A DNA stretch of 64,000 nucleotides, from positions 1-64,000 of the forward strand of contig CAJXZG010000011.1 in NCBI GenBank assembly GCA_913063265.1, given 5' to 3'. Under the pieces are notes generated by a model that saw only the letters and a list, made by a program, of their open reading frames with translations, had not been told where the DNA came from and did no database searches. The position numbers and the translations under genes were made by a program. The DNA comes from an uncultured Prolixibacteraceae bacterium. Lineage in GTDB: Bacteria; Bacteroidota; Bacteroidia; Bacteroidales; Prolixibacteraceae. Positions 1 to 64,000 of the stretch are shown here, piece by piece. Each line of letters opens with the position of its first letter. The first letter of the stretch is position 1.

Positions 1-37
1 ACTCCCGGTTTTTATCTTAAATATCCTTGGCTAGCTA

Positions 38-84
38 GACTTCAACCTAACGAGAAAAGCAATCGCTCAATTTAGGTTGAAGTC
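38..84. repeat. 13-bp inverted repeat with 21-nt loop
   Basis: GACTTCAACCTAA at 38-50 is perfectly complementary to TTAGGTTGAAGTC at 72-84. It lies just beyond the stop of the anti-sigma gene, so it could be the 3' hairpin of that operon, but no T tract follows on the minus strand. An intergenic repeat or an element end is equally possible. Nothing else is recognisable in bases 1-128. Confidence 0.6.
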
Positions 85-128
85 ATGGTAAGACTTTTGG
101 AAAAGATAATAATATTTTGATAAATGTA

Positions 129-1211
129 TTAAGGAGAGTTGCGCTTCGCCTTTTTTCGGGTTGGAATTGAAAAAGCAAGAAATCCTGAATCGTAATTCAC
201 TTCGGTAACTTTACCTTCTTCATTTCTTTTGAATAAGAATTTTTCTTTTGATATGTTGGTAACCATTTCCAAACCGGCGTCTCTGATTTTGTCGACATTT
301 ATTTTTTCAACACTGGCTTTTTCACGAACCATATCCACGAAATACTTTTCTTCCGGAATTTCACTTATTGTTTCAGGTTGGTGATAACTGATTCTGCCCA
401 GATTAGAATTTGGAATTCCTGACTGAATTACAGGATACAAACTGGCCAGTTGATCGGGGATTTCCACATCAGGACGAACAACAGCCAAATCATCTTTTTC
501 AAGTCGACCTTTGGTGTTTTCCCTTAAACTTTTTGGTTGTTCGCTTTTTGTAGGTGCAGCTTTTTTAATGACAGGCTTTTTCGATTCTTTTTTAATATTT
601 GTGACCGGTGCTTTTTTCTCTTTTTGTTTTGGAACAGCAATTTCTTCCGGATTGCTGCTTTTTTCCTCTGTAATTTTTTTTGAAACTTCAGCAACTTTGC
701 TTTCGCTTTTTATTTGATTTGTCGAATAATCAATAAAAAAGTATACGGAAAGTGCCAGTATTAAAACTGCGGCAACTCTTGCCGACCATAATACAATTGT
801 ACTTCTTTTCGGGTGCTTAAGGATTTTATTTTTTTTAGCAAAGCTAATTGATGTATCAGGTTTTAGTTTTGTTAAACTAAAAAGTTTAATGTCGGTTTGT
901 TTTTCAGGGTGTTTGGATATGTAGCTGATGAATTCAGATTTTTCGAATTCTGATATTTCTCCTTCCAAATCTGCAATAACAGCCTTGTTAAACTCTTTTT
1001 CAGAATCGTATTTTTCTTTAATTAAATGCTCTTTTTTTTCAAAAGTAATTTCTTCCTTTTCGAGGTTGATATGCTCAAAAAAAGATAATTCTTCTTTTAA
1101 ATCCGGATTTTGTTGAAGAAATTCTAAAAAATCATCAATCATATTTTCATCGAGTTTACCATCAAAGTAATCGATAAAATAAGATTCGTAATTTTCCCTT
1201 GTAATTTGCAT
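129..1211 (-). CDS. putative membrane anti-sigma factor
   Basis: A 360-residue protein with an acidic N-terminal cytoplasmic part (about residues 1-140), one hydrophobic membrane segment (about 148-166, LWSARVAAVLILALSVYFF) and a Lys/Pro-rich periplasmic part. It follows an ECF sigma gene by 40 nt on the same strand, the usual order for sigma/anti-sigma pairs in Bacteroidota, and I infer an anti-sigma role from this context and topology. I see no zinc-finger HxxxCxxC motif and no clear FecR domain. The ATG at 1211 is preferred because AAAGGA lies just upstream. A TTG at 1244 would extend the protein by 11 residues, and an ATG at 1232 by seven. Confidence 0.7.
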   Translation of the reverse strand: MQITRENYESYFIDYFDGKLDENMIDDFLEFLQQNPDLKEELSFFEHINLEKEEITFEKKEHLIKEKYDSEKEFNKAVIADLEGEISEFEKSEFISYISKHPEKQTDIKLFSLTKLKPDTSISFAKKNKILKHPKRSTIVLWSARVAAVLILALSVYFFIDYSTNQIKSESKVAEVSKKITEEKSSNPEEIAVPKQKEKKAPVTNIKKESKKPVIKKAAPTKSEQPKSLRENTKGRLEKDDLAVVRPDVEIPDQLASLYPVIQSGIPNSNLGRISYHQPETISEIPEEKYFVDMVREKASVEKINVDKIRDAGLEMVTNISKEKFLFKRNEEGKVTEVNYDSGFLAFSIPTRKKAKRNSP

Positions 1212-1251
1212 TGTTTTTCCTTTCTTCCCCATATTGATAAACAAGAAGCAT

Positions 1252-1737
1252 TTATGCCACTGCTTCCATTCTTCCTAAATATTTTTTTAAAAATACTCTC
1301 GCCCTATATATATATACTTTTACCTGTGATTCGCTTAAATTTGCTATTTCACCAATTTCTTCGTACGAATACCCCTCATAATCGCGAAGAAGAAGTACAG
1401 TTTTTTGTACTTCAGGCAATCGGTCAACAGCTTCTTTAAGTATCTCACCTATATCAGTATAATTGTTTTCATGGCTTTGTTCAGGCAGTTTGTTGTCTTC
1501 AGAATATGTCGACCTTTTGTCTTTTCTGATAATGTCGATCATAGTATTGTATGCTGTTCTGAACAGGTACGATTTTACCTTGGCAAAATTTACATTATCC
1601 ACGTTTTTCCAAAGTTTTTCGTAACTGTCCTGTACAATATCCTCGGCTTTATGCACATCTTTTATACTTTTCAGTATAAAGCGATATATTCTGTCGGAGA
1701 ATAGTTCAACCGATTTATTGTACTCGTTTACTGTCAT
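1252..1737 (-). CDS. ECF-type RNA polymerase sigma factor
   Basis: At 161 residues the protein has normal ECF length. Region 2 is about residues 10-75 and includes DVHKAEDIVQDSYEKLWKN, the core-binding and -10 recognition helices. Region 4 is about 105-158, with LPEVQKTVLLLRDYEGYSY followed by the helix-turn-helix EEIGEIANLSESQVKVYIYR. The two are joined by a variable acidic linker. The protein would direct RNA polymerase to a specific regulon and be held by the membrane protein encoded immediately downstream. The inducing signal cannot be told from the sequence, because no SusCD or other target genes adjoin it. Confidence 0.93.
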   Translation of the reverse strand: MTVNEYNKSVELFSDRIYRFILKSIKDVHKAEDIVQDSYEKLWKNVDNVNFAKVKSYLFRTAYNTMIDIIRKDKRSTYSEDNKLPEQSHENNYTDIGEILKEAVDRLPEVQKTVLLLRDYEGYSYEEIGEIANLSESQVKVYIYRARVFLKKYLGRMEAVA

Positions 1738-1824
1738 CTGTTTTCTTAGCGCTATTCTGAATATATGACGAACAAGTTGATTGGATGTTACAGGGGAATG
1801 AAAATTTTAACAATTGAGGAAAAT

Positions 1825-1863
1825 AAAAGAACCGTTCTTCTGTTTGAAAAGAACGGTTCTTTT
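1825..1863. terminator. bidirectional intrinsic terminator
   Basis: AAAAGAACCGTTCTT (1825-1839) pairs with AAGAACGGTTCTTTT (1849-1863) as a 15-bp stem. A/T runs on both sides give a U tract in either direction. It sits between ilvE (stop at 1884, minus) and the upstream side of the sigma gene, so its main job is to end ilvE transcripts. Confidence 0.85.
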
Positions 1864-1883
1864 ATTGTATTTTAATATTATTA

Positions 1884-2903
1884 TTATTCCACTATTTCAA
1901 TCCAACCATGGTTATCCGGCTCATCGCCATACTGAATTGCCTGAAGTTTATTGTAAAGTTTTTCACTCACTGGTCCCGGTTTTCCATCTTTTGAAAACAG
2001 ATATGTTTTTTTCTCATCGAAATCATCAATACGGGAAATTGGACTGATAACCGCTGCAGTTCCGCAGGCACCTGCTTCCTCAAATGTTTCCAGTTCTTCA
2101 ACGGGTACTTCACGAACTTCAACTTTCATTCCCATTTCTTTGGCTAAAACCATCAGACTTTTATTGGTAATTGACGGAAGAATTGTAGAAGATTTTGGTG
2201 TAACGTAAGTGTTGTTCTTTATTCCAAAAAAATTGGCTGCACCACATTCATCAATATATTTTTTCTCTTTTGCATCAAGATAAAAAATATTGGAGTAACC
2301 CAGTTCGGCCGCTTTTTTAACTGCAACCAAACTGGCAGCATAATTACCACCAACTTTATATTTTCCCATACCAAGAGGTGCAGACCGATCAAACTCACGC
2401 ATAATTACAAAAGGAGTCGTTTTAAATCCTCCTTTAAAATAAGGTCCTACCGGCATTACAAAAACCATAAACATATATTCATTGGCAGGTTTTACTCCAA
2501 TTTGCGGGCCTGAACCAAACAATACCGGACGGATGTACAACGAAGCTCCGGAGCCATAGGGAGGAACAAATTTTTCATTAAGTTTAACTGCCTTTTTTAC
2601 GGCTTCCATAAATTTCTCGGCCGGAAGTTGTGCCATTAAAGTACCTGCACTTGAATCCATCATTCGTTTTGCATTTTCATCCATTCTGAAAATACGGATT
2701 TTGCCGTCTTTTCCCCTGAATGCTTTTAATCCCTCAAATGCTTCTTGTCCGTAATGAATTGCAGTTGCTGAAATGTGCATATTAAAATACTCGCTGTCGC
2801 TGACTTCAAGTTCTCCCCATGCACCATTTTTATATAGGCACCTGATGTTAAAATCGGTTTTTATGTATCCAAAATTTAAATTGTTCCAGTCGATATTTTC
2901 CAT
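1884..2903 (-). CDS. ilvE: branched-chain amino acid aminotransferase
   Basis: A PLP enzyme that interconverts Val, Leu or Ile with their 2-oxo acids using 2-oxoglutarate/Glu, the last step of branched-chain amino acid synthesis. The 339 residues match the longer BCAT type. Visible motifs are EAFEGLKAFRG (about 54-64), RPVLFGSG (about 125-132), the Schiff-base lysine K183 in KVGGNYAAS, and the C-terminal cofactor-binding stretch EEAGACGTAAVISPI. There is no signal peptide, so it is cytoplasmic. It appears to be monocistronic: a terminator follows it, and the next upstream gene (DUF2797) ends 123 nt away. Confidence 0.95.
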   Translation of the reverse strand: MENIDWNNLNFGYIKTDFNIRCLYKNGAWGELEVSDSEYFNMHISATAIHYGQEAFEGLKAFRGKDGKIRIFRMDENAKRMMDSSAGTLMAQLPAEKFMEAVKKAVKLNEKFVPPYGSGASLYIRPVLFGSGPQIGVKPANEYMFMVFVMPVGPYFKGGFKTTPFVIMREFDRSAPLGMGKYKVGGNYAASLVAVKKAAELGYSNIFYLDAKEKKYIDECGAANFFGIKNNTYVTPKSSTILPSITNKSLMVLAKEMGMKVEVREVPVEELETFEEAGACGTAAVISPISRIDDFDEKKTYLFSKDGKPGPVSEKLYNKLQAIQYGDEPDNHGWIEIVE

Positions 2904-3026
2904 GTCTGAATATATTAGCCGTGGTTTTTAGCCGGTTGATCATTCAACCAATCTTTGGCAAATTAAGAAAAATTTATGTTTCAAGTACAAAAGTTTTGTC
3001 AGGGTTCCTGCGAAAAATAAAATGTT

Positions 3027-3830
3027 TTACAACTGATTAATAAACTGAACAAAGTATCCATTGTGTTTTCTGATATTTAAAACCAGGTTGTTTTCGAAAA
3101 TAAGATACTGTCCTTTAATCCCTGTTAGTTTTCCTTCTATCTTTGAAGATTTATCAAAACCAATACTTTTAACCGTTTTTGGGTAGGAAATTACCGGGTA
3201 TTCTATTTCCGTAATTTTATTATCCGGATCAAAATAATTTTTTAATTCCAGTGGCAATAATCCATAAACTTTTTCTTTTTGTTTTACTAAATCCAAATCC
3301 TTGGCCACTTCATTTTTTAGCATTGCCCTCCAATTGGTTTTATCTGTAAAATGTTTTTTTAAAAACACTTCGATTACACCGGCAATGTGACGATTTGGAG
3401 TTTTTGCAAGTTGAATTGCAAAACTTGCTCCCTGGTCAATCCATCGGGTAGGAATTTGGTGATTACGTGTTACCCCAACCTTAACTTCACTGGAAACAGC
3501 CAGGTAAACGATATGCTCAATTAAGTCATGTTTTTCTGCCCATTCCATATCGCGTGCAATACCGAATTGTGCCTTGGAAAGCTCTGGTCGTACAACAGAC
3601 TCACCTGCCTCGGGAGCAGTTTGTAAGCAGTTATAACAAAAGCCCTGTCCAAATGAAGTTTTAGTGCGTTTACCACAAGAAATACAGTTAATTTGACCAT
3701 TGTAAATCAATGATATTTCTTTGCCAATAAAATCGTTTAAAAGAATTTCATTTTCTCCTAAACGAAGAAAATATTTTACCGGACTTTCAAGTTTTGTCCG
3801 CATTTTTATAAGGTTGCCTTCGAGCTGCAT
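3027..3830 (-). CDS. DUF2797 family protein
   Basis: A 267-residue protein of the uncharacterised DUF2797 family. Four cysteines (C49, C52, C65, C68; pattern CxxC-x12-CxxC) form a likely zinc ribbon near the N terminus. Conserved family stretches include HIVYLAVSSEVKVGVTR and PTRWIDQGA. No signal peptide or membrane segment is seen. It is transcribed in the same direction as the glycyl radical enzyme genes but lies 156 nt beyond the activase, with a pair of operator-like palindromes in the gap, so it may have its own promoter. Its biochemical role is unknown. Confidence 0.85.
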   Translation of the reverse strand: MQLEGNLIKMRTKLESPVKYFLRLGENEILLNDFIGKEISLIYNGQINCISCGKRTKTSFGQGFCYNCLQTAPEAGESVVRPELSKAQFGIARDMEWAEKHDLIEHIVYLAVSSEVKVGVTRNHQIPTRWIDQGASFAIQLAKTPNRHIAGVIEVFLKKHFTDKTNWRAMLKNEVAKDLDLVKQKEKVYGLLPLELKNYFDPDNKITEIEYPVISYPKTVKSIGFDKSSKIEGKLTGIKGQYLIFENNLVLNIRKHNGYFVQFINQL

Positions 3831-3940
3831 AGTTTTAATTTAGATAGTGATATTATGAATATGTGATTCCCGAACAATAATACAAACATAGGAATAATGC
3901 AAAAGTTGCTGAAAGATTGTTTGACTTTACTTTCAGTATT

Positions 3941-3973
3941 AGTCATAGTATGACTCAAAGTCGTGCTATGACT
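3941..3973. promoter_or_regulatory. two operator-like palindromes, 18 nt apart
   Basis: AGTCATAGTATGACT (3941-3955) is a perfect 7+1+7 palindrome. AGTCGTGCTATGACT (3959-3973) is an imperfect second copy starting 18 nt later. They also form a longer hairpin (TTAGTCATAG/CTATGACTAA, 3939-3975). The site lies between the activase stop (3987) and the DUF2797 start (3830). It may be a tandem regulator-binding site for DUF2797 or a 3' structure of the activase mRNA. No T tract follows. Confidence 0.45.
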
Positions 3974-3986
3974 AATTATAGAAGTT

Positions 3987-4919
3987 CTACCCCCCAATTT
4001 CCAATTCCAAACCAAATTTCTTAAAAACCGAAATTGCCATTTTTTGTTCTTTTTCTGTAGGTTCAGTCATTTCAAAATCCTTATAATCTGACCCGAGTTT
4101 TTGATATTTGTTAACAGCAATGTTGTGGTAAGGTAAAATATTTAACAAAACGGGTGATGCGATTTCCAAATCGCGTCTTTTAAGGTTTAATTGAGAAATA
4201 AATTCAGCCATTTTTGTGACCTCCTCCAAACCTGTATTTACGTTTTTTATGAATGGAATCCTGATATTAACATTTGCACCAAATTCATTCAGAATTTTCA
4301 GGTTTTTTAAAATTAAACGGTTATCAACTCCTGTCCATTTTTTATGTTGAACCGGATCCATCATTTTTAAATCATAAAGAAACAAGTCGGTATGTTTGGC
4401 AACCTCCAACAAGGTTTCGGTGGATGCAAATCCAGAAGTATCCACAGCCCTGTGAAGTCCTTGTTTGCCACATTCTTTAAGCATCTGAATCAAAAATTCT
4501 GAAAACATTAATGGTTCTCCTCCGCTAAATGTTACTCCTCCATTTGATTGTTTGATATGAACTTTTTCCTTTTGAATAATATCAATTAATTCTTCAGGCT
4601 TATAAAACTTACCAGACATTTCGATGGCTTTGGTTGGACAGGCATCGGCACAAAGGCCACATAAATTGCATTTATCTGAATTGGTTACAATTCCCTGAGG
4701 TGTTAATGTCAAAGCATTTTCAGGACAAATCTCAATACAGTCTTGTGAACCAATACATTTTGAAGGAGTGTAGAGTTTTTGAACTTTTGGCGACTGGCTT
4801 TCAGGATTATGACACCAGGCACAAGTAAGCGGACAACCTTTAAAAAAGATAGTTATCCGTATCCCCGGGCCATCATTTATAGCGTAGCGTTTTATGTCGA
4901 AAATAAGTGGTTGAGTCAT
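3987..4919 (-). CDS. glycyl-radical enzyme activating protein (radical SAM)
   Basis: A 310-residue PflA-type activase. The radical-SAM cluster motif is C29-x3-C33-x2-C36 (GCPLTCAWC), followed by a ferredoxin-like insert with two Cys sets (C55, C61, C65; C84, C87, C90, C94) that would bind auxiliary 4Fe-4S clusters, then GGVTFSGGEPL, the SAM-binding GGE motif. It would abstract a hydrogen from Gly793 of the enzyme encoded just upstream. The long form with the ferredoxin insert is typical of activases for dehydratases and decarboxylases rather than of PflA itself. An AT-rich inverted-repeat region of about 140 nt separates the two genes. Confidence 0.93.
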   Translation of the reverse strand: MTQPLIFDIKRYAINDGPGIRITIFFKGCPLTCAWCHNPESQSPKVQKLYTPSKCIGSQDCIEICPENALTLTPQGIVTNSDKCNLCGLCADACPTKAIEMSGKFYKPEELIDIIQKEKVHIKQSNGGVTFSGGEPLMFSEFLIQMLKECGKQGLHRAVDTSGFASTETLLEVAKHTDLFLYDLKMMDPVQHKKWTGVDNRLILKNLKILNEFGANVNIRIPFIKNVNTGLEEVTKMAEFISQLNLKRRDLEIASPVLLNILPYHNIAVNKYQKLGSDYKDFEMTEPTEKEQKMAISVFKKFGLELEIGG

Positions 4920-4920
4920 T

Positions 4921-5060
4921 TCATTTTAAATTCCAATAAACAAGCTCCAAATCTCAAATAAACTCCAAATACCAATCTTTAAAATCTAAAAAACTCTTTG
5001 TTTGAAATTTGGTGTTTTGAAATTGGAATTTGTTTGTTTTTTGATTATTGATATTTGGTG
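4921..5060. repeat. AT-rich imperfect inverted repeat
   Basis: The gap between the activase and the glycyl radical enzyme is built of runs such as AAATTCCAA, CCAAATCTCAAATAAA and, in opposite orientation, AAATTTGGTG and TTGGAATTTG. It can fold into one long AU-rich hairpin. A similar unit lies at 55919-56025 inside the trp operon. Such degenerate units are common in Bacteroidota intergenic regions. Confidence 0.6.
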
Positions 5061-5062
5061 CT

Positions 5063-7519
5063 TCAGATTACTTCATTTTCCGTTCTGTCAATCACCTCCT
5101 GCTGTAAATCAGCATTCATATCGTTAAAATAATCGCTGTAACCCGCCATTCGAACCAGGAGATCTTTGTAATCTTCAGGGCAAGCCTGGGCTGCCAGTAA
5201 AGTTGCAGTATCAACCACATTAAATTGAATATGATGACCTCCCAGGGTAAAATAGCTTCTTATTAGATGACCCAGTTTTTCCACGTCTTTTTCACGTTTT
5301 AACAAACTCGGTACAAATCGAAGATTTAAAAGTGTTCCTCCGGATTTAATTTGGTCAAGTTTACCAAGCGAACGAATAACATTGGTTGGTCCGTGTGTAT
5401 CGCAACCATGGGAAGGTGATGTTCCATCGGAAATGGACTTACCTGCAAAACGACCGTTTGGTGTGGCTCCTAAAACCAGTCCGAAATATACATGACAAGT
5501 GGTGGAAAGCATGTTTAAATGAAACGTTTCACCTTTTATATTGGGTTTACCATCGATTGCTTTATATAAATCATTATAAACACGTAAAGCAATTTCATCC
5601 GCATAATCATCGTCGTTTCCAAAAAATGGAGTTCGGTTTAAAATTCTTTGTCGAAGCACTTCTTCTCCTTCAAAATTTTTAGAAACAGCTGATAAGAGAG
5701 TTTCCATTGAAAAAGTACCCTCTTCAAAAACATGCTTTTTGATAACCGAAAAACTATCAGTTACGGTACCAAGTCCGGTACACTGAATGTAATTGGTGTT
5801 GTATCGCGGGCCACCATTGTAATAATCTTTTCCTTTCGAAATACAATCTTCAATAACCACTGACAAAAACGGTGCAGGAGCATATTTGGCGAACATTTTA
5901 TCGATATAATTACTTACCCTGATTTTTAAGTCAACTATATAATCCAGTTGTTTTAAAAATGCCAGGTAGAGCTCTTCGAAATTTTTAAAATCCAAAGGAT
6001 TACCAGTTTCAATTCCGGCCTTTTTGCCTGTTAATGGATCGATACCATTATTTAATGTTAGTTCTACAATTTTGGGGACATTTAGATAACCTGTTAAAAT
6101 GTAGGCTTCTTTTCCAAATGCACCAACTTCAATACATCCACTACAGCCACCTTCATAGGCATCTTTTAAAGATTTTCCCTGATTTGTCAATTCCTGAACA
6201 TAGATATCAGGATTAAATACCGAAGGATAACCATGTCCCTGACGAATTACTTTTGTAGCTGCAGTTAAAAATTTGTCAGGAGTTTTTTGACTGATGTGTA
6301 CTGAATTACCGGGTTGCAGGATATGTAATTCCTCAATAATTTCAAGCATAATGTATGAAACTTCGCTTACCCCATCAGATCCATCAGGTTTTAATCCGCC
6401 AAGATTAATATTTGTAAAATCGTTGTAAGTTCCACTTTCCCGGGCTGTAATTCCGACTTTAGGTGGGGCAGGGTGGTTGTTTACTTTTATCCAGAAACAA
6501 CTGATTAGTTCTTTTGCTTCTTCCCGGGTAATTGTTTCATTTAAGATTTCTTTTTCATAAAAAGGAGTTAAATGCTGGTCGAAATGTCCCGGATTCATTG
6601 CGTCCCAGCCATTTAATTCTGTAATGGTTCCAAGGTGAACAAACCAATACATTTGTATTGCTTCCCAAAGATTTCGCGGAGCATTTGCAGGTACCCGACG
6701 GCAAACTTCTGCAATCTGACGCAGCTCTTTTTTGCGTTGATTGTTATTTTCCTTTTCAGCTATTTTTTCCGCTAATTCAGCGTGTCTTTCAGCAAAAACA
6801 ACAGCCGCATCGCAAGAGATCAACATGGCTTGTAATTCTTCCAGTTTTTCTGTTGCATCGGGATCGTTTAAAAAATCAAGTTGCCGAATTTGATCATCTA
6901 TCTCCTTTTTGAAATCCAACATTCCTTTCCTGTAAATCTTACCGTCGAGGGTGGTGTGTCCCGGAGCTCTTTGTTCCATAAATTCTGTAAAAACACCAGC
7001 GTGATAAGCAGCTTTCCATGTTTCAGGAACATGATTAAAAATTCGTTCGCGCATGGTTCGGCCTTTCCAGTAAGGAATAACTTCCTGCTCGTAAGTATCA
7101 ATATCTTTTTGAGGTATGGTATATCGTTGTTGCTCACGGGAATTAAGTACATGAAAATCTTCAACACTGTGACAGGTAAGTTCCGGGAAAGTAGGTACAG
7201 ATTTAGGATAGGGGCCACGCTCACCAACAATGAGTTCATCATCGCCAATGTAAATGGTTTTTTGCTTACAGATTTCCATAAAATTCAAAGCCCGCATCAT
7301 AGGTGCCGAATATTTACCTTCATTTTCTTTGTAAAACTGAGTTGTAATTAATGCCCGTTCAATCGAAAGAGATTCCTGGGTGTCAACACTTTCTTTACGA
7401 AGCTGTTGAATACGTTTATTCATTCCGGGAAGATGGGTTTTTTTAGTTGAGTAAAAATTCCCTTCAGCACCGGCTTTTCGTTCGGGAGTTCTGACAGTAT
7501 TGATATCTGTTATTGTCAT
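5063..7519 (-). CDS. glycyl radical enzyme, hydroxyproline dehydratase (HypD)-like
   Basis: An 818-residue pyruvate formate-lyase superfamily enzyme. The thiyl cysteine and general base are C462 and E464 in GGCSGCIEVGAFGKEAY, and the glycyl radical is G793 in RMAGYSDYF. From memory of the family, the block around EFMEQRAPGHT, the WDA-NPG-DQH stretch and ILTGYLNVPKIVELTLNNG resemble trans-4-hydroxy-L-proline dehydratase more than PFL, choline lyase or diol dehydratases. HypD makes pyrroline-5-carboxylate, but no proC lies nearby, so the substrate is inferred. A second Cys (C459) precedes the active Cys where I recall Thr in HypD. The enzyme would be cytoplasmic, oxygen-sensitive, and activated by the neighbouring radical-SAM protein. 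Confidence 0.88.
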   Translation of the reverse strand: MTITDINTVRTPERKAGAEGNFYSTKKTHLPGMNKRIQQLRKESVDTQESLSIERALITTQFYKENEGKYSAPMMRALNFMEICKQKTIYIGDDELIVGERGPYPKSVPTFPELTCHSVEDFHVLNSREQQRYTIPQKDIDTYEQEVIPYWKGRTMRERIFNHVPETWKAAYHAGVFTEFMEQRAPGHTTLDGKIYRKGMLDFKKEIDDQIRQLDFLNDPDATEKLEELQAMLISCDAAVVFAERHAELAEKIAEKENNNQRKKELRQIAEVCRRVPANAPRNLWEAIQMYWFVHLGTITELNGWDAMNPGHFDQHLTPFYEKEILNETITREEAKELISCFWIKVNNHPAPPKVGITARESGTYNDFTNINLGGLKPDGSDGVSEVSYIMLEIIEELHILQPGNSVHISQKTPDKFLTAATKVIRQGHGYPSVFNPDIYVQELTNQGKSLKDAYEGGCSGCIEVGAFGKEAYILTGYLNVPKIVELTLNNGIDPLTGKKAGIETGNPLDFKNFEELYLAFLKQLDYIVDLKIRVSNYIDKMFAKYAPAPFLSVVIEDCISKGKDYYNGGPRYNTNYIQCTGLGTVTDSFSVIKKHVFEEGTFSMETLLSAVSKNFEGEEVLRQRILNRTPFFGNDDDYADEIALRVYNDLYKAIDGKPNIKGETFHLNMLSTTCHVYFGLVLGATPNGRFAGKSISDGTSPSHGCDTHGPTNVIRSLGKLDQIKSGGTLLNLRFVPSLLKREKDVEKLGHLIRSYFTLGGHHIQFNVVDTATLLAAQACPEDYKDLLVRMAGYSDYFNDMNADLQQEVIDRTENEVI

Positions 7520-7600
7520 TTTTATAAGAATGAAGTTGAAAAAAAGAGAAAATTGAATCAGGGAAATGATTCAGAACAGGGATTAACAACAAGTACTAAG

Positions 7601-7658
7601 CATAAAACATCCGGCAACTAAAAAGACATCGATAGCTGCCGGGCAGATTTGTTTTATG
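7601..7658 (-). promoter_or_regulatory. nested hairpin in the 5' region of the glycyl radical enzyme gene
   Basis: CATAAAACA (7601-7609) pairs with TGTTTTATG (7650-7658) around an inner stem CCGGCA (7611-7616)/TGCCGG (7637-7642). The structure lies 82 nt upstream of the enzyme start at 7519, in the 257-nt gap before the DUF4956 gene. It could be a structured mRNA leader, or a terminator for the upstream operon, although a U tract is lacking. I do not recognise a known riboswitch. Confidence 0.45.
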
Positions 7659-7776
7659 TGGTTTTAAGTGCATTGTAATACTTAAAATTTTAGTGTAAAA
7701 TTAAAGAAATTGAAATATTTAATAAAGCAGAACCGTAATATTTAAAATAAATATTTGAGACAAATAAGTCTGAAAA

Positions 7777-8403
7777 TTAGTCAGTTGGTTTAAAATAAAT
7801 CCAAACGGTCACTTCATTTTTTGCTTCATGAATTCTGACTACTTCTACTTTTATTACATCTATATTTGTATTTTGTTTTACCTCATCGAGAAGTAGCTTT
7901 TTACTGTTTAAAACATGTAAACCGGAAGGCATAAATGTTAATGGTTTTTTCAAAATTTCTTTTTTGGGTTTATAGTTTTCCATAAAATAAGCCGCACCAA
8001 AAATAATAATGTTGGTAAACAGCAACCCGGCCCAATCAGAAACCCTGTAATCGACCAAAGCATTATTTATCGATAATCCGATAACCATAAAAAGATAGGT
8101 CATTTCTTTCAGGTCGATTGGTGGAGTTCGAAAACGGATAATGCTGAAAATTGCAAAAAGTCCAAAAGCCAAACCTACGTCCAATCGGACATTTTCCAAA
8201 GCTGATGCAACAATAAATACAACCAGACCCATCATAAAATAAGAAAAAATGTTCTCCGACTGGCTATTGTATTTGTAGTAAATAAACCGTATGATAAGAA
8301 AAACCGAAGCAGAATTGACCAAAAGCCGAAGAAAGAAATCACTCAACCTGGTACCGTCAGCATTAACAAAAATTTCCTGTAGAAAACTGGATAAAAGAAT
8401 CAT
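7777..8403 (-). CDS. DUF4956 family membrane protein
   Basis: A 208-residue inner membrane protein with about four hydrophobic segments (roughly residues 22-44, 53-68, 73-90, 120-142) and the family-typical GLFAIFSIIRFRTPPIDLKEMTYLF. Its C terminus is soluble. DUF4956 proteins are often encoded beside polyphosphate-polymerase-like (VTC) and CotH-type proteins. Here only a CotH-like gene adjoins it, 12 nt upstream on the same strand, so the two are probably cotranscribed. No function is established and no VTC domain is visible in the window. Confidence 0.88.
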   Translation of the reverse strand: MILLSSFLQEIFVNADGTRLSDFFLRLLVNSASVFLIIRFIYYKYNSQSENIFSYFMMGLVVFIVASALENVRLDVGLAFGLFAIFSIIRFRTPPIDLKEMTYLFMVIGLSINNALVDYRVSDWAGLLFTNIIIFGAAYFMENYKPKKEILKKPLTFMPSGLHVLNSKKLLLDEVKQNTNIDVIKVEVVRIHEAKNEVTVWIYFKPTD

Positions 8404-8415
8404 TTTGGTTTAGTT

Positions 8416-9501
8416 TTAAAATTCTTCTCCTCTGCAAAAATATTCAAGGTTATTTATAAATCTATCCGGATTGCTGATTTCAATATAAAACTCCTCAACA
8501 AAATCCAGTACAGATTTTTTTTCTTTGTCTGAAAGATATCGAAAATCTTTTATGGTATTGATAATTTCTTCTTTTTTATCATTAAATAACTTAATGGTTT
8601 TTAAGTAGTTTTCTTTATTATCGCGGCAATAACCCAAATATTCTCTTTCGAGTACCGAATTTGTATTTGACGCCCATTCCTGTGGGAAAGAATAATTTGT
8701 ATTGACAAATCCTGAGAAATCAAAATCGTAAGGAACAGGAATAACTTTATCTGAGATTTTATTTAAAGATTTCAGGTATTTAATATTATGGCCGCTTTTA
8801 AATCTCCAGTCGGTATCCGAAATTAAATATCTGAAAAAGGCAACACGATCCGCGTCTTCCACTTCCACATCTTTACCTGTTACAATTTTCGAATCAATTT
8901 CCATAGCATTGTTACGTTTGCTTACCAAACCTAAAGGCTCTATAATAAATCCAAATTTTTTATAGTTTCTTTCTTTTTTCCCTGTATCTATATAATCGAT
9001 ATCAAGCAAGCGGACTCTAAAGCTGTATTCACTCAGAACAGAATATATTTTATAAACAAGATACTCTCTGAAAACATAAGTTTCACCATATTTTGTAGTT
9101 GAACATGGCGTAACAACTTTGATTTTTTTTAAACCTTTTAATTCCTCATTTTCTATGGGATCTGTTTTAAAATTGAGAAACAAGGGAGGAAAAAAACATT
9201 CTCCCCGCCTGAAATTACCACGTGCTTTTATCCTGATATTTTTAGTGATTGGGTCCATCCCTTCATAATTAACAGTTAATACTGCATCAAGGTATTCTCC
9301 ATTTCTTTTATTTTTGATAAAGGATGTTATATCATATTCAAGGGTAATCGGAAGGGGTTTATCGGTTTCAAAAAATGATTCGTTGCGGACTGTATCGTTT
9401 ACCTCCCCAATATAAGAAATGTCAATAGAATCCTGGTTGTTTTGAGTTGTAGCTAAAAAGGGCAGAGTAAATACGAAAAGTGAAACAAGAAGTTTTTTCA
9501 T
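8416..9501 (-). CDS. secreted protein with CotH-like kinase features
   Basis: A 361-residue protein with a cleavable signal peptide (MKKLLVSLFVFTLPFLATTQ). The order of motifs recalls the CotH kinase fold: a Lys/Arg-rich beta part (IKARGNFRRGECFFPPL), YVFREYLVYKIY, then SDTDWRFKSGHNIKYLK and VPVPYDFDFSGFVN, which could hold the catalytic Asp and the metal-binding Asn/Asp. The match is by eye and remote. The ATG at 9501 is preferred over one at 9546 because it begins the signal peptide. It precedes and probably shares an operon with the DUF4956 gene, a pairing that supports the CotH assignment. Confidence 0.6.
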   Translation of the reverse strand: MKKLLVSLFVFTLPFLATTQNNQDSIDISYIGEVNDTVRNESFFETDKPLPITLEYDITSFIKNKRNGEYLDAVLTVNYEGMDPITKNIRIKARGNFRRGECFFPPLFLNFKTDPIENEELKGLKKIKVVTPCSTTKYGETYVFREYLVYKIYSVLSEYSFRVRLLDIDYIDTGKKERNYKKFGFIIEPLGLVSKRNNAMEIDSKIVTGKDVEVEDADRVAFFRYLISDTDWRFKSGHNIKYLKSLNKISDKVIPVPYDFDFSGFVNTNYSFPQEWASNTNSVLEREYLGYCRDNKENYLKTIKLFNDKKEEIINTIKDFRYLSDKEKKSVLDFVEEFYIEISNPDRFINNLEYFCRGEEF

Positions 9502-9782
9502 AGTCAAAAAATCAGATTTTAATTGTAACCATCTAATAGAATGCAAATTAGTGAAAATATGTTATTTGAGTAAAATGATATTTGTGTTTTTTTAAGCTGA
9601 ATATTTCAGTTTTAAACAAGACAAGCAATTAATAGTTTCTTCTTTTTTCTGAACATTTACTTATACATCAGAGTTAATAGATATCGTTAAGTTTTTTATA
9701 CAATTTTTGAATTAGCTCAGCAGAATTGAATTTGAAAGTTGGGATAGCCATTATTTCCGGGAAATTTGTTCGGCAGTTTTCC

Positions 9783-9790
9783 TATCTTTG
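9783..9790 (+). promoter_or_regulatory. -7 promoter box for the 9853 lipoprotein
   Basis: TATCTTTG fits the Bacteroidota -7 consensus TAnnTTTG and lies 62 nt before the ATG at 9853. TTTG at 9765-9768 is a possible -33 element, but at 14 nt it is closer than usual. The rest of the 351-nt divergent gap (9502-9852) shows no other clear signal. Confidence 0.5.
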
Positions 9791-9852
9791 TTAAAGACAA
9801 TTAGCAACAAACAAATACATTCATATTAAAAATTAACCGTTAAATTAGAATA

Positions 9853-10569
9853 ATGAAAATTACAATAAAAACAGGTTTGGTAATTTTGGTTTCAATGTTG
9901 TTGGTATCGTGCAGTACTTCAACCAAACTTGTTGGAACCTGGGCAAATGAAGAACACAAAAACAATCAGTTTAAAAAAATTGGTGTTATAGCCATGTTAC
10001 CCGATAATTCCAGCAGATATTTGGTAGAACGCGCAATAGTGCAAAATTTAAAGGAGAATAATCTGCCCGGAATGGAAACATACGAAGTTTTTCCTTTTGC
10101 AGGACGATTGGGTGAAATGTTAAGTAAATCTGACAACCCAAAAGCACTTGAAGAACGAATAAAAAAGAATGTAAATGAAGTTGGATTTGATGCCTTAATT
10201 TTTGTGTCATTACTCGATAAGCAGAAAGAGCAAAGATTTGTCCAGAGCCATAACAGTTACGATTATTTAGGTGGAACCGGATATTATGGAACACCAAGAG
10301 TTGTCCCGGGTGCTGCAGCTATGCCTTTTACCTATGGAGCTTATTATAACTATTATGCCTATAATTACGGTAATGCATATGCATCAGGTTATTACGTTGA
10401 TGATGTTACTTACTTTCTGGAATGTAATCTTTTTGATGTAAAAGAAGAAGAATTGCTTTGGACCGGACGAACAAAATCAACCAATATACAATCAGTTGAA
10501 GAAGAAGCAATTAAACTTGCGGATATGATTGTAAAAGATATTGTTTCCAGAAAGGTAGTGATACCTTAG
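9853..10569 (+). CDS. uncharacterised lipoprotein
   Basis: A 238-residue protein with a lipoprotein signal (MLLVSC, modified Cys at 20). The opening TKLVGTWANEEHKNNQFKK and the following GVIAML---RYLVERAIVQNL are compatible with a small alpha/beta periplasmic domain seen in several Bacteroidota lipoproteins. A Tyr/Gly-rich linker (about 137-182, with YNYYAYNYG) separates it from a short C-terminal strand-helix part. No enzymatic motif is seen. The gene stands alone, and a weak hairpin follows its stop. Confidence 0.8.
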   Translation: MKITIKTGLVILVSMLLVSCSTSTKLVGTWANEEHKNNQFKKIGVIAMLPDNSSRYLVERAIVQNLKENNLPGMETYEVFPFAGRLGEMLSKSDNPKALEERIKKNVNEVGFDALIFVSLLDKQKEQRFVQSHNSYDYLGGTGYYGTPRVVPGAAAMPFTYGAYYNYYAYNYGNAYASGYYVDDVTYFLECNLFDVKEEELLWTGRTKSTNIQSVEEEAIKLADMIVKDIVSRKVVIP

Positions 10570-10587
10570 TTTTTTAAAAACAAACGA

Positions 10588-10625
10588 GGATGTATCAGAA
10601 TAAAACAACTTTAACTAATACATCC
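10588..10625. terminator. possible terminator hairpin
   Basis: GGATGTAT (10588-10595) pairs with ATACATCC (10618-10625) across a 22-nt loop, between two convergent genes. No strong T run follows on either strand, so termination is only suggested. Confidence 0.35.
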
Positions 10626-10651
10626 CCGGTATAAAAAAGATTTTCAGGAAA

Positions 10652-10810
10652 TTATGGTTTCCTGTTTTCCAAACGTTCTAAATAATTCTTTTTTGCTTCC
10701 TCCGGATCTTCTTTAATATCTACATAAATTCTTGTTTTATCATCAATTACTACCAACTGTAATTTAGATAAATCCGGAGATTTAAAACCGTTTTGTTTCT
10801 TGTCACTCAT
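10652..10810 (-). CDS. small basic/acidic protein, 52 residues
   Basis: An open frame of 52 codons starting MSDKKQNGFKSPDLSKLQ and ending YLERLENRKP. It is highly charged, has no signal peptide or Cys, and contains a strand-like LQLVVIDDKTRIYVDI followed by a helix. AGGAA lies about 8 nt before the ATG with AAAGGA further upstream, a strong ribosome site for this genome. A TAttTTTG-type -7 box is present on the minus strand at 10946-10953, about 135 nt upstream. I do not recognise a family. The ribosome site, codon use and isolation between other genes argue that it is real. Confidence 0.65.
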   Translation of the reverse strand: MSDKKQNGFKSPDLSKLQLVVIDDKTRIYVDIKEDPEEAKKNYLERLENRKP

Positions 10811-11057
10811 AACACTATTCCTTTCCTTTTAAAACCACAGGTTTTTTCCTGCAGCATGTTACACATCCCGATACATCATTCACAAGAACAATTTTTCAAT
10901 CGCTTTTCAAAAGTTTAATGTTAAGTAGGTAGGATTTTGGACTTGCAAAAATAAATATTTTTTTTGAAAGTATTAATATGCAAGCAATTATCCCTAATGT
11001 GAATTTGGATTTTAAGTAAAAAATATAACGTATCTATTTTATTAAAGTTGTGCAAAT

Positions 11058-11660
11058 CTATGAAACCATCACTGGTTCCGGGCCATCAAAATATACTTTT
11101 ATTAGTTCTCCTTCTTTATTAAAAATTACTGTTCTTTTTTTGTTAATCCATAAGGCACAAAGCGACCCACAGTAGTTTTCCCATTTAAGAATCATTTCAA
11201 CAACATATACATCTTCGTAATTCTCAGTGGCTTCATTTTCGTTTTTTATAATAGTATAACTCTCATTAAATTTAACTTCAGCCTTATAATCAAAAGCTGC
11301 TGTAATAAATATTGTATTCAGAACGCCGGCATCCAGGTCATCAATCAGCTCAGAATAATAGTTGACAGCATCAATTGTTATTGCATATGGAATCAGTACT
11401 CCGTCAAAACTATTGTAATACCAGTATGCCGAATCCGGTATCTCCATATTTGAAAAAACTGCTGCTGCCATTACATCCATTTTCGGTGGATAAGTATTTT
11501 CCGCAATTTCAATTAGATTCTTCTCAAAATCATTGGCTGAAATTCGTGCAACGGATTTTGTATAGCTTATTTCTATTTCCGGTTCTTCTGTTTCTTTGTT
11601 GCACGAAACAGAGAAAAATACAAGCATCAAAATGAAAGCAAACAATTTATTTATCTTCAT
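11058..11660 (-). CDS. uncharacterised lipoprotein
   Basis: A 200-residue protein with a lipoprotein signal ending SVSC (Cys20). The mature part is acidic and contains a Cys pair (NYCGSLCALW) near the C terminus that could form a disulfide. A stretch with YPPKMDVMAAAVFSNMEIP follows a short helix. I do not recognise a domain. It stands alone on the minus strand, with 190 nt of featureless AT-rich DNA before the GH78 gene. Confidence 0.75.
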   Translation of the reverse strand: MKINKLFAFILMLVFFSVSCNKETEEPEIEISYTKSVARISANDFEKNLIEIAENTYPPKMDVMAAAVFSNMEIPDSAYWYYNSFDGVLIPYAITIDAVNYYSELIDDLDAGVLNTIFITAAFDYKAEVKFNESYTIIKNENEATENYEDVYVVEMILKWENYCGSLCALWINKKRTVIFNKEGELIKVYFDGPEPVMVS

Positions 11661-11850
11661 TTAAGAATATTTTTAATAAAGATAGATTGAAACCTGAAAT
11701 GGTTGCTTCTTATTACTTAATCTAATTGAAAAACTGATTTTTTATAAATGAAGATATATCGCTGAACCATCAGAGATAAATATTTTCATCTAAACTTTTT
11801 AATATGATTTAAGTTTTAGTCAATCTTTTAGTCAATCCCAAATCTCAATT

Positions 11851-14220
11851 TTACAGTTTGATATTGTTGGTTCCCGAATTTAATTTTAGCTTTTTATCAT
11901 TCCAGATAAAATCAGCCTTCATTTTTTCCGACACAACAATTTTTCCGTTAACAGCTCCTTCTTTAAAACCAAGATTCATTATTATTTCACCTTTTGGATG
12001 ATTCAGGCTTGCATTAATTTGTTTTAGATCTCCGGGATTTGGTTTAATTTCAATTTTTTCAAAACCTGCTTCAACGGCTTTTATGCCACAGATGGTTTTA
12101 TAAAAATGAATATTTGGACTGCAACTCCATGGATGACAATCAGAACGCTGAGTACGACTTCCGGTTAGTGCAACTTCGGTAAAAGTGCTTAAATTGTTGT
12201 CCATCATCTCTTTCCATCCTGCTAAATGATTCTGGAATTCAGTTTCAAGTCCTGCCTTACCAAAAGCTTCGAAAAGATAGTGATGAAAATAGAGTCCAAT
12301 TTCTGAAATTTTTTCTTCTTTAAATATTTGAGAAAGAGTTTGTTGAGCTTTTTCTCCTTCAACCGCACCGGCCAAAACTGCAAAAATATTGGTGTGCTGC
12401 GAATAATACTTCATTTCCGGAGTATCAGAGTAAATTTCTTTTTCAGAATTCCAGCACAATTTGTTTACAGCTTCATTCAGCTTTTGGGATTTTTTTTCAT
12501 AGAGATCTGCCAGATGATCTTTCCCAATAAACCGATAGATTTTTGCAGCATTTTGTAAAGTATACGAATAGTGTAAAGAGAACAGTGCTGAGTTTCCTTC
12601 GATACCTCCCGGAGGAACACCGCTTTCCCAGTCTACACACCAATCGGCATAAGCCCACCAGTCAATCGGGCCCGTTAAACCATTTTTCTGAACCTTTTTA
12701 TTGAACCACTCTAAAACTGTGTAAATTCCAACATCAAACTGAGATGTAAATTCTTTGTCTCCGGCCCACAGCATGTGGTCGTGAATGATGTCAATCCAAA
12801 CCAAAGAATAAATAGGAATTGTAAGATTAAAGCCATCTGGATAACAGGCCCGGGTTAATCCTTCCGGAATTTTTGACCAGTTGGCCTGCAGGATCATTTG
12901 CCTTACCAAATCATCATTCCCCGAGAAATATTGGATAGCTTCACCATGAATTCGTGCATCGCCAATGTATTGCATTTGTTCGTAATGTGCATCGCTTATC
13001 AATAAATCCTGGGCACACAAGGAAGCTGTTCTCCAACCCGGTTCCATTAAGGAATTGAGGAATTGGTTATCGCATTCGAAACTTGATTTTAACTCTACAG
13101 GGTATTCCTGTTTTTGATTGTAAAAATCTACAATTTCCAAAGGGGTATCGCCAGTTTCAATATCGATTTGAATGTATCGGAATGAACGAAACCAGTTGGG
13201 CCGGTACAAACGGTTTTCACCACCTTCAGGCATGATTATATCGGAAACACCAATTAGCTGATTTCCTTCAATTTTACTTCTGTCGTCTTTTCCAATTCTG
13301 TCGGCATGAAAAAGCGTTTCGGAATAGGAAACTTTCACATGACTGTTTTTTCCTCCAGACAATATCATTTCCGGATATCCCAAAGTCATAACTTTATTAT
13401 CCATCAAAATGCTGACTTTTTGATTAGCTGGAATTTTGAAATTTTTAATCGATGCTATTTTTTTAAGGCCTTTCCAGTTATAAAAAGTTGAAAATTCTTC
13501 TCTTTTTTCAATTTGATTTTGAATGGGTCGCTCCACCAGTAGCCAGCCGTCAGGGTAAAACATTCCTGAAATGTTGTTGTACCTGAAAGATGAAATATCC
13601 AGGTATTTGGCTGGTTTCCAATTACTGTCGTCAAAATTTAATTCCTGCCATCCCCATAAATAGTCGGCACCTACAATACTATCTGTTGGATTGGCAACAT
13701 ACAATCCCTGTGTGATATCAATACGATGCAACCACCTTACAATTCTTTCGTGGTATGCCAGATCGTTTGTAGCTTTCCAGCCGTTGTTCCCTGTATTTAT
13801 AATTTTCTCAGCTTCAGTTTCTCCCTCCATAAAAAATGCGGTTAAATGCGAAAGTTGAGAAAATCCTCTCCTTGGTCCAAAATTGATAACTTCTGCAGCA
13901 ATGACATTTTTCCCTGGTTTAAAGTACGGTGCTAAATCAACAGTTTGGTAATACCAATGTTCCAAATCACTTCTTCCCGGACCTTTACAAATATATTCTC
14001 CGTTTATAAAAAGGCGATAATTGTTATCTGCCGAAATTTTTACCTTAAAACTTTCAGGTACTTTATCAAAATCCACTGTTTTTCTGAGATGAATAACATT
14101 GTGTTCTTTTAATTCAATATCTTCTGCAGAAATCCAGCTGGCGCTAAAAGTTACCTCCTGGGCAAGAGTTGTTGCAGATAAAAATATTCCTAATATGAAA
14201 ACAGATATTTGTTTTTGCAT
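11851..14220 (-). CDS. alpha-L-rhamnosidase, GH78
   Basis: A 789-residue secreted protein starting at the ATG MQKQISVFILGIF, which begins a signal peptide cleaved after TTLAQ. N-terminal jelly-roll regions include NYRLFINGEYICKGPGRSD and a Trp-rich stretch. The (alpha/alpha)6 catalytic barrel holds ISDAHYEQMQYIGDARIHGEA, WADWCVDWESGVPPGGIEG and TGSRTQRSDCHPWSCSP, all typical of GH78. It would release terminal alpha-L-rhamnose from plant or algal glycans in the periplasm. It starts 4 nt after the stop of the URO-D-like gene, so the two are cotranscribed. An ORF start at 14253 would overlap that gene and is less likely. Confidence 0.9.
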   Translation of the reverse strand: MQKQISVFILGIFLSATTLAQEVTFSASWISAEDIELKEHNVIHLRKTVDFDKVPESFKVKISADNNYRLFINGEYICKGPGRSDLEHWYYQTVDLAPYFKPGKNVIAAEVINFGPRRGFSQLSHLTAFFMEGETEAEKIINTGNNGWKATNDLAYHERIVRWLHRIDITQGLYVANPTDSIVGADYLWGWQELNFDDSNWKPAKYLDISSFRYNNISGMFYPDGWLLVERPIQNQIEKREEFSTFYNWKGLKKIASIKNFKIPANQKVSILMDNKVMTLGYPEMILSGGKNSHVKVSYSETLFHADRIGKDDRSKIEGNQLIGVSDIIMPEGGENRLYRPNWFRSFRYIQIDIETGDTPLEIVDFYNQKQEYPVELKSSFECDNQFLNSLMEPGWRTASLCAQDLLISDAHYEQMQYIGDARIHGEAIQYFSGNDDLVRQMILQANWSKIPEGLTRACYPDGFNLTIPIYSLVWIDIIHDHMLWAGDKEFTSQFDVGIYTVLEWFNKKVQKNGLTGPIDWWAYADWCVDWESGVPPGGIEGNSALFSLHYSYTLQNAAKIYRFIGKDHLADLYEKKSQKLNEAVNKLCWNSEKEIYSDTPEMKYYSQHTNIFAVLAGAVEGEKAQQTLSQIFKEEKISEIGLYFHHYLFEAFGKAGLETEFQNHLAGWKEMMDNNLSTFTEVALTGSRTQRSDCHPWSCSPNIHFYKTICGIKAVEAGFEKIEIKPNPGDLKQINASLNHPKGEIIMNLGFKEGAVNGKIVVSEKMKADFIWNDKKLKLNSGTNNIKL

Positions 14221-14224
14221 TTGT

Positions 14225-15301
14225 TTATTTTTTAGCAGCTTCGAAAAAAGCATTAATATTTTCTATTGAAGTGTCATCCTGAATATTGTGGGCCGGGGCA
14301 ACAATATAACCTCCATTTCGACCCAGTATATTTTTACGTTTTTGAATTTCATCCTTTATTTCGTCGGGTGTTTTGTTAGGCAATAAATCCTGAACACAAA
14401 CTCCACCAAAAAAAATCAAATCCTTTCCAAATTCTGTTTTCAAAAATTCAGGTTCCATTCCGCTTGCCAGTGGTTGTATGGGATTTAGAATATCCAGTCC
14501 TATTTCTATAAATTCCGGGATAAAAGGGCCAAAAGCACCACAGGAATGCCAGGCAATTTTTATATCGGGATTTACTTTTTTAAACTCGGCAAACATTTTT
14601 TTTATACGGGGTTTAAAATATTTTCGAAATGTTTCCAAATCCATTATCTGGCTTTGTTGAGTACCAAAATCGTCGCCACACCATAAAACATCAGCACCGA
14701 GTTCAATCATTTTTTTTCCGTAATGGGTATGTATTTCCTGTATTTTATCCAGAAGCGGATTAACATATTCTGCATCCATCATCAAATCCATCAGAAATTT
14801 TTCAAGGCCAACCAGGTACCAGGCTGTTTCAAAGAGTGTGGTTTCCAAATCGGCAATAATCCCATGGGAATGGCCATATTTTTTTATGGTTTTTTCAGCT
14901 TCTTTCCAGCGACCTTCGGCAAAAATATCAGGGAAAGCATAACTTTCGATGTCTTCTTTGGTTGCTGCATTTGCCAATGGATAAATATGAAACTCGTTAT
15001 ATAATCCCATGGGTTTAAAAACCATTCCCCATTCGTTTTCAATCAGTCCATTTGCCAGCGTTTTTGTAGGAAAATTATAAGGAGCACATGTTGCTATTCC
15101 CACTGCATCATTTCCTAATTCAACCAACAAATCCATATGCGATGCACGGGTTGAAAGCATTGAATCCAAAGGTTCTTCAAACGGAAGATTAAAATATTCT
15201 GACATTTTTTGAGCTACCTGTGGAGTTAGAGTTGCAAACAAAGGTGGCCGATCAGGAATTTCCCGGTTAATGGTTTTAAGGAATCGGGTTTTGGAATTCA
15301 T
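14225..15301 (-). CDS. uroporphyrinogen decarboxylase (URO-D) family protein
   Basis: A 358-residue TIM-barrel protein of the URO-D superfamily, which includes heme decarboxylase and the MtaA/CmuA methyltransferases. It carries the zinc-ligand pattern HSCG (about 254-257) and GGVCVQD typical of the methyltransferase branch rather than of HemE. HemE proteins have PxWxMRQAGR near the N terminus, which is absent here. No signal peptide is present. Such genes recur beside glycosidases in Bacteroidota, and its role here (methyl transfer or sugar metabolism) is unknown. It sits 84 nt downstream of the AraC regulator and directly upstream of GH78. Confidence 0.85.
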   Translation of the reverse strand: MNSKTRFLKTINREIPDRPPLFATLTPQVAQKMSEYFNLPFEEPLDSMLSTRASHMDLLVELGNDAVGIATCAPYNFPTKTLANGLIENEWGMVFKPMGLYNEFHIYPLANAATKEDIESYAFPDIFAEGRWKEAEKTIKKYGHSHGIIADLETTLFETAWYLVGLEKFLMDLMMDAEYVNPLLDKIQEIHTHYGKKMIELGADVLWCGDDFGTQQSQIMDLETFRKYFKPRIKKMFAEFKKVNPDIKIAWHSCGAFGPFIPEFIEIGLDILNPIQPLASGMEPEFLKTEFGKDLIFFGGVCVQDLLPNKTPDEIKDEIQKRKNILGRNGGYIVAPAHNIQDDTSIENINAFFEAAKK

Positions 15302-15385
15302 AGGTTTTGGAATAATTTATGACCACAAATTTCCGGATTATTTTTATTTATTCCGTACAGTTTACGGAAATAATAAATTCTATTT

Positions 15386-16258
15386 TTATACTTTTCGGAA
15401 CAAGTTGTTACGGTATTCAAATGGAGTTATACCAACATATTCTTTAAATTTTTTACTAAAATACTGTTGAGATACAAAACCTGAATCAAAGGCAATTTCT
15501 TTGATTGTTAATGACTGATCCCTGAATAATTCAAGCGCTTTGTTAATTCTGTATTCAATTAAGTATGCAACCGGACTTACGCCAATTTTCTTTTTAAAAT
15601 TTGAACGAAGATATCTTGATGAAACTCCCAGTTCTTTTGCAAACTTTTCCAGTTGTACGCTTTGATTAAAATTTGAATGAATGTATTGAATGGTTGCCTG
15701 TGTATGTTCATCAATCTGATTGTTGTCAAAATGCAATTGATTATCCAATTCTCTTGAGATCAAAATAAAAAGTTCAGCCAGATAGAGCCGTGTAAGCACA
15801 TCAAAATTTACTTTTTTATCATTCAATTCCCTAACCGCCTTATTAACAAGCCGGTTCATTTCGTTATTATTTCTGATTTTTATAAGTCGTTGAGAATGTG
15901 TAAGTAACTGATAAAGAAAAGAAAGTTGATGTTTTAATTCCGGATTTGGAAACATTTGAGGAAATATATCAAGCTTAAATTCAAGTTGAACCAAAACTGC
16001 TTTTTCCTTTGTTGTAAAAAAATAATGTGCGGTGTGGGGATAAAGAATCATACAATCTCCCTTTTGAAAAGACACAATTTTTTCGTCTATTTTCAGATAA
16101 CATTTCCCGCTTCTTACATAGTTAATCTCAATATTTTCATGGCTGTGTGGGCCGAAAGTAAAGTTTTTCTGATAATGTTTGACCTCAAATATTTCGGCAA
16201 GATTTTGAACTTTCCCTTTTTCAAATATTTGTTTTATGTAATTGTTTATTTGATTCAA
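15386..16258 (-). CDS. AraC family transcriptional regulator
   Basis: A 290-residue regulator with an N-terminal cupin (HSHENIEINYVRSGKCYLKI--GDCMILYPHTAHYF, about 37-80) and a C-terminal pair of helix-turn-helix motifs (about 190-285): LEKFAKELGVSSRYLRSNFK and IKEIAFDSGFVSQQYFSKKFK. The cupin probably binds a sugar or sugar derivative. It precedes the URO-D/GH78 genes on the same strand, so it is the likely local activator for rhamnoside use. It is divergent from the pullulanase operon, whose promoter is 87 nt away. Confidence 0.93.
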   Translation of the reverse strand: MNQINNYIKQIFEKGKVQNLAEIFEVKHYQKNFTFGPHSHENIEINYVRSGKCYLKIDEKIVSFQKGDCMILYPHTAHYFFTTKEKAVLVQLEFKLDIFPQMFPNPELKHQLSFLYQLLTHSQRLIKIRNNNEMNRLVNKAVRELNDKKVNFDVLTRLYLAELFILISRELDNQLHFDNNQIDEHTQATIQYIHSNFNQSVQLEKFAKELGVSSRYLRSNFKKKIGVSPVAYLIEYRINKALELFRDQSLTIKEIAFDSGFVSQQYFSKKFKEYVGITPFEYRNNLFRKV

Positions 16259-16344
16259 CCTGTACTTTTTTTAATGATTCTAATTTAAAAAAATCATTGA
16301 TTAAACTTAAAATAGCCATATCAAATTTGAAAAGATAAATGAAC

Positions 16345-16374
16345 TTGATTAAGGGTATTTTTCTTTTACTTTTG
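16345..16374 (+). promoter_or_regulatory. Bacteroidota-type promoter
   Basis: TTG at 16345-16347 and TACTTTTG at 16367-16374 match the -33/-7 pattern (TTG, 19-nt spacer, TAnnTTTG). Transcription would start near 16380, downstream of the GTG at 16376, which decides the start of the next gene in favour of ATG 16391. Confidence 0.75.
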
Positions 16375-16390
16375 CGTGAAATATGCTTAC

Positions 16391-16924
16391 ATGAAGAAAA
16401 CGGGAATAATTATTATTTTATTGATTTCTAATTTCACTCTTTTTGCACAAAACGAAGTTGGCCCCGACGGCGATAAGCTGCTTTGGATTGTGCTGATAAT
16501 TGCTTTGGCCGTTTTGGCGTGGTTAAGATTCGGGAAAAAACCAAAAAAAGGAAAACCGCTTTTTACCAGGGAGAAAGTGAAAATTTCTTTGGAAAAAAAT
16601 CGGGTTTATTTTCCTGAAAATCTCAAACTTTCAGTAAAAAATACAGGTAATGTTGATCTTGATCTTGATCGCCCGCTGTTAATTTTCGACAAGTTTTGGA
16701 TAAAACGAAAGTTCAAATTGAAAGGTATTGATAATCGGTCTCTTTATCCCTTATACCTTGAAAAGGGAAAAACACATACTTTAAATATCGATTTAAATCA
16801 TTTTTATTCTTACGATAAAAAACTAAAACGATACTCAAAGGTAAAAGTTGCGATTTCAAATATTAAGAACAAAAAACTCGGAGTAAAGTCAGTTTACACC
16901 CGTAAAACATTGATAAAATATTAA
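16391..16924 (+). CDS. small membrane/periplasmic protein of unknown function
   Basis: A 177-residue protein with a signal peptide (MKKTGIIIILLISNFTLFAQ) and then a second hydrophobic segment (LLWIVLIIALAVLAWL, about 30-45) followed by a basic stretch. The remainder looks like a beta-sandwich (VYFPENLKLSVKNTGNVDLDLD), suggesting a small immunoglobulin-like domain facing away from the membrane. No family is recognised. Its stop codon directly abuts the pullulanase ATG, so the two are translationally coupled. An upstream GTG at 16376 is open but would lie before the predicted transcription start. Confidence 0.75.
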   Translation: MKKTGIIIILLISNFTLFAQNEVGPDGDKLLWIVLIIALAVLAWLRFGKKPKKGKPLFTREKVKISLEKNRVYFPENLKLSVKNTGNVDLDLDRPLLIFDKFWIKRKFKLKGIDNRSLYPLYLEKGKTHTLNIDLNHFYSYDKKLKRYSKVKVAISNIKNKKLGVKSVYTRKTLIKY

Positions 16925-18865
16925 ATGCGAAACTGGAAATTTAATCATATCGATTTTTCTACCTATCCGTATTATGAAGGTAATGATTTGGGTGTGTTTT
17001 GGTCGCCTGAGAAAACTGTAGTAAAAATCTGGGCGCCAACTGCACAGATTGTTGAACTTCGTTTATATAAAGATGGAGATGGAGGTGAGTCATTTTTTAA
17101 AACCAAACTTCAATCAATTGGAAAAGGAATATGGTCGGTGGTTTTAAAAGGCGATTACGAGGGAAAGTTTTATACATTAAAAATAAATGATGGAGACTGG
17201 TTAAATGAAGTACCTGATATTTATGCCCGAAGTGTTGGAGTGAATGGAAAAAGAGGGATGATTTTTGATGCTGAAAAAACCAATCCTGAAAATTGGCAAA
17301 AAGATAAAGGCCCGAAATTATCCAATTTTACTGATGCAATAATCTATGAAACTCATGTACGCGATTTTTCGGTTTCAAAAAACTCAGGCATTGAAAACAA
17401 AGGGAAATATCTGGGATTTACGGAATCAAATACCAAAACGGACAAAGGAATTTCGACCGGTTTGGCACATCTGAAGGAATTGGGAATAACACATGTTCAT
17501 TTGTTGCCGGTTTACGATTTTGCAACGGTTAACGAAAAACAACCTTTTGAAAAATATAACTGGGGATATGATCCTCAAAATTATAATGCACCTGAAGGTT
17601 CGTATTCAAATACACCATCAGATGGAGCAGCCCGGATTAAGGAATTTAAAAAGCTGGTTCAGGCACTGCACAACAATGGAATAGGAGTGATTCTTGATGT
17701 TGTTTATAACCACACCTATTATACAAAAGAGTCGGTTTTTAATCAAACAGTTCCCGGTTACTTTTATCGACAAAAACCTGATGGCAGCTTTTCAAATGCA
17801 TCGGGTTGCGGAAACGAAATTGCATCTGAAAGGGCTATGGTTCGAAAGTATATCATCGATTCATTAAAATATTGGGCACATGAATTTCATATTGATGGAT
17901 TCAGGTTTGATTTAATGGGTATTTACGACCTTGAAACCATGAGAGCCGTTCGTTCAGAATTAGAAAAAGAAGTGCCAGGAATTTTACTTTATGGCGAAGG
18001 ATGGGTTGCTGATCAAAGTCCTATGCCGGAAAAAATGAGAGCAGTAAAAAACAATATCTCCCAGTTACCCGGAATTGCAACTTTTAACGATGATTTTAGA
18101 GATGCTTTAAAAGGAAATCATGGATCAAAAAAAACAAGAGGATTTGTCAGTGGGATAGATTTGCGTGAGGAAGCCGTGAAATTTGGTATTATAGCTGCAA
18201 CCGGTCATCCGCAGATTGTTTATGATTATGTTGAAACTTCAAAAAGTGCATGGGCTGCCGAACCCAATCAGTGTATTAACTATGTCTCCTGTCACGATAA
18301 TTATACGCTTTGGGATAAGTTGAAAATGAGTGTTTCCAGGGCAAAAGATGAAGATTTGCGCAAAATGGTAAAATTGGCAGGTGCCTTAATTTTAACGTCG
18401 CAGGGAGTACCTTTTTTACATGCCGGAGTGGATTTTTGCAGGACAAAGGGCGGGGATGGCAATTCATATAAATCTTCCGATTCGGTAAATCAAATAGATT
18501 GGGACAGAAAAGAGAAATACTTTGATGTTTTTACCTATTTTAAACAGCTTATAAAATTGCGAAAAAATCATCCGGCTTTCAGAATGATTTCTGCAGAGGA
18601 AATACGAAATAACCTGAACTTTTGTACCCAATACCAAACAGGTATTGTTTCGTATTGTATTGAAGGGAAAAAAGCAGGGGATAAATGGGGAAAAATCATT
18701 TTGATATTTAACGGACAAAAAACCGATGTAAAAATTCCATTACCTGAAGGAAATTACCTGCAAATGGTTAAGGCTGACGAGTTTTTTAATAAAAAGTCTG
18801 CTGAATCTGTTTCAGATGAAGTTAAAGTGGAGGGAATTTCTATGTCAATTCTTATCGCTGAATAA
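16925..18865 (+). CDS. pulA: type I pullulanase (GH13)
   Basis: A 646-residue debranching enzyme that cuts alpha-1,6 links in pullulan, glycogen or starch dextrins. It has an N-terminal CBM48-like domain (VKIWAPTAQIVELRLY, about 33-110) and the type I signature YNWGYDP (about 212-218), followed by DVVYNHTY. The GH13 catalytic residues are D329 (FRFDLMG, nucleophile), E358 (YGEGW, acid/base) and D458 (SCHDNY). No signal peptide is present, so it acts in the cytoplasm, probably on stored glycogen or imported maltodextrins. It begins immediately after the stop of the preceding gene and ends tail-to-tail with the next one. Confidence 0.95.
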   Translation: MRNWKFNHIDFSTYPYYEGNDLGVFWSPEKTVVKIWAPTAQIVELRLYKDGDGGESFFKTKLQSIGKGIWSVVLKGDYEGKFYTLKINDGDWLNEVPDIYARSVGVNGKRGMIFDAEKTNPENWQKDKGPKLSNFTDAIIYETHVRDFSVSKNSGIENKGKYLGFTESNTKTDKGISTGLAHLKELGITHVHLLPVYDFATVNEKQPFEKYNWGYDPQNYNAPEGSYSNTPSDGAARIKEFKKLVQALHNNGIGVILDVVYNHTYYTKESVFNQTVPGYFYRQKPDGSFSNASGCGNEIASERAMVRKYIIDSLKYWAHEFHIDGFRFDLMGIYDLETMRAVRSELEKEVPGILLYGEGWVADQSPMPEKMRAVKNNISQLPGIATFNDDFRDALKGNHGSKKTRGFVSGIDLREEAVKFGIIAATGHPQIVYDYVETSKSAWAAEPNQCINYVSCHDNYTLWDKLKMSVSRAKDEDLRKMVKLAGALILTSQGVPFLHAGVDFCRTKGGDGNSYKSSDSVNQIDWDRKEKYFDVFTYFKQLIKLRKNHPAFRMISAEEIRNNLNFCTQYQTGIVSYCIEGKKAGDKWGKIILIFNGQKTDVKIPLPEGNYLQMVKADEFFNKKSAESVSDEVKVEGISMSILIAE

Positions 18866-18866
18866 T

Positions 18867-20120
18867 CTATTTTTCCGATTTTATCAGCATCATTATTCCG
18901 GGCCACATAACTTCTACACCATGTACCATTTGACCATGATGTAGTTGTGTTTTTCCGGTTTTTACAATGTTTTTTCCCTGTTCAAATGCTTCAAGATAGT
19001 TAACAGGAATGTGGTGTTGTTTGTAATCGTAGCGGTTCCCTTCGCGGATAAAAACTAAATTGTCGTTAATATAAATTCCATTAAAATAACCACTGCTCCA
19101 TGTAGTAAATACCATTTTTGCTTCGGTAATTTTTTTGATATCGGAGTTTATAAAAATTGATTCTTCGTGTTCGCCATTGCGCGTAACCCATTGCTGTGGA
19201 ACATCGGTGGGTTTGCAAAGTTCAACCGAATAGGAATTTCTGTTTAGTTCTAACTCGGTAGGTTTAGCGAAATAAGTATAACCCGTTTTTAATTGAATAC
19301 GAACTGAAATTTGAACGGGCTTTTTCTGATCAGGAACCCAACTTAAATCCCAGTTTTGTTCAAACGGTTTGCTTGTTGATGAGCCAATATGATTTATTAT
19401 TTTTCCACGGAAATAATGATAGTGCCAGTCGTAGTAAACTCCGTCTCCATCCCAATCTGGGCCATCGTATTTTGCAATAAAATCAACAGATTCTATTTTG
19501 TTTTTATCTGCACCGGAAACAGAACAAATTATTTCATTCTCCGAAGTTTGAAATGCCTCAATCTCAAATTTTAATTTTTCAGGTTGTTTATAATAGATTC
19601 TGAAAATTACTCCATAAATCAGATTCTGTGGCCAGTTCCAATGTTGTGCAGTATCCACTTCCATTGAAAAGTAATTGTCACCTCCATTTTTGAATTCGCT
19701 TACCGGCACTGTAACTACCGGGTAAAAATGATGCATATAAAGTTCCTGGGGTTCTGGAATATCAGGTGATTCAGGGAAAGAATATTGTTTGCCACCATTC
19801 AAAGCAATTCTTAGATTTTTAGTATCGTCGTGGCATAACACCTTTTCAGCAATAATTTCGGCTTTAACTGCATTTTCAAGATCTATATTCTGATCGATGA
19901 AGATCTTTTCTCCGTCCAGGTTTAAATCGGGATAATTCTCGGGCTGTAAAATGTAATCAAACCTGCCACCTACACGTAAAAATTTACTGTTTCCGTCTGC
20001 ATCGGGTGTTGTCCAAACATATTCTTTAAAATAATCTCCGGGTTTTGGCTGGGCTTGTGTTTTTTTGCCAACAATCGCAGTAAATAATATTATAAAAAGG
20101 AATGGATAACATGGTTTCAT
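18867..20120 (-). CDS. secreted protein of unknown function
   Basis: A 417-residue protein with a signal peptide (MKPCYPFLFIILFTAIVGKKTQAQ). It is rich in Trp, Tyr and His and predicted to be largely beta, for example HWNWPQNLIYGVIFRIYYKQP and DWDGDGVYYDWHYHYF. The acidic DWDGDG stretch could bind calcium. The final part (ITEAKMVFTTWSSGYFNGIYIND) resembles a jelly-roll, carbohydrate-binding type of fold. I do not recognise a family. Its position among glycosidase genes suggests a role in polysaccharide handling, which is inference only. Confidence 0.7.
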   Translation of the reverse strand: MKPCYPFLFIILFTAIVGKKTQAQPKPGDYFKEYVWTTPDADGNSKFLRVGGRFDYILQPENYPDLNLDGEKIFIDQNIDLENAVKAEIIAEKVLCHDDTKNLRIALNGGKQYSFPESPDIPEPQELYMHHFYPVVTVPVSEFKNGGDNYFSMEVDTAQHWNWPQNLIYGVIFRIYYKQPEKLKFEIEAFQTSENEIICSVSGADKNKIESVDFIAKYDGPDWDGDGVYYDWHYHYFRGKIINHIGSSTSKPFEQNWDLSWVPDQKKPVQISVRIQLKTGYTYFAKPTELELNRNSYSVELCKPTDVPQQWVTRNGEHEESIFINSDIKKITEAKMVFTTWSSGYFNGIYINDNLVFIREGNRYDYKQHHIPVNYLEAFEQGKNIVKTGKTQLHHGQMVHGVEVMWPGIMMLIKSEK

Positions 20121-20502
20121 TTTCAGATAGTTTTAGTGTTTAATCGGTAAAAGTTTATTACAATTTTATTAAATCTAATAATTGAGATTTATTTATAAAT
20201 CACTAAAATAAGACTAATTATTTATACCAAATAAAAGTGTATTCAAGTTTGAATGATATTTTATTTTCACAATTACTTTATATACCTTAAATTTATATAA
20301 CATAAAATATTTAAAGCTTCTATTAACAAGATTTTAGTTGTAGTTACCTGGATTAAGTATTTTATAAATAGCCGGTTGTGATAAAGCCACAGACTTTCAT
20401 GAGAAAGTGACTAAATTTTTTGATGGATAGTTTAGGGAAAATGAATAAATATTTCCCTTTTGTAATAAATAACGATTATTCACAAATTAAAACTGTGTTA
20501 TC
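20121..20502. other. 382-nt divergent intergenic region
   Basis: Very AT-rich DNA between a minus-strand secreted protein and a plus-strand small gene. The only structure I see is a short hairpin ACTTTC-ATGA-GAAAGT near 20393-20408. It presumably holds both promoters, but neither has a clean TAnnTTTG box. Confidence 0.5.
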
Positions 20503-20718
20503 ATGACTATTAAATTTCGAAATCTGGATATTTCAATAAACACGAAATTTTTATCAGGAGGAGAAGAATTGTTTGTAAAACGATTGATAGAAAAGTCAAA
20601 AAAAGGAAACGAACTTAAAACGAGCGAAAGCAACTTTTTACTTTCTATGGCGAGACGTTGTGAAGCATTTTTACAAAATTCAGTAAGTGAGGTGAAAGTT
20701 CAGTTATTTTATAACTGA
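20503..20718 (+). CDS. small protein, first of a paralogous pair
   Basis: A 71-residue cytoplasmic protein of no family I know. It aligns over about 50 residues with the product of the next gene: FRNLDISINTKFLSGGEELF here against VQNIKFEINSKKLSNWEEFL there, then matching LxxxS/NFLLSMARRCEAF and KTFAFEMALKSS. The shared pattern is a short beta hairpin, then two helices. The final 14 residues are unique to this copy. The gene pair stands between two carbohydrate genes on the other strand. The paralogy, not homology to anything named, is the evidence that both are real. Confidence 0.7.
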   Translation: MTIKFRNLDISINTKFLSGGEELFVKRLIEKSKKGNELKTSESNFLLSMARRCEAFLQNSVSEVKVQLFYN

Positions 20719-20780
20719 TAAATATTGAAATATCTGATTTGGTTTTTTGATTTTAATCCATTCAATAAACTATTGGCAAC

Positions 20781-20969
20781 ATGAAAAACGAAATAAGTAT
20801 AGAAGTACAAAATATAAAATTTGAAATCAATTCGAAAAAGCTCTCTAACTGGGAAGAGTTTCTTTTAAAATTATTGGTTGATAAAACCAATTTTGGTTTA
20901 GGCCTGGATAAAAAAGAAAAAACCTTTGCCTTTGAAATGGCATTAAAATCATCCAACAGGTTGAATTAA
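20781..20969 (+). CDS. small protein, second of a paralogous pair
   Basis: A 62-residue cytoplasmic protein beginning MKNEISIEVQNIKFEIN, clearly related to the 71-residue protein 62 nt upstream (see that entry). It is rich in Lys, Glu and Phe and has no Cys, signal peptide or membrane segment. Most probably the two are cotranscribed products of a tandem duplication that has diverged strongly. It ends 55 nt before the convergent GH95 gene. No function is assigned. Confidence 0.68.
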   Translation: MKNEISIEVQNIKFEINSKKLSNWEEFLLKLLVDKTNFGLGLDKKEKTFAFEMALKSSNRLN

Positions 20970-21024
20970 CTGCACTGAACTAAATTAAACATTTATCACC
21001 TTAAAATAGGAACTAAGAACATTT

Positions 21025-23403
21025 CTAACTAAAATCATAACTATCAAAAATAATTTTATCTCCAGGCTTTGTTTTACGCGAAATTATTTTACCATTATAT
21101 CGTAGATTCAAATTATTTCCTTTTAAAGAAATTAATTCGACAGAATTCAATTTATTATTTTCCCAGCTAATTGAAACCTCAAAAGCTCCTCTGCCTTTGA
21201 GTCCTGTAATTTTTCCTTTCTTATAAACCAAAGGTAAAGCAGGTAAAATATCAAGGATATAATCTCCCTTATCGGTTCTTAAATGAGATTGCAATAGCAT
21301 TTCTGTTAATCCTGATGTATAACCAAAATTTCCATCGATCTGAAAAGGCGGGTGACCATCAAAAAGGTTATCATACATTGATTTTTGAAAAAGAAGCTGA
21401 ATATGTTCATGTGCCATTTCTCCATCCAAAAGTCGTGCACTGCAATTGATCAACCAGGCACGGCTCCAGCCGGTTCCGGCTCCGCCATGATTCAATCGAT
21501 ATTCCAGTGTTTTTCGAACTGCCTCAAAAATTTCAGGTGTTTTATCTTGCGAGACCTGCACTCCCGGATGAAAACCGTATAAATGCGACATGTGCCGATG
21601 TCCCGGTTCTGGTTCTTTGTACTCTCTGTCCCATTCCAGAATTCGACCATCGCTGCCCAATACAAATCCGGGACGCAACTGTTGTCTTTGTTTTTTAATT
21701 TTTTCCACGAATAAATCATTGATTTTGAGTACGGCACAGGTTTCAATAAAATTATCAAATACTTCAGCAATAACCTGCTGGTCCATTGCACTTCCCAGAC
21801 AGAGTGCACCCTGTTTCCCATCCTCAGTAAAATAACGGTTTTCAGGTGAGGTTGAAGGTGCTGAAATTAACATTCCATCTCTGGGATCTTCAATAATCCA
21901 GTCGCTGTAAAATTTTGCTACTTCACGAATTGCAGGATAGGCCCTTTCTTTTAAAAACTGTTTGTCTTGTGTAAATTCGAAATGTTGCCAGTAGTGCTGC
22001 ATCATCCAGCCAGCTGCTCCCATTGAACTCCCCCAGTAAGCAGTTGCCGCTCTCATCCACGGAGCTGCCCATAAATCGGTTGCATGAGGGAAAAAAGTTC
22101 CTTTACAACCAAAATTTTTAGCGGCTACTTCTTTGCCCGTTTCAACAAGTTTATCCGTAAAGTCAAATAAGGGCATGTTTAGTTCATCAAGGTTGGTCAT
22201 GTTGGCCGGCCAGTAGTTCATTTGCAGGTTAATATTCAGGTGGTAATCAGCATTCCAGGGTGCAGCAATATGCTTATTCCAGAGTCCCTGTAAGTTGGCC
22301 GGATTTGTTCCTGTACGGGAGGAGCCTATTAGTAAATACCTTCCGTACTGATATAGTAAAGTTTCCATTCCTAAATCAATGGAATCATTTTTCATTCGCT
22401 CCAGACGTTTATCCGTCGGTAAAGAATCCAGTACCTGATCACCAAGCGACAGCATCACCTTTGAAAAATATTTCTGATGATCGGCAATATGTGTATTTTC
22501 TATTTCCAAAGGATCAGCACTTTCTATCGCTGCCAAATCCTTTTTATTCTGAGTTGAAAAATCAGTATAGTAAAAGGAAGAATTGGAAACCACGTAAATG
22601 CTTGCTTTTCCTACATTTTTTAGTTCAAGGTAATCTAAGCCCCTTAGAATTTCGCCATCAGAATTTTGAATTTTCAGGCAAGTTTCAAATTTCACTCCCT
22701 CCAGAATAGGAGCTGGTTTCGAATCAAAACTTCCCCCTCTTTGAGTAACCATTCCATTCATTAGTAAAAGTCCATTTTCACTGGTTTTTACCGTTACAGT
22801 AGCATGTCCTTCATCATCCGGACGAGAAAGTTTAATTTTCCCGTTTAATCCTTCAGGAGCTTCAGTACTAAGTTCAATTACAATTACCTTGTGTGGATTC
22901 GAAACAAATATTTTTTCAGAGAATCGATTCCCGTTGGTTTTATAGGAAACTGTTGATATTGCTTTGTTTAGATCCAGTTCACGACGATACTCCGAAATAT
23001 TTTTATGACCGAATTCAATAAATAAATCACCTAGTGTTTGATGCGAACGGGTTACTCCTTTCCTGGAAAATTTTTCAACAATCAAATTATCAGCTTCAGA
23101 AATTTTCCCTTCAAAGAGGAGACTTCTTGCAAATTCCAAATCTTCTTTTGTTCCATCTGTAATGCCCCATCCGGTTTCAGCGGGCCACATCGAATCATCG
23201 TTTAATTGTATTCGTTCAGTTCCTGTTTTTCCAAAAACCATAACACCTAATTTTCCGTTCCCGAGTGGTAAAGCTTCTTCCCATTTTTGAGCTGGTTTCT
23301 CGTACCAGAGTATTAGAGAATCTTCTTCAGAATTGATTTTTTGTTTGCACGAGAACTGTATAAGAATAAGTATTCCCAGGCAAAAGAAATTCAAGTTTTT
23401 CAT
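21025..23403 (-). CDS. GH95 family alpha-L-fucosidase-type lipoprotein
   Basis: A 792-residue lipoprotein (signal ending IQFSC, Cys19). N-terminal beta domain: WEEALPLGNGKLGVMVFGKTGTERIQLNDDSMW, the hallmark opening of GH95. The (alpha/alpha)6 barrel contains NLQGLWNKHIAAPWNADYHLNINLQ (split here as separate motifs NLQGLWN and ADYHLNINLQMNYW, whose Asn residues bind and activate the catalytic water), SAPSTSPENRY, and HRHMSHLYGFHPG. The family inverts alpha-1,2-L-fucosides or alpha-L-galactosides in host or algal glycans. It would act at the outer membrane or in the periplasm. It is a single gene without adjoining SusCD. Confidence 0.92.
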   Translation of the reverse strand: MKNLNFFCLGILILIQFSCKQKINSEEDSLILWYEKPAQKWEEALPLGNGKLGVMVFGKTGTERIQLNDDSMWPAETGWGITDGTKEDLEFARSLLFEGKISEADNLIVEKFSRKGVTRSHQTLGDLFIEFGHKNISEYRRELDLNKAISTVSYKTNGNRFSEKIFVSNPHKVIVIELSTEAPEGLNGKIKLSRPDDEGHATVTVKTSENGLLLMNGMVTQRGGSFDSKPAPILEGVKFETCLKIQNSDGEILRGLDYLELKNVGKASIYVVSNSSFYYTDFSTQNKKDLAAIESADPLEIENTHIADHQKYFSKVMLSLGDQVLDSLPTDKRLERMKNDSIDLGMETLLYQYGRYLLIGSSRTGTNPANLQGLWNKHIAAPWNADYHLNINLQMNYWPANMTNLDELNMPLFDFTDKLVETGKEVAAKNFGCKGTFFPHATDLWAAPWMRAATAYWGSSMGAAGWMMQHYWQHFEFTQDKQFLKERAYPAIREVAKFYSDWIIEDPRDGMLISAPSTSPENRYFTEDGKQGALCLGSAMDQQVIAEVFDNFIETCAVLKINDLFVEKIKKQRQQLRPGFVLGSDGRILEWDREYKEPEPGHRHMSHLYGFHPGVQVSQDKTPEIFEAVRKTLEYRLNHGGAGTGWSRAWLINCSARLLDGEMAHEHIQLLFQKSMYDNLFDGHPPFQIDGNFGYTSGLTEMLLQSHLRTDKGDYILDILPALPLVYKKGKITGLKGRGAFEVSISWENNKLNSVELISLKGNNLNLRYNGKIISRKTKPGDKIIFDSYDFS

Positions 23404-23598
23404 GTGGTACGATTTAGTTTAATGATTAATAACAAATATAATTGAATCTTAAACATATAAACATCTAATTAAATTCTGAGAACTGTTTAACTATTTAAAG
23501 TCATAATAATTTTACTTTCATAAACGGATTTGTCAGAATTTATCCAAACATTTGATAGTATATTTAAGTGATTTAAAAATCAGCATATCATTAATCTT

Positions 23599-24711
23599 AT
23601 GAAGAATGTTTTAATCATGTTTACATTATTCATTCTGTTTGGTTTTTTAGATGTTCAAAACAAAAAATCTAAATTATCCTCATCGCTTACGGTTGGAGTT
23701 TATTACTATCCCTGGTATGGTGGTTCTGATTTCCATGGGCGAAAATACTTAAGGGAAAAACTTGTTCCTGTTCAAACACCTGAGTTGGGTGAATATAAAG
23801 ATACAGATCCGGAAATAATTCGTCAACACCTCGAATGGTCCAGATATGCGGGAATAGGACTTTGGGTTACCAGTTGGTGGGGACCAGGCAGAATGATCGA
23901 TAAAACGACAAAGGATCACATTCTTACCCATCCCGATTTAGATGATATGAAAATAGCCTTGTTTTATGAAACATCGGGGCGTATGAAAGATTTTACAGAT
24001 GATAATAATGTTGCTTCAGATATAAAATATATTGCCCAAAATTATTTCGACCATCCAAATTATTATACCATTGATGGACGACCTGTACTTTTTGTTTATT
24101 TAACCCGTGTATTGGCCAGAAACGGAAATCTTGCATCAACAATGGATTTAATGAGAGATGCGGCTGCTGAGGAAGGTTATGAAATTTATATCATTGGTGA
24201 TCAGGTATTTGGTAATCCACCTGCAACTACAAATGATATTGCTCTTTTGGATGGAATAACCAACTACGATGTTTATGGCAGTTCGAATAGCAAAATGTTT
24301 GCTACACAAAAGAAGGTTGAAAATTATTATAATGACCAGGCAGAATGGAAAGCAATGGCTGAGAAAGTAAGTGCAGGATTTATTCCAGCAGCTTCTCCCG
24401 GATATAATGACAGGGGTGTTAGGGAAGGTCATGAACCTCTTTCCAGGAAACTTACCAAAGACGATGAATTTGGTTCACTTTTTAAAGCAATGTTGACCAA
24501 TGCGGTAAAACTTACTGATGAAAGAACAGGAAATCTGTTGATGATAAATTCATGGAATGAATGGCATGAAGACACTCAAATAGAACCGGTTAAAATTGCA
24601 CCTCCGACTAATAAAGATAACAGCGATTCAGGTATCGAATATACTATGGGTGTAGCGCACGAAGGATATGGAATTCGTTATTTGGATATTTTAAAAGAGC
24701 TAACAAAATAA
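23599..24711 (+). CDS. GH99-like glycosidase/endo-mannosidase family protein
   Basis: A 370-residue secreted protein with an N-terminal hydrophobic signal (VLIMFTLFILFGFLDVQ). Typical GH99-like motifs are VGVYYYPWYGG near the N terminus, GIGLWVTSWWGPG, FETSGR-type strands, YYTIDGRPVLFVY and SWNEWHEDTQIEP near the C terminus, whose Glu residues fit the catalytic position of the family. GH99 cleaves internal alpha-mannoside links. This branch is diverse, so the substrate is not assigned. The gene is divergent from GH95 and ends 19 nt from the convergent LytTR gene. Confidence 0.85.
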   Translation: MKNVLIMFTLFILFGFLDVQNKKSKLSSSLTVGVYYYPWYGGSDFHGRKYLREKLVPVQTPELGEYKDTDPEIIRQHLEWSRYAGIGLWVTSWWGPGRMIDKTTKDHILTHPDLDDMKIALFYETSGRMKDFTDDNNVASDIKYIAQNYFDHPNYYTIDGRPVLFVYLTRVLARNGNLASTMDLMRDAAAEEGYEIYIIGDQVFGNPPATTNDIALLDGITNYDVYGSSNSKMFATQKKVENYYNDQAEWKAMAEKVSAGFIPAASPGYNDRGVREGHEPLSRKLTKDDEFGSLFKAMLTNAVKLTDERTGNLLMINSWNEWHEDTQIEPVKIAPPTNKDNSDSGIEYTMGVAHEGYGIRYLDILKELTK

Positions 24712-24730
24712 AATATCAGAGAAAAAGAAC

Positions 24731-25462
24731 CTATCCCATAAAATTTGAATCCAAAAAATTCTGGAATTTTTCTTTGTAGTTATCCGAAACGGGGATTCTT
24801 ACTTTATCATCAAAAACAATTCGAAAGCGTTCTACCGTGGTAACTTTATCAAGATTAACGATGTATGAACGGTGTACCCGCATAAACTTTTCAGCCGGCA
24901 ACTTTTCTTCCAAAGATTTTATGCTGAGTAAGGTCATAACAGGTTTTTGCCCAATATGGTGAATACGCACATATTCTTTCATTCCTTCGATATAGAGAAT
25001 GTCATTTAGGTTGATACGAACAATTTTATATTCCGATTTAATAAACAGAAATTCGTCGTTGTTTTCCAGCTTTTCCGGTTTTTGATTTGATTTCTGAATC
25101 AACTCAAACTGATTTCGGGCTTTTGTTGCAGCTACAGAAAATTCTGTAAATGAGAAAGGTTTTAATAAGTAATCCAGAGCATCAACTTTAAATCCTTCCA
25201 ATGCATATTCATTGTATGCCGTTGTAAAAATCAGCAAGGGTTTTTGCGCAAGTGATTTTACAAATTCCAAACCATTTAAATCGGGCATATTAATATCTAC
25301 AAACATTAAATCAACCTTTTGTTTTTCTAATATTTCAAAAGCTTCAAATGCACTCGAACATTCACCAACCAACTCCAAAAATGGTAATTTCCGGATGTAA
25401 ACCGCTATTTGTTGCAAAGCAAACGGTTCATCGTCGATTGCTATACATTTTAATCTACTCAT
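24731..25462 (-). CDS. LytTR-family response regulator
   Basis: A 243-residue regulator. The receiver domain (about 1-120) has the acidic pair IDDEP (D10, D11), the phospho-acceptor D56 in LMFVDINMPDLNG, TTAYNEYA and the Lys of YLLKPF. The LytTR DNA-binding domain (about 138-240) shows DILYIEGMKEYVRIH and MRVHRSYIVNLDKV. It overlaps the upstream kinase gene by 8 nt, forming a two-component pair. Neither partner sits beside an obvious target operon, so the regulon is unknown. Confidence 0.95.
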   Translation of the reverse strand: MSRLKCIAIDDEPFALQQIAVYIRKLPFLELVGECSSAFEAFEILEKQKVDLMFVDINMPDLNGLEFVKSLAQKPLLIFTTAYNEYALEGFKVDALDYLLKPFSFTEFSVAATKARNQFELIQKSNQKPEKLENNDEFLFIKSEYKIVRINLNDILYIEGMKEYVRIHHIGQKPVMTLLSIKSLEEKLPAEKFMRVHRSYIVNLDKVTTVERFRIVFDDKVRIPVSDNYKEKFQNFLDSNFMG

Positions 25463-26558
25463 ATATTGGCAGTTTAATATTTATATCAAAAGTTTCTTCT
25501 GTATCATTTTCTTGCAGAATGTAATGCCTACCGTACAATAAATCAAGTCTTTTTTTAAGATTTTCCAATCCCAGTCCGCCCGTTTCTATAATTCCGTTAT
25601 CGTTTGATTGTTTACTGTTTTTAATTCTAAACCACAGGTTATTATTTTCAGTTCTTAAAATGATTTCAATAAACGATTTCTTTTGATAACTAACTCCATG
25701 TTTAAAGGCATTTTCCAAAAGCGATGTAAAAAGCATGGGTGGAATTTCAATATTTGGTATTTTTTCAGGGAAGGATAATTTAATTGATACCTTCGACGTA
25801 AATCTTAATTTCATTAAATCAACATAACTTTTAATGAACTCAATTTCTTTGGAAAGTGTGGTTTTTCCCAATTCAGAATCATACAATAAATAACGCATCA
25901 GTTTCGATAATTGAATCACGGATTCTTTTGCATCTTCTGAATTTATATCTATAAGCGCATGAATATTATTTAGAGTATTCATAAAAAAGTGAGGGCTTAC
26001 CTGATTTTTCAGAAAGGCCAGCTCGCTTTCAAGTTTCTGTTTTTCCAGTTCTTTGTTTTTTTGTTCTTCGTCCTGCCATTTAATGGTAATTTTTATTGCT
26101 GCATTAAATCCGATTACCAAAACTGAAGTAATAAAATCTTCAAACAACAAAAGCAGCCCGGTCCTTAGTTTCATTGAACCGGGAGGTGGAATATTACCCA
26201 AAGGTTTTTGTTGAGGTGGAGGAAGGTCTTTTATTTCAGGTAAAAAACCTCTCGATGGACCGACTTCTCTTCCAATAAAAATTGTAATAAAACTAATTCC
26301 AATAATCAGCAAAAGTGTCAAACCAAAGTAATAGAGGTATTTTTTTTGAATAAAAAACAGCGGAAAGAGGATATAGTTATGAAACAGGAAAACAAACAGA
26401 AAGGGAATTATTTTTACCCATTCACGGGTAACCCGGTTCCAGTCAACGCCATCAGATCTTTGCGAAAAGAATACAGGCATTAAAAAAATAATCAGCCAAA
26501 TAACCAGGTAAATTATCGACTCACCGCGTTTTATTTTTGCTGAATAACTCATTTTCAT
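25455..26558 (-). CDS. LytS/YehU-type sensor histidine kinase
   Basis: A 367-residue membrane kinase. Three or four hydrophobic segments lie within about residues 14-160, with a Pro-rich extracytoplasmic or loop stretch (LPPPQQKPLGNIPPPG). A coiled linker (EEQKNKELEKQKLESELAFL) leads to the His-kinase motif KNQVSPHFFMNTLNNIHAL, whose His is the phosphorylation site, and an ATPase domain with PPMLFTSLLENAFKHG and GGLGLENLKKRL. The start lies 1 nt after the natural stop of the (frameshifted) aat gene, so the three genes form one operon. A second ATG two codons in is also possible. Confidence 0.93.
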   Translation of the reverse strand: MKMSYSAKIKRGESIIYLVIWLIIFLMPVFFSQRSDGVDWNRVTREWVKIIPFLFVFLFHNYILFPLFFIQKKYLYYFGLTLLLIIGISFITIFIGREVGPSRGFLPEIKDLPPPQQKPLGNIPPPGSMKLRTGLLLLFEDFITSVLVIGFNAAIKITIKWQDEEQKNKELEKQKLESELAFLKNQVSPHFFMNTLNNIHALIDINSEDAKESVIQLSKLMRYLLYDSELGKTTLSKEIEFIKSYVDLMKLRFTSKVSIKLSFPEKIPNIEIPPMLFTSLLENAFKHGVSYQKKSFIEIILRTENNNLWFRIKNSKQSNDNGIIETGGLGLENLKKRLDLLYGRHYILQENDTEETFDINIKLPIYE

Positions 26559-26559
26559 A

Positions 26560-27223
26560 TTAATAGCTATTGGCCCATTTACCTTTAATTGTTTTTTGTT
26601 TTAACGATTCTTCCAAAAGTTCAAGAAAGGCATTACGGGAAATTTCTTCTCCTCCTAAACTTTTTAAATGATTTGTCGATTGCTGGACATCGATAAAAAC
26701 TAAAGTTGTTTTTTAATGCAAACTGAACCAAATGATAAAGTGCCACTTTGCTGGCATCGGTTATTTTAAAGAACATAGATTCGCCAAAAAAACAATTACC
26801 GACAGAGATACCATAAAGTCCGCCTACTAATTCATTTTCAAAATAACTTTCAAAGGAGTGAGCAAATCCAAGTTTGTGTAATTCAACATAGGCTTCTATC
26901 ATATCGTTTGTAATCCATGTTTCATCTTCTTCAGGCCTTTTAATTTTGCTGCAGTTGGTTATTACCTCTCTAAAAGCCGTATCTATTTTAAGCGCAAAAG
27001 TATTTCGATTTATCACCTGTCTCAAACTTTTACGAAGTTTAAATTTTTCGGGGAATAATATCATTCTGGGGTTTGGAGACCACCACAAAATTGGTTCGTT
27101 TTCACAAAACCAGGGGTAAATTCCCTGAGAGTATGCCGATAGTAAAAAGTCAGGAGTCAGTTCACCACCTTGCGCTATTAAACCTTCATCATTCGCTAAA
27201 TTCGGATCAGGAAATTGTATCAT
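26560..27223 (-). pseudogene. aat: leucyl/phenylalanyl-tRNA-protein transferase, frameshifted
   Basis: Aat adds Leu or Phe from tRNA to N-terminal Lys/Arg residues, marking proteins for ClpAP degradation. The N-terminal frame has the family motifs QGIYPWFCENEPILWWSPNPRM, split by function into YPWF and WWSPNPRM, and GGLYGISVGNCFFGESMF. After ALKNNFSF the frame runs into an abnormal basic tail and stops at 26633. The neighbouring frame continues with the normal family ending FIDVQQSTNHLKSLGGEEIS and then a helical tail, ending at 26560, 1 nt before the kinase start. A 1-nt indel in the A6 or T5 run near 26694-26716 explains this. It may be a true mutation or a sequencing error. Confidence 0.88.
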
Positions 27224-27257
27224 ATAATTACAAAAATAATCAGATGGTCGTTATTTG

Positions 27258-28472
27258 CTAATCAATATCCCTTACACAACGCACAAAATTGTACACATAC
27301 CTGATATCACCTTGCGGGCCCCGGTATTGCGGATAATCACTTCTGTTTCCGCTTTTTGGATCACTTCTTTGACATCCAGCTCCATGAACGTCCATAATTG
27401 TGCCGTTCATTTTTCCGAGACCTTCACCAAAAGCAATGTAAACTCCATTAGAAAAAGGATTCTTCCCATCGAGATGAGAAGTACCGGACCAGAAAAACGG
27501 GAAATGACCAGGACTTCCATCCGGATAATTTATTTCTGTGGTTTCAAAGATTGGGTTGATTGCCGGGCTTCCTGTGGTTTGTGGCGACCTTGAATAATCG
27601 ACAATACTTTGTAGTTCTTTTGCATTGGGAAGACGCCAATTGGTGTATCCACCAATTTCAGCATTTTCGGCATAATTTAAAGCCTCCTCCCAATCTCGTG
27701 CAACACCGTCATCGGCTTTTTGCCACATTAATCCGGTTGCCAAATCGCTAATCGTTCCATCGTTATTATCTACAAAATTGTTTTTGCCATATGCAATATT
27801 TCCGCAGACCATTCTGAAATACATTTTATTAGCCATCCCTGTTCCGGGATTATATTTTGGATACCCTTTTATTCTGCCATCTATAAAATTTACACCAAAA
27901 ACGGTTTCGTTACCGCGCATTGTTTTGCCAGTATATTCGGTCGAAGTCCAGGTCTGGGCATCAATCTCTCGTTCTCCGATGTTAACATTACCCAGTGGCT
28001 GATCAAAATATTCGGTAGCGATAAAAAACTCCACAGCCTCTGCTCCTTTTACCTTTCCCGTAAAAAGAATAAGTGAATACAACTCTTTTATTGTTGGAAT
28101 CCGCCAATCATTGTATCCACCCAAAACAGATTCTTTTGCTTTGAGTATTGCTTCTTCAAAAGTTAGTTTTTCACCCATATCCTTTTCCCACGTTAATCCG
28201 GTAACATTGTCGGTAATGGTGCCATCTTCGTTATTTGTGTACGAAGGCTGGTTCCCCTGATAATGAGAATCCTGTCCATAAAATGCTTCTTCTTCAGACG
28301 GTTTAGAAATAATTTCCGTGTCACTGTAGAATTCTTTTGTCCCGGTATCTACAATTTTATAGTTGAATTCAGGCATATTATCATTTTTATCAATTGAGGA
28401 AATTTCATCCTGGCTGCAAGCGAAAAAAATATGGATTAACAGGGCATTTAATATGACAAGAATTTTCTTCAT
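27258..28472 (-). CDS. lipoprotein with two DUF1566 (Lcl_C) domains
   Basis: A 404-residue lipoprotein (signal ending FFAC, Cys19). Two tandem DUF1566 repeats are evident: each begins NxDGTITDxxTGLxW or NDGTISDLATGLMWQ, continues with WEEAL or FEEAI, then GGYNDWRIPTIKELYSL or GGYTNWRLPNAKELQSI, and ends near a WTSTEY or FWSGTSH stretch and a FRMVCG or VRCVRD strand. DUF1566 resembles C-type-lectin/formylglycine-enzyme-like folds of unknown use. It starts 2 nt after the CotH gene, so they are cotranscribed and may act together at the cell surface. Confidence 0.88.
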   Translation of the reverse strand: MKKILVILNALLIHIFFACSQDEISSIDKNDNMPEFNYKIVDTGTKEFYSDTEIISKPSEEEAFYGQDSHYQGNQPSYTNNEDGTITDNVTGLTWEKDMGEKLTFEEAILKAKESVLGGYNDWRIPTIKELYSLILFTGKVKGAEAVEFFIATEYFDQPLGNVNIGEREIDAQTWTSTEYTGKTMRGNETVFGVNFIDGRIKGYPKYNPGTGMANKMYFRMVCGNIAYGKNNFVDNNDGTISDLATGLMWQKADDGVARDWEEALNYAENAEIGGYTNWRLPNAKELQSIVDYSRSPQTTGSPAINPIFETTEINYPDGSPGHFPFFWSGTSHLDGKNPFSNGVYIAFGEGLGKMNGTIMDVHGAGCQRSDPKSGNRSDYPQYRGPQGDIRYVYNFVRCVRDID

Positions 28473-28474
28473 TT

Positions 28475-29875
28475 CTATTTATTTAAAAAATTGTTTACAA
28501 CTGAATTTCTCGATTGAACATGTGTTTTCAGGATTTCTACCGCCCTGTCAAAATCGCCATCGGTTCGTATAAAAGTATAGCCGGGTTGTTCGGCATAAGC
28601 GTATTCTTTCAATAAATCGTAATACGTTGAATATAGCGAAATCATTTTTGAAGGAATAAATATTTCATCGACAAATTTCTGCAAATACATTTCATAAGTT
28701 GCTTTGTATTCTTCCTGTTGTATAAGGTAGTTGATTATTGGCCAGTTAATACCAACCTCAGTCATAGATAAACTCAGTGCACCTCCCTGTTTTCCATCCT
28801 GAAAAGCTTCGTTATTATCCCACGGGATCCAGGTTAATAATCCGGTTTCAGGATTGTTGTATAAATAGTAGTTGTGTGTCATACGTCCATAGGTATCCCA
28901 ATTTTGAATGATATTGTTGGCTGCCAGGTATTTTAAAAACATGTTTACATTAAAAACAGCTTCAAGATTTGTAAGCCAGTTCTCTGTATTTGTTGTTCTT
29001 TCCTGACTGTTTATAATATCGTATAAAGCTTTAACATCTGAATAAGTTGCAGAATCTTCATTGGTTTTTATTTCCATTTCACCGGTATCAAAAGTTCCGC
29101 TGGCAAAAGTTGCTGCTGCGCCATCGGGTTTGTACAAATTCCCCGAATTACTGATAAACTGAGACTTTATAACCGAATCATCAACTTCTTCCACCAAAGT
29201 ATAAACTCCGTAATATTGTGGTCCGTTTCCAATATCGACATAAACTTCACAAAATGCTGTTTGCGGAGAAGCCAGGCCAAACTGTCGAAATAAATCAGCT
29301 CCAACCTTTTCACGCATTAAAGACATGTCATCAAAGTTGTTCTTCAGGTTGAGTTGTTTAAAACCATAAAACCTCTGGTTTTTTATCTCCGGATAATCAT
29401 CTTCAAACTGGTCGAAATCGAGTTTAAATGAAAGTTTATTATTGCCTGATTGAAATGTAGATTTTAAGCTTGAATTTCCTTTGTACCGTATTCCAACATG
29501 ATACCATTCGGTATCGTTAAATCTAAAAGAACAGGGAACCCACATCGGATCCACGGATACATCAGCACCCATACCTCCACCGGGGCCACCCGGCCTTCCT
29601 CCACTTGAGCCTAAAATAGATGACAAATCGCTTTGCATATTTAACCAGTCTTCTGTACTGATTTTAATATCGAAACGCAAAACCTTATTTTGATTGAATA
29701 CGACAGAATAATTTAGATCAGCACTTTTGCTGTGTGTTTCATCTGTCCAGTCTGTGTAATTGGTATTGTCAATTTCCTCCTCTTCTTTCTCAGGTTCATT
29801 TGTAAAATTATCTTCATTACAAGCACTTAAATTAAAAATTAGAATGGCGGCAATAATTATCAAATAGTTTCTCAT
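28475..29875 (-). CDS. CotH kinase family lipoprotein
   Basis: A 466-residue lipoprotein (signal ending LSAC, Cys19). CotH proteins are atypical, secreted protein kinases first known from spore coats. Visible here: RFDIKISTEDWLNM, a Gly-rich insert (GGRPGGPGGGMG, about 93-104), WYHVGIRYKGNSSLK (candidate ATP-binding Arg/Lys), YGFKQLNLKNNFDD, YYGVYTLVEEVDD, then the catalytic-type NIIQNWDTYGRMTHNYYLY and LTWIPWDNNEAF. Downstream and cotranscribed is the DUF1566 lipoprotein. Whether it is an active kinase and what it modifies is unknown. Confidence 0.9.
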   Translation of the reverse strand: MRNYLIIIAAILIFNLSACNEDNFTNEPEKEEEEIDNTNYTDWTDETHSKSADLNYSVVFNQNKVLRFDIKISTEDWLNMQSDLSSILGSSGGRPGGPGGGMGADVSVDPMWVPCSFRFNDTEWYHVGIRYKGNSSLKSTFQSGNNKLSFKLDFDQFEDDYPEIKNQRFYGFKQLNLKNNFDDMSLMREKVGADLFRQFGLASPQTAFCEVYVDIGNGPQYYGVYTLVEEVDDSVIKSQFISNSGNLYKPDGAAATFASGTFDTGEMEIKTNEDSATYSDVKALYDIINSQERTTNTENWLTNLEAVFNVNMFLKYLAANNIIQNWDTYGRMTHNYYLYNNPETGLLTWIPWDNNEAFQDGKQGGALSLSMTEVGINWPIINYLIQQEEYKATYEMYLQKFVDEIFIPSKMISLYSTYYDLLKEYAYAEQPGYTFIRTDGDFDRAVEILKTHVQSRNSVVNNFLNK

Positions 29876-30214
29876 TAGAATTGTTTTTTAATTGCTGAAC
29901 ATATAGCTAAAAACAGAGTATCGAAAAAACAATCAACGAATCGATGAATTTTTACAACTAATCACGGTTTATAATCAAGGAATGTTTTTGTAATTATTGT
30001 GATTTTGAAACCTCAGATCGGAGAAAAACATCTGTTTCAGAGTTGTCTATAAGTTTTAGAATTAAACAAACTCAGGTTGACTAGTCCAATAAGTATTTTA
30101 CTCAATATGTTAAAATTGTTATTTGGTTTGGTTCTATATAATTTTTAACAGAGCCGGGTTTGAATGTAAATTATAATTTTACCTAAGAAATACTGATGGT
30201 CGCTTGTTAGCATA
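29876..30214. other. 339-nt divergent intergenic region
   Basis: AT-rich spacer between the minus-strand CotH operon and the plus-strand fasciclin gene. TTTG near 30158 followed by a TAATTTTA-like box near 30173 could be the plus-strand promoter. No repeat, RNA or small gene is recognised. Confidence 0.4.
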
Positions 30215-31996
30215 ATGAATAATTTAAGAACACATTTATTTCTTCTGAGTTTTCTGATTTTTCTTTTTACTGGGTGTGAGAATTATAGTAGAAAGGATAT
30301 TTATGAAAGACCTGAATGGTTGCCCGGAAAACTTTATACTACAATTTTGGTTAACGAGAATCTTTCTATGTTTGCCGAATGTTTAAGACTTTCCGGTTTG
30401 GATACTATTATTGATGTTTCCGGGAGTTGGTGTGTTTTTGCACCTTCTGATGATGCCATGAAACAATATCTTGCAGAAAATCATTATTCCGGTATTTCTT
30501 CTATTCCGGCAGATGAACTTGAAAGAATTGCAAAATTCCATATTATTCAGAATCCGTGGTCGCTTGAACAGTTACAGAGTCTAAGCGCTTTTGGGTGGAG
30601 AACGGGCAGCGGCACCGATGATTGGTATTCACATGCTTACAAACGCCAGACCATACTCAAAAACTCCAACGAAAAATACTGGATTAAAGGAGTGAATAAT
30701 AAGGAAAGGATAGTCACAGATTCTACAATTACAAAAAGCTATAAGAAGGTTTTTGTGCAATCGAGAAAAAATGCACCGGTATTTTATGATGATTATGTGA
30801 ATATAAATGAAATTTCTTCCTCTGATTACAGTTTTTATTTCGACAGGAATTATGAGCCGGGGAATGTATATTTTGCCGGTGCCAAAATCATTGAGGCCGA
30901 TATTTTAGCCGAAAATGGTTTTTTACATATTGTCGACAGGGTAGTACAGCCTATGTTAAATGCAAAAGAAATGCTCGAACGCGAAATGCCCAACGAAAGT
31001 TATAAGCTCTTTTTGGAAATGGTGTATTGGTATTACCCCTTTTTTGAGCCAAATATGATTGCCACCAACAACCAGTCCGGAGTCAGATATGGAGAAGTTG
31101 TTGATACTTTATGGGACTTAAATTATCCATACCTTGTTTTTGCTCCGCACGTAGAGCAAATTGGTGTTGAAGGTCCAGCTGTAAACGAAACATTTGCTAT
31201 CCATAAAGGGTTATATGCACCAACCGATAAGGCTTTTAAGAAATTTATAGATAATATTCTAACCATAAAATCGGGCTATCCGCACTGGAGAGATTATAAA
31301 TCACTGCCAAGAGATATTACTGATATTATCATTGCTTCTCATTTTAAAGACGAACCTGTTTATCCGTCAAAAAGCAGTTATAAAAGAATTTTTAAATGGA
31401 ATAATGGATATAAACAGGATGAAAGTGCCATAATACGTAGCGAATTTGGAAGTAATTGTACATTTATCGGAATTGATTCTTATACTCCAAACCGCGTATT
31501 TACAAGTGTAACCGGTCCGGTTTTTCTACGTCCCAATTTTTCCTTGTTCCGGCAAGCTTTGCTTTATTGCGATATCGAGGATGATATATCTTATAAAAAT
31601 GAAGACTTGTATTTTTTCCCAATTTCAGATCAGGCTTTAAAATCAGATTCATCATTGATAATCAACTGGATTGATAAAGAAAAAAACCGGTACAATTTCA
31701 GTGAATTTAACCGTAAGACTGAAAAAATTGAGAGTCTTTCAAAAAATAAACTCAAGAAAAGAATCCTTAACCATGTCGGAACTTTAGTTCCAAATCAAAG
31801 TGGCAATACCATTCAGATAAAAACGCTGGATGGTAAATATATTACCTGGGATCAAACCAATAATACTATTCAAGGGAAATACCCCTGTACCATTGGGTAT
31901 AACGGAATAACCGTAACAACATGCACTCCTGTTCAGCTTAGCGAACCTGCCGATAATGGTGAAACCTGGAGTGTGAATCACTGGTTCAATTTTTAA
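30215..31996 (+). CDS. fasciclin (FAS1) domain lipoprotein
   Basis: A 593-residue lipoprotein (signal ending FTGC, Cys23). The first FAS1 domain (about 40-250) has FAECLRLSGLDTII, WCVFAPSDDAMKQYL, IAKFHIIQNPW and a closing NGFLHIVDRVVQP. A second, more divergent FAS1 domain (about 255-430) is marked by YLVFAPH, LYAPTDKAFKKFIDN and IIASHFKDEP. The C-terminal 160 residues resemble a third degenerate unit. FAS1 lipoproteins in Bacteroidota are often encoded in SusCD loci and bind surface ligands, but no SusCD adjoins this one. It faces a second FAS1 gene tail-to-tail. Confidence 0.87.
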   Translation: MNNLRTHLFLLSFLIFLFTGCENYSRKDIYERPEWLPGKLYTTILVNENLSMFAECLRLSGLDTIIDVSGSWCVFAPSDDAMKQYLAENHYSGISSIPADELERIAKFHIIQNPWSLEQLQSLSAFGWRTGSGTDDWYSHAYKRQTILKNSNEKYWIKGVNNKERIVTDSTITKSYKKVFVQSRKNAPVFYDDYVNINEISSSDYSFYFDRNYEPGNVYFAGAKIIEADILAENGFLHIVDRVVQPMLNAKEMLEREMPNESYKLFLEMVYWYYPFFEPNMIATNNQSGVRYGEVVDTLWDLNYPYLVFAPHVEQIGVEGPAVNETFAIHKGLYAPTDKAFKKFIDNILTIKSGYPHWRDYKSLPRDITDIIIASHFKDEPVYPSKSSYKRIFKWNNGYKQDESAIIRSEFGSNCTFIGIDSYTPNRVFTSVTGPVFLRPNFSLFRQALLYCDIEDDISYKNEDLYFFPISDQALKSDSSLIINWIDKEKNRYNFSEFNRKTEKIESLSKNKLKKRILNHVGTLVPNQSGNTIQIKTLDGKYITWDQTNNTIQGKYPCTIGYNGITVTTCTPVQLSEPADNGETWSVNHWFNF

Positions 31997-32037
31997 CAAA
32001 CGGGCCGGTGAATACCAGAAACAAAAAGAATTATTAT

Positions 32038-33159
32038 TTACTCAGGTTTTTGGGGAAATGGTTCGTAATGCAGTAATTCGGTTATCGAATGGACAGGGCC
32101 CGTGCTTGTCATTGTATTACATTCTTTCCAAACCGGACTGATATAATCCACTTTGATAGTATCTCCTGTTCCGGAGACTTCAAATCCAAATGTTTCAATC
32201 CCGGGATTAATCTTAAATTTTGTTCCAACGATTACAGTTAATGGGGTGCTGGCCATTGTTGCATAATCCTTGTCTCCATAATTAAAATCACTTAAATAGT
32301 ACTCACCTCCAACAAAATGATATCCGACAAATCTGTAAAAAGAGTTGAACTTGTCGTTAAGTTTTTTCCCGGGAGTTGCAACACGTGCGATTAAATCCTG
32401 CACGGTATAAATCCCCTTCTTATTGTAAATACTATCGTGCTCGGCAAGTATGGAGTATTTTTTCCACCACATCTGCTTTTTAATTCCTGAAATTTCAACA
32501 GCTTCCGACAAGATTGAATATTCTTCGTTTTGCTGAAGAAAATCAAAACCCGTGAAGTCGGGCTGTTGAAGTACTTCAGAAATAATGTGAATAAATCCGT
32601 TTGTAAATTTCAGGTTAGATTCAACGATGGGAGCTGTATTATTGATATTGATAATTTGATTTTCGCCATCAGTAAAAAAGCCGGTTGCCAACCTGTCGCC
32701 GGTAAGTGTGCTGTCTCTCAAAGCTCCGTCAGGAAATTCATCGGTATGAAGTCTTTTTTTCACAACATGATATCGTGCAAAAGGATATAGAATATTTGTA
32801 TCAAGAAACATTTCTTCAAAATTTACCAAATCGGGATTTTGTTGGATAAAATTATCTATGGCTCCGTTTGTGGGTAAAAAAAGCGTATATCCATCTCCAT
32901 AAGGATTATAGCCACACAAAGTATTCAACAACTTGCTTTCCTCTAAAATTCTGTATGATTTTGAATATTCTTGCTGGTTGTTATTAAGGAACTGGCAAAT
33001 GGTTTGTGTTTCCTCCGACCAACTTGGTTCATGTGGATCGGATTTACACGATACCAAAATCACGGATATGGTAAATAACATCAGAAAACTGAATATGAAC
33101 TGAATTTGAATATCAGTCAATTTTCTACTCCAATATTTAATTATCCTTTTTGCGTCCAT
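32038..33159 (-). CDS. fasciclin (FAS1) domain lipoprotein
   Basis: A 373-residue lipoprotein with an unusually long N-region before the hydrophobic signal (Cys39 in ILVSC). The first FAS1 domain runs from about 50 to 185: YRILEESKLLNTL, YTLFLPTNGAIDNFIQ, FARYHVVKKRL, NGFIHIISEVLQQP. A second, weaker unit follows (about 190-370), with FLQQNEEYSILSEAVEIS and FVGYHFVGGEYYLSD. It has the same architecture as the convergent FAS1 gene 41 nt away, suggesting an old inverted duplication or parallel recruitment. Confidence 0.85.
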   Translation of the reverse strand: MDAKRIIKYWSRKLTDIQIQFIFSFLMLFTISVILVSCKSDPHEPSWSEETQTICQFLNNNQQEYSKSYRILEESKLLNTLCGYNPYGDGYTLFLPTNGAIDNFIQQNPDLVNFEEMFLDTNILYPFARYHVVKKRLHTDEFPDGALRDSTLTGDRLATGFFTDGENQIININNTAPIVESNLKFTNGFIHIISEVLQQPDFTGFDFLQQNEEYSILSEAVEISGIKKQMWWKKYSILAEHDSIYNKKGIYTVQDLIARVATPGKKLNDKFNSFYRFVGYHFVGGEYYLSDFNYGDKDYATMASTPLTVIVGTKFKINPGIETFGFEVSGTGDTIKVDYISPVWKECNTMTSTGPVHSITELLHYEPFPQKPE

Positions 33160-33269
33160 ACTATTTTAAGAAAAACTCAATTCTGCCAAAAATACTAATG
33201 TTTGATTGACTTAATTGTTACACGAGCCGAATGTAATATTATAAGATTAATATAACAACTTACGAAATG

Positions 33270-33320
33270 AAAAAAGCCAGTAGAATATCTCATGGCTTGT
33301 ATTTCGCAGCAGGTACTGAC
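33270..33320 (-). repeat. relic of a tRNA-Met 3' end and its terminator
   Basis: AAAAAAGCCAG-T-AGAA-T-ATCTC-A-TGGCTT here matches AAAAAAGCCAG-A-AGAA-C-ATCTC-C-TGGCTT beside the intact initiator tRNA (38954-38983) at 27 of 30 positions, loop included. Weaker similarity runs into the tRNA 3' end (CGCAGCAGGTACTGAC against GGTAGCGGGGGCAGGAC). It looks like a decayed duplicate of that tRNA border. The rest of the 361-nt gap (33160-33520) has only the promoter box given separately. Confidence 0.45.
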
Positions 33321-33452
33321 AAATACCGAACTTCAATTCATCATCAATACTCCGGAATGCCTGTAATGCTTCAACAGTTTATAAAAACATCAGTAACATA
33401 AATTTTTTAAAATGAAAGGTATCTCTTAAATTTAAAAGCAAAATTGCCCAAT

Positions 33453-33460
33453 TAACTTTG
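33453..33460 (+). promoter_or_regulatory. -7 promoter box for the 33521 hydrolase
   Basis: TAACTTTG fits TAnnTTTG and lies 60 nt before the ATG at 33521. I find no TTG at the usual 19-nt distance upstream, so a regulator may assist. Confidence 0.45.
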
Positions 33461-33520
33461 AAGGCAAACAATGTATTACAAAATTAACAGCTATTAACCT
33501 GCTTATTAAACCACTTCAAA

Positions 33521-35392
33521 ATGAAATCATTCTACCTGATCTCCGCTTTTTGTTTATTTTTAATATTGACCGCCTGTGTTAACCGGAATGAAAAATATTC
33601 AGTCACTTTTCAAGGCGAATCTTTTAAAAAGAACTGGGCTATTGCTGAGCTGAATCCTGACTTGCCGTCTGACTGGTCCGACTGGCAATACCTGACTTTT
33701 GAAATTAAGGCTTCTTCAACACAGCGGTTTTACCTGAACCTCTATGATGTTGAAGGATTAAGAAAGATTCAGATACATCCCTTTCAAAATGTCTGGGTAC
33801 GAGCCTCGATACCTTTGATTCATTTTCAAAAAAGAAACACCAAAGGTAATGATATGGCGGCAATAAGTAAAACTGCACTACCCGGTTTATGGATTGGATT
33901 TACAGGTTCGGTGGGGCCAATAACACAGATCGATTCAATTGGAGTTGAGATGCACCGGCCGGTTAACGCTCCAACCCTTGAAATTCGAAATGTGCAATTA
34001 ACGGCTGAAGCTAAAGATTCAATTCTTTCTCCTCAACCGGTGGTCGATAAGTTTGGTCAGTGGATGGCTGATGACTGGCCTGGAAAAGCCGGATCACTGG
34101 AGGAATTAAAGGCCATCTGGCAAAAGGAAGAAAAGGAACTTCAAGCGGGTAGTTTTGAAGTTTCAAAGTTTGGCGGTTTTCCTGATAAAAAAGTCAGGGC
34201 AACAGGATTCTTCAGGGTTGAAAAAATTGATGGTAAATGGTGGTTTGTTGATCCCGAGGGATACTTGTTTTTCTCGAAAGGGAGCACATGCATTCATACC
34301 GGAGGCTCTTTTGCGCGTATGGATGGGCGCGAATACATTTATGAAGCCTTTGTGCCTGATTCCTTAAATCAATCAGAGCAAGAAATTGATAAAGCTGCAT
34401 TTTATGAATGGAACCTGCAGCGAAGGTATGGTGAAAACTGGTATGAAAAATGGAAAGAAATGACCTTCAGAAGAATGAACAACTGGGGGCTTAACACCAT
34501 TGCCAACTGGTCGGATACAAAGTTGGGTCAGAGTCAGCAAATGCCTTATGTGGCTACGCTCCGCGGATGGGGATTCAATGCCGAGACCATGGGTATGCCC
34601 GATGTTTATGATCCCAACTATGCTGCTGAAATCGATGCTGCGGCTAAAAGGCAATGTGAACCATTAAAAAAAGATCCGTATTTACTGGGTTATTTTGTAG
34701 GTAACGAACCCCCCTGGCCGGGAAGGGAACAGGAACTTGTTAATGTTATTTTGTTAGGGAAGAATACTCCAATGAAGGCTGCCTTGCAGAATTACCTTGA
34801 AACAGAAGATAGCCCTGAAAGGCGCAAAGCTTTTGTATACGAAACTTATAAAAAGTTTATCACAACCGTTAACGCAGCCATAAAAAAATACGATCCCAAT
34901 CACCTCAACCTGGGATTGCGTTTTGGTGGTAATCCTCCTACTGAAATTATAAAGGCTTCAGCTAACATAGGTTTTGATGTGTTTAGTTTGAATATATACG
35001 GGTATGAAACTTATCTTGAACGATTGGACAGAATAGATAAATACACCGGTCTGCCAATTATTATTGGCGAATTTCACTTTGGTACTCCGGGGCGCGGACT
35101 TGCACCTGGTCTTGCGCAAACTCTCAATCAGGAAGAACGTGGTGTGGCCTACCAATACTATGTTGAGAATGCTGCTGCTCATCATTCAATTATCGGAACG
35201 CACTGGTTTCAGTGGTGGGATCAGCCTTCAACCGGTCGGTTTGACGGAGAAAATTACAATATCGGCTTAGTGAGTGTTACTGATATTCCTTATTCTGAAC
35301 TTATTGAATCATTAAAAGAAACGCATCGCCGTATAAAAGAAATTCACCTCGGACTTGAAGAACCTACAAAACAGAAAGCAAAAGTTCAGTAG
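33521..35392 (+). CDS. GH-A clan glycoside hydrolase, GH50 beta-agarase-like
   Basis: A 623-residue lipoprotein (signal ending LTAC, Cys19). An N-terminal beta-sandwich, perhaps carbohydrate-binding (about 25-165, with YLTFEIKASSTQRFYLNLYD), precedes a TIM-barrel domain opening TGFFRVEKIDGKWWFVDPEG, a signature I associate with GH50 agarases and related enzymes. The acid/base is probably E396 in GNEPPW and the nucleophile E517 in IIGEFHFG. GTHWFQWWDQPSTGR near the C terminus fits subsite aromatics. It probably attacks a galactan-type polysaccharide. It lies 49 nt before the DUF5107 gene and appears to be in an operon with it. Confidence 0.78.
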   Translation: MKSFYLISAFCLFLILTACVNRNEKYSVTFQGESFKKNWAIAELNPDLPSDWSDWQYLTFEIKASSTQRFYLNLYDVEGLRKIQIHPFQNVWVRASIPLIHFQKRNTKGNDMAAISKTALPGLWIGFTGSVGPITQIDSIGVEMHRPVNAPTLEIRNVQLTAEAKDSILSPQPVVDKFGQWMADDWPGKAGSLEELKAIWQKEEKELQAGSFEVSKFGGFPDKKVRATGFFRVEKIDGKWWFVDPEGYLFFSKGSTCIHTGGSFARMDGREYIYEAFVPDSLNQSEQEIDKAAFYEWNLQRRYGENWYEKWKEMTFRRMNNWGLNTIANWSDTKLGQSQQMPYVATLRGWGFNAETMGMPDVYDPNYAAEIDAAAKRQCEPLKKDPYLLGYFVGNEPPWPGREQELVNVILLGKNTPMKAALQNYLETEDSPERRKAFVYETYKKFITTVNAAIKKYDPNHLNLGLRFGGNPPTEIIKASANIGFDVFSLNIYGYETYLERLDRIDKYTGLPIIIGEFHFGTPGRGLAPGLAQTLNQEERGVAYQYYVENAAAHHSIIGTHWFQWWDQPSTGRFDGENYNIGLVSVTDIPYSELIESLKETHRRIKEIHLGLEEPTKQKAKVQ

Positions 35393-35441
35393 ATAAAAGA
35401 GTTGACACAACTATTTATTTCATTTAAAAAACATAAAATTA

Positions 35442-38400
35442 ATGAAACCTTTCCTTCTTTTTATTTCCATCTTATTCGTTACACAAATTGTTTGGGCACA
35501 GTCAGAAGTTATCCTGAAAGAGGAATCGGTAGTAATGCCAACCTACCCGGTAGCACCTGCCGAAAAAAGTCCCATATTTTTTAGAAACGAGGCCTACCAG
35601 GGTGCCTCAAGGCATTATTATCCCCTGACCATGAACGATCAGTACACCCATGAACGAATTGAGCAAGCATGGAAGATGTTGGTGCTTGAGAATGAATATA
35701 TTGAGTTGGGTGTTGCACCTGAAATAGGAGGTAAAATATATTACGCCACGGATAAATCCAACGACTATCATTTTGTGTATAAAAATAACGTGGTCAAACC
35801 GTCGAATATAGGAATGACAGGTGCCTGGGTTTCGGGTGGTATCGAATGGTGTATACCACATCATCACAGGGCTTCCACTTTTAGAACAATCGATTACACC
35901 ACAAGTATAAACGATGATGGTAGTAAAACCATTTGGATTGGTGAATATGAACCGCGACATGGTATGCGCTGGACCATCGGAGTGACGGTATTCCCTGGCA
36001 AGTCATATTACAAAACAGAAGGCCGGTTGTTTAACTGCACACCCTATACACACACTTTCCTGTACTGGGCTAATGTAGCAGCACATACTAATGAAAATTA
36101 TCAAACCATATTTCCTCCCAGTGCTCAGATTGCCACATTTCATTCCAAAACAGCATTTACCCGATGGCCGATTTCCTCTGAAAATTACAGGGGATCAGAT
36201 TTCTCCGAAGGTGTTGACATAAGCTGGTGGAAAAACACCAAAAAATCAAATTCTTTCTTTGTACACGATTTGCAGGAAGACTTTATGGGTGGATACGACC
36301 ATGGCAAAAACGCCGGAACTGTTCATGTAGGAAATCACAATATCGTGAAAGGTGCCAAGTTATGGCAGTGGGGATCCGGACCAAGGGGGCAGGCTACCGA
36401 AGGCAGACTTACTGAAAATGATGGGCCGTATGTTGAAATAATGGTAGGTGCTTATTCCGATAACCAACCGGATTACAGCTGGATAAAACCGTATGAGGTT
36501 AAAAGCTGGGAACAGTTCTGGTATCCGGTGCGAGGTATTAAAGGATTTAAAAATGCCAATCTCAACGGAGCCGTTAATCTTGAAAAAGAAGATGACAATT
36601 CTATATTCCTGGGCTATTATTCAACACAGGAAGTAAAAAATGCTACCGTTTTATTGAAGCATGAAGATGAGGTTTTATTTAAAAAAGAAATTGAAATTTC
36701 ACCTGAGAAGCCTTTTGCTGAGACGATTCCGCTTGGGAACGGTTTTGAACTGAACGAACTGTATACAGAACTGGTTGACAAAAATAATCAGACCATCCTT
36801 ATTGCCTATCAACCTGTTAAACCCGACCCAGTTGAAGAATTGCCCGAAGAATGGGAGGGTTATCCCGAACCAGAAGAGCTTGAAACTGTGGAGGAACTGT
36901 ACCTGACAGGGAAGCGTGTAGAACAGTTTTATGCACCAGGACACGATGAAATGGATTGGTATATGGAGGCATTGAAAAGGGATCCGGGAGATTCCCGTAC
37001 CAATACAGCTGTTGGAAATAGTTACCTGAAAAGAGGCGACTATTTAACGGCACGAAAATATTTCTCCCGGGCAAATCAACGATTAACCAATGATTATACC
37101 CGTCCGGCAACCGGAGAGGCATTATACCTGCACGGTGTTACTCTTAAAGCTCTGGGATTGTACGATGCAGCGATTGATACATTTTATCGTGCCACTTGGG
37201 ACTACTCCTGGCATTCTGCCGCCTATCTGCAACTTGCTCAGATTTCAGTGATGAATGATGATTTTGAAAAGGCTCTGGAACAGATCAATGAATCGCTTTG
37301 GACCAATGCCCGTAATAACCGTGCAATAGCATTAAAAGCTTCTGTTTTGAGAAAAATGGGGAATTTCGAAGATGCTCTTGCTACCATAAACACCATAAAA
37401 GAAAACGATCCGCTCGATTTCAGAATTAAAAATGAACACTATCTGATTGCTAAGGAATCAGGCAATATTCAGAAGTTGGAAAAGTTGCTCGGCCAGTTAA
37501 AAGAGGAAATGCGGGATTTTCATGATAATTATCTCGAATTGGCTGCGGGATACATCAATGATGGATTGTTGTCTGATGCAGAACAGGTGCTGCTTAGATA
37601 CACAGAAGATCATCCCGTGTTTAGTTATTACCTGGGGTATATAAATATTAAACAAGGAAAAGAACAACCGGCGATGGAATACTTTAAAAAGGCTGCTCAG
37701 ATGCCCGTAGATTATGTCTTTCCTCACCGTCTTTTAACGGTTGAAATATTGGAAACCGCGTTGAAACACAATCCTGACGATGGGAAAGCCTATTATTATA
37801 TCGGTAATATTTTATACGACAAACAACCGGAGTATGGTATTAAAAGCTGGGAAAGTGCGGTAAAATATTCCCCATCACTGGCCATGGCCTACCGGAATTT
37901 GGGATGGGGATATTATCACCATTACGAAGATGTTTCAAAAGCGATTGTTTTCTATGAAAAAGCGATAAACCTTAATGACGAAGAAGCCATATATTATTCT
38001 GAATTGAGCGATTTGTATGAAATTAACAATACACCCATAGCAAGCAGACTGGCTCTTTTCGAAGGTAAAAATGAAGTTGTAAAGAAAAGAGACGATGCTT
38101 TTATCTGGCAAATCAAAATCCTGACACTGGCCAATCAGGCTGAGACGGCTGTTGAATATCTGGATGGTGTTCAGTTTGCTTACCGTGAAGGTTCATCCAA
38201 CGTCAGAGACATTATCATTGATGCGAAACTAATGCTGGGGAAAAAGTATTTGGAAGAAAGTCAATATGACATGGCACTCGAAACGTTTCTCGATGCACAG
38301 GTCCCGGAAGAAGAAGCAGGAAATGAACGATTTGGCGACCGCGAATTGCAGGTAAACTATTATATTGGTTTAGCATATAAAGCCCTGGGACAAAATTCAA

Positions 38401-38759
38401 AAGCCCGGGATTTTTTCCAAAAATCGGTAGAGCAGGGATCTGAAAAAGTTTCCGGGGTAATGGATTACTACAAAGGACTTTGTTATGCCGAACTGGGAGA
38501 AAGCAAAAAGGCGGCTAATGTTTTCAAGGCGATGATTGAATATGCCAATGAAGAATTCAAGGGAGAAGAAACTATTGAAGCAGGCATTATTTTCGGAACA
38601 GGCGAAGCTGAGAACATAAGAAATTCAATGCTGTACACTGTCAGGGGTTTAGCCAATAAAGGTCTCGGCAATGCTGCTAAAAGTAAAGAGGACCTGCAAA
38701 AAGCAGTAGCTTTATCTTACAGTAATTTATGGGCAAAGGTTGAGTTGGATAGCTTGTAA
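35442..38759 (+). CDS. DUF5107 and tetratricopeptide-repeat secreted protein
   Basis: A 1105-residue secreted protein (signal MKPFLLFISILFVTQIVWAQ). The N-terminal part (about 20-370) is DUF5107, an aldose-epimerase-like beta-sandwich: ELGVAPEIGGKIYYATDKS, SGGIEWCIPHHHRAST and RHGMRWTIGVTVFPGKSYY. From about 490 onward there are many TPR units, e.g. NTAVGNSYLKRGDYLTARKY, AYRNLGWGYYHHYEDVSKAI and VNYYIGLAYKALGQNSKARD. The front domain suggests sugar binding or processing, the tail protein contacts. It follows the GH50-like gene. This stretch looks more GC-rich than its neighbours (the sampled line at 37081 is about half G+C). Confidence 0.85.
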   Translation: MKPFLLFISILFVTQIVWAQSEVILKEESVVMPTYPVAPAEKSPIFFRNEAYQGASRHYYPLTMNDQYTHERIEQAWKMLVLENEYIELGVAPEIGGKIYYATDKSNDYHFVYKNNVVKPSNIGMTGAWVSGGIEWCIPHHHRASTFRTIDYTTSINDDGSKTIWIGEYEPRHGMRWTIGVTVFPGKSYYKTEGRLFNCTPYTHTFLYWANVAAHTNENYQTIFPPSAQIATFHSKTAFTRWPISSENYRGSDFSEGVDISWWKNTKKSNSFFVHDLQEDFMGGYDHGKNAGTVHVGNHNIVKGAKLWQWGSGPRGQATEGRLTENDGPYVEIMVGAYSDNQPDYSWIKPYEVKSWEQFWYPVRGIKGFKNANLNGAVNLEKEDDNSIFLGYYSTQEVKNATVLLKHEDEVLFKKEIEISPEKPFAETIPLGNGFELNELYTELVDKNNQTILIAYQPVKPDPVEELPEEWEGYPEPEELETVEELYLTGKRVEQFYAPGHDEMDWYMEALKRDPGDSRTNTAVGNSYLKRGDYLTARKYFSRANQRLTNDYTRPATGEALYLHGVTLKALGLYDAAIDTFYRATWDYSWHSAAYLQLAQISVMNDDFEKALEQINESLWTNARNNRAIALKASVLRKMGNFEDALATINTIKENDPLDFRIKNEHYLIAKESGNIQKLEKLLGQLKEEMRDFHDNYLELAAGYINDGLLSDAEQVLLRYTEDHPVFSYYLGYINIKQGKEQPAMEYFKKAAQMPVDYVFPHRLLTVEILETALKHNPDDGKAYYYIGNILYDKQPEYGIKSWESAVKYSPSLAMAYRNLGWGYYHHYEDVSKAIVFYEKAINLNDEEAIYYSELSDLYEINNTPIASRLALFEGKNEVVKKRDDAFIWQIKILTLANQAETAVEYLDGVQFAYREGSSNVRDIIIDAKLMLGKKYLEESQYDMALETFLDAQVPEEEAGNERFGDRELQVNYYIGLAYKALGQNSKARDFFQKSVEQGSEKVSGVMDYYKGLCYAELGESKKAANVFKAMIEYANEEFKGEETIEAGIIFGTGEAENIRNSMLYTVRGLANKGLGNAAKSKEDLQKAVALSYSNLWAKVELDSL

Positions 38760-38776
38760 AAGTATCAACTTTACGT

Positions 38777-38935
38777 TCAAATTCTTTTAGTATGAATTAC
38801 CGTGCAAGGGCGAAATTTTGCTGTCCAACCTTTTGGCAGATTGTTATGGGCAAACAATCTTCTCTCTAAATCGGAGGTCATTCCAATATAAATCTTTTGA
38901 TATTTTTTCGAGTAAAGGGCGTAAACTATAAACAT
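38777..38935 (-). pseudogene. truncated GIY-YIG endonuclease gene
   Basis: A 52-codon frame starting MFIVYALYSKKYQKIYIGMT and continuing SDLERRLFAHN, the first two thirds of a stand-alone GIY-YIG protein (family length about 80-100 residues). The GIY and YIG elements are VYALYS and IYIGMT, and the catalytic Arg is in LERRL. After FRPCTVIHT the frame stops. One base over, the sequence reads LKEFERK, as expected for the family, then runs into the end of the DUF5107 gene. So it carries a frameshift and has lost its C terminus. It is a remnant next to a tRNA. Confidence 0.75.
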
Positions 38936-38955
38936 ATTTGAGTAGGCTGAATAAA

Positions 38956-38984
38956 AAAAGCCAGAAGAACATCTCCTGGCTTTT
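38956..38984 (-). terminator. terminator of the initiator tRNA
   Basis: AAAAGCCAG (38956-38964) pairs with CTGGCTTTT (38976-38984), with an 11-nt loop and A/T runs on both sides. It lies 6 nt beyond the 3' end of the minus-strand tRNA and ends its transcript. Confidence 0.75.
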
Positions 38985-38990
38985 ACTTGG

Positions 38991-39063
<73 letters not shown>

Positions 39064-39098
39064 ATATATTTTTAATATTTTATTTTAAAAGAACTCTG

Positions 39099-39192
39099 TA
39101 GCGGGGGCAGTACTTGAACCTCGTCCGTCAACTGACGGATATGAGCCCAACGAGCTACCAACTGCTCCAACCTCGCTCCGCCAACTGGCGGA
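39099..39192 (-). pseudogene. tRNA-Met pseudogene rebuilt with short palindromes
   Basis: The sequence repeats the intact tRNA at its 3' end (TAGCGGGGGCAG, ACTTGAACCT) and from the anticodon to the D arm (ATGAGCCCAACGAGCTACCA and on to GCTCCA). The 3' anticodon strand and variable loop are replaced by TCCGTCA-AC-TGACGGA (39124-39139), and the 5' acceptor strand by TCCGCCA-AC-TGGCGGA (39177-39192). It cannot fold as a tRNA. The two palindromes differ at two compensating positions. Confidence 0.8.
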
Positions 39193-39389
39193 TAATTTCA
39201 ATGAAATTTCCTCGCTAACGGGCTGCAAATATAATTAGTTTTTCTAATTGTACAAAATTCACATTAATTTCTTTCGATATAATATTTTTTATTACCCGGT
39301 ATGTAGGGCAAATTCCTCACCGGGAGCTTTGTCGAAGTTTTTTTCTAAATTTATCACTGTTTTAAATCAATATAAACCAAAGGACTATT

Positions 39390-40730
39390 ATGAGTAAAAA
39401 TCAATCAAGAAGAAATTTTATTAAAAACAGTGCTGCTGCTGCCACTGTTATTTCTGTTCCATCAATAATTCCGGCACATGCATTCGGTGCCAACGACAGA
39501 ATAAATGCTGCTGTTTTGGGTGTCAATGGCCGTGGTAAAAACCATATTTCAAGTTTTATGGCTCAGGACAATGTGCAGGTAACACATTTGTGCGATCCTG
39601 ATATGAAAGTATTGGAAAAACGCCAGAAGGAGTTTAAAGAAAAGTATGACAAAGATGTAGAACTTGAACAGGATTTGAGAAATATCTACGATAACAAGGA
39701 TATCGATGTTGTTGGTATTGCATCTCCTAATCACTGGCATGCACTATCAGTAATCTGGGCTTGCCAGGCCGGAAAAGATGTTTATGTTGAAAAACCCGGC
39801 TCACACAATATATACGAAGGACGCAAAATGGTAGAAGCAGCACAAAAATACGACAGAATAGTACAACACGGGGTTCAGCTGCGCAGTTCGCCTTCGGTAA
39901 GAAAAGCTGTGCAAATGATGCGCGAAGGTTATATTGGACGTGTTTATATGGCGCGAGGTCTGGTTTTCCGTTGGAGAGCAGATATCGGGAATAAAGGATT
40001 TGAACCGGTGCCCGATGGATTGGACTACGACTTATGGACCGGTCCGGCTGAAAAACGTCCATTTACAAGAAACCTTGTACACTATAACTGGCACTGGACT
40101 TTTGAATATGGTAATGGTGATGTGGGTAACCAGGGAATCCATGAAACCGACCTTTGTATGTGGGGATTGGATGTTGGTCTTCCTACTCAAATTACATCGA
40201 TGGGAGGAAAATTCCTTTGGGACGATGCCAAAGAAACCCCAGAGGTTTTGACCTCGGTTTATAATTATCCTGAAGAAGATAAAATAATACAGTTTGAAGT
40301 TCGTCCATGGTGCACAAACACAGAACAAGGAGTAGGAGTCGGTAATATTTTTTATGGTGAAAAAGGAATACTGGTGGTTGACGGGTACGACAAATACCAG
40401 TTCTACATGGGTCAAAAACGTGAAAAAGCAGATGGTGGCAGCGATGGTACCTTATCGGGTTCGGAAATGGACAGGGGAGCCGGCGGTACCGACGGTCACT
40501 TTAAAAACTTTATCGATGCAGTTCGTGCTCATGATAAATCTATTCTTAACGGCCCGGTTGAAACGGCACATTTATCATCTGGACTGGCACACCTAGGAAA
40601 CATTGCTTACCGAATGGGGCGCGTATTAACTTTTGACCCGGCATCGGAGAAATTTGTAAATGATCCTGAAGCAGATAAACTGTTGACCCGAAATTACCGG
40701 GCACCTTATATTGTTTCGGATAAGATATAG
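39390..40730 (+). CDS. Tat-exported Gfo/Idh/MocA family oxidoreductase
   Basis: A 446-residue protein with a twin-arginine signal (QSRRNFIKNSAAAATVIS, about 5-22), so it is folded with its cofactor before export. The Rossmann domain starts INAAVLGVNGRGKNHI and has the family motifs SPNHWHA (about 110) and EKPGSHNIYEGR (about 132), the Lys-Pro pair of MocA dehydrogenases. The C-terminal sheet holds NQGIHETDLCMWGL. Substrates are usually sugars or inositols. The GH109 NAD-dependent glycosidases share this architecture, so a glycosidase role is possible. It is a single gene with no close partner. Confidence 0.9.
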   Translation: MSKNQSRRNFIKNSAAAATVISVPSIIPAHAFGANDRINAAVLGVNGRGKNHISSFMAQDNVQVTHLCDPDMKVLEKRQKEFKEKYDKDVELEQDLRNIYDNKDIDVVGIASPNHWHALSVIWACQAGKDVYVEKPGSHNIYEGRKMVEAAQKYDRIVQHGVQLRSSPSVRKAVQMMREGYIGRVYMARGLVFRWRADIGNKGFEPVPDGLDYDLWTGPAEKRPFTRNLVHYNWHWTFEYGNGDVGNQGIHETDLCMWGLDVGLPTQITSMGGKFLWDDAKETPEVLTSVYNYPEEDKIIQFEVRPWCTNTEQGVGVGNIFYGEKGILVVDGYDKYQFYMGQKREKADGGSDGTLSGSEMDRGAGGTDGHFKNFIDAVRAHDKSILNGPVETAHLSSGLAHLGNIAYRMGRVLTFDPASEKFVNDPEADKLLTRNYRAPYIVSDKI

Positions 40731-40748
40731 TTTGTATAAAATTTGGAG

Positions 40749-40866
40749 TACCCCCTGTTTCCGTCAGGTCTTCTTCGAAGCCTCTGACTCCAACTGTCCC
40801 CCTGAATTCAGGGGGACAGTTGAGGTCGCCATCCCGATGAGTCGGGAAAGACCGAAACAGGGGGTA
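40749..40866. repeat. palindromic intergenic repeat, copy 1
   Basis: A 118-bp unit bounded by TACCCCCTGTTTC and GAAACAGGGGGTA, with a central hairpin CTGTCCCCCTGA/TCAGGGGGACAG. Related units occur at 52967-53085 and 54301-54395. It has no coding potential and looks like a small non-autonomous or REP-like element. It could also end transcription between two convergent genes. Confidence 0.75.
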
Positions 40867-40885
40867 CTTTTAATACTATATTCTC

Positions 40886-42181
40886 TTAATTTATCGAAAC
40901 AGGCAAATCCAGCCACTCCTCCAACTTATTTTTTACCTGTACCTTTTGTCCCTCAGGTAAATTATTTATTCTGGTTCGGTGACTGCCACCGGGTTTAATA
41001 ATTTTCAGCAAGTTATCTTTTTCGCTTACTTCAAAACCAGATGCCGACCAGGGATCCCATTCACCATAAATAAAAAGGATTTCATTATCGGTATCTTTCA
41101 TGTAGTTTTTTACGTATTTTGCCGTGCTTTTGTCATACCTGATATTTAAATCTTCGGGCAGGAAAATTTTACTCAGGTAATTTTTTGCATTTTTTATAGA
41201 AAGATATTTTTTATAAGGTTTGGTATCATAACCATAATAACCCAATTCGCGGGCGGCCTGGACAAAGAACGAACGAATACTTTCCATGTCTTCAATGGCA
41301 AAATACGATGGACCGGAGATTTCGATCAGATGATTGTAAAGTTCCTCAAAGCTTGCATCTTTTGCCGGAATTTCATCTATCTTTTTACCCCACTGCCAAA
41401 GTGCAAAAGGGTATTCCAAAACACAATAATCCAGCACTTCATCCATCGAAATTCTGTAAGTGTATTTTTTTTCTTTTGAGTATTCCTTAAGTTTTGTGAC
41501 AAATTCATCTCGTTTTTTCAATACTGCAATCTGATATTCAACAATCCTTTTTCTTATTTCAGGAGTTCCTGGAACATTTTCGATAAAAGGTTCATGGCGG
41601 CCATCTTCCACACCAAAATTCAACGGACAAACATAGGCCACAGTAACATCAACATCATCCGGGTAATATGCACGGTGATAAACCGCTGTTTGCCCTCCTT
41701 TACTTATTCCGGTATTTATCCATTTTCCCGAATAGTAATTTTTAAACAGTTGAGTCACGGCATGATGGTCAGCTGCTGCATTGACAGCAGTAAGATAATC
41801 CCAGTTTAGTGAATCGGGCCATGATTTTCCAAAATAGCGATGTTCAACACAAATTTGGTTTGAGTTCAACATGGGAGAAAGTTCGTTAATATATGTTGGT
41901 CGTGATGCATAAGTCGCAGTATAACCCTCTGTTATTAAAAGCACAGCATTATTTTTTCCTTTGTCGGCAACAAATACCCTTTGTAAAAAGAATCCTTTTG
42001 AAGTATCACTATGATCGAGAGGTTGGCGCATCATTATTTCCCAGGTTTCATTAAAAAAGTCATTACCTGTGATTTTTTCGAATGACTTGATTTGGGCTTG
42101 AGACTTCAGAAAATCTGATAATTGTGCTACCGATGTTAAAGAAATCAGAAGTAGAATAAAAAGAAAATGAAGTTTTTTCAT
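40886..42181 (-). CDS. S37/S28-type serine aminopeptidase, secreted
   Basis: A 431-residue secreted peptidase (signal MKKLHFLFILLLISLTSVAQ). It has an alpha/beta-hydrolase fold, with the nucleophile S160 in GISKGGQTAVYHR and the probable charge relay D376 (GEWDPWSA) and H401 (GGSHRTRI). The upstream ICVEHRYFGKSWP resembles the EHRYYG motif of prolyl-type S28 peptidases, and the whole matches the PS-10/S37 family of tripeptidyl aminopeptidases. It would trim peptides in the periplasm or outside the cell. It is monocistronic, divergent from the cyclophilin gene. Confidence 0.88.
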   Translation of the reverse strand: MKKLHFLFILLLISLTSVAQLSDFLKSQAQIKSFEKITGNDFFNETWEIMMRQPLDHSDTSKGFFLQRVFVADKGKNNAVLLITEGYTATYASRPTYINELSPMLNSNQICVEHRYFGKSWPDSLNWDYLTAVNAAADHHAVTQLFKNYYSGKWINTGISKGGQTAVYHRAYYPDDVDVTVAYVCPLNFGVEDGRHEPFIENVPGTPEIRKRIVEYQIAVLKKRDEFVTKLKEYSKEKKYTYRISMDEVLDYCVLEYPFALWQWGKKIDEIPAKDASFEELYNHLIEISGPSYFAIEDMESIRSFFVQAARELGYYGYDTKPYKKYLSIKNAKNYLSKIFLPEDLNIRYDKSTAKYVKNYMKDTDNEILFIYGEWDPWSASGFEVSEKDNLLKIIKPGGSHRTRINNLPEGQKVQVKNKLEEWLDLPVSIN

Positions 42182-42260
42182 TGTAAGGAATTTATTTTCG
42201 ATTTTTTAATTTTGACGAAAATAGAAAAGAAATTTTTTACCTGACAAAATAAAAGTCATC

Positions 42261-42839
42261 ATGATGAGGAAATTTTTATTCAGCCTGATTTTCAGTTTAG
42301 TCATTGTTCAAGTTTCCGGACAGAAATTACCCAAAGTAGAAATGAAATGTGAGCAGGGAACAATACTTGTAGAAATTGACACAATCAATGCCCCGGTAAG
42401 TGCAATTAACTTTTCAGAACATGTTCAAAAGGGAACTTTTGCTGATGCCGTATTTTACAGGGTAGTACGACCTGACAACCAGCCTAATAACAAAGTAAAA
42501 ATCGAGGTTATTCAGGGAGGATTATTTTTGGATAAAAAAATTGAAGAGATTAAACCTATTCGGCATGAGACGACCAAAGAAACAGGAATACTTCATTTGG
42601 ACGGAACAATTTCCATGGCACGAAATCAACCCGGTTCGGCATCAACCGAATTTTTTATTTGTGTGGGTGACCAGCCCGAACTGGATTTTGGTGGAAAACG
42701 AAATCCCGACGGTCAGGGATTTGCTGCCTTTGGGAAAGTGATAAAAGGAATGGATGTGGTTAGAAAAATTCAGCAACAAAAAGACGAAAACCAATATTTG
42801 GTTGACAGGATTCGAATTACTGAAATTCGGATAAAATAA
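42261..42839 (+). CDS. peptidyl-prolyl cis-trans isomerase, cyclophilin type
   Basis: A 192-residue cyclophilin with a signal peptide (FLFSLIFSLVIVQVSG), so it is a periplasmic foldase. The family core is complete though short: NAPVSAINFSEHVQKGTFADAVFYRV, the active-site Arg in FYRVV, GTISMARNQPGSASTEFFI and FAAFGKVIKGMDVV. A 15-residue insertion around DNQPNNKVKIEVIQGG differs from the classical PNFMIQGG form. The IS1380-type element begins 12 nt after its stop. Confidence 0.92.
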   Translation: MMRKFLFSLIFSLVIVQVSGQKLPKVEMKCEQGTILVEIDTINAPVSAINFSEHVQKGTFADAVFYRVVRPDNQPNNKVKIEVIQGGLFLDKKIEEIKPIRHETTKETGILHLDGTISMARNQPGSASTEFFICVGDQPELDFGGKRNPDGQGFAAFGKVIKGMDVVRKIQQQKDENQYLVDRIRITEIRIK

Positions 42840-42889
42840 TAACCCCCCCACCCCCGATAACTCCTAATATTCGCATGTTGTTGTTGAAA

Positions 42890-42928
42890 AAAGCTGTAAA
42901 GCTTATTAAATAAAGACTTTACAGCTTT
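42890..42928 (+). terminator. hairpin ahead of the transposase gene
   Basis: AAAGCTGTAAAG (42890-42901) pairs perfectly with CTTTACAGCTTT (42917-42928). It lies inside the left end of the IS, 38 nt before the ATG, and would block read-through transcription or translation from outside promoters, a common IS safeguard. Confidence 0.55.
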
Positions 42929-42966
42929 AGTGTTTTCACCTAAATTGGTGTTGCTACAAAACACTT

Positions 42967-44265
42967 GTGATGAAAATACTAAATAGTTCAGCTTTATCTG
43001 CTTTTGGAGGGATAAATTTTGTTTTAAATTATCTTGAGGATAATCAATTTGGCAGTTTACTAAGTCAAAAACTTCCTACTCTAAAAAGGCAAAGTACTTA
43101 CTCCTGGAGCGATATTTTTTATTCATTGTTAAGTATCTACTTGTGTGGTGGAGATTGTATTGAAGATTTACAAACCCACTTAAAATACCACTTCTACAAT
43201 AATCCTTTTGTAAAAATACCCAGTCCAGATACTGTGTTAAAAAGGATGTCTGAATTATCAGAAACAAGCCACTTCTGCAAGACAGCAAGAGGCAAAGTGG
43301 AACATGAGTATAACACTAATCCGATACTGGAGGAGCTTAATATTGCGATACTTAAAAAACTAGGGATTTTTGAGACAAAAGAACTGGTTTTAGATTATGA
43401 CAACACTATTATTTTCAATGAGAAGAATGATAGTAAAATGACGTACAAGAGAAACTATGGTTATCAGCCAGGTGTTTGTACCCTTAATGAAGAACAGATT
43501 TTATATATAGAAAACCGAAACGGCAACAGTGATGCAAAATCTTTTCAATCCGACACTCTAAAACGACTATTCAGCTTACTTGAGAACAGCCATGTTAGAA
43601 GGATAGAACATTTTAGGGCGGACGCAGCATCTTACCAATATGAGGTTGTCAAACTACTAAGTAAAAAGGTGAGATACTTTTATGTGGGCTGTAGAAATAG
43701 CTATGTCGAAAAGTATTTTACAAAAGTATCCAGTTGGGAGATCATCAAAGACGCCTCTCAAGGGATAACAGAGGTAGGTGAAGCCGTGATAACACCTTTC
43801 CAGAAACAGGCAAAAGATACAGGCAATACCCCTGTTCCATACAGGCTAATCGTGAAGAGAAAAACAAAACAAGATGGGCAAACCAATATTTTCACACAGG
43901 ATGCTTATGAATACAGGGCTATATTAACCAACAACTTTGACTTAAGTCCGGTAGAGGTAGCTCAATTTTATAATCATCGCGGCAACATGGAAAAACAGTT
44001 TGATATCTTGAAAAATGATTTTGGCTGGGACCGTATGCCTTTTTCTTCTTTACAGAAGAATACAGTATTCTTATACTTAACTGCAATATGTCGGAACTTG
44101 TATCGAAAAATTATCACCTACTTCTCCGAAAGAGTAGAGACATTAAAAGCAACCGATAGGGTCAAAAAGTTCTTGTTCAGATTTATAGTATTACCCGCAA
44201 AATGGATAACACGGTCCAGGCAAAAACAGTTAAGGTTATATGGAAAAACAAATTTTTCACCATAA
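42967..44265 (+). CDS. IS1380-family transposase
   Basis: A 432-residue DDE transposase that appears intact. Catalytic candidates are the first Asp in ELVLDYDNTIIFNEKNDSKM, split as VLDYDNT, the second Asp in EHFRADAASYQYEV, and the Glu in FYNHRGNMEKQFDILKNDF, which matches the YxxRG-xxEK-FD-LK-DF signature of IS1380. The N-terminal LNSSALSAFGGINFVLNYLE is the usual helical start. One upstream ATG codon is directly adjacent (MMK). The lack of stops or shifts suggests that it could still be active. Confidence 0.9.
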   Translation: MMKILNSSALSAFGGINFVLNYLEDNQFGSLLSQKLPTLKRQSTYSWSDIFYSLLSIYLCGGDCIEDLQTHLKYHFYNNPFVKIPSPDTVLKRMSELSETSHFCKTARGKVEHEYNTNPILEELNIAILKKLGIFETKELVLDYDNTIIFNEKNDSKMTYKRNYGYQPGVCTLNEEQILYIENRNGNSDAKSFQSDTLKRLFSLLENSHVRRIEHFRADAASYQYEVVKLLSKKVRYFYVGCRNSYVEKYFTKVSSWEIIKDASQGITEVGEAVITPFQKQAKDTGNTPVPYRLIVKRKTKQDGQTNIFTQDAYEYRAILTNNFDLSPVEVAQFYNHRGNMEKQFDILKNDFGWDRMPFSSLQKNTVFLYLTAICRNLYRKIITYFSERVETLKATDRVKKFLFRFIVLPAKWITRSRQKQLRLYGKTNFSP

Positions 44266-44596
44266 CAATAAAAACTCAAGCCAATTACTATAAATACCTG
44301 AGCACCAAATAATCTACATGGAGGAACTATGAACTATACTCTCAAAAACTTCATAAAATCTATGCTTATTGCGAAATGGAAGAAAAATTGGAGGATAAAA
44401 AAACATCAATACTCCTTGCCAGCACCGAAAATTTAAATTAGAAGATGAAGAACTAGCAAAAAAGATAAGACATACGGATTTTAGGAACTATCGGGGTAAA
44501 CGCAGTCCCCCCAGCCTGAGAGGCGGGGAATTTTTAGGTGCACTGTTCTAAACCAACAAGATTTATGCGCTAAGCGGATCAAACCGTTAAGTACGT

Positions 44597-44627
44597 AAAA
44601 AAGGGATGCTGAAAAAACAACATCCCT
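44597..44627 (-). terminator. terminator of the SusCD operon
   Basis: On the minus strand AGGGATG (44627-44621) pairs with CATCCCT (44608-44602), followed by six T residues. It lies 32 nt after the last gene of the operon. A further GC-rich hairpin (CCAGCCT-GAG-AGGCGG near 44512) sits between it and the IS end. Confidence 0.85.
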
Positions 44628-44658
44628 GTGGAACTAACTCAATACTTGAAGATATCGA

Positions 44659-45135
44659 TTAATGTTCGTCTTCAATAAATCCAGTTTTACGGGTACCTAC
44701 GGCCTGGTAAACTACGCCGGGTTCGTCGCTAAAAGTTATTTCAAACGAAATTTTGTCGCATACTACACCTGTTGTTGACAGTCCTGCATCTTTCTCAATT
44801 TTTCCATTTCTGATTTCAACTGTCGCATCAGATTGGATATTATCCAGTCCGGCTCCTTCAAAAGTAAGCGTTGAAATATCAACAGGGCATTTCACCATTA
44901 CATTTTTCCAGTTTCCATTGTCAGATATCCAAAATTCTGTAGCAATATCGTCGGCTGTATTAAAAGTAAGAACTTTCAGATAACCGGTTTCGTAATCTGT
45001 TGCCGAGAATTTTATCCACCATTCTCCGGCTGCTTCGACAACCTGTGAATTAATCTGTTCAAATTCTTCTTTTTTATCGCACGAGGTAAATAAAATACCC
45101 ACAACTGCAATCGTATATATAATTAACTTTTTCAT
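44659..45135 (-). CDS. putative lipid-binding lipoprotein, last gene of SusCD operon
   Basis: A 158-residue lipoprotein (signal ending FTSC). The mature domain looks like a small beta-barrel or lipocalin-type fold: AAGEWWIKFSATDYETGYLKVL, NWKNVMVKCPVDISTLTF, ISFEITFSDEPG. It resembles the putative lipid-binding family (Lipid_bd) often encoded at the end of SusCD loci. The ATG at 45135 is preferred over a GTG at 45141 that touches the preceding stop. It is the last of four cotranscribed genes, and its ligand is unknown. Confidence 0.75.
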   Translation of the reverse strand: MKKLIIYTIAVVGILFTSCDKKEEFEQINSQVVEAAGEWWIKFSATDYETGYLKVLTFNTADDIATEFWISDNGNWKNVMVKCPVDISTLTFEGAGLDNIQSDATVEIRNGKIEKDAGLSTTGVVCDKISFEITFSDEPGVVYQAVGTRKTGFIEDEH

Positions 45136-45141
45136 ATCCAC

Positions 45142-45825
45142 TTATTGTTTTAAGGTTAATTGCACATCAAAAGGGAAATCGTAATCGACCAGTGTCTGAG
45201 TATAAGTAATTACATTAGTCGCCTCATCGAAAACAAAATTACTTATTACTACTGGTCCAAATCCACTGTTTCCGAGTTCGGAGCGTACAGATCCATCTTC
45301 ACTGATTACCAATATTGCAGGAGCCGCGTAATCGGGGCCATAACCCACAAACTGGTCGTAATAGCCACCCAGCAAGTCACTGATTTGATACACTCCGGCT
45401 GCAAGTTTTTTAATTTCAACATCACCGCCACCACGGCCAACCCTGACTCCATCATATGTACCTTCAGGTATTTCAAAAACATCGTATCCTGTAAAACTTA
45501 CAATACTTACATTTCGGCTGAGATAAAATTTGTAGCCTTCGGAATTGCTTACTTCATATTGTAATTTATAGGTACCTGTTACATCCACGTTTACTTCGTT
45601 CAGAACTTTGTATTCCAGTTCTGTGGTATCGCCGTTTGAAATTTCAATGGCATGAATTCCGGGATCTTCGTAAGGAGTCCCTTTAAAGAGCACGATTGGA
45701 TTGCCACCGATTAACTCCATATGCGGGGCGGGCGTTTCCTTTACGTAACTCTCGTATTCTTTTTCGCACGATACAAACAGTACTGCGAAAGAAAATACAA
45801 TGAATAAATATTTCAGATTTTTCAT
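45142..45825 (-). CDS. DUF5011-type immunoglobulin-like lipoprotein
   Basis: A 227-residue lipoprotein (signal ending FVSC, Cys20). An immunoglobulin-like DUF5011 domain (about 35-110) is marked by MELIGGNPIVLFKGTPYEDPG and YKLQYEVSNSEGY. The second half (about 118-225) is a beta domain with YDGVRVGRGGGDVEI and LGGYYDQFVGYG, of the kind seen in BT_2262-like surface proteins. It lies between the SusD-like gene (13 nt) and the lipid-binding gene, so it is probably a surface glycan- or protein-binding partner of the SusCD complex. Confidence 0.82.
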   Translation of the reverse strand: MKNLKYLFIVFSFAVLFVSCEKEYESYVKETPAPHMELIGGNPIVLFKGTPYEDPGIHAIEISNGDTTELEYKVLNEVNVDVTGTYKLQYEVSNSEGYKFYLSRNVSIVSFTGYDVFEIPEGTYDGVRVGRGGGDVEIKKLAAGVYQISDLLGGYYDQFVGYGPDYAAPAILVISEDGSVRSELGNSGFGPVVISNFVFDEATNVITYTQTLVDYDFPFDVQLTLKQ

Positions 45826-45838
45826 GTGTTTTTATGTT

Positions 45839-47350
45839 TTAGTTTTTCCACCATACTTTTTGTAAGATAACATCGGCATCAGGTAATGATTTGTATTCAG
45901 CCGCATTGGAATTAAAATTCAGTTCACTGTCGGCATATGGAAATCTTCTTGGTAATACACCACCTGATGTACCTTTTTTGCTGTAAATCAAAGTTCCCGG
46001 AATATAGTTGTCGGGAAGTTCATAACCCTCAGGAATTTGGTCGCTTATTTGCGATTCTTCAGGGAATCCTGTACGGACACGTTCGATATGCGATTCCAAA
46101 CCACGGCCACCTTCTGCAGCATCAACCCATTTTTGCATAATAATTGCTTTTAGCTGGTCGTTAAAGCCAGATGTTGGGAAAGCATATGCTCCGGTTAATA
46201 ATTCGCCAATATCCGCGCCCATTCTGTCGAATGATGCAGTAACTCCACTTTCGTAGTATTCTTTTGCTTTTTCAACATTTCCGAGTCTCAAATATGCCTC
46301 AGCAATTAATAATTCCGATTCGGCATAAGTCATCCAAAATACGGGCATTTCAGGTTCAATATAAGGAGCCGCAATAATTTTATGTGCTTCAAATTCGGTA
46401 GACGGAACATTATAAGAACCGGGAACCAAACCTAAAAATTGACCATCAATAGGCTCAAATAAACTTTCCATTCGTGAATCTCCATTGGCTTCAAGAAATG
46501 AAATAAAAGTTGCGCAGGCCCTGATGTTATTTGTTGTATTCAGTTGACGCTGGTCGCTTTCGTACAATGGATTTGATTTACTATCGGCATCTTCGAAGTT
46601 GGTAACAGCAACATCTTTATCCAGTAAATAAATATTTCCTGCTTCAAGATCTGCAATCAGTTTGCTTATTTCATCGTTGGCAAATCCCGAATTTGCATCA
46701 TACTGACGAAGTAAAATTCTTAATCGAAGAGAATGTGCAAATGCTTCCCAGTCTTCTATGTGGGCATGAAAAATAATGTCATTGGTTTCGTAAAGTTCGG
46801 CAACAAAATCTGAATAATCTTTGCTCAATGCTTCAATCAGTAAATCGTAAATATCGGCATAAATGGTTTCGCCATTATCTACAACAGGATTGAGTTTTTC
46901 AGCACCAAGAAAAGCTTCTGAATAAGGCACATTTCCGTACATATCGACCAAATACTGGAAACCAAAAGCTTTAATTACGGCACCCATTAGATAAGGCCCC
47001 CAGTTTTCATTTGCTTCAACTTTTTTCATGAATATTTCGTTGTCGCTTAAACCGTCGACAAACATTGCGCGGTACGAGCGGTCGATAACATTGGTATTGC
47101 TGCTTAAAGCATAAGATTCGTAGATTTTATACTGCGAAGAGGTATTGTTCTGTGCCCAGTGTTGCGACCAGAACGATCCGATTAATCCCCAGTCTGCACA
47201 ATGAACATTTGTTACCGCGGCAATGGCAGAGGTAAGTAAAAGTTCATCAGAAACATCGGTCGGATAATTAGGATTTTCATTGATGTCCAGGAAATTATCA
47301 CATGCTGATAATAACAGGACTATACTTAATATTATAGATAACTTTTTCAT
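45839..47350 (-). CDS. SusD/RagB-like outer membrane lipoprotein
   Basis: A 503-residue lipoprotein (signal ending LLSAC, Cys17). It belongs to the SusD-like_2 branch, with FLDINENPNYPTDV after the Cys, ADWGLIGSFWSQHWAQNNTS, and TPR-like helices such as MTYAESELLIAEAYLRLGN and AKEYYESGVTASFDRMG. It would cap the SusC barrel and deliver its substrate. This branch often accompanies peptide or unknown cargo rather than a well-known glycan, and no degradative enzyme is encoded in the operon, so the cargo is open. Confidence 0.93.
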   Translation of the reverse strand: MKKLSIILSIVLLLSACDNFLDINENPNYPTDVSDELLLTSAIAAVTNVHCADWGLIGSFWSQHWAQNNTSSQYKIYESYALSSNTNVIDRSYRAMFVDGLSDNEIFMKKVEANENWGPYLMGAVIKAFGFQYLVDMYGNVPYSEAFLGAEKLNPVVDNGETIYADIYDLLIEALSKDYSDFVAELYETNDIIFHAHIEDWEAFAHSLRLRILLRQYDANSGFANDEISKLIADLEAGNIYLLDKDVAVTNFEDADSKSNPLYESDQRQLNTTNNIRACATFISFLEANGDSRMESLFEPIDGQFLGLVPGSYNVPSTEFEAHKIIAAPYIEPEMPVFWMTYAESELLIAEAYLRLGNVEKAKEYYESGVTASFDRMGADIGELLTGAYAFPTSGFNDQLKAIIMQKWVDAAEGGRGLESHIERVRTGFPEESQISDQIPEGYELPDNYIPGTLIYSKKGTSGGVLPRRFPYADSELNFNSNAAEYKSLPDADVILQKVWWKN

Positions 47351-47371
47351 TTTACTATAGTGTTTTTCATT

Positions 47372-50300
47372 TTAAAAGGTAAAGTCTAATTTAAGTCCAT
47401 AGGTTCTTACACTTGGAGCACCGTTAAACTCTCCGAACAAACCTTCAATGTCGTTATCCCATGTAGTCGTTTCCGGATCGATGTAGCTGTTTTTTGCGGG
47501 AGTCCACAAGAACAGGTTTCTTCCAAAAAGTGAGATATTTGCTGAAGACAGGAATGTACGATTCAGCAACGCATTATTAAACCGGTATGAAAGAGAAACT
47601 TCTCTGAGTTTGATAAAAGTTCTGGGTAATATCCGTGTACTTTCAATTGGTTTGTTTGTATTTGCTGAATAGTATTCGTGCCAGTTATCTACCACCGGAG
47701 TTGTATTTTCGAGATATCCGGTTACATTTCCTTCTGAATCTTTTACTTCAGTAACTGTGTTCGGAATAATATATGGCCTGCGATCGTTAACGGTAGATTG
47801 TTCGTTGTTACCTGACCAAAATGTCGCACCTGCTGTATTGGAATACATCCATCCACCTTTTTGGGCATCGATTAAGAATGAGAACTTAAATCCTTTATAT
47901 GATAAATTATTGGTAAACGACATCATAAAATCCGGTACCGATGATCCAACCAGTTTCTTTGAACCTTCAACAGGTAATCCGTTGTCACCTACAATAATTT
48001 TTCCGTCCGGAGAATATTTATAATCAGGAATGCGGTACATTCCCAACTGTTCGCCGGGGATTGCAACAAATTCAGTTTCGTAAGCGGAATTGATAAGGTA
48101 CTCAGAAACACCAAGTTCTTCATCTAATTCATCGAGTACCATATTTGATTTATTGTAGAGATAAATAAAGTCCCATGTAAAATCCTGAGTTTTTACTGGA
48201 ACAACATTTATCATCAGTTCAATACCATCGTTGGTAATTTGTCCGAGGTTGGCAGTAATTTCACGAAAACCTGAAGAAGCCGCGATATTAGCCAACATAA
48301 TCAAATCGGTTGTTTTTTTGTTATAATAGGAAAAGTCTACACCTAGTCGGTTGGAGAAAAATCTTAAATCTGTACCAATTTCCAGCTCTTTTGAAATTTC
48401 AGGTTTAAGATTTGGATTTCCCAAACGGCGGTATTTTTCGTAAGCAGGTACTCCACCAACCGGGTAATTTGTAAAACCAAAACCACCTGCACGCAGAATA
48501 GACGGTCTGTAAATTTCCGAAGTCATAAAAGGTGCGGCATCATTTCCGGCAAACGCATAACTGGCTCTGAGTTTTCCATACGAGAGAACATCATTTTTCT
48601 CTAACAAATCAGTAAAAATAAAGCCCAACGTTGCTCCCGGATAGAAAAACGAGTTGGCACCGATTGGTAAAGTGGAAGACCAGTCGTTACGAGCCTGCAG
48701 ATTGAGAAATAAATAGTCGTTAAACTCCAGGCCGATTTGACCAAATACACCAACCAGTCTTCTTTTATACTCGTTGGTATAAACTTCTGCAGAACCGCTG
48801 ATGTTTCCAACATTATAGTACTCCGGTACCACCAATCCTTTGGATACAATGTTTACCCTTTTAAAAGAGCGTTGGTTAATATTGTTACCAACCAGCACAT
48901 TGTATTTTAAATTACCTCCTAAAAAATCTACTTCGTTATGGTAGGTTAGTACAATATCACTGTTTAACTGGTTTCTGTATTTTGCTTCTTCTTTAACTGC
49001 ACCGGCAACATCGTTAATTGTACCTGAGTTGTTTGAACCCGGAGTTACTTTTGCAATTGCACCCTGAACTTTTGAAAACTGAGACAAATTATCCAGACCT
49101 CCGGTAAAAGAGAGTTCCAGTCCGGGAGCAAGAACCTGGGTTAGATTCAAATTGCTCATTATCCTGTTTTGGTCTGCAAGTGCACCGGTTTCATTAATAG
49201 TGAAATAAGGATTTTGTGCATAACCGTTGTAGTAATTATCAAGGTTATTAAATTTAGATTTGTAATCCCTGTAATCAGGTAAATAATGATTAACAGGTTG
49301 ATAGAGAATATCCGAGTATATAACTGCTCCGGTACCGGCATCGTCGCCCTGACCGGTAGGAATTGTTTTATGCATTCTGTTAATGTAGGTTACACCGAAG
49401 TTGACTTTGGTCTTTTCAGTCCCTCCGTTACCTTTAAAAGTAAGGGTATTGCGATTTAACTGGTCAACAGGTCCGGGAAGAACTCCATCGTTGCTGGAAT
49501 TGGTTGCTGAAGCATACCATCCCATAACATTGTTACCGCCTGATAATGCAACCGAATTGATTAATGCATAACCATATTCGTAAAAATCCCTAATTCCATT
49601 TTCCTTGTAAGAGAATGGAGCAACCTGTTGTTCGTTGTCTACCATGTAACCGGTTGGTCGTACTTTTCCATCCATTACCGGCCCCCAGCTTCCGTTTTCT
49701 TTTGAGTCGTAAGTACCGCTCCATCCCTGTCCGAATTTGTCCTGAAAGTAAGGAAGCCTTCCGACATCAGTAAAGGCAGACGAACTTGAAACACTAACAA
49801 GCAAATCTTTGTTTTTTGCTCCTTTTTTGGTGGTAATCATAATTACACCATTGGCAGCGCGTGATCCGTACAGGTTTGATGCCGCAGCACCTTTTAATAC
49901 AGAAATGGTTTCAATATCAGCCGGATTGATATCGGATGCAGAGTTTCCGAAATCGACCTTAGCATTTACATTCATTGAATTTTCCGTAGCATTACCGCTT
50001 GAATAAGAGTTGTTGATTGGGACTCCATCCACGACATAAAGTGGCTGGTTACTTCCGGTTATCGAAGAAAGACCCCGAACAATTACACGGGTAGATGCAC
50101 CCGGGGCACCTGAACCTGCGGAAATAGAAACTCCTGCAACTTTTCCCTGTAAAGCTTTTGTTGCATCGTCATTTCCAACATTACCAAAATCTTCTCCGCT
50201 AAATTCACTGACTGAATATCCCAATGCTTTCTTGTCTCTTTCGATACCCATTGCGGTTACAACAACTTCTTCTACACCTATGGTTTCCGATTCAAGTACA

Positions 50301-50575
50301 ACATTGTATACCGATTCAGTAGTTAAAGGTACTTCTTTGGTTTTCATTCCTACAAAAGAGAAAACCAAAACCTGGTCATCGGGAACTGTTAAAGAAAAAT
50401 TCCCATTTGCATCTGTAATGGTTCCGGTGGTTGTTCCTTTGATAACAACCGAAACTCCCGGAATAGGTACACCATCATCTAACGATGTTACTTTTCCTGT
50501 AATTTGCCTGGTTTGGGCTAATATTGAACTTATCCCAAAACACAAGACCATTACTAATAGCAATAGTTTTTTCAT
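47372..50575 (-). CDS. SusC/RagA-type TonB-dependent outer membrane transporter
   Basis: A 1067-residue beta-barrel protein. After the signal (ISSILAQ) comes a carboxypeptidase D-like domain (about 24-98, with TGKVTSLDDGVPIPGVSVVI), then the TonB box region and plug (EEVVVTAMGIERDKKALGYS, LQGKVAGVSISAGSGAPGAS, NLYGSRAANGVIMITTKKG) and a barrel ending GLKLDFTF with C-terminal Phe. It imports ligand captured by the SusD-like partner encoded 21 nt downstream. It is the first gene of a four-gene operon with a long leader containing a terminator-like hairpin. No sigma/anti-sigma or hybrid sensor is adjacent. Confidence 0.96.
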   Translation of the reverse strand: MKKLLLLVMVLCFGISSILAQTRQITGKVTSLDDGVPIPGVSVVIKGTTTGTITDANGNFSLTVPDDQVLVFSFVGMKTKEVPLTTESVYNVVLESETIGVEEVVVTAMGIERDKKALGYSVSEFSGEDFGNVGNDDATKALQGKVAGVSISAGSGAPGASTRVIVRGLSSITGSNQPLYVVDGVPINNSYSSGNATENSMNVNAKVDFGNSASDINPADIETISVLKGAAASNLYGSRAANGVIMITTKKGAKNKDLLVSVSSSSAFTDVGRLPYFQDKFGQGWSGTYDSKENGSWGPVMDGKVRPTGYMVDNEQQVAPFSYKENGIRDFYEYGYALINSVALSGGNNVMGWYASATNSSNDGVLPGPVDQLNRNTLTFKGNGGTEKTKVNFGVTYINRMHKTIPTGQGDDAGTGAVIYSDILYQPVNHYLPDYRDYKSKFNNLDNYYNGYAQNPYFTINETGALADQNRIMSNLNLTQVLAPGLELSFTGGLDNLSQFSKVQGAIAKVTPGSNNSGTINDVAGAVKEEAKYRNQLNSDIVLTYHNEVDFLGGNLKYNVLVGNNINQRSFKRVNIVSKGLVVPEYYNVGNISGSAEVYTNEYKRRLVGVFGQIGLEFNDYLFLNLQARNDWSSTLPIGANSFFYPGATLGFIFTDLLEKNDVLSYGKLRASYAFAGNDAAPFMTSEIYRPSILRAGGFGFTNYPVGGVPAYEKYRRLGNPNLKPEISKELEIGTDLRFFSNRLGVDFSYYNKKTTDLIMLANIAASSGFREITANLGQITNDGIELMINVVPVKTQDFTWDFIYLYNKSNMVLDELDEELGVSEYLINSAYETEFVAIPGEQLGMYRIPDYKYSPDGKIIVGDNGLPVEGSKKLVGSSVPDFMMSFTNNLSYKGFKFSFLIDAQKGGWMYSNTAGATFWSGNNEQSTVNDRRPYIIPNTVTEVKDSEGNVTGYLENTTPVVDNWHEYYSANTNKPIESTRILPRTFIKLREVSLSYRFNNALLNRTFLSSANISLFGRNLFLWTPAKNSYIDPETTTWDNDIEGLFGEFNGAPSVRTYGLKLDFTF

Positions 50576-50636
50576 AGATAAAATTTTATAATTAATACTA
50601 AAAGGTCACGAGTCCCTTCTTTGGTTTTTATACATT

Positions 50637-50746
50637 AAAAAACTCCCGCCGGGGAAACGGGAGTTCAATACCTGTCAGCCGATCAGATATTTAGCACTTT
50701 AACATTTTTTGCTGTTTAACTATTTCTATGTAGAGTCAGAAGTGCC
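50637..50746 (-). promoter_or_regulatory. attenuator-like leader hairpins upstream of susC
   Basis: On the minus strand AACTCCCG (50665-50658) pairs with CGGGAGTT (50648-50641), followed by a U run: a terminator-shaped hairpin 62 nt before the susC ATG. Upstream, GCACTT (50745-50740) can pair with AAGTGC (50699-50694). Such an arrangement could be an attenuator or the 3' end of a short leader RNA. The remaining 500 nt to the next gene are AT-rich and hold a palindrome given separately. Confidence 0.5.
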
Positions 50747-50984
50747 TTGATTTAGTAATTTATATTCCGTTTGTTCCCCGATGTATAATGTTTTCCCCGC
50801 TTGTTTTTATTTTTTGTTTCAAATGTTTGAATACCTGATTTTAAAGCAATTAAAACTGGATTAGGATTGATTTTAGACATACCATTCCTAACAGATTGAT
50901 TAATTGTTTTTCAGTCTTTGAATCAAACATAAGTAATAATCAATCTCGTGGAAATTATTATCAATCAATGACAGGGTTACGATT

Positions 50985-50999
50985 ACAAATGACATTTGT
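50985..50999. promoter_or_regulatory. 15-bp operator-like palindrome
   Basis: ACAAATG-A-CATTTGT is a perfect 7+1+7 palindrome about 410 nt upstream of susC and 236 nt downstream of the 51236 gene. TATGTTTG on the minus strand at 50924-50931 fits the -7 consensus, which would put the palindrome upstream of a susC promoter. The regulator is unknown. Confidence 0.4.
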
Positions 51000-51235
51000 C
51001 AGTATACAAAACCATTTATAGATAGAAAGTTGATGTTGGTAGATTAAAAAGTGTTGGTGGCTGATGTGGTAGATTTTAATTTCTTTGATTAAGAAATTTT
51101 ATGACATAAAACTTATGTGAAAAATTTTAGAAAGAGATATAACAATCCTGTTAATGTATGTGGTTTTAGGAAAATATTGGTTTAGATAGAGGATTTGTTA
51201 TTTAATCATTTTTTTTAGAAGCAGTTTTATTTAAA

Positions 51236-51427
51236 CTATGCCGCTGTTCCGGCGAATGCTTCTGAAATAATTTTGGGATAAATGTGTTTAAAGTTAGCAT
51301 TGCACCAATCATGCAATTCCTGAACCTGTTCATCATCTAACCAATCGATACATTTGTTTAACTCTTTTTTAAACAAGTAACTGCTAAAGCTTACTTTGGG
51401 TAATAAAATTTTTGCGTATTCTAACAT
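51236..51427 (-). CDS. 63-residue protein, second of a tandem paralogous pair
   Basis: A small cytoplasmic protein beginning MLEYAKILLPKVSFSSYLFK and ending SEAFAGTAA. It is about two-thirds identical along its whole length to the 63-residue product of 51753-51944, with the same LPKVSF, KKELNKCI-WL and EW/DWCN cores and two conserved Cys. It is probably two or three helices. No family name is known to me, although similar short proteins seem familiar from related Bacteroidota. A 325-nt AT-rich gap separates the genes, so each probably has its own promoter. Confidence 0.8.
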   Translation of the reverse strand: MLEYAKILLPKVSFSSYLFKKELNKCIDWLDDEQVQELHDWCNANFKHIYPKIISEAFAGTAA

Positions 51428-51718
51428 CGTTTTGTGTTTTAGGTATTAAAAAATACAGGTTTGTTTTTAACTTGATAAAGAACATTTTATGGTTGCTTTA
51501 ACAAGATGTAAAGTTTTTTATTACATCTGGTATACCAAATTTCGTAAGATTCATATTATCAGCAACATAACATGTAGCCCTCAAATAAATCTTGCCCCGA
51601 TATGGGACATTTATTCTCTTAGAATATTTTTTTGTTAATTAGAAATGAGAGGATAAACTACAGTAAATAAGATATTTGAGAGAGAAAAAAAACGGGTAAT
51701 TTATAGGATTGGGGAAAT

Positions 51719-51743
51719 AAAAAAGGCGGGAGAAAAACCCGCC
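51719..51743 (-). terminator. intrinsic terminator
   Basis: On the minus strand GGCGGG (51743-51738) pairs with CCCGCC (51730-51725), followed by six T residues. It lies 10 nt after the stop of the 51753 gene, so the two paralogs are transcribed separately. Between it and 51428 I see only AT-rich DNA. Confidence 0.88.
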
Positions 51744-51752
51744 AAGTGTATT

Positions 51753-51944
51753 TTATGCAGCTTTTCCTGCAAATGCTTCCGAGAGTACATCAGGGTACAA
51801 CTCTTTAAAATTTTTGTTACACCATTCAAATAACTCAAGAATCTGATCATCCTCAAGCCAACTTATGCATTTATTTAACTCTTTTTTAAATAAGTCTTTG
51901 CTGAAACTTACCTTTGGTAAAATAACTTTTGCATACTCCAACAT
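51753..51944 (-). CDS. 63-residue protein, first of a tandem paralogous pair
   Basis: A small cytoplasmic protein beginning MLEYAKVILPKVSFSKDLFK and ending SEAFAGKAA, equal in length to its neighbour at 51236 and sharing most residues. Differences are concentrated in the third quarter (DDQILELFEWCNKNF against DEQVQELHDWCNANF), a pattern of substitution without indels that argues for selection on the protein. Two Cys (one in NKCI, one in WCN) are conserved in both. Its own terminator follows directly. No function is assigned. Confidence 0.8.
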   Translation of the reverse strand: MLEYAKVILPKVSFSKDLFKKELNKCISWLEDDQILELFEWCNKNFKELYPDVLSEAFAGKAA

Positions 51945-52160
51945 ATCTTTAACATTTTAGTGGTTACGCATTCAATATAGCACCTTACAGGCTATTGAAA
52001 TATGTTTTAAAATACTATTTAACACATATTAACCATGCGAGTTGAAACGATGATTTTTATACCCTTGATATTTTGAGACTTACAATTTAAAATGTTAAAT
52101 ATGTTTCAAAACAGCAGAAAATTGTGAACTTTTCAGGCAATAAAATCTTTTGATTTTTAT

Positions 52161-52940
52161 TTAGCTGGATATCAGATTTTTAATAAATTCTTGAATGGAA
52201 TCAGCAATATTATTTTCAGAATTTAAGGCTTTTACAAAGGCGCTTCCAACAATAGCACCACTGGCATATTTACAGGCATTTTTAAAAGTTGCATTATCTG
52301 AAATTCCAAAGCCGATTAATCTTGGATTATTCAGATTCATTTCATTCACCCTTTCAAAATACTCCTTCTTAAAATCCTCTACTTTTTTACCTGCTCCGGT
52401 TGTGGATGCCGAAGAAACCATGTAAATAAAACCTGAACTTGCTTTATCTATTTGTTTTATTCTGGCAACTGAAGTTTGAGGGGTAATCAATAGAATATTA
52501 TGTAATTTGTATTTTTCGAAAACAGATTTAAATTCGGACTCATATTCATCCAGGGGCAAGTCCGGAAGTATGGTGCCATCTATTCCAATTTCGGCACATT
52601 TAACGCAAAATTTTTCAACGCCATATTGATATACAGGATTTAAATAACCCATTAAAATCAACGGGATATTTACAGTTTTTCTGATGTCTTTGAGTTGCTC
52701 AAATAGTAAATTGAGGTTCATTCCGTTTTTTAAAGCTATTTCACTGCTTTTTTGAATTGTTGGTCCATCGGCTGTTGGATCTGAAAAAGGCATTCCAATT
52801 TCTATAAGGTCAACTCCATTTTTTTCAAGTTGCTGAATAATTTTGACTGTGTCATTCAGTTTCGGATATCCGGCGGTAAAGTACACCGAAAATATGTTAT
52901 GCTTCTTTTCTTCGAAAAGTTTGTTGATACGATTTTTCAT
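52161..52940 (-). CDS. trpA: tryptophan synthase alpha subunit
   Basis: A 259-residue TIM barrel that splits indole-3-glycerol phosphate into indole and glyceraldehyde 3-phosphate, passing indole to TrpB. The catalytic Glu and Asp lie in LIEIGMPFSDPTADGP and ILPDLPLDEY, and phosphate-binding loops in GFGISD and IVGSAFV. The ATG at 52940 is the true start: a longer frame to 53039 only reads through an intergenic repeat and lacks family similarity. It is the last gene of the trp operon, separated from trpB by that repeat. Confidence 0.95.
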   Translation of the reverse strand: MKNRINKLFEEKKHNIFSVYFTAGYPKLNDTVKIIQQLEKNGVDLIEIGMPFSDPTADGPTIQKSSEIALKNGMNLNLLFEQLKDIRKTVNIPLILMGYLNPVYQYGVEKFCVKCAEIGIDGTILPDLPLDEYESEFKSVFEKYKLHNILLITPQTSVARIKQIDKASSGFIYMVSSASTTGAGKKVEDFKKEYFERVNEMNLNNPRLIGFGISDNATFKNACKYASGAIVGSAFVKALNSENNIADSIQEFIKNLISS

Positions 52941-52966
52941 TTTGCTAATTTCATTAATATTTTCAA

Positions 52967-53085
52967 TACCCCCCGTTCCGTTTCGGTATCTCCTTCGGAG
53001 CTTCCGACCTCCACTGTCCCCCTTAATTAAGTGGGACAATTGAAGCCGCTGACCCTATTTTAGGGCAAGGTGGAAATAGGGGGTA
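52967..53085. repeat. palindromic intergenic repeat, copy 2
   Basis: A 119-bp unit bounded by TACCCCCCG and ATAGGGGGTA, with a central TGTCCCCCTTAA/TTAAGTGGGACA hairpin, related to 40749-40866 and 54301-54395. It fills nearly the whole trpB-trpA gap. Confidence 0.72.
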
Positions 53086-53091
53086 TTTACA

Positions 53092-54273
53092 TTAATATCC
53101 AAAATAATTTAAATAAGTTTCCATATCCTTATTGCCACTTCCAGAAAGATTGATAACAGTTATATCTTCCGGATTCATTTCAATTTTATCGAGAGCAGCC
53201 AGAGCATGTGCCGATTCCAGGGCCGGAATAATTCCTTCTTTTTGCGTAAGTAAAAGAACAGCCTGCAGAACTTCTTCGTCGGTGGCAGCAAGGAATTTTG
53301 CCCTGCCTGTTTTATACAAATGTGCATGTAACGGACCAATTCCAGGATAATCCAGTCCTGCAGAAATGGAATAGGGCTCTGTAATCTGTCCGTCTTTATT
53401 TTGCATCAACATAGTGAGACTGGCATGTAAAACTCCGGGAGAACCAACAGTAAGTGTGGCTGCCGTTTCGTTGGTGTTTATTCCCTTTCCTGCGGCTTCA
53501 ACACCAATTAGTTCTACCTGTTCATTATCTAAATAATGATAAAAAGCTCCGGCAGCATTACTCCCGCCACCAACACATGCTATGATACGGGTTGGATTTT
53601 CCAATCCGGTTTGTGTTTTTAGTTGTTTTTTCATTTCTGCACTTATAACCGACTGGAAACGAGCAACCATATCGGGGTAGGGATGAGGACCGACTACTGA
53701 ACCTATAATATAGTGTGTATCTTCAGGATTATTTATCCAATCGCGCATGGCTTCATTAGTTGCATCTTTCAGCGTTTTATTACCACTATGAACCGGGATA
53801 ACTTCTGCTCCCAGCATTTTCATTTTCTTAACGTTGGGTGCCTGTCGTGACACATCGAGTGCTCCCATATAGACCACACATTTTATGCCTTTTAAAGCAC
53901 ATACAGTTGCGGTAGCTACTCCATGCTGACCTGCTCCGGTTTCTGCAATAATTCTTGTCTTTCCCAGTTTTTGTGCCAGTAAAATTTGCCCGATTGTGTT
54001 ATTCAATTTATGTGAACCAGTATGATTTAGGTCTTCACGTTTTAAATAGATTTTTGTACCGTAATGCTCCGATAAACGATTTGCATGGTATAAAGGAGAC
54101 GGCCTCCCGACATAGTTTTTTAAAAGCTGGTCAAATTCTTGTGTAAAACTTTCCGATTCGATTATTTCAAGATACCGGCGTTTTAATTCGTCGATGTTGG
54201 TGTACATCATTTCCGGAATCCAGGCACCGCCAAATTCTCCGTAATATCCTTTTTCGTTAACTTGGTATTTCAT
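53092..54273 (-). CDS. trpB: tryptophan synthase beta subunit
   Basis: A 393-residue PLP enzyme that joins indole and serine to make tryptophan. The Schiff-base lysine is K89 in NHTGSHKLNN. AETGAGQHGVATA and the phosphate-binding GGGSNAAGAFY are conserved, and VGVEAAGKG is also present. The length is normal for the TrpB1 type that pairs with TrpA. It lies between trpF (124-nt gap with a repeat) and trpA. Confidence 0.97.
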   Translation of the reverse strand: MKYQVNEKGYYGEFGGAWIPEMMYTNIDELKRRYLEIIESESFTQEFDQLLKNYVGRPSPLYHANRLSEHYGTKIYLKREDLNHTGSHKLNNTIGQILLAQKLGKTRIIAETGAGQHGVATATVCALKGIKCVVYMGALDVSRQAPNVKKMKMLGAEVIPVHSGNKTLKDATNEAMRDWINNPEDTHYIIGSVVGPHPYPDMVARFQSVISAEMKKQLKTQTGLENPTRIIACVGGGSNAAGAFYHYLDNEQVELIGVEAAGKGINTNETAATLTVGSPGVLHASLTMLMQNKDGQITEPYSISAGLDYPGIGPLHAHLYKTGRAKFLAATDEEVLQAVLLLTQKEGIIPALESAHALAALDKIEMNPEDITVINLSGSGNKDMETYLNYFGY

Positions 54274-54300
54274 TGTCTTTTCTTATCCTATTAATTCTTT

Positions 54301-54395
54301 AACCCCCTGTCTCTCCTTCGTCGCTCCTGTCCCCCTATAGGGGGACAATTGAAGAAATGAGACGGCTTGACCGTTTCATTTACGAAATAGGGGGT
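54301..54395. repeat. palindromic intergenic repeat, copy 3
   Basis: A 95-bp, shorter member bounded by AACCCCCTGT and AATAGGGGGT, with a perfect hairpin TGTCCCCCT-AT-AGGGGGACA. It fills the trpF-trpB gap and ends 3 nt from the trpF stop codon. Confidence 0.72.
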
Positions 54396-54397
54396 GC

Positions 54398-55045
54398 TCA
54401 TTTTTTTAATTCCTTTATAAACTCCTTTAGTTTCTCTAAATTCTTTAATCCCGGTTCATCTTCAAAACCGCTGTTTAAATCGACCCCAGCCAGTTTTGGA
54501 TGTTTTATTTCCAGAATACTTTTTACATCATTCGGTCCAATGCCGCCACTTAAAAAGAATGGTGTTATTCCTTTATATTTTTCCAGAATTTCCCAGTTAA
54601 ATTTTTTGCCTGAACCCCCGTGTTGTTTTGTTTTTGTATCAAATAAAACATAGTCAACAACACCTTCATACGGAATGGTTTTTTCAAAATCAAAATTCTC
54701 AACTATCGGAAAGGCTTTGATTATTTTTAAACCCTGATTTTTCAATAACTGACATGTTTTTGGATTTTCGTTTCCGTGTAACTGAATAAAACCAAGTCTA
54801 AATTTTTTAGCAAGTTGTAAAATTTTAAAAGCATTCTCATCTACAAAAACACCTACATTTTTCTTGTTGGATTGAAATAAATCTGATTCAGGATTGTCCC
54901 CAACATATCGTTTTGAAGGAGCATAAAAAATGAAACCCAACAAATCAATCCCGAGTGCTTCAACAGCTTCCCGATTTTGGGTGAATTTCATTCCACAAAC
55001 TTTTATTAATAGTTTTTTCATTTCGATGTTCGATTCTTTTTTCAT
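54398..55045 (-). CDS. trpF: phosphoribosylanthranilate isomerase
   Basis: A 215-residue TIM barrel that carries out the Amadori rearrangement of phosphoribosyl anthranilate. The catalytic Cys is in IKVCGMKF and the Asp in YVLFDTKTKQHGGSGKKF, split as FDTK and GGSGKKF. GFIQLHGNE and FLSGGIGP are family motifs. The start at 55045 gives eight extra residues; the ATG at 55021 (MKKLLIKVCGM) is equally plausible and closer to the usual length. It lies 86 nt downstream of trpC. Confidence 0.93.
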   Translation of the reverse strand: MKKESNIEMKKLLIKVCGMKFTQNREAVEALGIDLLGFIFYAPSKRYVGDNPESDLFQSNKKNVGVFVDENAFKILQLAKKFRLGFIQLHGNENPKTCQLLKNQGLKIIKAFPIVENFDFEKTIPYEGVVDYVLFDTKTKQHGGSGKKFNWEILEKYKGITPFFLSGGIGPNDVKSILEIKHPKLAGVDLNSGFEDEPGLKNLEKLKEFIKELKK

Positions 55046-55131
55046 GATTTTTGTTTACCGGTACAACAAAAATACACGCTATAAGTGTTATCAATAAATA
55101 CTTTTATCCCCATCTTAAAAGGTGGAGTAAT

Positions 55132-55914
55132 TTACAATTGTTTAATCAGCTTCTTACATGCTTCTCCCGGATTATCATTCTTCATAAAAGATTCGCCAAT
55201 TAAAAATCCCTTAAATCCATGTTTACGTAAATATCTTATTTCATCAGCTCCGGCCAATCCGCTTTCCGAAATTTTTACAAACTTATCCGGAATCAATTTT
55301 GAAAGGGAAACAGAAGTTTCTACATCCACTTCAAAAGTTTTAAGATTACGGTTGTTTACTCCAACAATATCAACATAATCGTTAACCACTTCCAGTTCCT
55401 TACTATTATGAATTTCCATTAATACATCCAGTCCCAGTTCTTTGGCTTTCTTTGCCAGTTGAAGTGCTTTTTCCTGAGATAAACAAGCTGCTATGAGTAA
55501 AATCACATCCGCTCCGTAGGCTTTGGCTTCCACTATTTGATATTCGTCAATCATAAAATCCTTACGCAGGATAGGAATATCGGGATTGGTTTCACGTGCT
55601 TTAACCAGATTCGCCAATGTTCCGCCAAAATATTCATAATCGGTTAAAACAGAAAGACAGGAAGCACCGGCATCGACGTATGCTTTTGTAACTTCTTCAA
55701 CTTTTACCCTGAAATTTATTTCACCCTTTGAAGGAGATTTTTGTTTGAACTCAGCAATTATACCACTGACATTTTCTTTTAATAAATTCTCTTTTAGTGA
55801 AATACATTTCCTGTTGAAAAGTGGATAGTCTTTCAGTTTTTCAACATTCACAACCTTTTTTTGGTTGGCAACTTCTGCTTTTTTTGTTTCTATTATTTTA
55901 TCGAGTATGTTCAT
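55132..55914 (-). CDS. trpC: indole-3-glycerol phosphate synthase
   Basis: A 260-residue TIM barrel that closes the indole ring from CdRP with loss of CO2. The N-terminal helix ILDKIIETKKAEVANQK is typical. Catalytic residues lie in IAEFKQKSPSKGEI (Glu, Lys), LRKDFMIDEYQ (Lys), MEIHN and VGVNNRNLKTFEVD, and SESGLAG is also conserved. It lies between trpD (a 111-nt AT-rich repeat gap) and trpF. It is a stand-alone enzyme, not the TrpCF fusion of enterobacteria. Confidence 0.96.
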   Translation of the reverse strand: MNILDKIIETKKAEVANQKKVVNVEKLKDYPLFNRKCISLKENLLKENVSGIIAEFKQKSPSKGEINFRVKVEEVTKAYVDAGASCLSVLTDYEYFGGTLANLVKARETNPDIPILRKDFMIDEYQIVEAKAYGADVILLIAACLSQEKALQLAKKAKELGLDVLMEIHNSKELEVVNDYVDIVGVNNRNLKTFEVDVETSVSLSKLIPDKFVKISESGLAGADEIRYLRKHGFKGFLIGESFMKNDNPGEACKKLIKQL

Positions 55915-55918
55915 ATGT

Positions 55919-56025
55919 TAAAATTCCAAAATGTCAATTATCAAATTTCAAATAAGACCCAATTTGGAAATTTGGATTTTGAAAATTGATATTTATTTGA
56001 GTTTTGTTTTTTGAGATTTGAATTT
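55919..56025. repeat. AT-rich imperfect inverted repeat
   Basis: Fills the trpD-trpC gap with runs such as AAATTCCAAAATGTCAATT and CAAATTTCAAATAAG, answered by TTTGGAAATTTGG, AAAATTGATATTTATTTGAG and GAGATTTG. Same style as 4921-5060. Confidence 0.6.
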
Positions 56026-57012
56026 TTAAGTTGTTATTGCTTCTAATTTCCTCAATGCACTTCCGCTTTCCAACGATTCTCTTGCCATCCCAACACATTC
56101 TATCAAATTTTTATCTGAATGAACCAACTGCAATCCCAAAGCGGCATTGGCTATTACCGCATTGTTTTGTTCGGGTGTTCCTTTATTTTCCAGAATATTC
56201 ATAAAGATTTTGGCAGCTTCTTCGATAGTTTCTCCACCAAACAATTTTTCAGGAGCAATTTTTTCCATACCAAAATCAGACGGAGAAAGTATCCTTTCTG
56301 TATTTTTTAAAGCAATATGTGCGTTATCGGTTAATGATACCTCATCGTAACCATCTGTACTATTTACTATTACAAAATTAATGTCCAGTGTTTCGTAAAC
56401 TTTTTTGTAATGATTAAAATTAACCTCATTATTCACGCCAAGCACCTGAAATTTTGGAGATGAAGGATTAATCATAGGTCCCAGAATATTAAAAAATGTT
56501 TGAACTTTTAAAGCCCTGCGAACCGGTGCTATATGTTTCATAGCCGGATGGAAAAGTGGGGCATGTAAAAAACAAAAATTTCCTTTCAGTAAATCCTCTT
56601 TTAGCCTGTTAATATGGTTGCTGAATTTATATCCCAGGTATTCAAGTACATTTGAAGAGCCACTGGTAGAACTTGCTGCGTAATTACCATGCTTGGTTAC
56701 ATTTATTCCTGTTCCTGCAATCAGAAAACAGGCCAGTGTGGAGATATTAAAAGTATTTTTTCCATCGCCACCGGTTCCTACAACATCTATCCCGTTAAAT
56801 TCTGAAAGATCGGTTGTTAAACTTAATTCGTCCATAGCATCGCGAAAACCAGCCAATTCTTCTGATGCAACAGGCCTCATGCGAAAAACAGTAAGAAAAG
56901 ATGCAAACTCTGCATCACTGTGTTTTCCTTGCCCAACTTCAAACAAACTTTGTTTTGCCTGCTCACGGGTAAGATTTTTACCGGTGAAAAGATATTCAAG
57001 TAATTCCTTCAT
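56026..57012 (-). CDS. trpD: anthranilate phosphoribosyltransferase
   Basis: A 328-residue enzyme that transfers phosphoribose from PRPP to anthranilate. VVGTGGDGKNTFNIST is the PRPP-binding loop, KHGNYAASSTSGSSNVLE the phosphate/anthranilate site, and DGYDEVSLTD holds the metal-binding acidic residues. The helical N-terminal domain (LTREQAKQSLFEV) is complete. It starts 1 nt after the trpG stop, so the two are tightly coupled. It is a separate protein rather than the TrpGD fusion of E. coli. Confidence 0.96.
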   Translation of the reverse strand: MKELLEYLFTGKNLTREQAKQSLFEVGQGKHSDAEFASFLTVFRMRPVASEELAGFRDAMDELSLTTDLSEFNGIDVVGTGGDGKNTFNISTLACFLIAGTGINVTKHGNYAASSTSGSSNVLEYLGYKFSNHINRLKEDLLKGNFCFLHAPLFHPAMKHIAPVRRALKVQTFFNILGPMINPSSPKFQVLGVNNEVNFNHYKKVYETLDINFVIVNSTDGYDEVSLTDNAHIALKNTERILSPSDFGMEKIAPEKLFGGETIEEAAKIFMNILENKGTPEQNNAVIANAALGLQLVHSDKNLIECVGMARESLESGSALRKLEAITT

Positions 57013-57013
57013 T

Positions 57014-57595
57014 TTAGTTTTGTTTAGTCGGGTTTAACCAGTTTTGAATTATTTGTTCGCCTAAAGGTGTTAACACCGATTCCGGATGAAATTGTACACT
57101 TTGAATATCATACTCGTTATGTTGCATCGACATTATCATTCCTTCCTCATCGTAACTTGTTACCTCGAAACATTCAGGAAGATTTTCCTTTTCAACAATC
57201 CATGAATGGTATCTTCCAACTTCAAAAGTTTTAGGTAAATTTTTAAAAAGGACAGACTTATTTTCAGTTTGTTCCACCGGAGTGGCAATGCCATGCAGTA
57301 CTTTATTCATATTATGAAGTTTTCCCCCAAAAGCTTCTCCAATTGCCTGATGTCCTAAACAAACCCCAAGCATACTTTTTTGTGGCCCATACATTTTAAT
57401 AATGTCAAGCAATAACCCTGCTTCTTCCGGAATTCCGGGGCCGGGAGAGAGAACAATCTTGTCGTATTTTTCAATTTCTTTAAGTGAAATTTCATCATTT
57501 CGAAACACGTCAACCTGTTTGCCCGAAATTTTTTTAATGGCATGTACAAGGTTATAAGTGAATGAATCGTAATTGTCGATAACTAATATTTTCAT
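57014..57595 (-). CDS. trpG: anthranilate synthase component II (glutamine amidotransferase)
   Basis: A 193-residue class I amidotransferase supplying ammonia to TrpE. The nucleophile is C79 in LGVCLGHQAIGEAFGG, the His/Glu partners are in VQFHPESVLT, and the oxyanion region is SPGPGIPEEAG. The opening LVIDNYDSFTYNL is the family signature. The protein may also serve folate synthesis (PabA), as often happens, but its place in the trp operon argues for anthranilate. It lies 116 nt downstream of trpE. Confidence 0.95.
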   Translation of the reverse strand: MKILVIDNYDSFTYNLVHAIKKISGKQVDVFRNDEISLKEIEKYDKIVLSPGPGIPEEAGLLLDIIKMYGPQKSMLGVCLGHQAIGEAFGGKLHNMNKVLHGIATPVEQTENKSVLFKNLPKTFEVGRYHSWIVEKENLPECFEVTSYDEEGMIMSMQHNEYDIQSVQFHPESVLTPLGEQIIQNWLNPTKQN

Positions 57596-57601
57596 GATAT
57601 A

Positions 57602-57633
57602 AAGTCGGAAGTCAGAAGTCGGAAGTCAGAAGT
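57602..57633. repeat. short tandem repeat GTCGGAAGTCAGAA
   Basis: Two copies of a 14-nt unit (AAGTCGGAAGTCAG) plus a partial third, in the trpE-trpG gap. The remainder of the 116-nt gap is AT-rich. Such AAGTCGGAAGTCAGAAGT tracts recur in Bacteroidota intergenic DNA. Confidence 0.6.
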
Positions 57634-57711
57634 AATTCTTCTTATTCGAAATTCGTATTCCATTTTTAGTTGTTTTTTTTATTGAATTACAGAAAACTGC
57701 TACTGAGACTG

Positions 57712-59121
57712 TTAACTAATCTCTTTAGCCATTTCAATTGCTTTTTTCAAAGCTGCTAATTTATTATTTACTTCCTGAAGTTCACTTTCTTCTTTCGAAT
57801 CAGCAACAATTCCGGCACCGGCCTGGTAATACAATTTGTTATTTTTGCTCAAAAACGATCGAATCATAATAGCATGGTTTACGGTTCTGTCGAAACCAAG
57901 ATAACCTATACATCCACCATAATAACCACGGTTTTGATTCTCGTATTTATCAATCAGTTCCATGGCTTTATATTTAGGCGCACCTGAAAGTGTTCCGGCA
58001 GGAAAAGTTTCCCCCAATACTTTTATCAGGTTTGTGTTGTCGTTTATCTCACCCGATACCTGCGAAACCAAATGAATAACATGTGAAAAAAATTGTACCT
58101 CCCGATAGGTCTCAACAATTACATTTTCTGCATTACGACTAAGATCATTTCTGGCTAAATCAACCAGCATTACATGTTCTGCATTTTCTTTGGGATCTTT
58201 ACTTAACTGTTCGGCCAGTTCACGATCCTGTTCATCGTTACCTGTACGTTTAAATGTTCCTGCAATGGGATGAATGTACGCCTTATTCTCTTTTATTCGG
58301 ATCTCAGCTTCCGGACTGGACCCGAAAATGCGGTAATTCCCATAATCAAAATAAAACAAATAAGGCGATGGATTGACAGAACGCAATGCACGGTAAACAT
58401 TAAAATCGTCACCTTCATATTCCTGAGAAAACTGCCTGCTGAGTACAATTTGGAAAACATCACCACGGTAACAATGTTCTTTTCCTTTTGTTACCATAAA
58501 TTTATATTCTTCATCGGAAATGTTGGATGCTTCTTTACCGGTTAATTGAAATTTGCCGGTTGAAAAATTCAGATTAACCAAAAGATGATGAACATAGTCC
58601 ATTTGCGACTGCTCTCCTTCCAACAGGTTTTCAACCATGTGAATGATATTTTTATGATGGTCGATGGCAACCACATACTTGTAAAAACAGTATTTTACCT
58701 CAGGGATTTTGTATTCTTCTTTGGACTCATTTTTAAATCGAATACTTTCAAAATGTTGAATCGCATCGAAGTTTACATAGCCAAACAAGCCGTTTGCCGG
58801 AAGTTCAATTTCATCAGTTTCGACATTAAAAGTTTTAAAAAAGGAATCGAGTTCATCGTGTAAAATTCTGTCTTTTGCGAGTGAAAATTTTTCTTTTTCT
58901 TTTCCGGGCAGGTCCTTTTCAACCTGACCATCGCTTACTTTAAAACAGGCCATCGGACTAAATGCGATAAATGAATATGCATTTTCGTTGCCATGGTAAT
59001 CCGAACTTTCAAGGAGAATGGATTTCGGATAAAGTGTTCGCAGTCGAAGATAAATACTAACCGGGGTTACCGTATCGGCGAGTATTTTTCTGACAACTGG
59101 TTTAAATTTTAGTTTTTCCAT
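57712..59121 (-). CDS. trpE: anthranilate synthase component I
   Basis: A 469-residue chorismate-using enzyme. The N-terminal regulatory part has LLESSDYHGNENAYSFIAF, whose LLES motif is the tryptophan feedback site. Catalytic motifs are RGDVFQIVLSRQF, PYLFYFDYGNYRIFGSSPEA, IAGTFKRTG, FPAGTLSGAPKYKAMELI and GYYGGCIGYLGF. The ATG at 59121 has GGAA upstream. A longer frame from 59151 only reads through a C-rich repeat. It is the first structural gene of trpEGDCFBA, and a leader peptide and terminator lie about 280-410 nt upstream. Confidence 0.96.
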   Translation of the reverse strand: MEKLKFKPVVRKILADTVTPVSIYLRLRTLYPKSILLESSDYHGNENAYSFIAFSPMACFKVSDGQVEKDLPGKEKEKFSLAKDRILHDELDSFFKTFNVETDEIELPANGLFGYVNFDAIQHFESIRFKNESKEEYKIPEVKYCFYKYVVAIDHHKNIIHMVENLLEGEQSQMDYVHHLLVNLNFSTGKFQLTGKEASNISDEEYKFMVTKGKEHCYRGDVFQIVLSRQFSQEYEGDDFNVYRALRSVNPSPYLFYFDYGNYRIFGSSPEAEIRIKENKAYIHPIAGTFKRTGNDEQDRELAEQLSKDPKENAEHVMLVDLARNDLSRNAENVIVETYREVQFFSHVIHLVSQVSGEINDNTNLIKVLGETFPAGTLSGAPKYKAMELIDKYENQNRGYYGGCIGYLGFDRTVNHAIMIRSFLSKNNKLYYQAGAGIVADSKEESELQEVNNKLAALKKAIEMAKEIS

Positions 59122-59132
59122 AATAATTCCAG

Positions 59133-59161
59133 CCCCCCTCAATTCCCCCAAGGGGGGAGGT
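59133..59161. repeat. C/G-rich intergenic inverted repeat
   Basis: CCCCCCTCAATTCCCCC followed by AAGGGGGGAGG, directly upstream of trpE. A second familiar-looking unit (CTCCTTTGGACAGGGTAAGG) lies at 59227-59246. Both resemble short dispersed repeats found across Bacteroidota. Confidence 0.55.
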
Positions 59162-59256
59162 TAGGCTATCTATTTTTTAGTTAATATTTTCTTTTTTCAT
59201 GTTCATTCTTTTATTCTTTTTCCTTCTCCTTTGGACAGGGTAAGGGAGAGGCTCCT

Positions 59257-59307
59257 AAAACCAGAAACGGCTCATCGCGAATTTCGATGAGCCGTTTCTA
59301 TGGTTTT
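59257..59307. terminator. strong hairpin between trp attenuator and trpE
   Basis: GAAACGGCTCATCG (59264-59277) pairs perfectly with CGATGAGCCGTTTC (59285-59298), extended by AAAACCA/TGGTTTT (59257-59263, 59301-59307). On the minus strand it ends in UUUU-A, so it could be a second terminator or a stable spacer in the trpE leader. Confidence 0.55.
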
Positions 59308-59401
59308 AACAATGGCGTTTCTTCTCTTCACGAATTTTGCAAAAAGTTGTAACGCCACCACCAAATGTTATTTAATCCTGTCATTGTAAATCTCTGTTAA
59401 C

Positions 59402-59517
59402 AAAAAAAACCTGCTTTCTAATGTTAGAAGCAGGCCTTCAATATCTTTTAAAAAATACCAATATGGCTCTTTAACTTCTAACTTACGCAAGAAGACCCCA
59501 CCACGGAAGCCATATTG
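59402..59517 (-). promoter_or_regulatory. trp operon attenuator
   Basis: Reading the minus strand: segment 1, CAATATGGCT (59517-59508), inside the leader peptide, pairs with AGCCATATTG (59468-59459). Segment 2, GTTAGAAG (59482-59475), directly after the leader stop codon, pairs with CTTCTAAC (59430-59423) as antiterminator. Segment 3/4, CCTGCTTCTAA with TTAGAAAGCAGG (59434-59410, one bulge), followed by eight T residues, is the terminator. Segments 2:3 and 3:4 exclude each other. A ribosome stalled at the Trp codons frees GTTAGAAG and allows read-through; one at the stop codon covers it. Confidence 0.85.
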
Positions 59518-59536
59518 TATTTATATTTTTAATCAT
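59483..59536 (-). CDS. trpL: trp leader peptide
   Basis: A 17-residue peptide, MIKNINTIWLPWWGLLA, with Trp codons at positions 9, 12 and 13 (three of 17, in a genome where Trp is rare). It starts about 13 nt after the predicted transcription start and stops just before the antiterminator sequence. Its translation would sense charged tRNA-Trp and set the attenuator. It is not expected to act as a protein. Confidence 0.85.
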   Translation of the reverse strand: MIKNINTIWLPWWGLLA

Positions 59537-59555
59537 ACTTTTTTGTAATCTTTTG

Positions 59556-59585
59556 CAAAGATGAACTTTTTTCAGGAAAAACAAA
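59556..59585 (-). promoter_or_regulatory. trp operon promoter
   Basis: On the minus strand TTTG (59585-59582), an 18-nt spacer and CATCTTTG (59563-59556) match the Bacteroidota -33/-7 pattern with one mismatch (C for T at the first base of -7). The predicted start is near 59549, about 13 nt before the leader ATG. It lies in the 95-nt gap after sprA. Confidence 0.65.
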
Positions 59586-59631
59586 ATAAATCTGATTTTG
59601 TTTTTTGTTAAACTAAAAAAATAACATCAGA

Positions 59632-62600
59632 TTATTGTGCCAGGGTGAATCTGAAACTTACCCCAATATTAGTATTGGCTGTTGGGAAAGAAAGTGATGT
59701 AAACGGAGTATTTATAATTTTATCAAAGAAAACTCTCATTTGAAAACGGTCACTTAACATATAGTCTGCATATGTTTTTATGGTAAAAGAACTTTGTCCG
59801 GCTGTGAGCTGATCTTTATCTTCATCCAACTGACGAAGAATGGTTAAATTTTTTCTGTAAGAAAAATCCAAACGGATATTCAGATCGTTTGAATAAGCTT
59901 GTTGTGAACGTTTTGTCTTTATTATTAAATCCATTTGTGTAAACCGATATCCTACACCCACGGTATATTCGTTACTAAAGGATTCAGTAAGCTGGCTGTT
60001 TGCAAATGCCAGTTGTAAACTCCGCGAACGTTTAATTTCCCCGCGGGTAGTAAGGTCGCCCATCCACATAATATCAACATTAATTAAGGGACTGAATGCT
60101 TCCATAATATTTACCGAATTAAAATCGTATGCCGAAATAAAATTATTAGCAATATCGCGGATGTAAGTAAATCCATCGTCTTCGGCCATATAATTCAGGT
60201 TAGAAATAAACGAACCAACATTATAGCTTGAGCGATACGTATGTGTGAAATTCAATGATCGGATATATTTGTTTAGCCACGGTATTTTTGAAACCATACC
60301 TTCGTATCTGATACTCCAGTTGGGCCTCATATATTTTATTGAAGGGAACATTCCAAGAGAAACTTTCTCCGGAGATTTGTTTTGATATGCTGCTAAAAAG
60401 GCAGGAACAAGAACCTCGGCAGAACTTGGACCATAACCGTCAGGATATTCGGGATGATCGGGATTAGGATTGTTTGGATCGTAGCCCCAGCCATTATCCA
60501 GAGGACGTTGTTGTGCCAGGCGGTGAGCAATAATTGGCCGGTATTCTTTTAAATTTTCAAAGGGCTCGGAACGATAATCGTTTCCTTTTCCCATTGATGA
60601 AAATGCAGTTCCCCAGGTAATGGTTGACATACTGAAGTTTCCTGACTCTGTAGAACTGTTGGTATTAAAATTACCGGTTGAATAGTCGTAATTTATAAAT
60701 TCTGTAGTGTTTAGTGCATACGCCCTGTTGGAAGTTAAATCTATCTTCAAATCGGGAAGTGGTTCAATTGTTGCCCTGAAACTGATATTTTCTTTTTTTG
60801 TAAATAAATACGGTGAATTTAAGGTTGAGTCATTGGTTATCCAACCGTTTGAAGCTGCTTTCATAGCGAAATTCCTGTCTTGCCAACCCATTAAGAACGG
60901 GAATCCCGGAGCATAGCTTGATGCGGCAGTGTATCCAAAAGTCGGATCGGGATTGTATTTTCCACCACCAAAAACAGTAGGTTCAGGCAAATATCCGGGT
61001 AAAACAGTTCCGCCGTTTAAGCTGTATGTGGCCTGTATATTCTGCACTCCAATTAAAATTCGGGTAGTAACATCCAGTAAATCCTTTAAAAATGATTGGT
61101 CTCCGGGCTTTCCTGTAACTGTTAACATGGCTTGCGATGCACTTTCCAACGGAGTTATTTCTATCTTATTGGCATCTATAGGATCAACCTTAATCGGAAT
61201 TACTTTACCCTGTACTCCTGTAACCACCACTTTAATTTTTTTTGTGTTAAGTCTGTGAGTAACTTCCTGTGCTACGTTGGCTTCCAATTTTATATTATTG
61301 GTGTAGGTTTCTTCTTGTTTTTTGGTGGTTTGAGAATTCTGTTGATTTCCTCTTGAACCTCCCTGCTGACGATTCAGGCTGCCTCTTGACCGACCTGTTC
61401 TTCTGAATTTGGCATTTACTTCTTTAAAATAAGGAACTTTATCATACAAACTTCTAAGGGTAACATTTCCGTTAAATTGCCAGTTTTGAGAATTCTGTAT
61501 TCGGTTACCCAGTCGAATTGTGTCGGCAGTAATTGGTCCGGCAAGCCAATTGTATGTACCCTGGTAACGAACGCTGGCAGTTATAAAACTTAATGCTCTT
61601 ATTTGGTTCAATGGCACCTGGTATGATACATTTACATTATGATCGTACATGGTGGGCCTGCCTAAATTGTACAGGTTATTTAAAATTGAGTCTTTTTTCC
61701 ACTGATAGTCATCATCCCGTTTATTAATTCTGCCTTCCGGTTCATCTATTCTGTTTGTCCCCCGCGAAGAAAAATCAAATTTTAAAGAGCGTGTAAAATC
61801 CCAACGCAGATCAAAGAATCGGTTCCATAAGAAATCTTTTTCATAAGTTGCAGGAAGTGCAAAATCAGGATTTGTTATGTTTCTTGTTTTTCTTTCGTTG
61901 TATCTTCGGTACAGATCGGTTCTGAATGAAATTTGACTTGGAAGCGGGTAAAAGTTGAAAGCACCGATAAGTTTTTGCGGACCTTTCTGTAAGAAGGAAA
62001 CTTTACTAAAAGGTTGAATTAATTTTGGACGACTGCTAAAATTGTACGAAAACATTGCGCGGTGTTGTTTGTCACCATTGATTTCTGTATTTACATCTCG
62101 TCGTTTTGTTTCGTTATACGAATAAGTAACCGCGAAATTCTCAGGGTCCCACAGGTTGGCCTTCTCTTTATTTCTTTGAGGTTCAACCTTAACATTGGTA
62201 AGGTTTATACTTTTTCGGGTTACCAAATCCTGCGAGATATACAAAATTGAATCCTTTTCCTGTTTTGTATCTGCATGTTTTAACGACTCTTTTAATTCGA
62301 TATCCGGTTTAACCGGGTCATATTTCGGATTAATGGCACTGCGTGAATATCCATAATAAAAAGGTAGTCTAACACCAAACTTTTCAGGAAAAAAACGACC
62401 AAAATCCAATGATGCCGCAACATCAAATTCCCGGTTGTCATCCAGCTGCCGGCTGTTTATATTTTGATTAATACTTCCATAACCCGAGGAAGATGTACGG
62501 CCGGCTAAAGTAACATTACCTAAATCTGCAAGTCGGGTTGAAAGTCTTGCATTTGATGCCCAACCTCCACGGTTATCTGTGTCCGACAAGCGCAACTCAT

Positions 62601-64000
62601 TTACCCACACTTCAACAGATTTTGGCCCTGTGTTTAATTGTCCTTTTTTATTCCTGATACCCATCATCATTACCTGTACATTACCCAGGTTAGGACTACC
62701 CTTAATCTTTACTTTATTTTTGTTTTTATTCCAACCTTCATGAACTACTTCATAAACATCCTGTATTGTAATGTTGGAATTGGAATTTCTTAGTTCGTCA
62801 TCACGGGCAAGTTTTACATCGGTAAATAATTCCAGCGGGACGTTAATTCTGTTTTCATCTGGCCATACAATATATCTGTCGCTTTCAATATCTCCATTGT
62901 ACCTGCCATAGGGAGTAAGTTTCAGGGGTAATTCGTATTCGTAATAGTTAAAATTATAATCGGAACCCATACGTACAAAGAAATACAATTCATCATCCTT
63001 AAGGGGATATTCTTCTATTTGCTCGGCGTGAACTTCCATTTTCATGGTTCGATATCTTCTGAAATCCATGTTAATGGTTTTGTAAGCAGCACGGGCATCT
63101 CCCTGTTCGATTTCAGCCACTTTGATTACCATCGATTGCTCGTTTAACTGTTGCAACTGTGGATTTGCGGGGTCAATGGTTCTTGAAATTCCGGGAGGCA
63201 ATATATAGTTTATCGGAACACGGCTGCCGTTTTCTTCGATACTCACAGCCGAAACATTTAACTGTCCGTTTGGTGATACTACATCCGGATCCCCAATATG
63301 GCGGGTATAATTTCTCCAATCGGCACGTACCAAATCGAGTTCGGCAAAACGAAGAAAAGTAGAGTCTTTAAATCCGCGCATGAACATACGTAAAAAGCGA
63401 ATCGATTTAAAATCATTGATATTACCCACAATCCTGTCAGGATCACGAACAGGTACTTTAAACTGGTACCAGTTTACTTCTTCAATTTTTCCGTTTTTAA
63501 GCTGAACTTTACTTCTTTTTATATCATTAATAAAATTCTGGCCTAAAACCATATCATTTTTTCGAATACTGATTTTGTACTGGTAATAACGCTCATATTC
63601 GTTTAGTGTGTTATCACCGTTAATATCTTCCACATCAGGAATTGTAGATGCTGATGTTGGATAACTTTCAGGAGACATTTCTGAAGTTGGTGAGTTACCA
63701 TCCGGGCCGTTAAATTTTTTGTAACGCTCTAAAATCGAAAGTTCCTGTTGGTCGTAATCCGAACCCCTGTAATAGTGGTAATTATCTGATGCCGGGTCTT
63801 CAACCATTCTGTTATAAACTTCCTGGTTAACTATTGAACTTAAGTTTTGCAGGAAACGCTCAAAATAAGAGCGCTCATCATCATCATTCAAACCATCAAA
63901 TCCCAGGTCCTGGTAAATTCTTGAATTTGGATCATTATCGAAGGCATTTACCAGTGATTGTAATTTGGAAACCCGTCCCCAAACTGTTGAATCCACATCG
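59632..64000 (-). CDS. sprA: cell surface protein SprA/Sov, C-terminal part (type IX secretion)
   Basis: The last 1456 codons of a very large outer membrane protein. The frame is open to the window edge, so the N-terminal part lies beyond it. SprA forms the giant outer membrane translocon of the type IX secretion system, which exports gliding adhesins and secreted enzymes. Characteristic stretches are WYQFKVPVRDPDRIVGNIND, FKSIRFLRMFMRGF, VEVWVNELRLSD, NVTLAGRTSS and the barrel-type Tyr/Phe-rich C terminus ending NIGVSFRFTLAQ. The protein supports the Bacteroidota assignment. The trp promoter lies just after its stop. Confidence 0.93.
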   Translation of the reverse strand, partial: DVDSTVWGRVSKLQSLVNAFDNDPNSRIYQDLGFDGLNDDDERSYFERFLQNLSSIVNQEVYNRMVEDPASDNYHYYRGSDYDQQELSILERYKKFNGPDGNSPTSEMSPESYPTSASTIPDVEDINGDNTLNEYERYYQYKISIRKNDMVLGQNFINDIKRSKVQLKNGKIEEVNWYQFKVPVRDPDRIVGNINDFKSIRFLRMFMRGFKDSTFLRFAELDLVRADWRNYTRHIGDPDVVSPNGQLNVSAVSIEENGSRVPINYILPPGISRTIDPANPQLQQLNEQSMVIKVAEIEQGDARAAYKTINMDFRRYRTMKMEVHAEQIEEYPLKDDELYFFVRMGSDYNFNYYEYELPLKLTPYGRYNGDIESDRYIVWPDENRINVPLELFTDVKLARDDELRNSNSNITIQDVYEVVHEGWNKNKNKVKIKGSPNLGNVQVMMMGIRNKKGQLNTGPKSVEVWVNELRLSDTDNRGGWASNARLSTRLADLGNVTLAGRTSSSGYGSINQNINSRQLDDNREFDVAASLDFGRFFPEKFGVRLPFYYGYSRSAINPKYDPVKPDIELKESLKHADTKQEKDSILYISQDLVTRKSINLTNVKVEPQRNKEKANLWDPENFAVTYSYNETKRRDVNTEINGDKQHRAMFSYNFSSRPKLIQPFSKVSFLQKGPQKLIGAFNFYPLPSQISFRTDLYRRYNERKTRNITNPDFALPATYEKDFLWNRFFDLRWDFTRSLKFDFSSRGTNRIDEPEGRINKRDDDYQWKKDSILNNLYNLGRPTMYDHNVNVSYQVPLNQIRALSFITASVRYQGTYNWLAGPITADTIRLGNRIQNSQNWQFNGNVTLRSLYDKVPYFKEVNAKFRRTGRSRGSLNRQQGGSRGNQQNSQTTKKQEETYTNNIKLEANVAQEVTHRLNTKKIKVVVTGVQGKVIPIKVDPIDANKIEITPLESASQAMLTVTGKPGDQSFLKDLLDVTTRILIGVQNIQATYSLNGGTVLPGYLPEPTVFGGGKYNPDPTFGYTAASSYAPGFPFLMGWQDRNFAMKAASNGWITNDSTLNSPYLFTKKENISFRATIEPLPDLKIDLTSNRAYALNTTEFINYDYSTGNFNTNSSTESGNFSMSTITWGTAFSSMGKGNDYRSEPFENLKEYRPIIAHRLAQQRPLDNGWGYDPNNPNPDHPEYPDGYGPSSAEVLVPAFLAAYQNKSPEKVSLGMFPSIKYMRPNWSIRYEGMVSKIPWLNKYIRSLNFTHTYRSSYNVGSFISNLNYMAEDDGFTYIRDIANNFISAYDFNSVNIMEAFSPLINVDIMWMGDLTTRGEIKRSRSLQLAFANSQLTESFSNEYTVGVGYRFTQMDLIIKTKRSQQAYSNDLNIRLDFSYRKNLTILRQLDEDKDQLTAGQSSFTIKTYADYMLSDRFQMRVFFDKIINTPFTSLSFPTANTNIGVSFRFTLAQ

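Follow-up and report, generated by a model that had tools for sequence, protein, structure and literature searches.

Two putative ribosome-mediated attenuators arranged in series in the trp leader of Prolixibacteraceae

We analysed a stretch of 64,000 nucleotides from an uncultured Prolixibacteraceae bacterium, hereafter the window, in which the minus strand carries a trp leader, bounded by the 3′ end of sprA (59632) and the ATG of trpE (59121); all coordinates below refer to this strand. trpE (57712..59121) opens a complete trpEGDCFBA cluster that reaches down to 52161, the genes being named from Pfam matches and gene order. When the whole window was scanned against Rfam at gathering scores, tRNA alone was found and nothing matched at the trp leader. 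The promoter-like box reported in a preliminary description of this DNA is unproven: a possible −7 element, CATCTTTG, is present at 59556..59563, but it is hardly above chance, the best TAnnTTTG score over 66 loci (4.74) being only slightly higher than that of plain shuffles (4.59, sd 0.07). A search for the TrpR family returned no member in any of 61 genomes (37 of the window's genus, including the window genome, and 24 of other families), and the control genomes of E. coli and B. subtilis were positive.

The first part of the leader, E1, encodes a predicted peptide, MIKNINTIWLPWWGLLA (59483..59536), with Trp codons at 59512, 59503 and 59500 (Trp9, Trp12 and Trp13). The first of these codons is contained in the 5′ arm of a shield stem, CAATATGGCT (59508..59517), which pairs with the 3′ arm AGCCATATTG (59459..59468). 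Between the arms, an inner hairpin (CTTCT/AGAAG, 59475..59494) would sequester the antiterminator strand if leader 1 were untranslated. This strand, GTTAGAAG (59475..59482), starts immediately 3′ of the leader-1 stop codon, and its partner, CTTCTAAC (59423..59430), is common to terminator 1 (CCTGCTT..AAGCAGG, 59402..59439), which ends in eight T (59409-59402). The preliminary description had proposed a frame with three Trp codons, an antiterminator strand directly behind its stop codon, a terminator that shares the antiterminator partner and ends in eight U, and a segment 1 that pairs 3′ of the antiterminator strand, and all four are borne out by these coordinates. The fold of E1 was better than that of 200 out of 200 dinucleotide shuffles (z −5.23); terminator 1 was absent from the output of a simple terminator scan. 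We then modelled the nascent RNA with the ribosomal A site at Trp13 and, by assumption, 12 nt covered beyond it. The resulting fold (−19.7 kcal/mol, compared with −21.0 kcal/mol for the finished RNA with the terminator) contained the 8-bp helix, a GCC/GGC helix and a nested A+T-rich hairpin. Because the GCC of the shield arm pairs with a GGC that precedes the terminator, and the A+T-rich hairpin nests inside, the antiterminator comprises more than eight pairs, and the earlier statement that only eight base pairs decide the outcome counted too few.

The leader had been described as a single attenuator. That description is supported for E1, but a second leader and hairpin, which it lacked, follow at 59384-59263. 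Leader peptide 2, MTGLNNIWWWRYNFLQNS (59328..59384), has three consecutive Trp codons at 59363-59355. The shield stem of this second unit, E2, is formed by GGTGGCGTT and AACGCCATT (59311..59359, with 59359-59351 paired to 59319-59311), and an inner hairpin again lies between its arms. The leader-2 stop codon falls inside the antiterminator strand TCGTGAA (59327..59333), whose partner TTCGCGA (59275..59281) is located in the loop and 3′ arm of a terminator-like hairpin, AGAAACGGCTCATCG/CGATGAGCCGTTTCT (hairpin 2, 59263..59299), followed in the window by GGTTTT. Hairpin 2 is very stable, and the z score of the E2 fold against shuffles was −7.78. In the window, the finished terminator state of E2 reached −34.2 kcal/mol versus −15.4 kcal/mol for the forced antiterminator; because the antiterminator engages hairpin 2 at its loop and 3′ arm, antitermination at E2 would have to be kinetic.

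We searched 81 genomes for TrpE, of which 77 gave a match, and added named contigs, from which the best 80 loci were kept; these include Draconibacterium, Maribellus, Mariniphaga and Tangfeifania. Among the 119 regions upstream of trpE obtained in this way (the 80 loci from named contigs and 39 others that differ from them), a pattern search found leader 1 in 67, leader 2 in 102, both in 66 and neither in 16. Five of these 16 regions are shorter than 400 nt, and others have only two Trp codons (G046 and G058) or an RF01692 match further upstream. Leader 1 occurs in two types, W-L-P-W-W-G and W-L-W-W-G, and is kept in relatives as NTIWLPWWGLL or SIWLWWG. Covariance models R1 and R2, which we built from training sequences that include the window, detected E1 in 102 and E2 in 119 of 140 genomes of the family. 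E1 followed by E2 on the same strand was present in at least 96 of the 140, as judged by comparing the full list of 102 E1 genomes with the best 104 of the 119 E2 genomes. The two units are 25-35 nt apart in 59 of these genomes, and 30 nt separate the model matches in the window. In 16 of the paired genomes E1 is without its own terminator; the spacing is at most 3 nt in 15 genomes and 16 nt in one, all of which are without terminator 1. The gap amounts to about 645 nt in two genomes. The anatomy of two leader frames, each with a putative terminator of its own, is seen in relatives and also in the window, except for a weak U-tract after hairpin 2. Outside the family, E1 matched in 30 of 295 genomes of the order at E 0.01, strongly in two (the window genome and one congener) and at no more than 43.4 bits in the others, the sample containing few Prolixibacteraceae; of 296 genomes from the phylum, 58, the window genome among them, gave E2-like matches, which were mostly weak.

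Some loci depart from the common arrangement. In L080, L081 and L082 a gene pair encoding a nucleotidyltransferase and a HepT-like protein seems to lie between E1 and E2 (about 640 nt), as identified by Pfam matches PF18765/PF01909 and PF01934 for the L081 copy and by eye for L080 and L082. L097 and L046 (G054) carry other double W-rich leaders upstream of trpE. Their leader-1 sequence differs, which suggests that double leaders may have had more than one origin.

Pairings were examined in alignments of 48 E1 sequences (A1) and 56 E2 sequences (A2) taken from those collected, with structures defined on the window sequence; neither alignment includes the WLWWG clade, rows that were long or odd, or the majority of loci from beyond the family. 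The shuffle controls reported here ignore kinship. In terminator 1, 98.8% of the cells were paired over the 48 sequences, and one pair is C-G in 21 and U-A in 18 of them. The covariation score of the whole E1 structure was higher than in 500 of 500 shuffles; E1 pairs changed on both sides showed no excess, 371 of the 500 shuffles scoring as high. Terminator 2 was paired in 100% of the 56 sequences, with four pairs showing changes on both sides. The E1 antiterminator was examined in 62 distinct E1 sequences, minus two that were dropped (L113 and L132). Its 30 distinct strand combinations, one of them from the WLWWG clade, formed on average 6.57 of 8 pairs versus 5.94 (sd 0.11) when partners were shuffled, and none of 10000 shuffles reached 6.57; eight further WLWWG-clade combinations, outside this test, paired at 4-7 of 8 positions. 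Pair 6 occurs as C-G, U-A, G-C and A-U, and is unpaired in 8 of the 30 combinations. In the case of E2, the best duplex between leader and hairpin, which is not always the named helix, had −11.6 kcal/mol versus −9.7 kcal/mol with partners swapped (99 sequences), and own partners bound better than swapped ones in tandem and single-leader loci alike. The named E2 antiterminator helix was 92.4% paired over the 56 sequences; its first pair is C-G in 31, U-A in 14 and U-G in 10, and its sixth pair is broken in 20. Terminators and antiterminators covary. An alignment of relatives had been recommended as a check on compensatory changes in three stems: the Trp frame is kept and terminator and antiterminator give the expected signal, but the E1 shield stem is nearly invariant, so its covariation is uninformative.

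Folding of the nascent RNA with a ribosome stalled at Trp produced the E1 antiterminator in all 60 sequences, against about 18 for shuffles, and the E2 antiterminator in 93 of 99, against about 39. When the 9-nt tails of E1 were swapped across species, the antiterminator still formed in 57-60 of 60 cases and only the mean energy worsened, from −16.4 to −14.0; the E1 count is not species-specific.

Taken together, both leaders display what is expected of an attenuator, namely a short frame with clustered Trp codons ahead of a trp gene, conserved in relatives and predicted to be translated; a mutually exclusive, covarying terminator and antiterminator, with the U-tract caveat for E2 of the window; and a stop codon so positioned that a terminating ribosome would hide the antiterminator strand. 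Ribosome-mediated trp attenuation, as first proposed for E1, is still the best reading, because frame, start, stop position, terminator and covarying antiterminator are conserved together. We extend it to two attenuators, E1 and E2, that would act in series and both read charged tRNA-Trp, to which we assign a probability of about three in four. According to this model, built on anatomy, conservation, covariation and the linkage of start codon and terminator, a ribosome translating the leader when Trp is plentiful would reach the stop codon and cover the adjacent antiterminator strand, and the terminator would then form. With Trp in short supply, the ribosome would stall at the TGG cluster, the shield stem would stay open and the free antiterminator strand would pair with the terminator before the 3′ arm of the latter is complete. 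In an untranslated leader, the shield stem and inner hairpin would mask the antiterminator strand and the terminator would win. Given the close spacing of E1 and E2 (30 nt), one transcript probably passes both gates, and we infer that read-through would be the product of two Trp-dependent steps. Multiplying two such steps would make repression steeper in genomes for which the search returned no TrpR, where a series of two attenuators that read one amino acid could supply the dynamic range.

One point against the two-attenuator model concerns E2 in the window genome. The tract 3′ of hairpin 2, TTTCTGGTTTT, is interrupted and its longest T run by script count is 3, which suggests that E2 may terminate weakly here; across the 102 leader-2 loci, of which five were uncalled, the run is 7 or longer in 52, 5-6 in 33 and 3-4 in 12, the window being among these 12. 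Furthermore, about 140 nt, including a C-rich repeat-like stretch, separate hairpin 2 from trpE. Both observations would fit a genome in which E2 has decayed, hairpin 2 does not terminate and E1 is the sole working attenuator, a single switch like that of E. coli. We regard this as unlikely, though a serious competitor, since leader 2, shield stem, inner hairpin and antiterminator of E2 are intact (104.9 bits with R2, whose training set includes the window), hairpin 2 is very stable, and T runs after hairpin 2 are likewise short or broken in Draconibacterium orientale and D. sediminis. A far more deflating view would see in E1 a chance frame with Trp codons beside an ordinary intergenic terminator. 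Short frames are indeed common, and neither the Rfam scan at gathering scores nor the terminator scan had a match at E1, but frame, codons, stop position, terminator and antiterminator are kept across genera and the fold z scores of both units are strongly negative, leaving chance with a negligible share. Within the stretch between hairpin 2 and trpE we also noted a C-rich palindrome, CCCCCTTGGGGGAATTGAGGGGGG (59133-59156), which has two further genomic copies with three mismatches and look-alikes upstream of trpE in L084 and L080.

E1 itself is not uniform among relatives. Ninety distinct E1 loci that carry the core pattern, a set without L097, L132 and three loci of genus g2, were scored for a terminator ahead of E2 and for an ATG lying in frame within 15 codons. 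Both the leader-1 start codon and E1's own terminator were found in 72 loci and neither in 17; the one discordant locus, G366, lies at a contig end and has the ATG; its terminator escaped the script but is visible by eye. The preliminary description had named homologous leaders lacking the Trp codons as the finding that would speak against attenuation; what we found were instead these 17 of 90 loci, which keep the hairpin and have no start codon or terminator of their own. In all 72 loci with ATG and terminator, the leader-1 stop lies 2-20 nt before the GCCATAT arm, and in loci with neither it scatters from −21 to +185. The joint occurrence of start codon and terminator 1 speaks for leader 1 being translated in the service of termination. 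Few events lie behind the 17 loci: a TrpE tree contains six of them, which occupy two positions, one being on a long branch; in this tree L075 (E1 on another contig) and L080-L082 (E1 further upstream) were set to class T, and L089, L104, L107 and L128, with short upstream regions, were classed as 'single/other'. An E1 hairpin with no leader-1 start codon or terminator was seen in L109, L111, L113, L114, L115, L138, G046 and L147-L161 (not L162 on).

In five such loci (Sunxiuqinia, Gaoshiqia and L115), the E1 core was 92% identical over 19 nt and 100% over 8 nt with the search anchors excluded (94.5% and 100% with the anchors included), whereas identity was 40% at the fourfold sites of TrpE and 50% in the flank upstream. 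Codon choice points the same way even where leader 1 has a start codon: of 54 leader-1 frames, 52 use CCG and 53 use GGT, though both are minority codons in trpE, where, over a set of 17 loci, CCG accounts for 91 of 263 codons for Pro and GGT for 106 of 452 codons for Gly. Judging from these comparisons, leader 1 is constrained at the nucleotide level, beyond what attenuation needs. Retention of the hairpin where start codon and terminator are gone, together with the reverse situation in g2, where three of four loci have lost the E1 core and kept a Trp-rich leader and terminator (as seen by eye), makes E1 appear to have two separable functions. The second is probably a translation-independent role, and the corresponding constraint would apply to most of the Prolixibacteraceae E1 loci examined; candidates for it are the binding of a ligand, a protein or another RNA, and the tuning of leader 2 by E1. 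Somewhat short of even odds, we entertain the idea that E1 is a dual-use element, a ribosome-read attenuator in most genera and a translation-independent, cis-acting structured RNA that survives alone in Sunxiuqinia, Gaoshiqia and relatives. If this were true, the trp leader of the family would hold an undescribed regulatory RNA beside a cascade of attenuators for the same signal, and the lineages with the E1 hairpin but no start codon or terminator would be a natural control that separates the ribosome-read function from the second one.

A stronger version, which makes E1 primarily a structured RNA with a ligand, a protein or another RNA as its binding partner and the Trp codons secondary, would account for the identity of the core and for the nearly invariant codons. 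It appears improbable to us in view of the three g2 loci, where Trp-rich leader and terminator outlive the core, and because the loci in which the script detects a terminator all retain the start codon and the position of the stop; nor did a candidate ligand emerge. We considered T-box-like pairing of the tRNA-Trp acceptor end with the E1 loop and rejected it, as tRNA-Trp ranked 12 of 29 tRNAs (29 of 35 tRNA matches were compared and two more stretches were unused; an earlier pattern search for tRNA-Trp was empty), and no T-box was among the Rfam matches listed, whether at gathering scores or below them. An alternative frame from the ATG in AATATGG (MASVVGSS...) was likewise discarded, its stop codons, judged by eye, not being conserved.

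In E. coli, textbook control of trp combines a repressor with one attenuator (RF00513), in which a leader with Trp codons is followed by mutually exclusive terminator and antiterminator structures and ribosome position decides between them. The window leader appears to share these attenuator features, but has two units, and its segment 1 pairs 3′ of segment 2 and encloses it; moreover, RF00513 was not among the Rfam matches listed and no TrpR was found. How widely such a leader had been described in the phylum was a question left by the preliminary description. Its kind is already on record, as the Bacteroid-trp RNA RF01692 (Weinberg et al. 2010, PMC2864571) is a Bacteroidetes trp leader with an AUG, UGG codons and a shield stem around a Trp codon, as in the window, and PMC6414381 likens its F. 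psychrophilum form to the leader of E. coli. RF01692 was the top Rfam match to E1 over the full model, with 30.5 bits, below its gathering score of 49, which it exceeded in 5 of 81 genomes searched; the E2 of the window was not among the RF01692 matches listed. The window carries a pair, and none is mentioned for RF01692 in the portion of PMC2864571 used here. For flavobacteria, PMC9723704 reports 'strong clues' that leader-peptide attenuation operates ahead of operons for amino-acid biosynthesis; no Trp pair is named, and neither 'tryptophan' nor 'trp' occurs in its main text. A tandem arrangement is known from Salmonella mgtCBR, called a singular example in PMC3641672. There, as is proposed here, two leader-ORF attenuators share one leader, but they respond to different signals, ATP and proline, whereas both window leaders are Trp-rich. 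No report of a trp attenuator pair in Bacteroidota was found in the open-licence literature, supplements excluded, nor of an attenuator pair for one same amino acid in those parts of it that were consulted. Single trp leader-peptide attenuators are thus already known in the phylum, and the conserved tandem pair appears to be the new part. Two weaker resemblances were also recorded. A second RF01692 match of 25.3 bits at 31226-31352 is probably due to chance, and the trpB ncRNA motif RF04312 reached 26.7 bits against the window, below its gathering score of 59, its alignment likewise showing a shield stem followed by a terminator-like hairpin and a U run.
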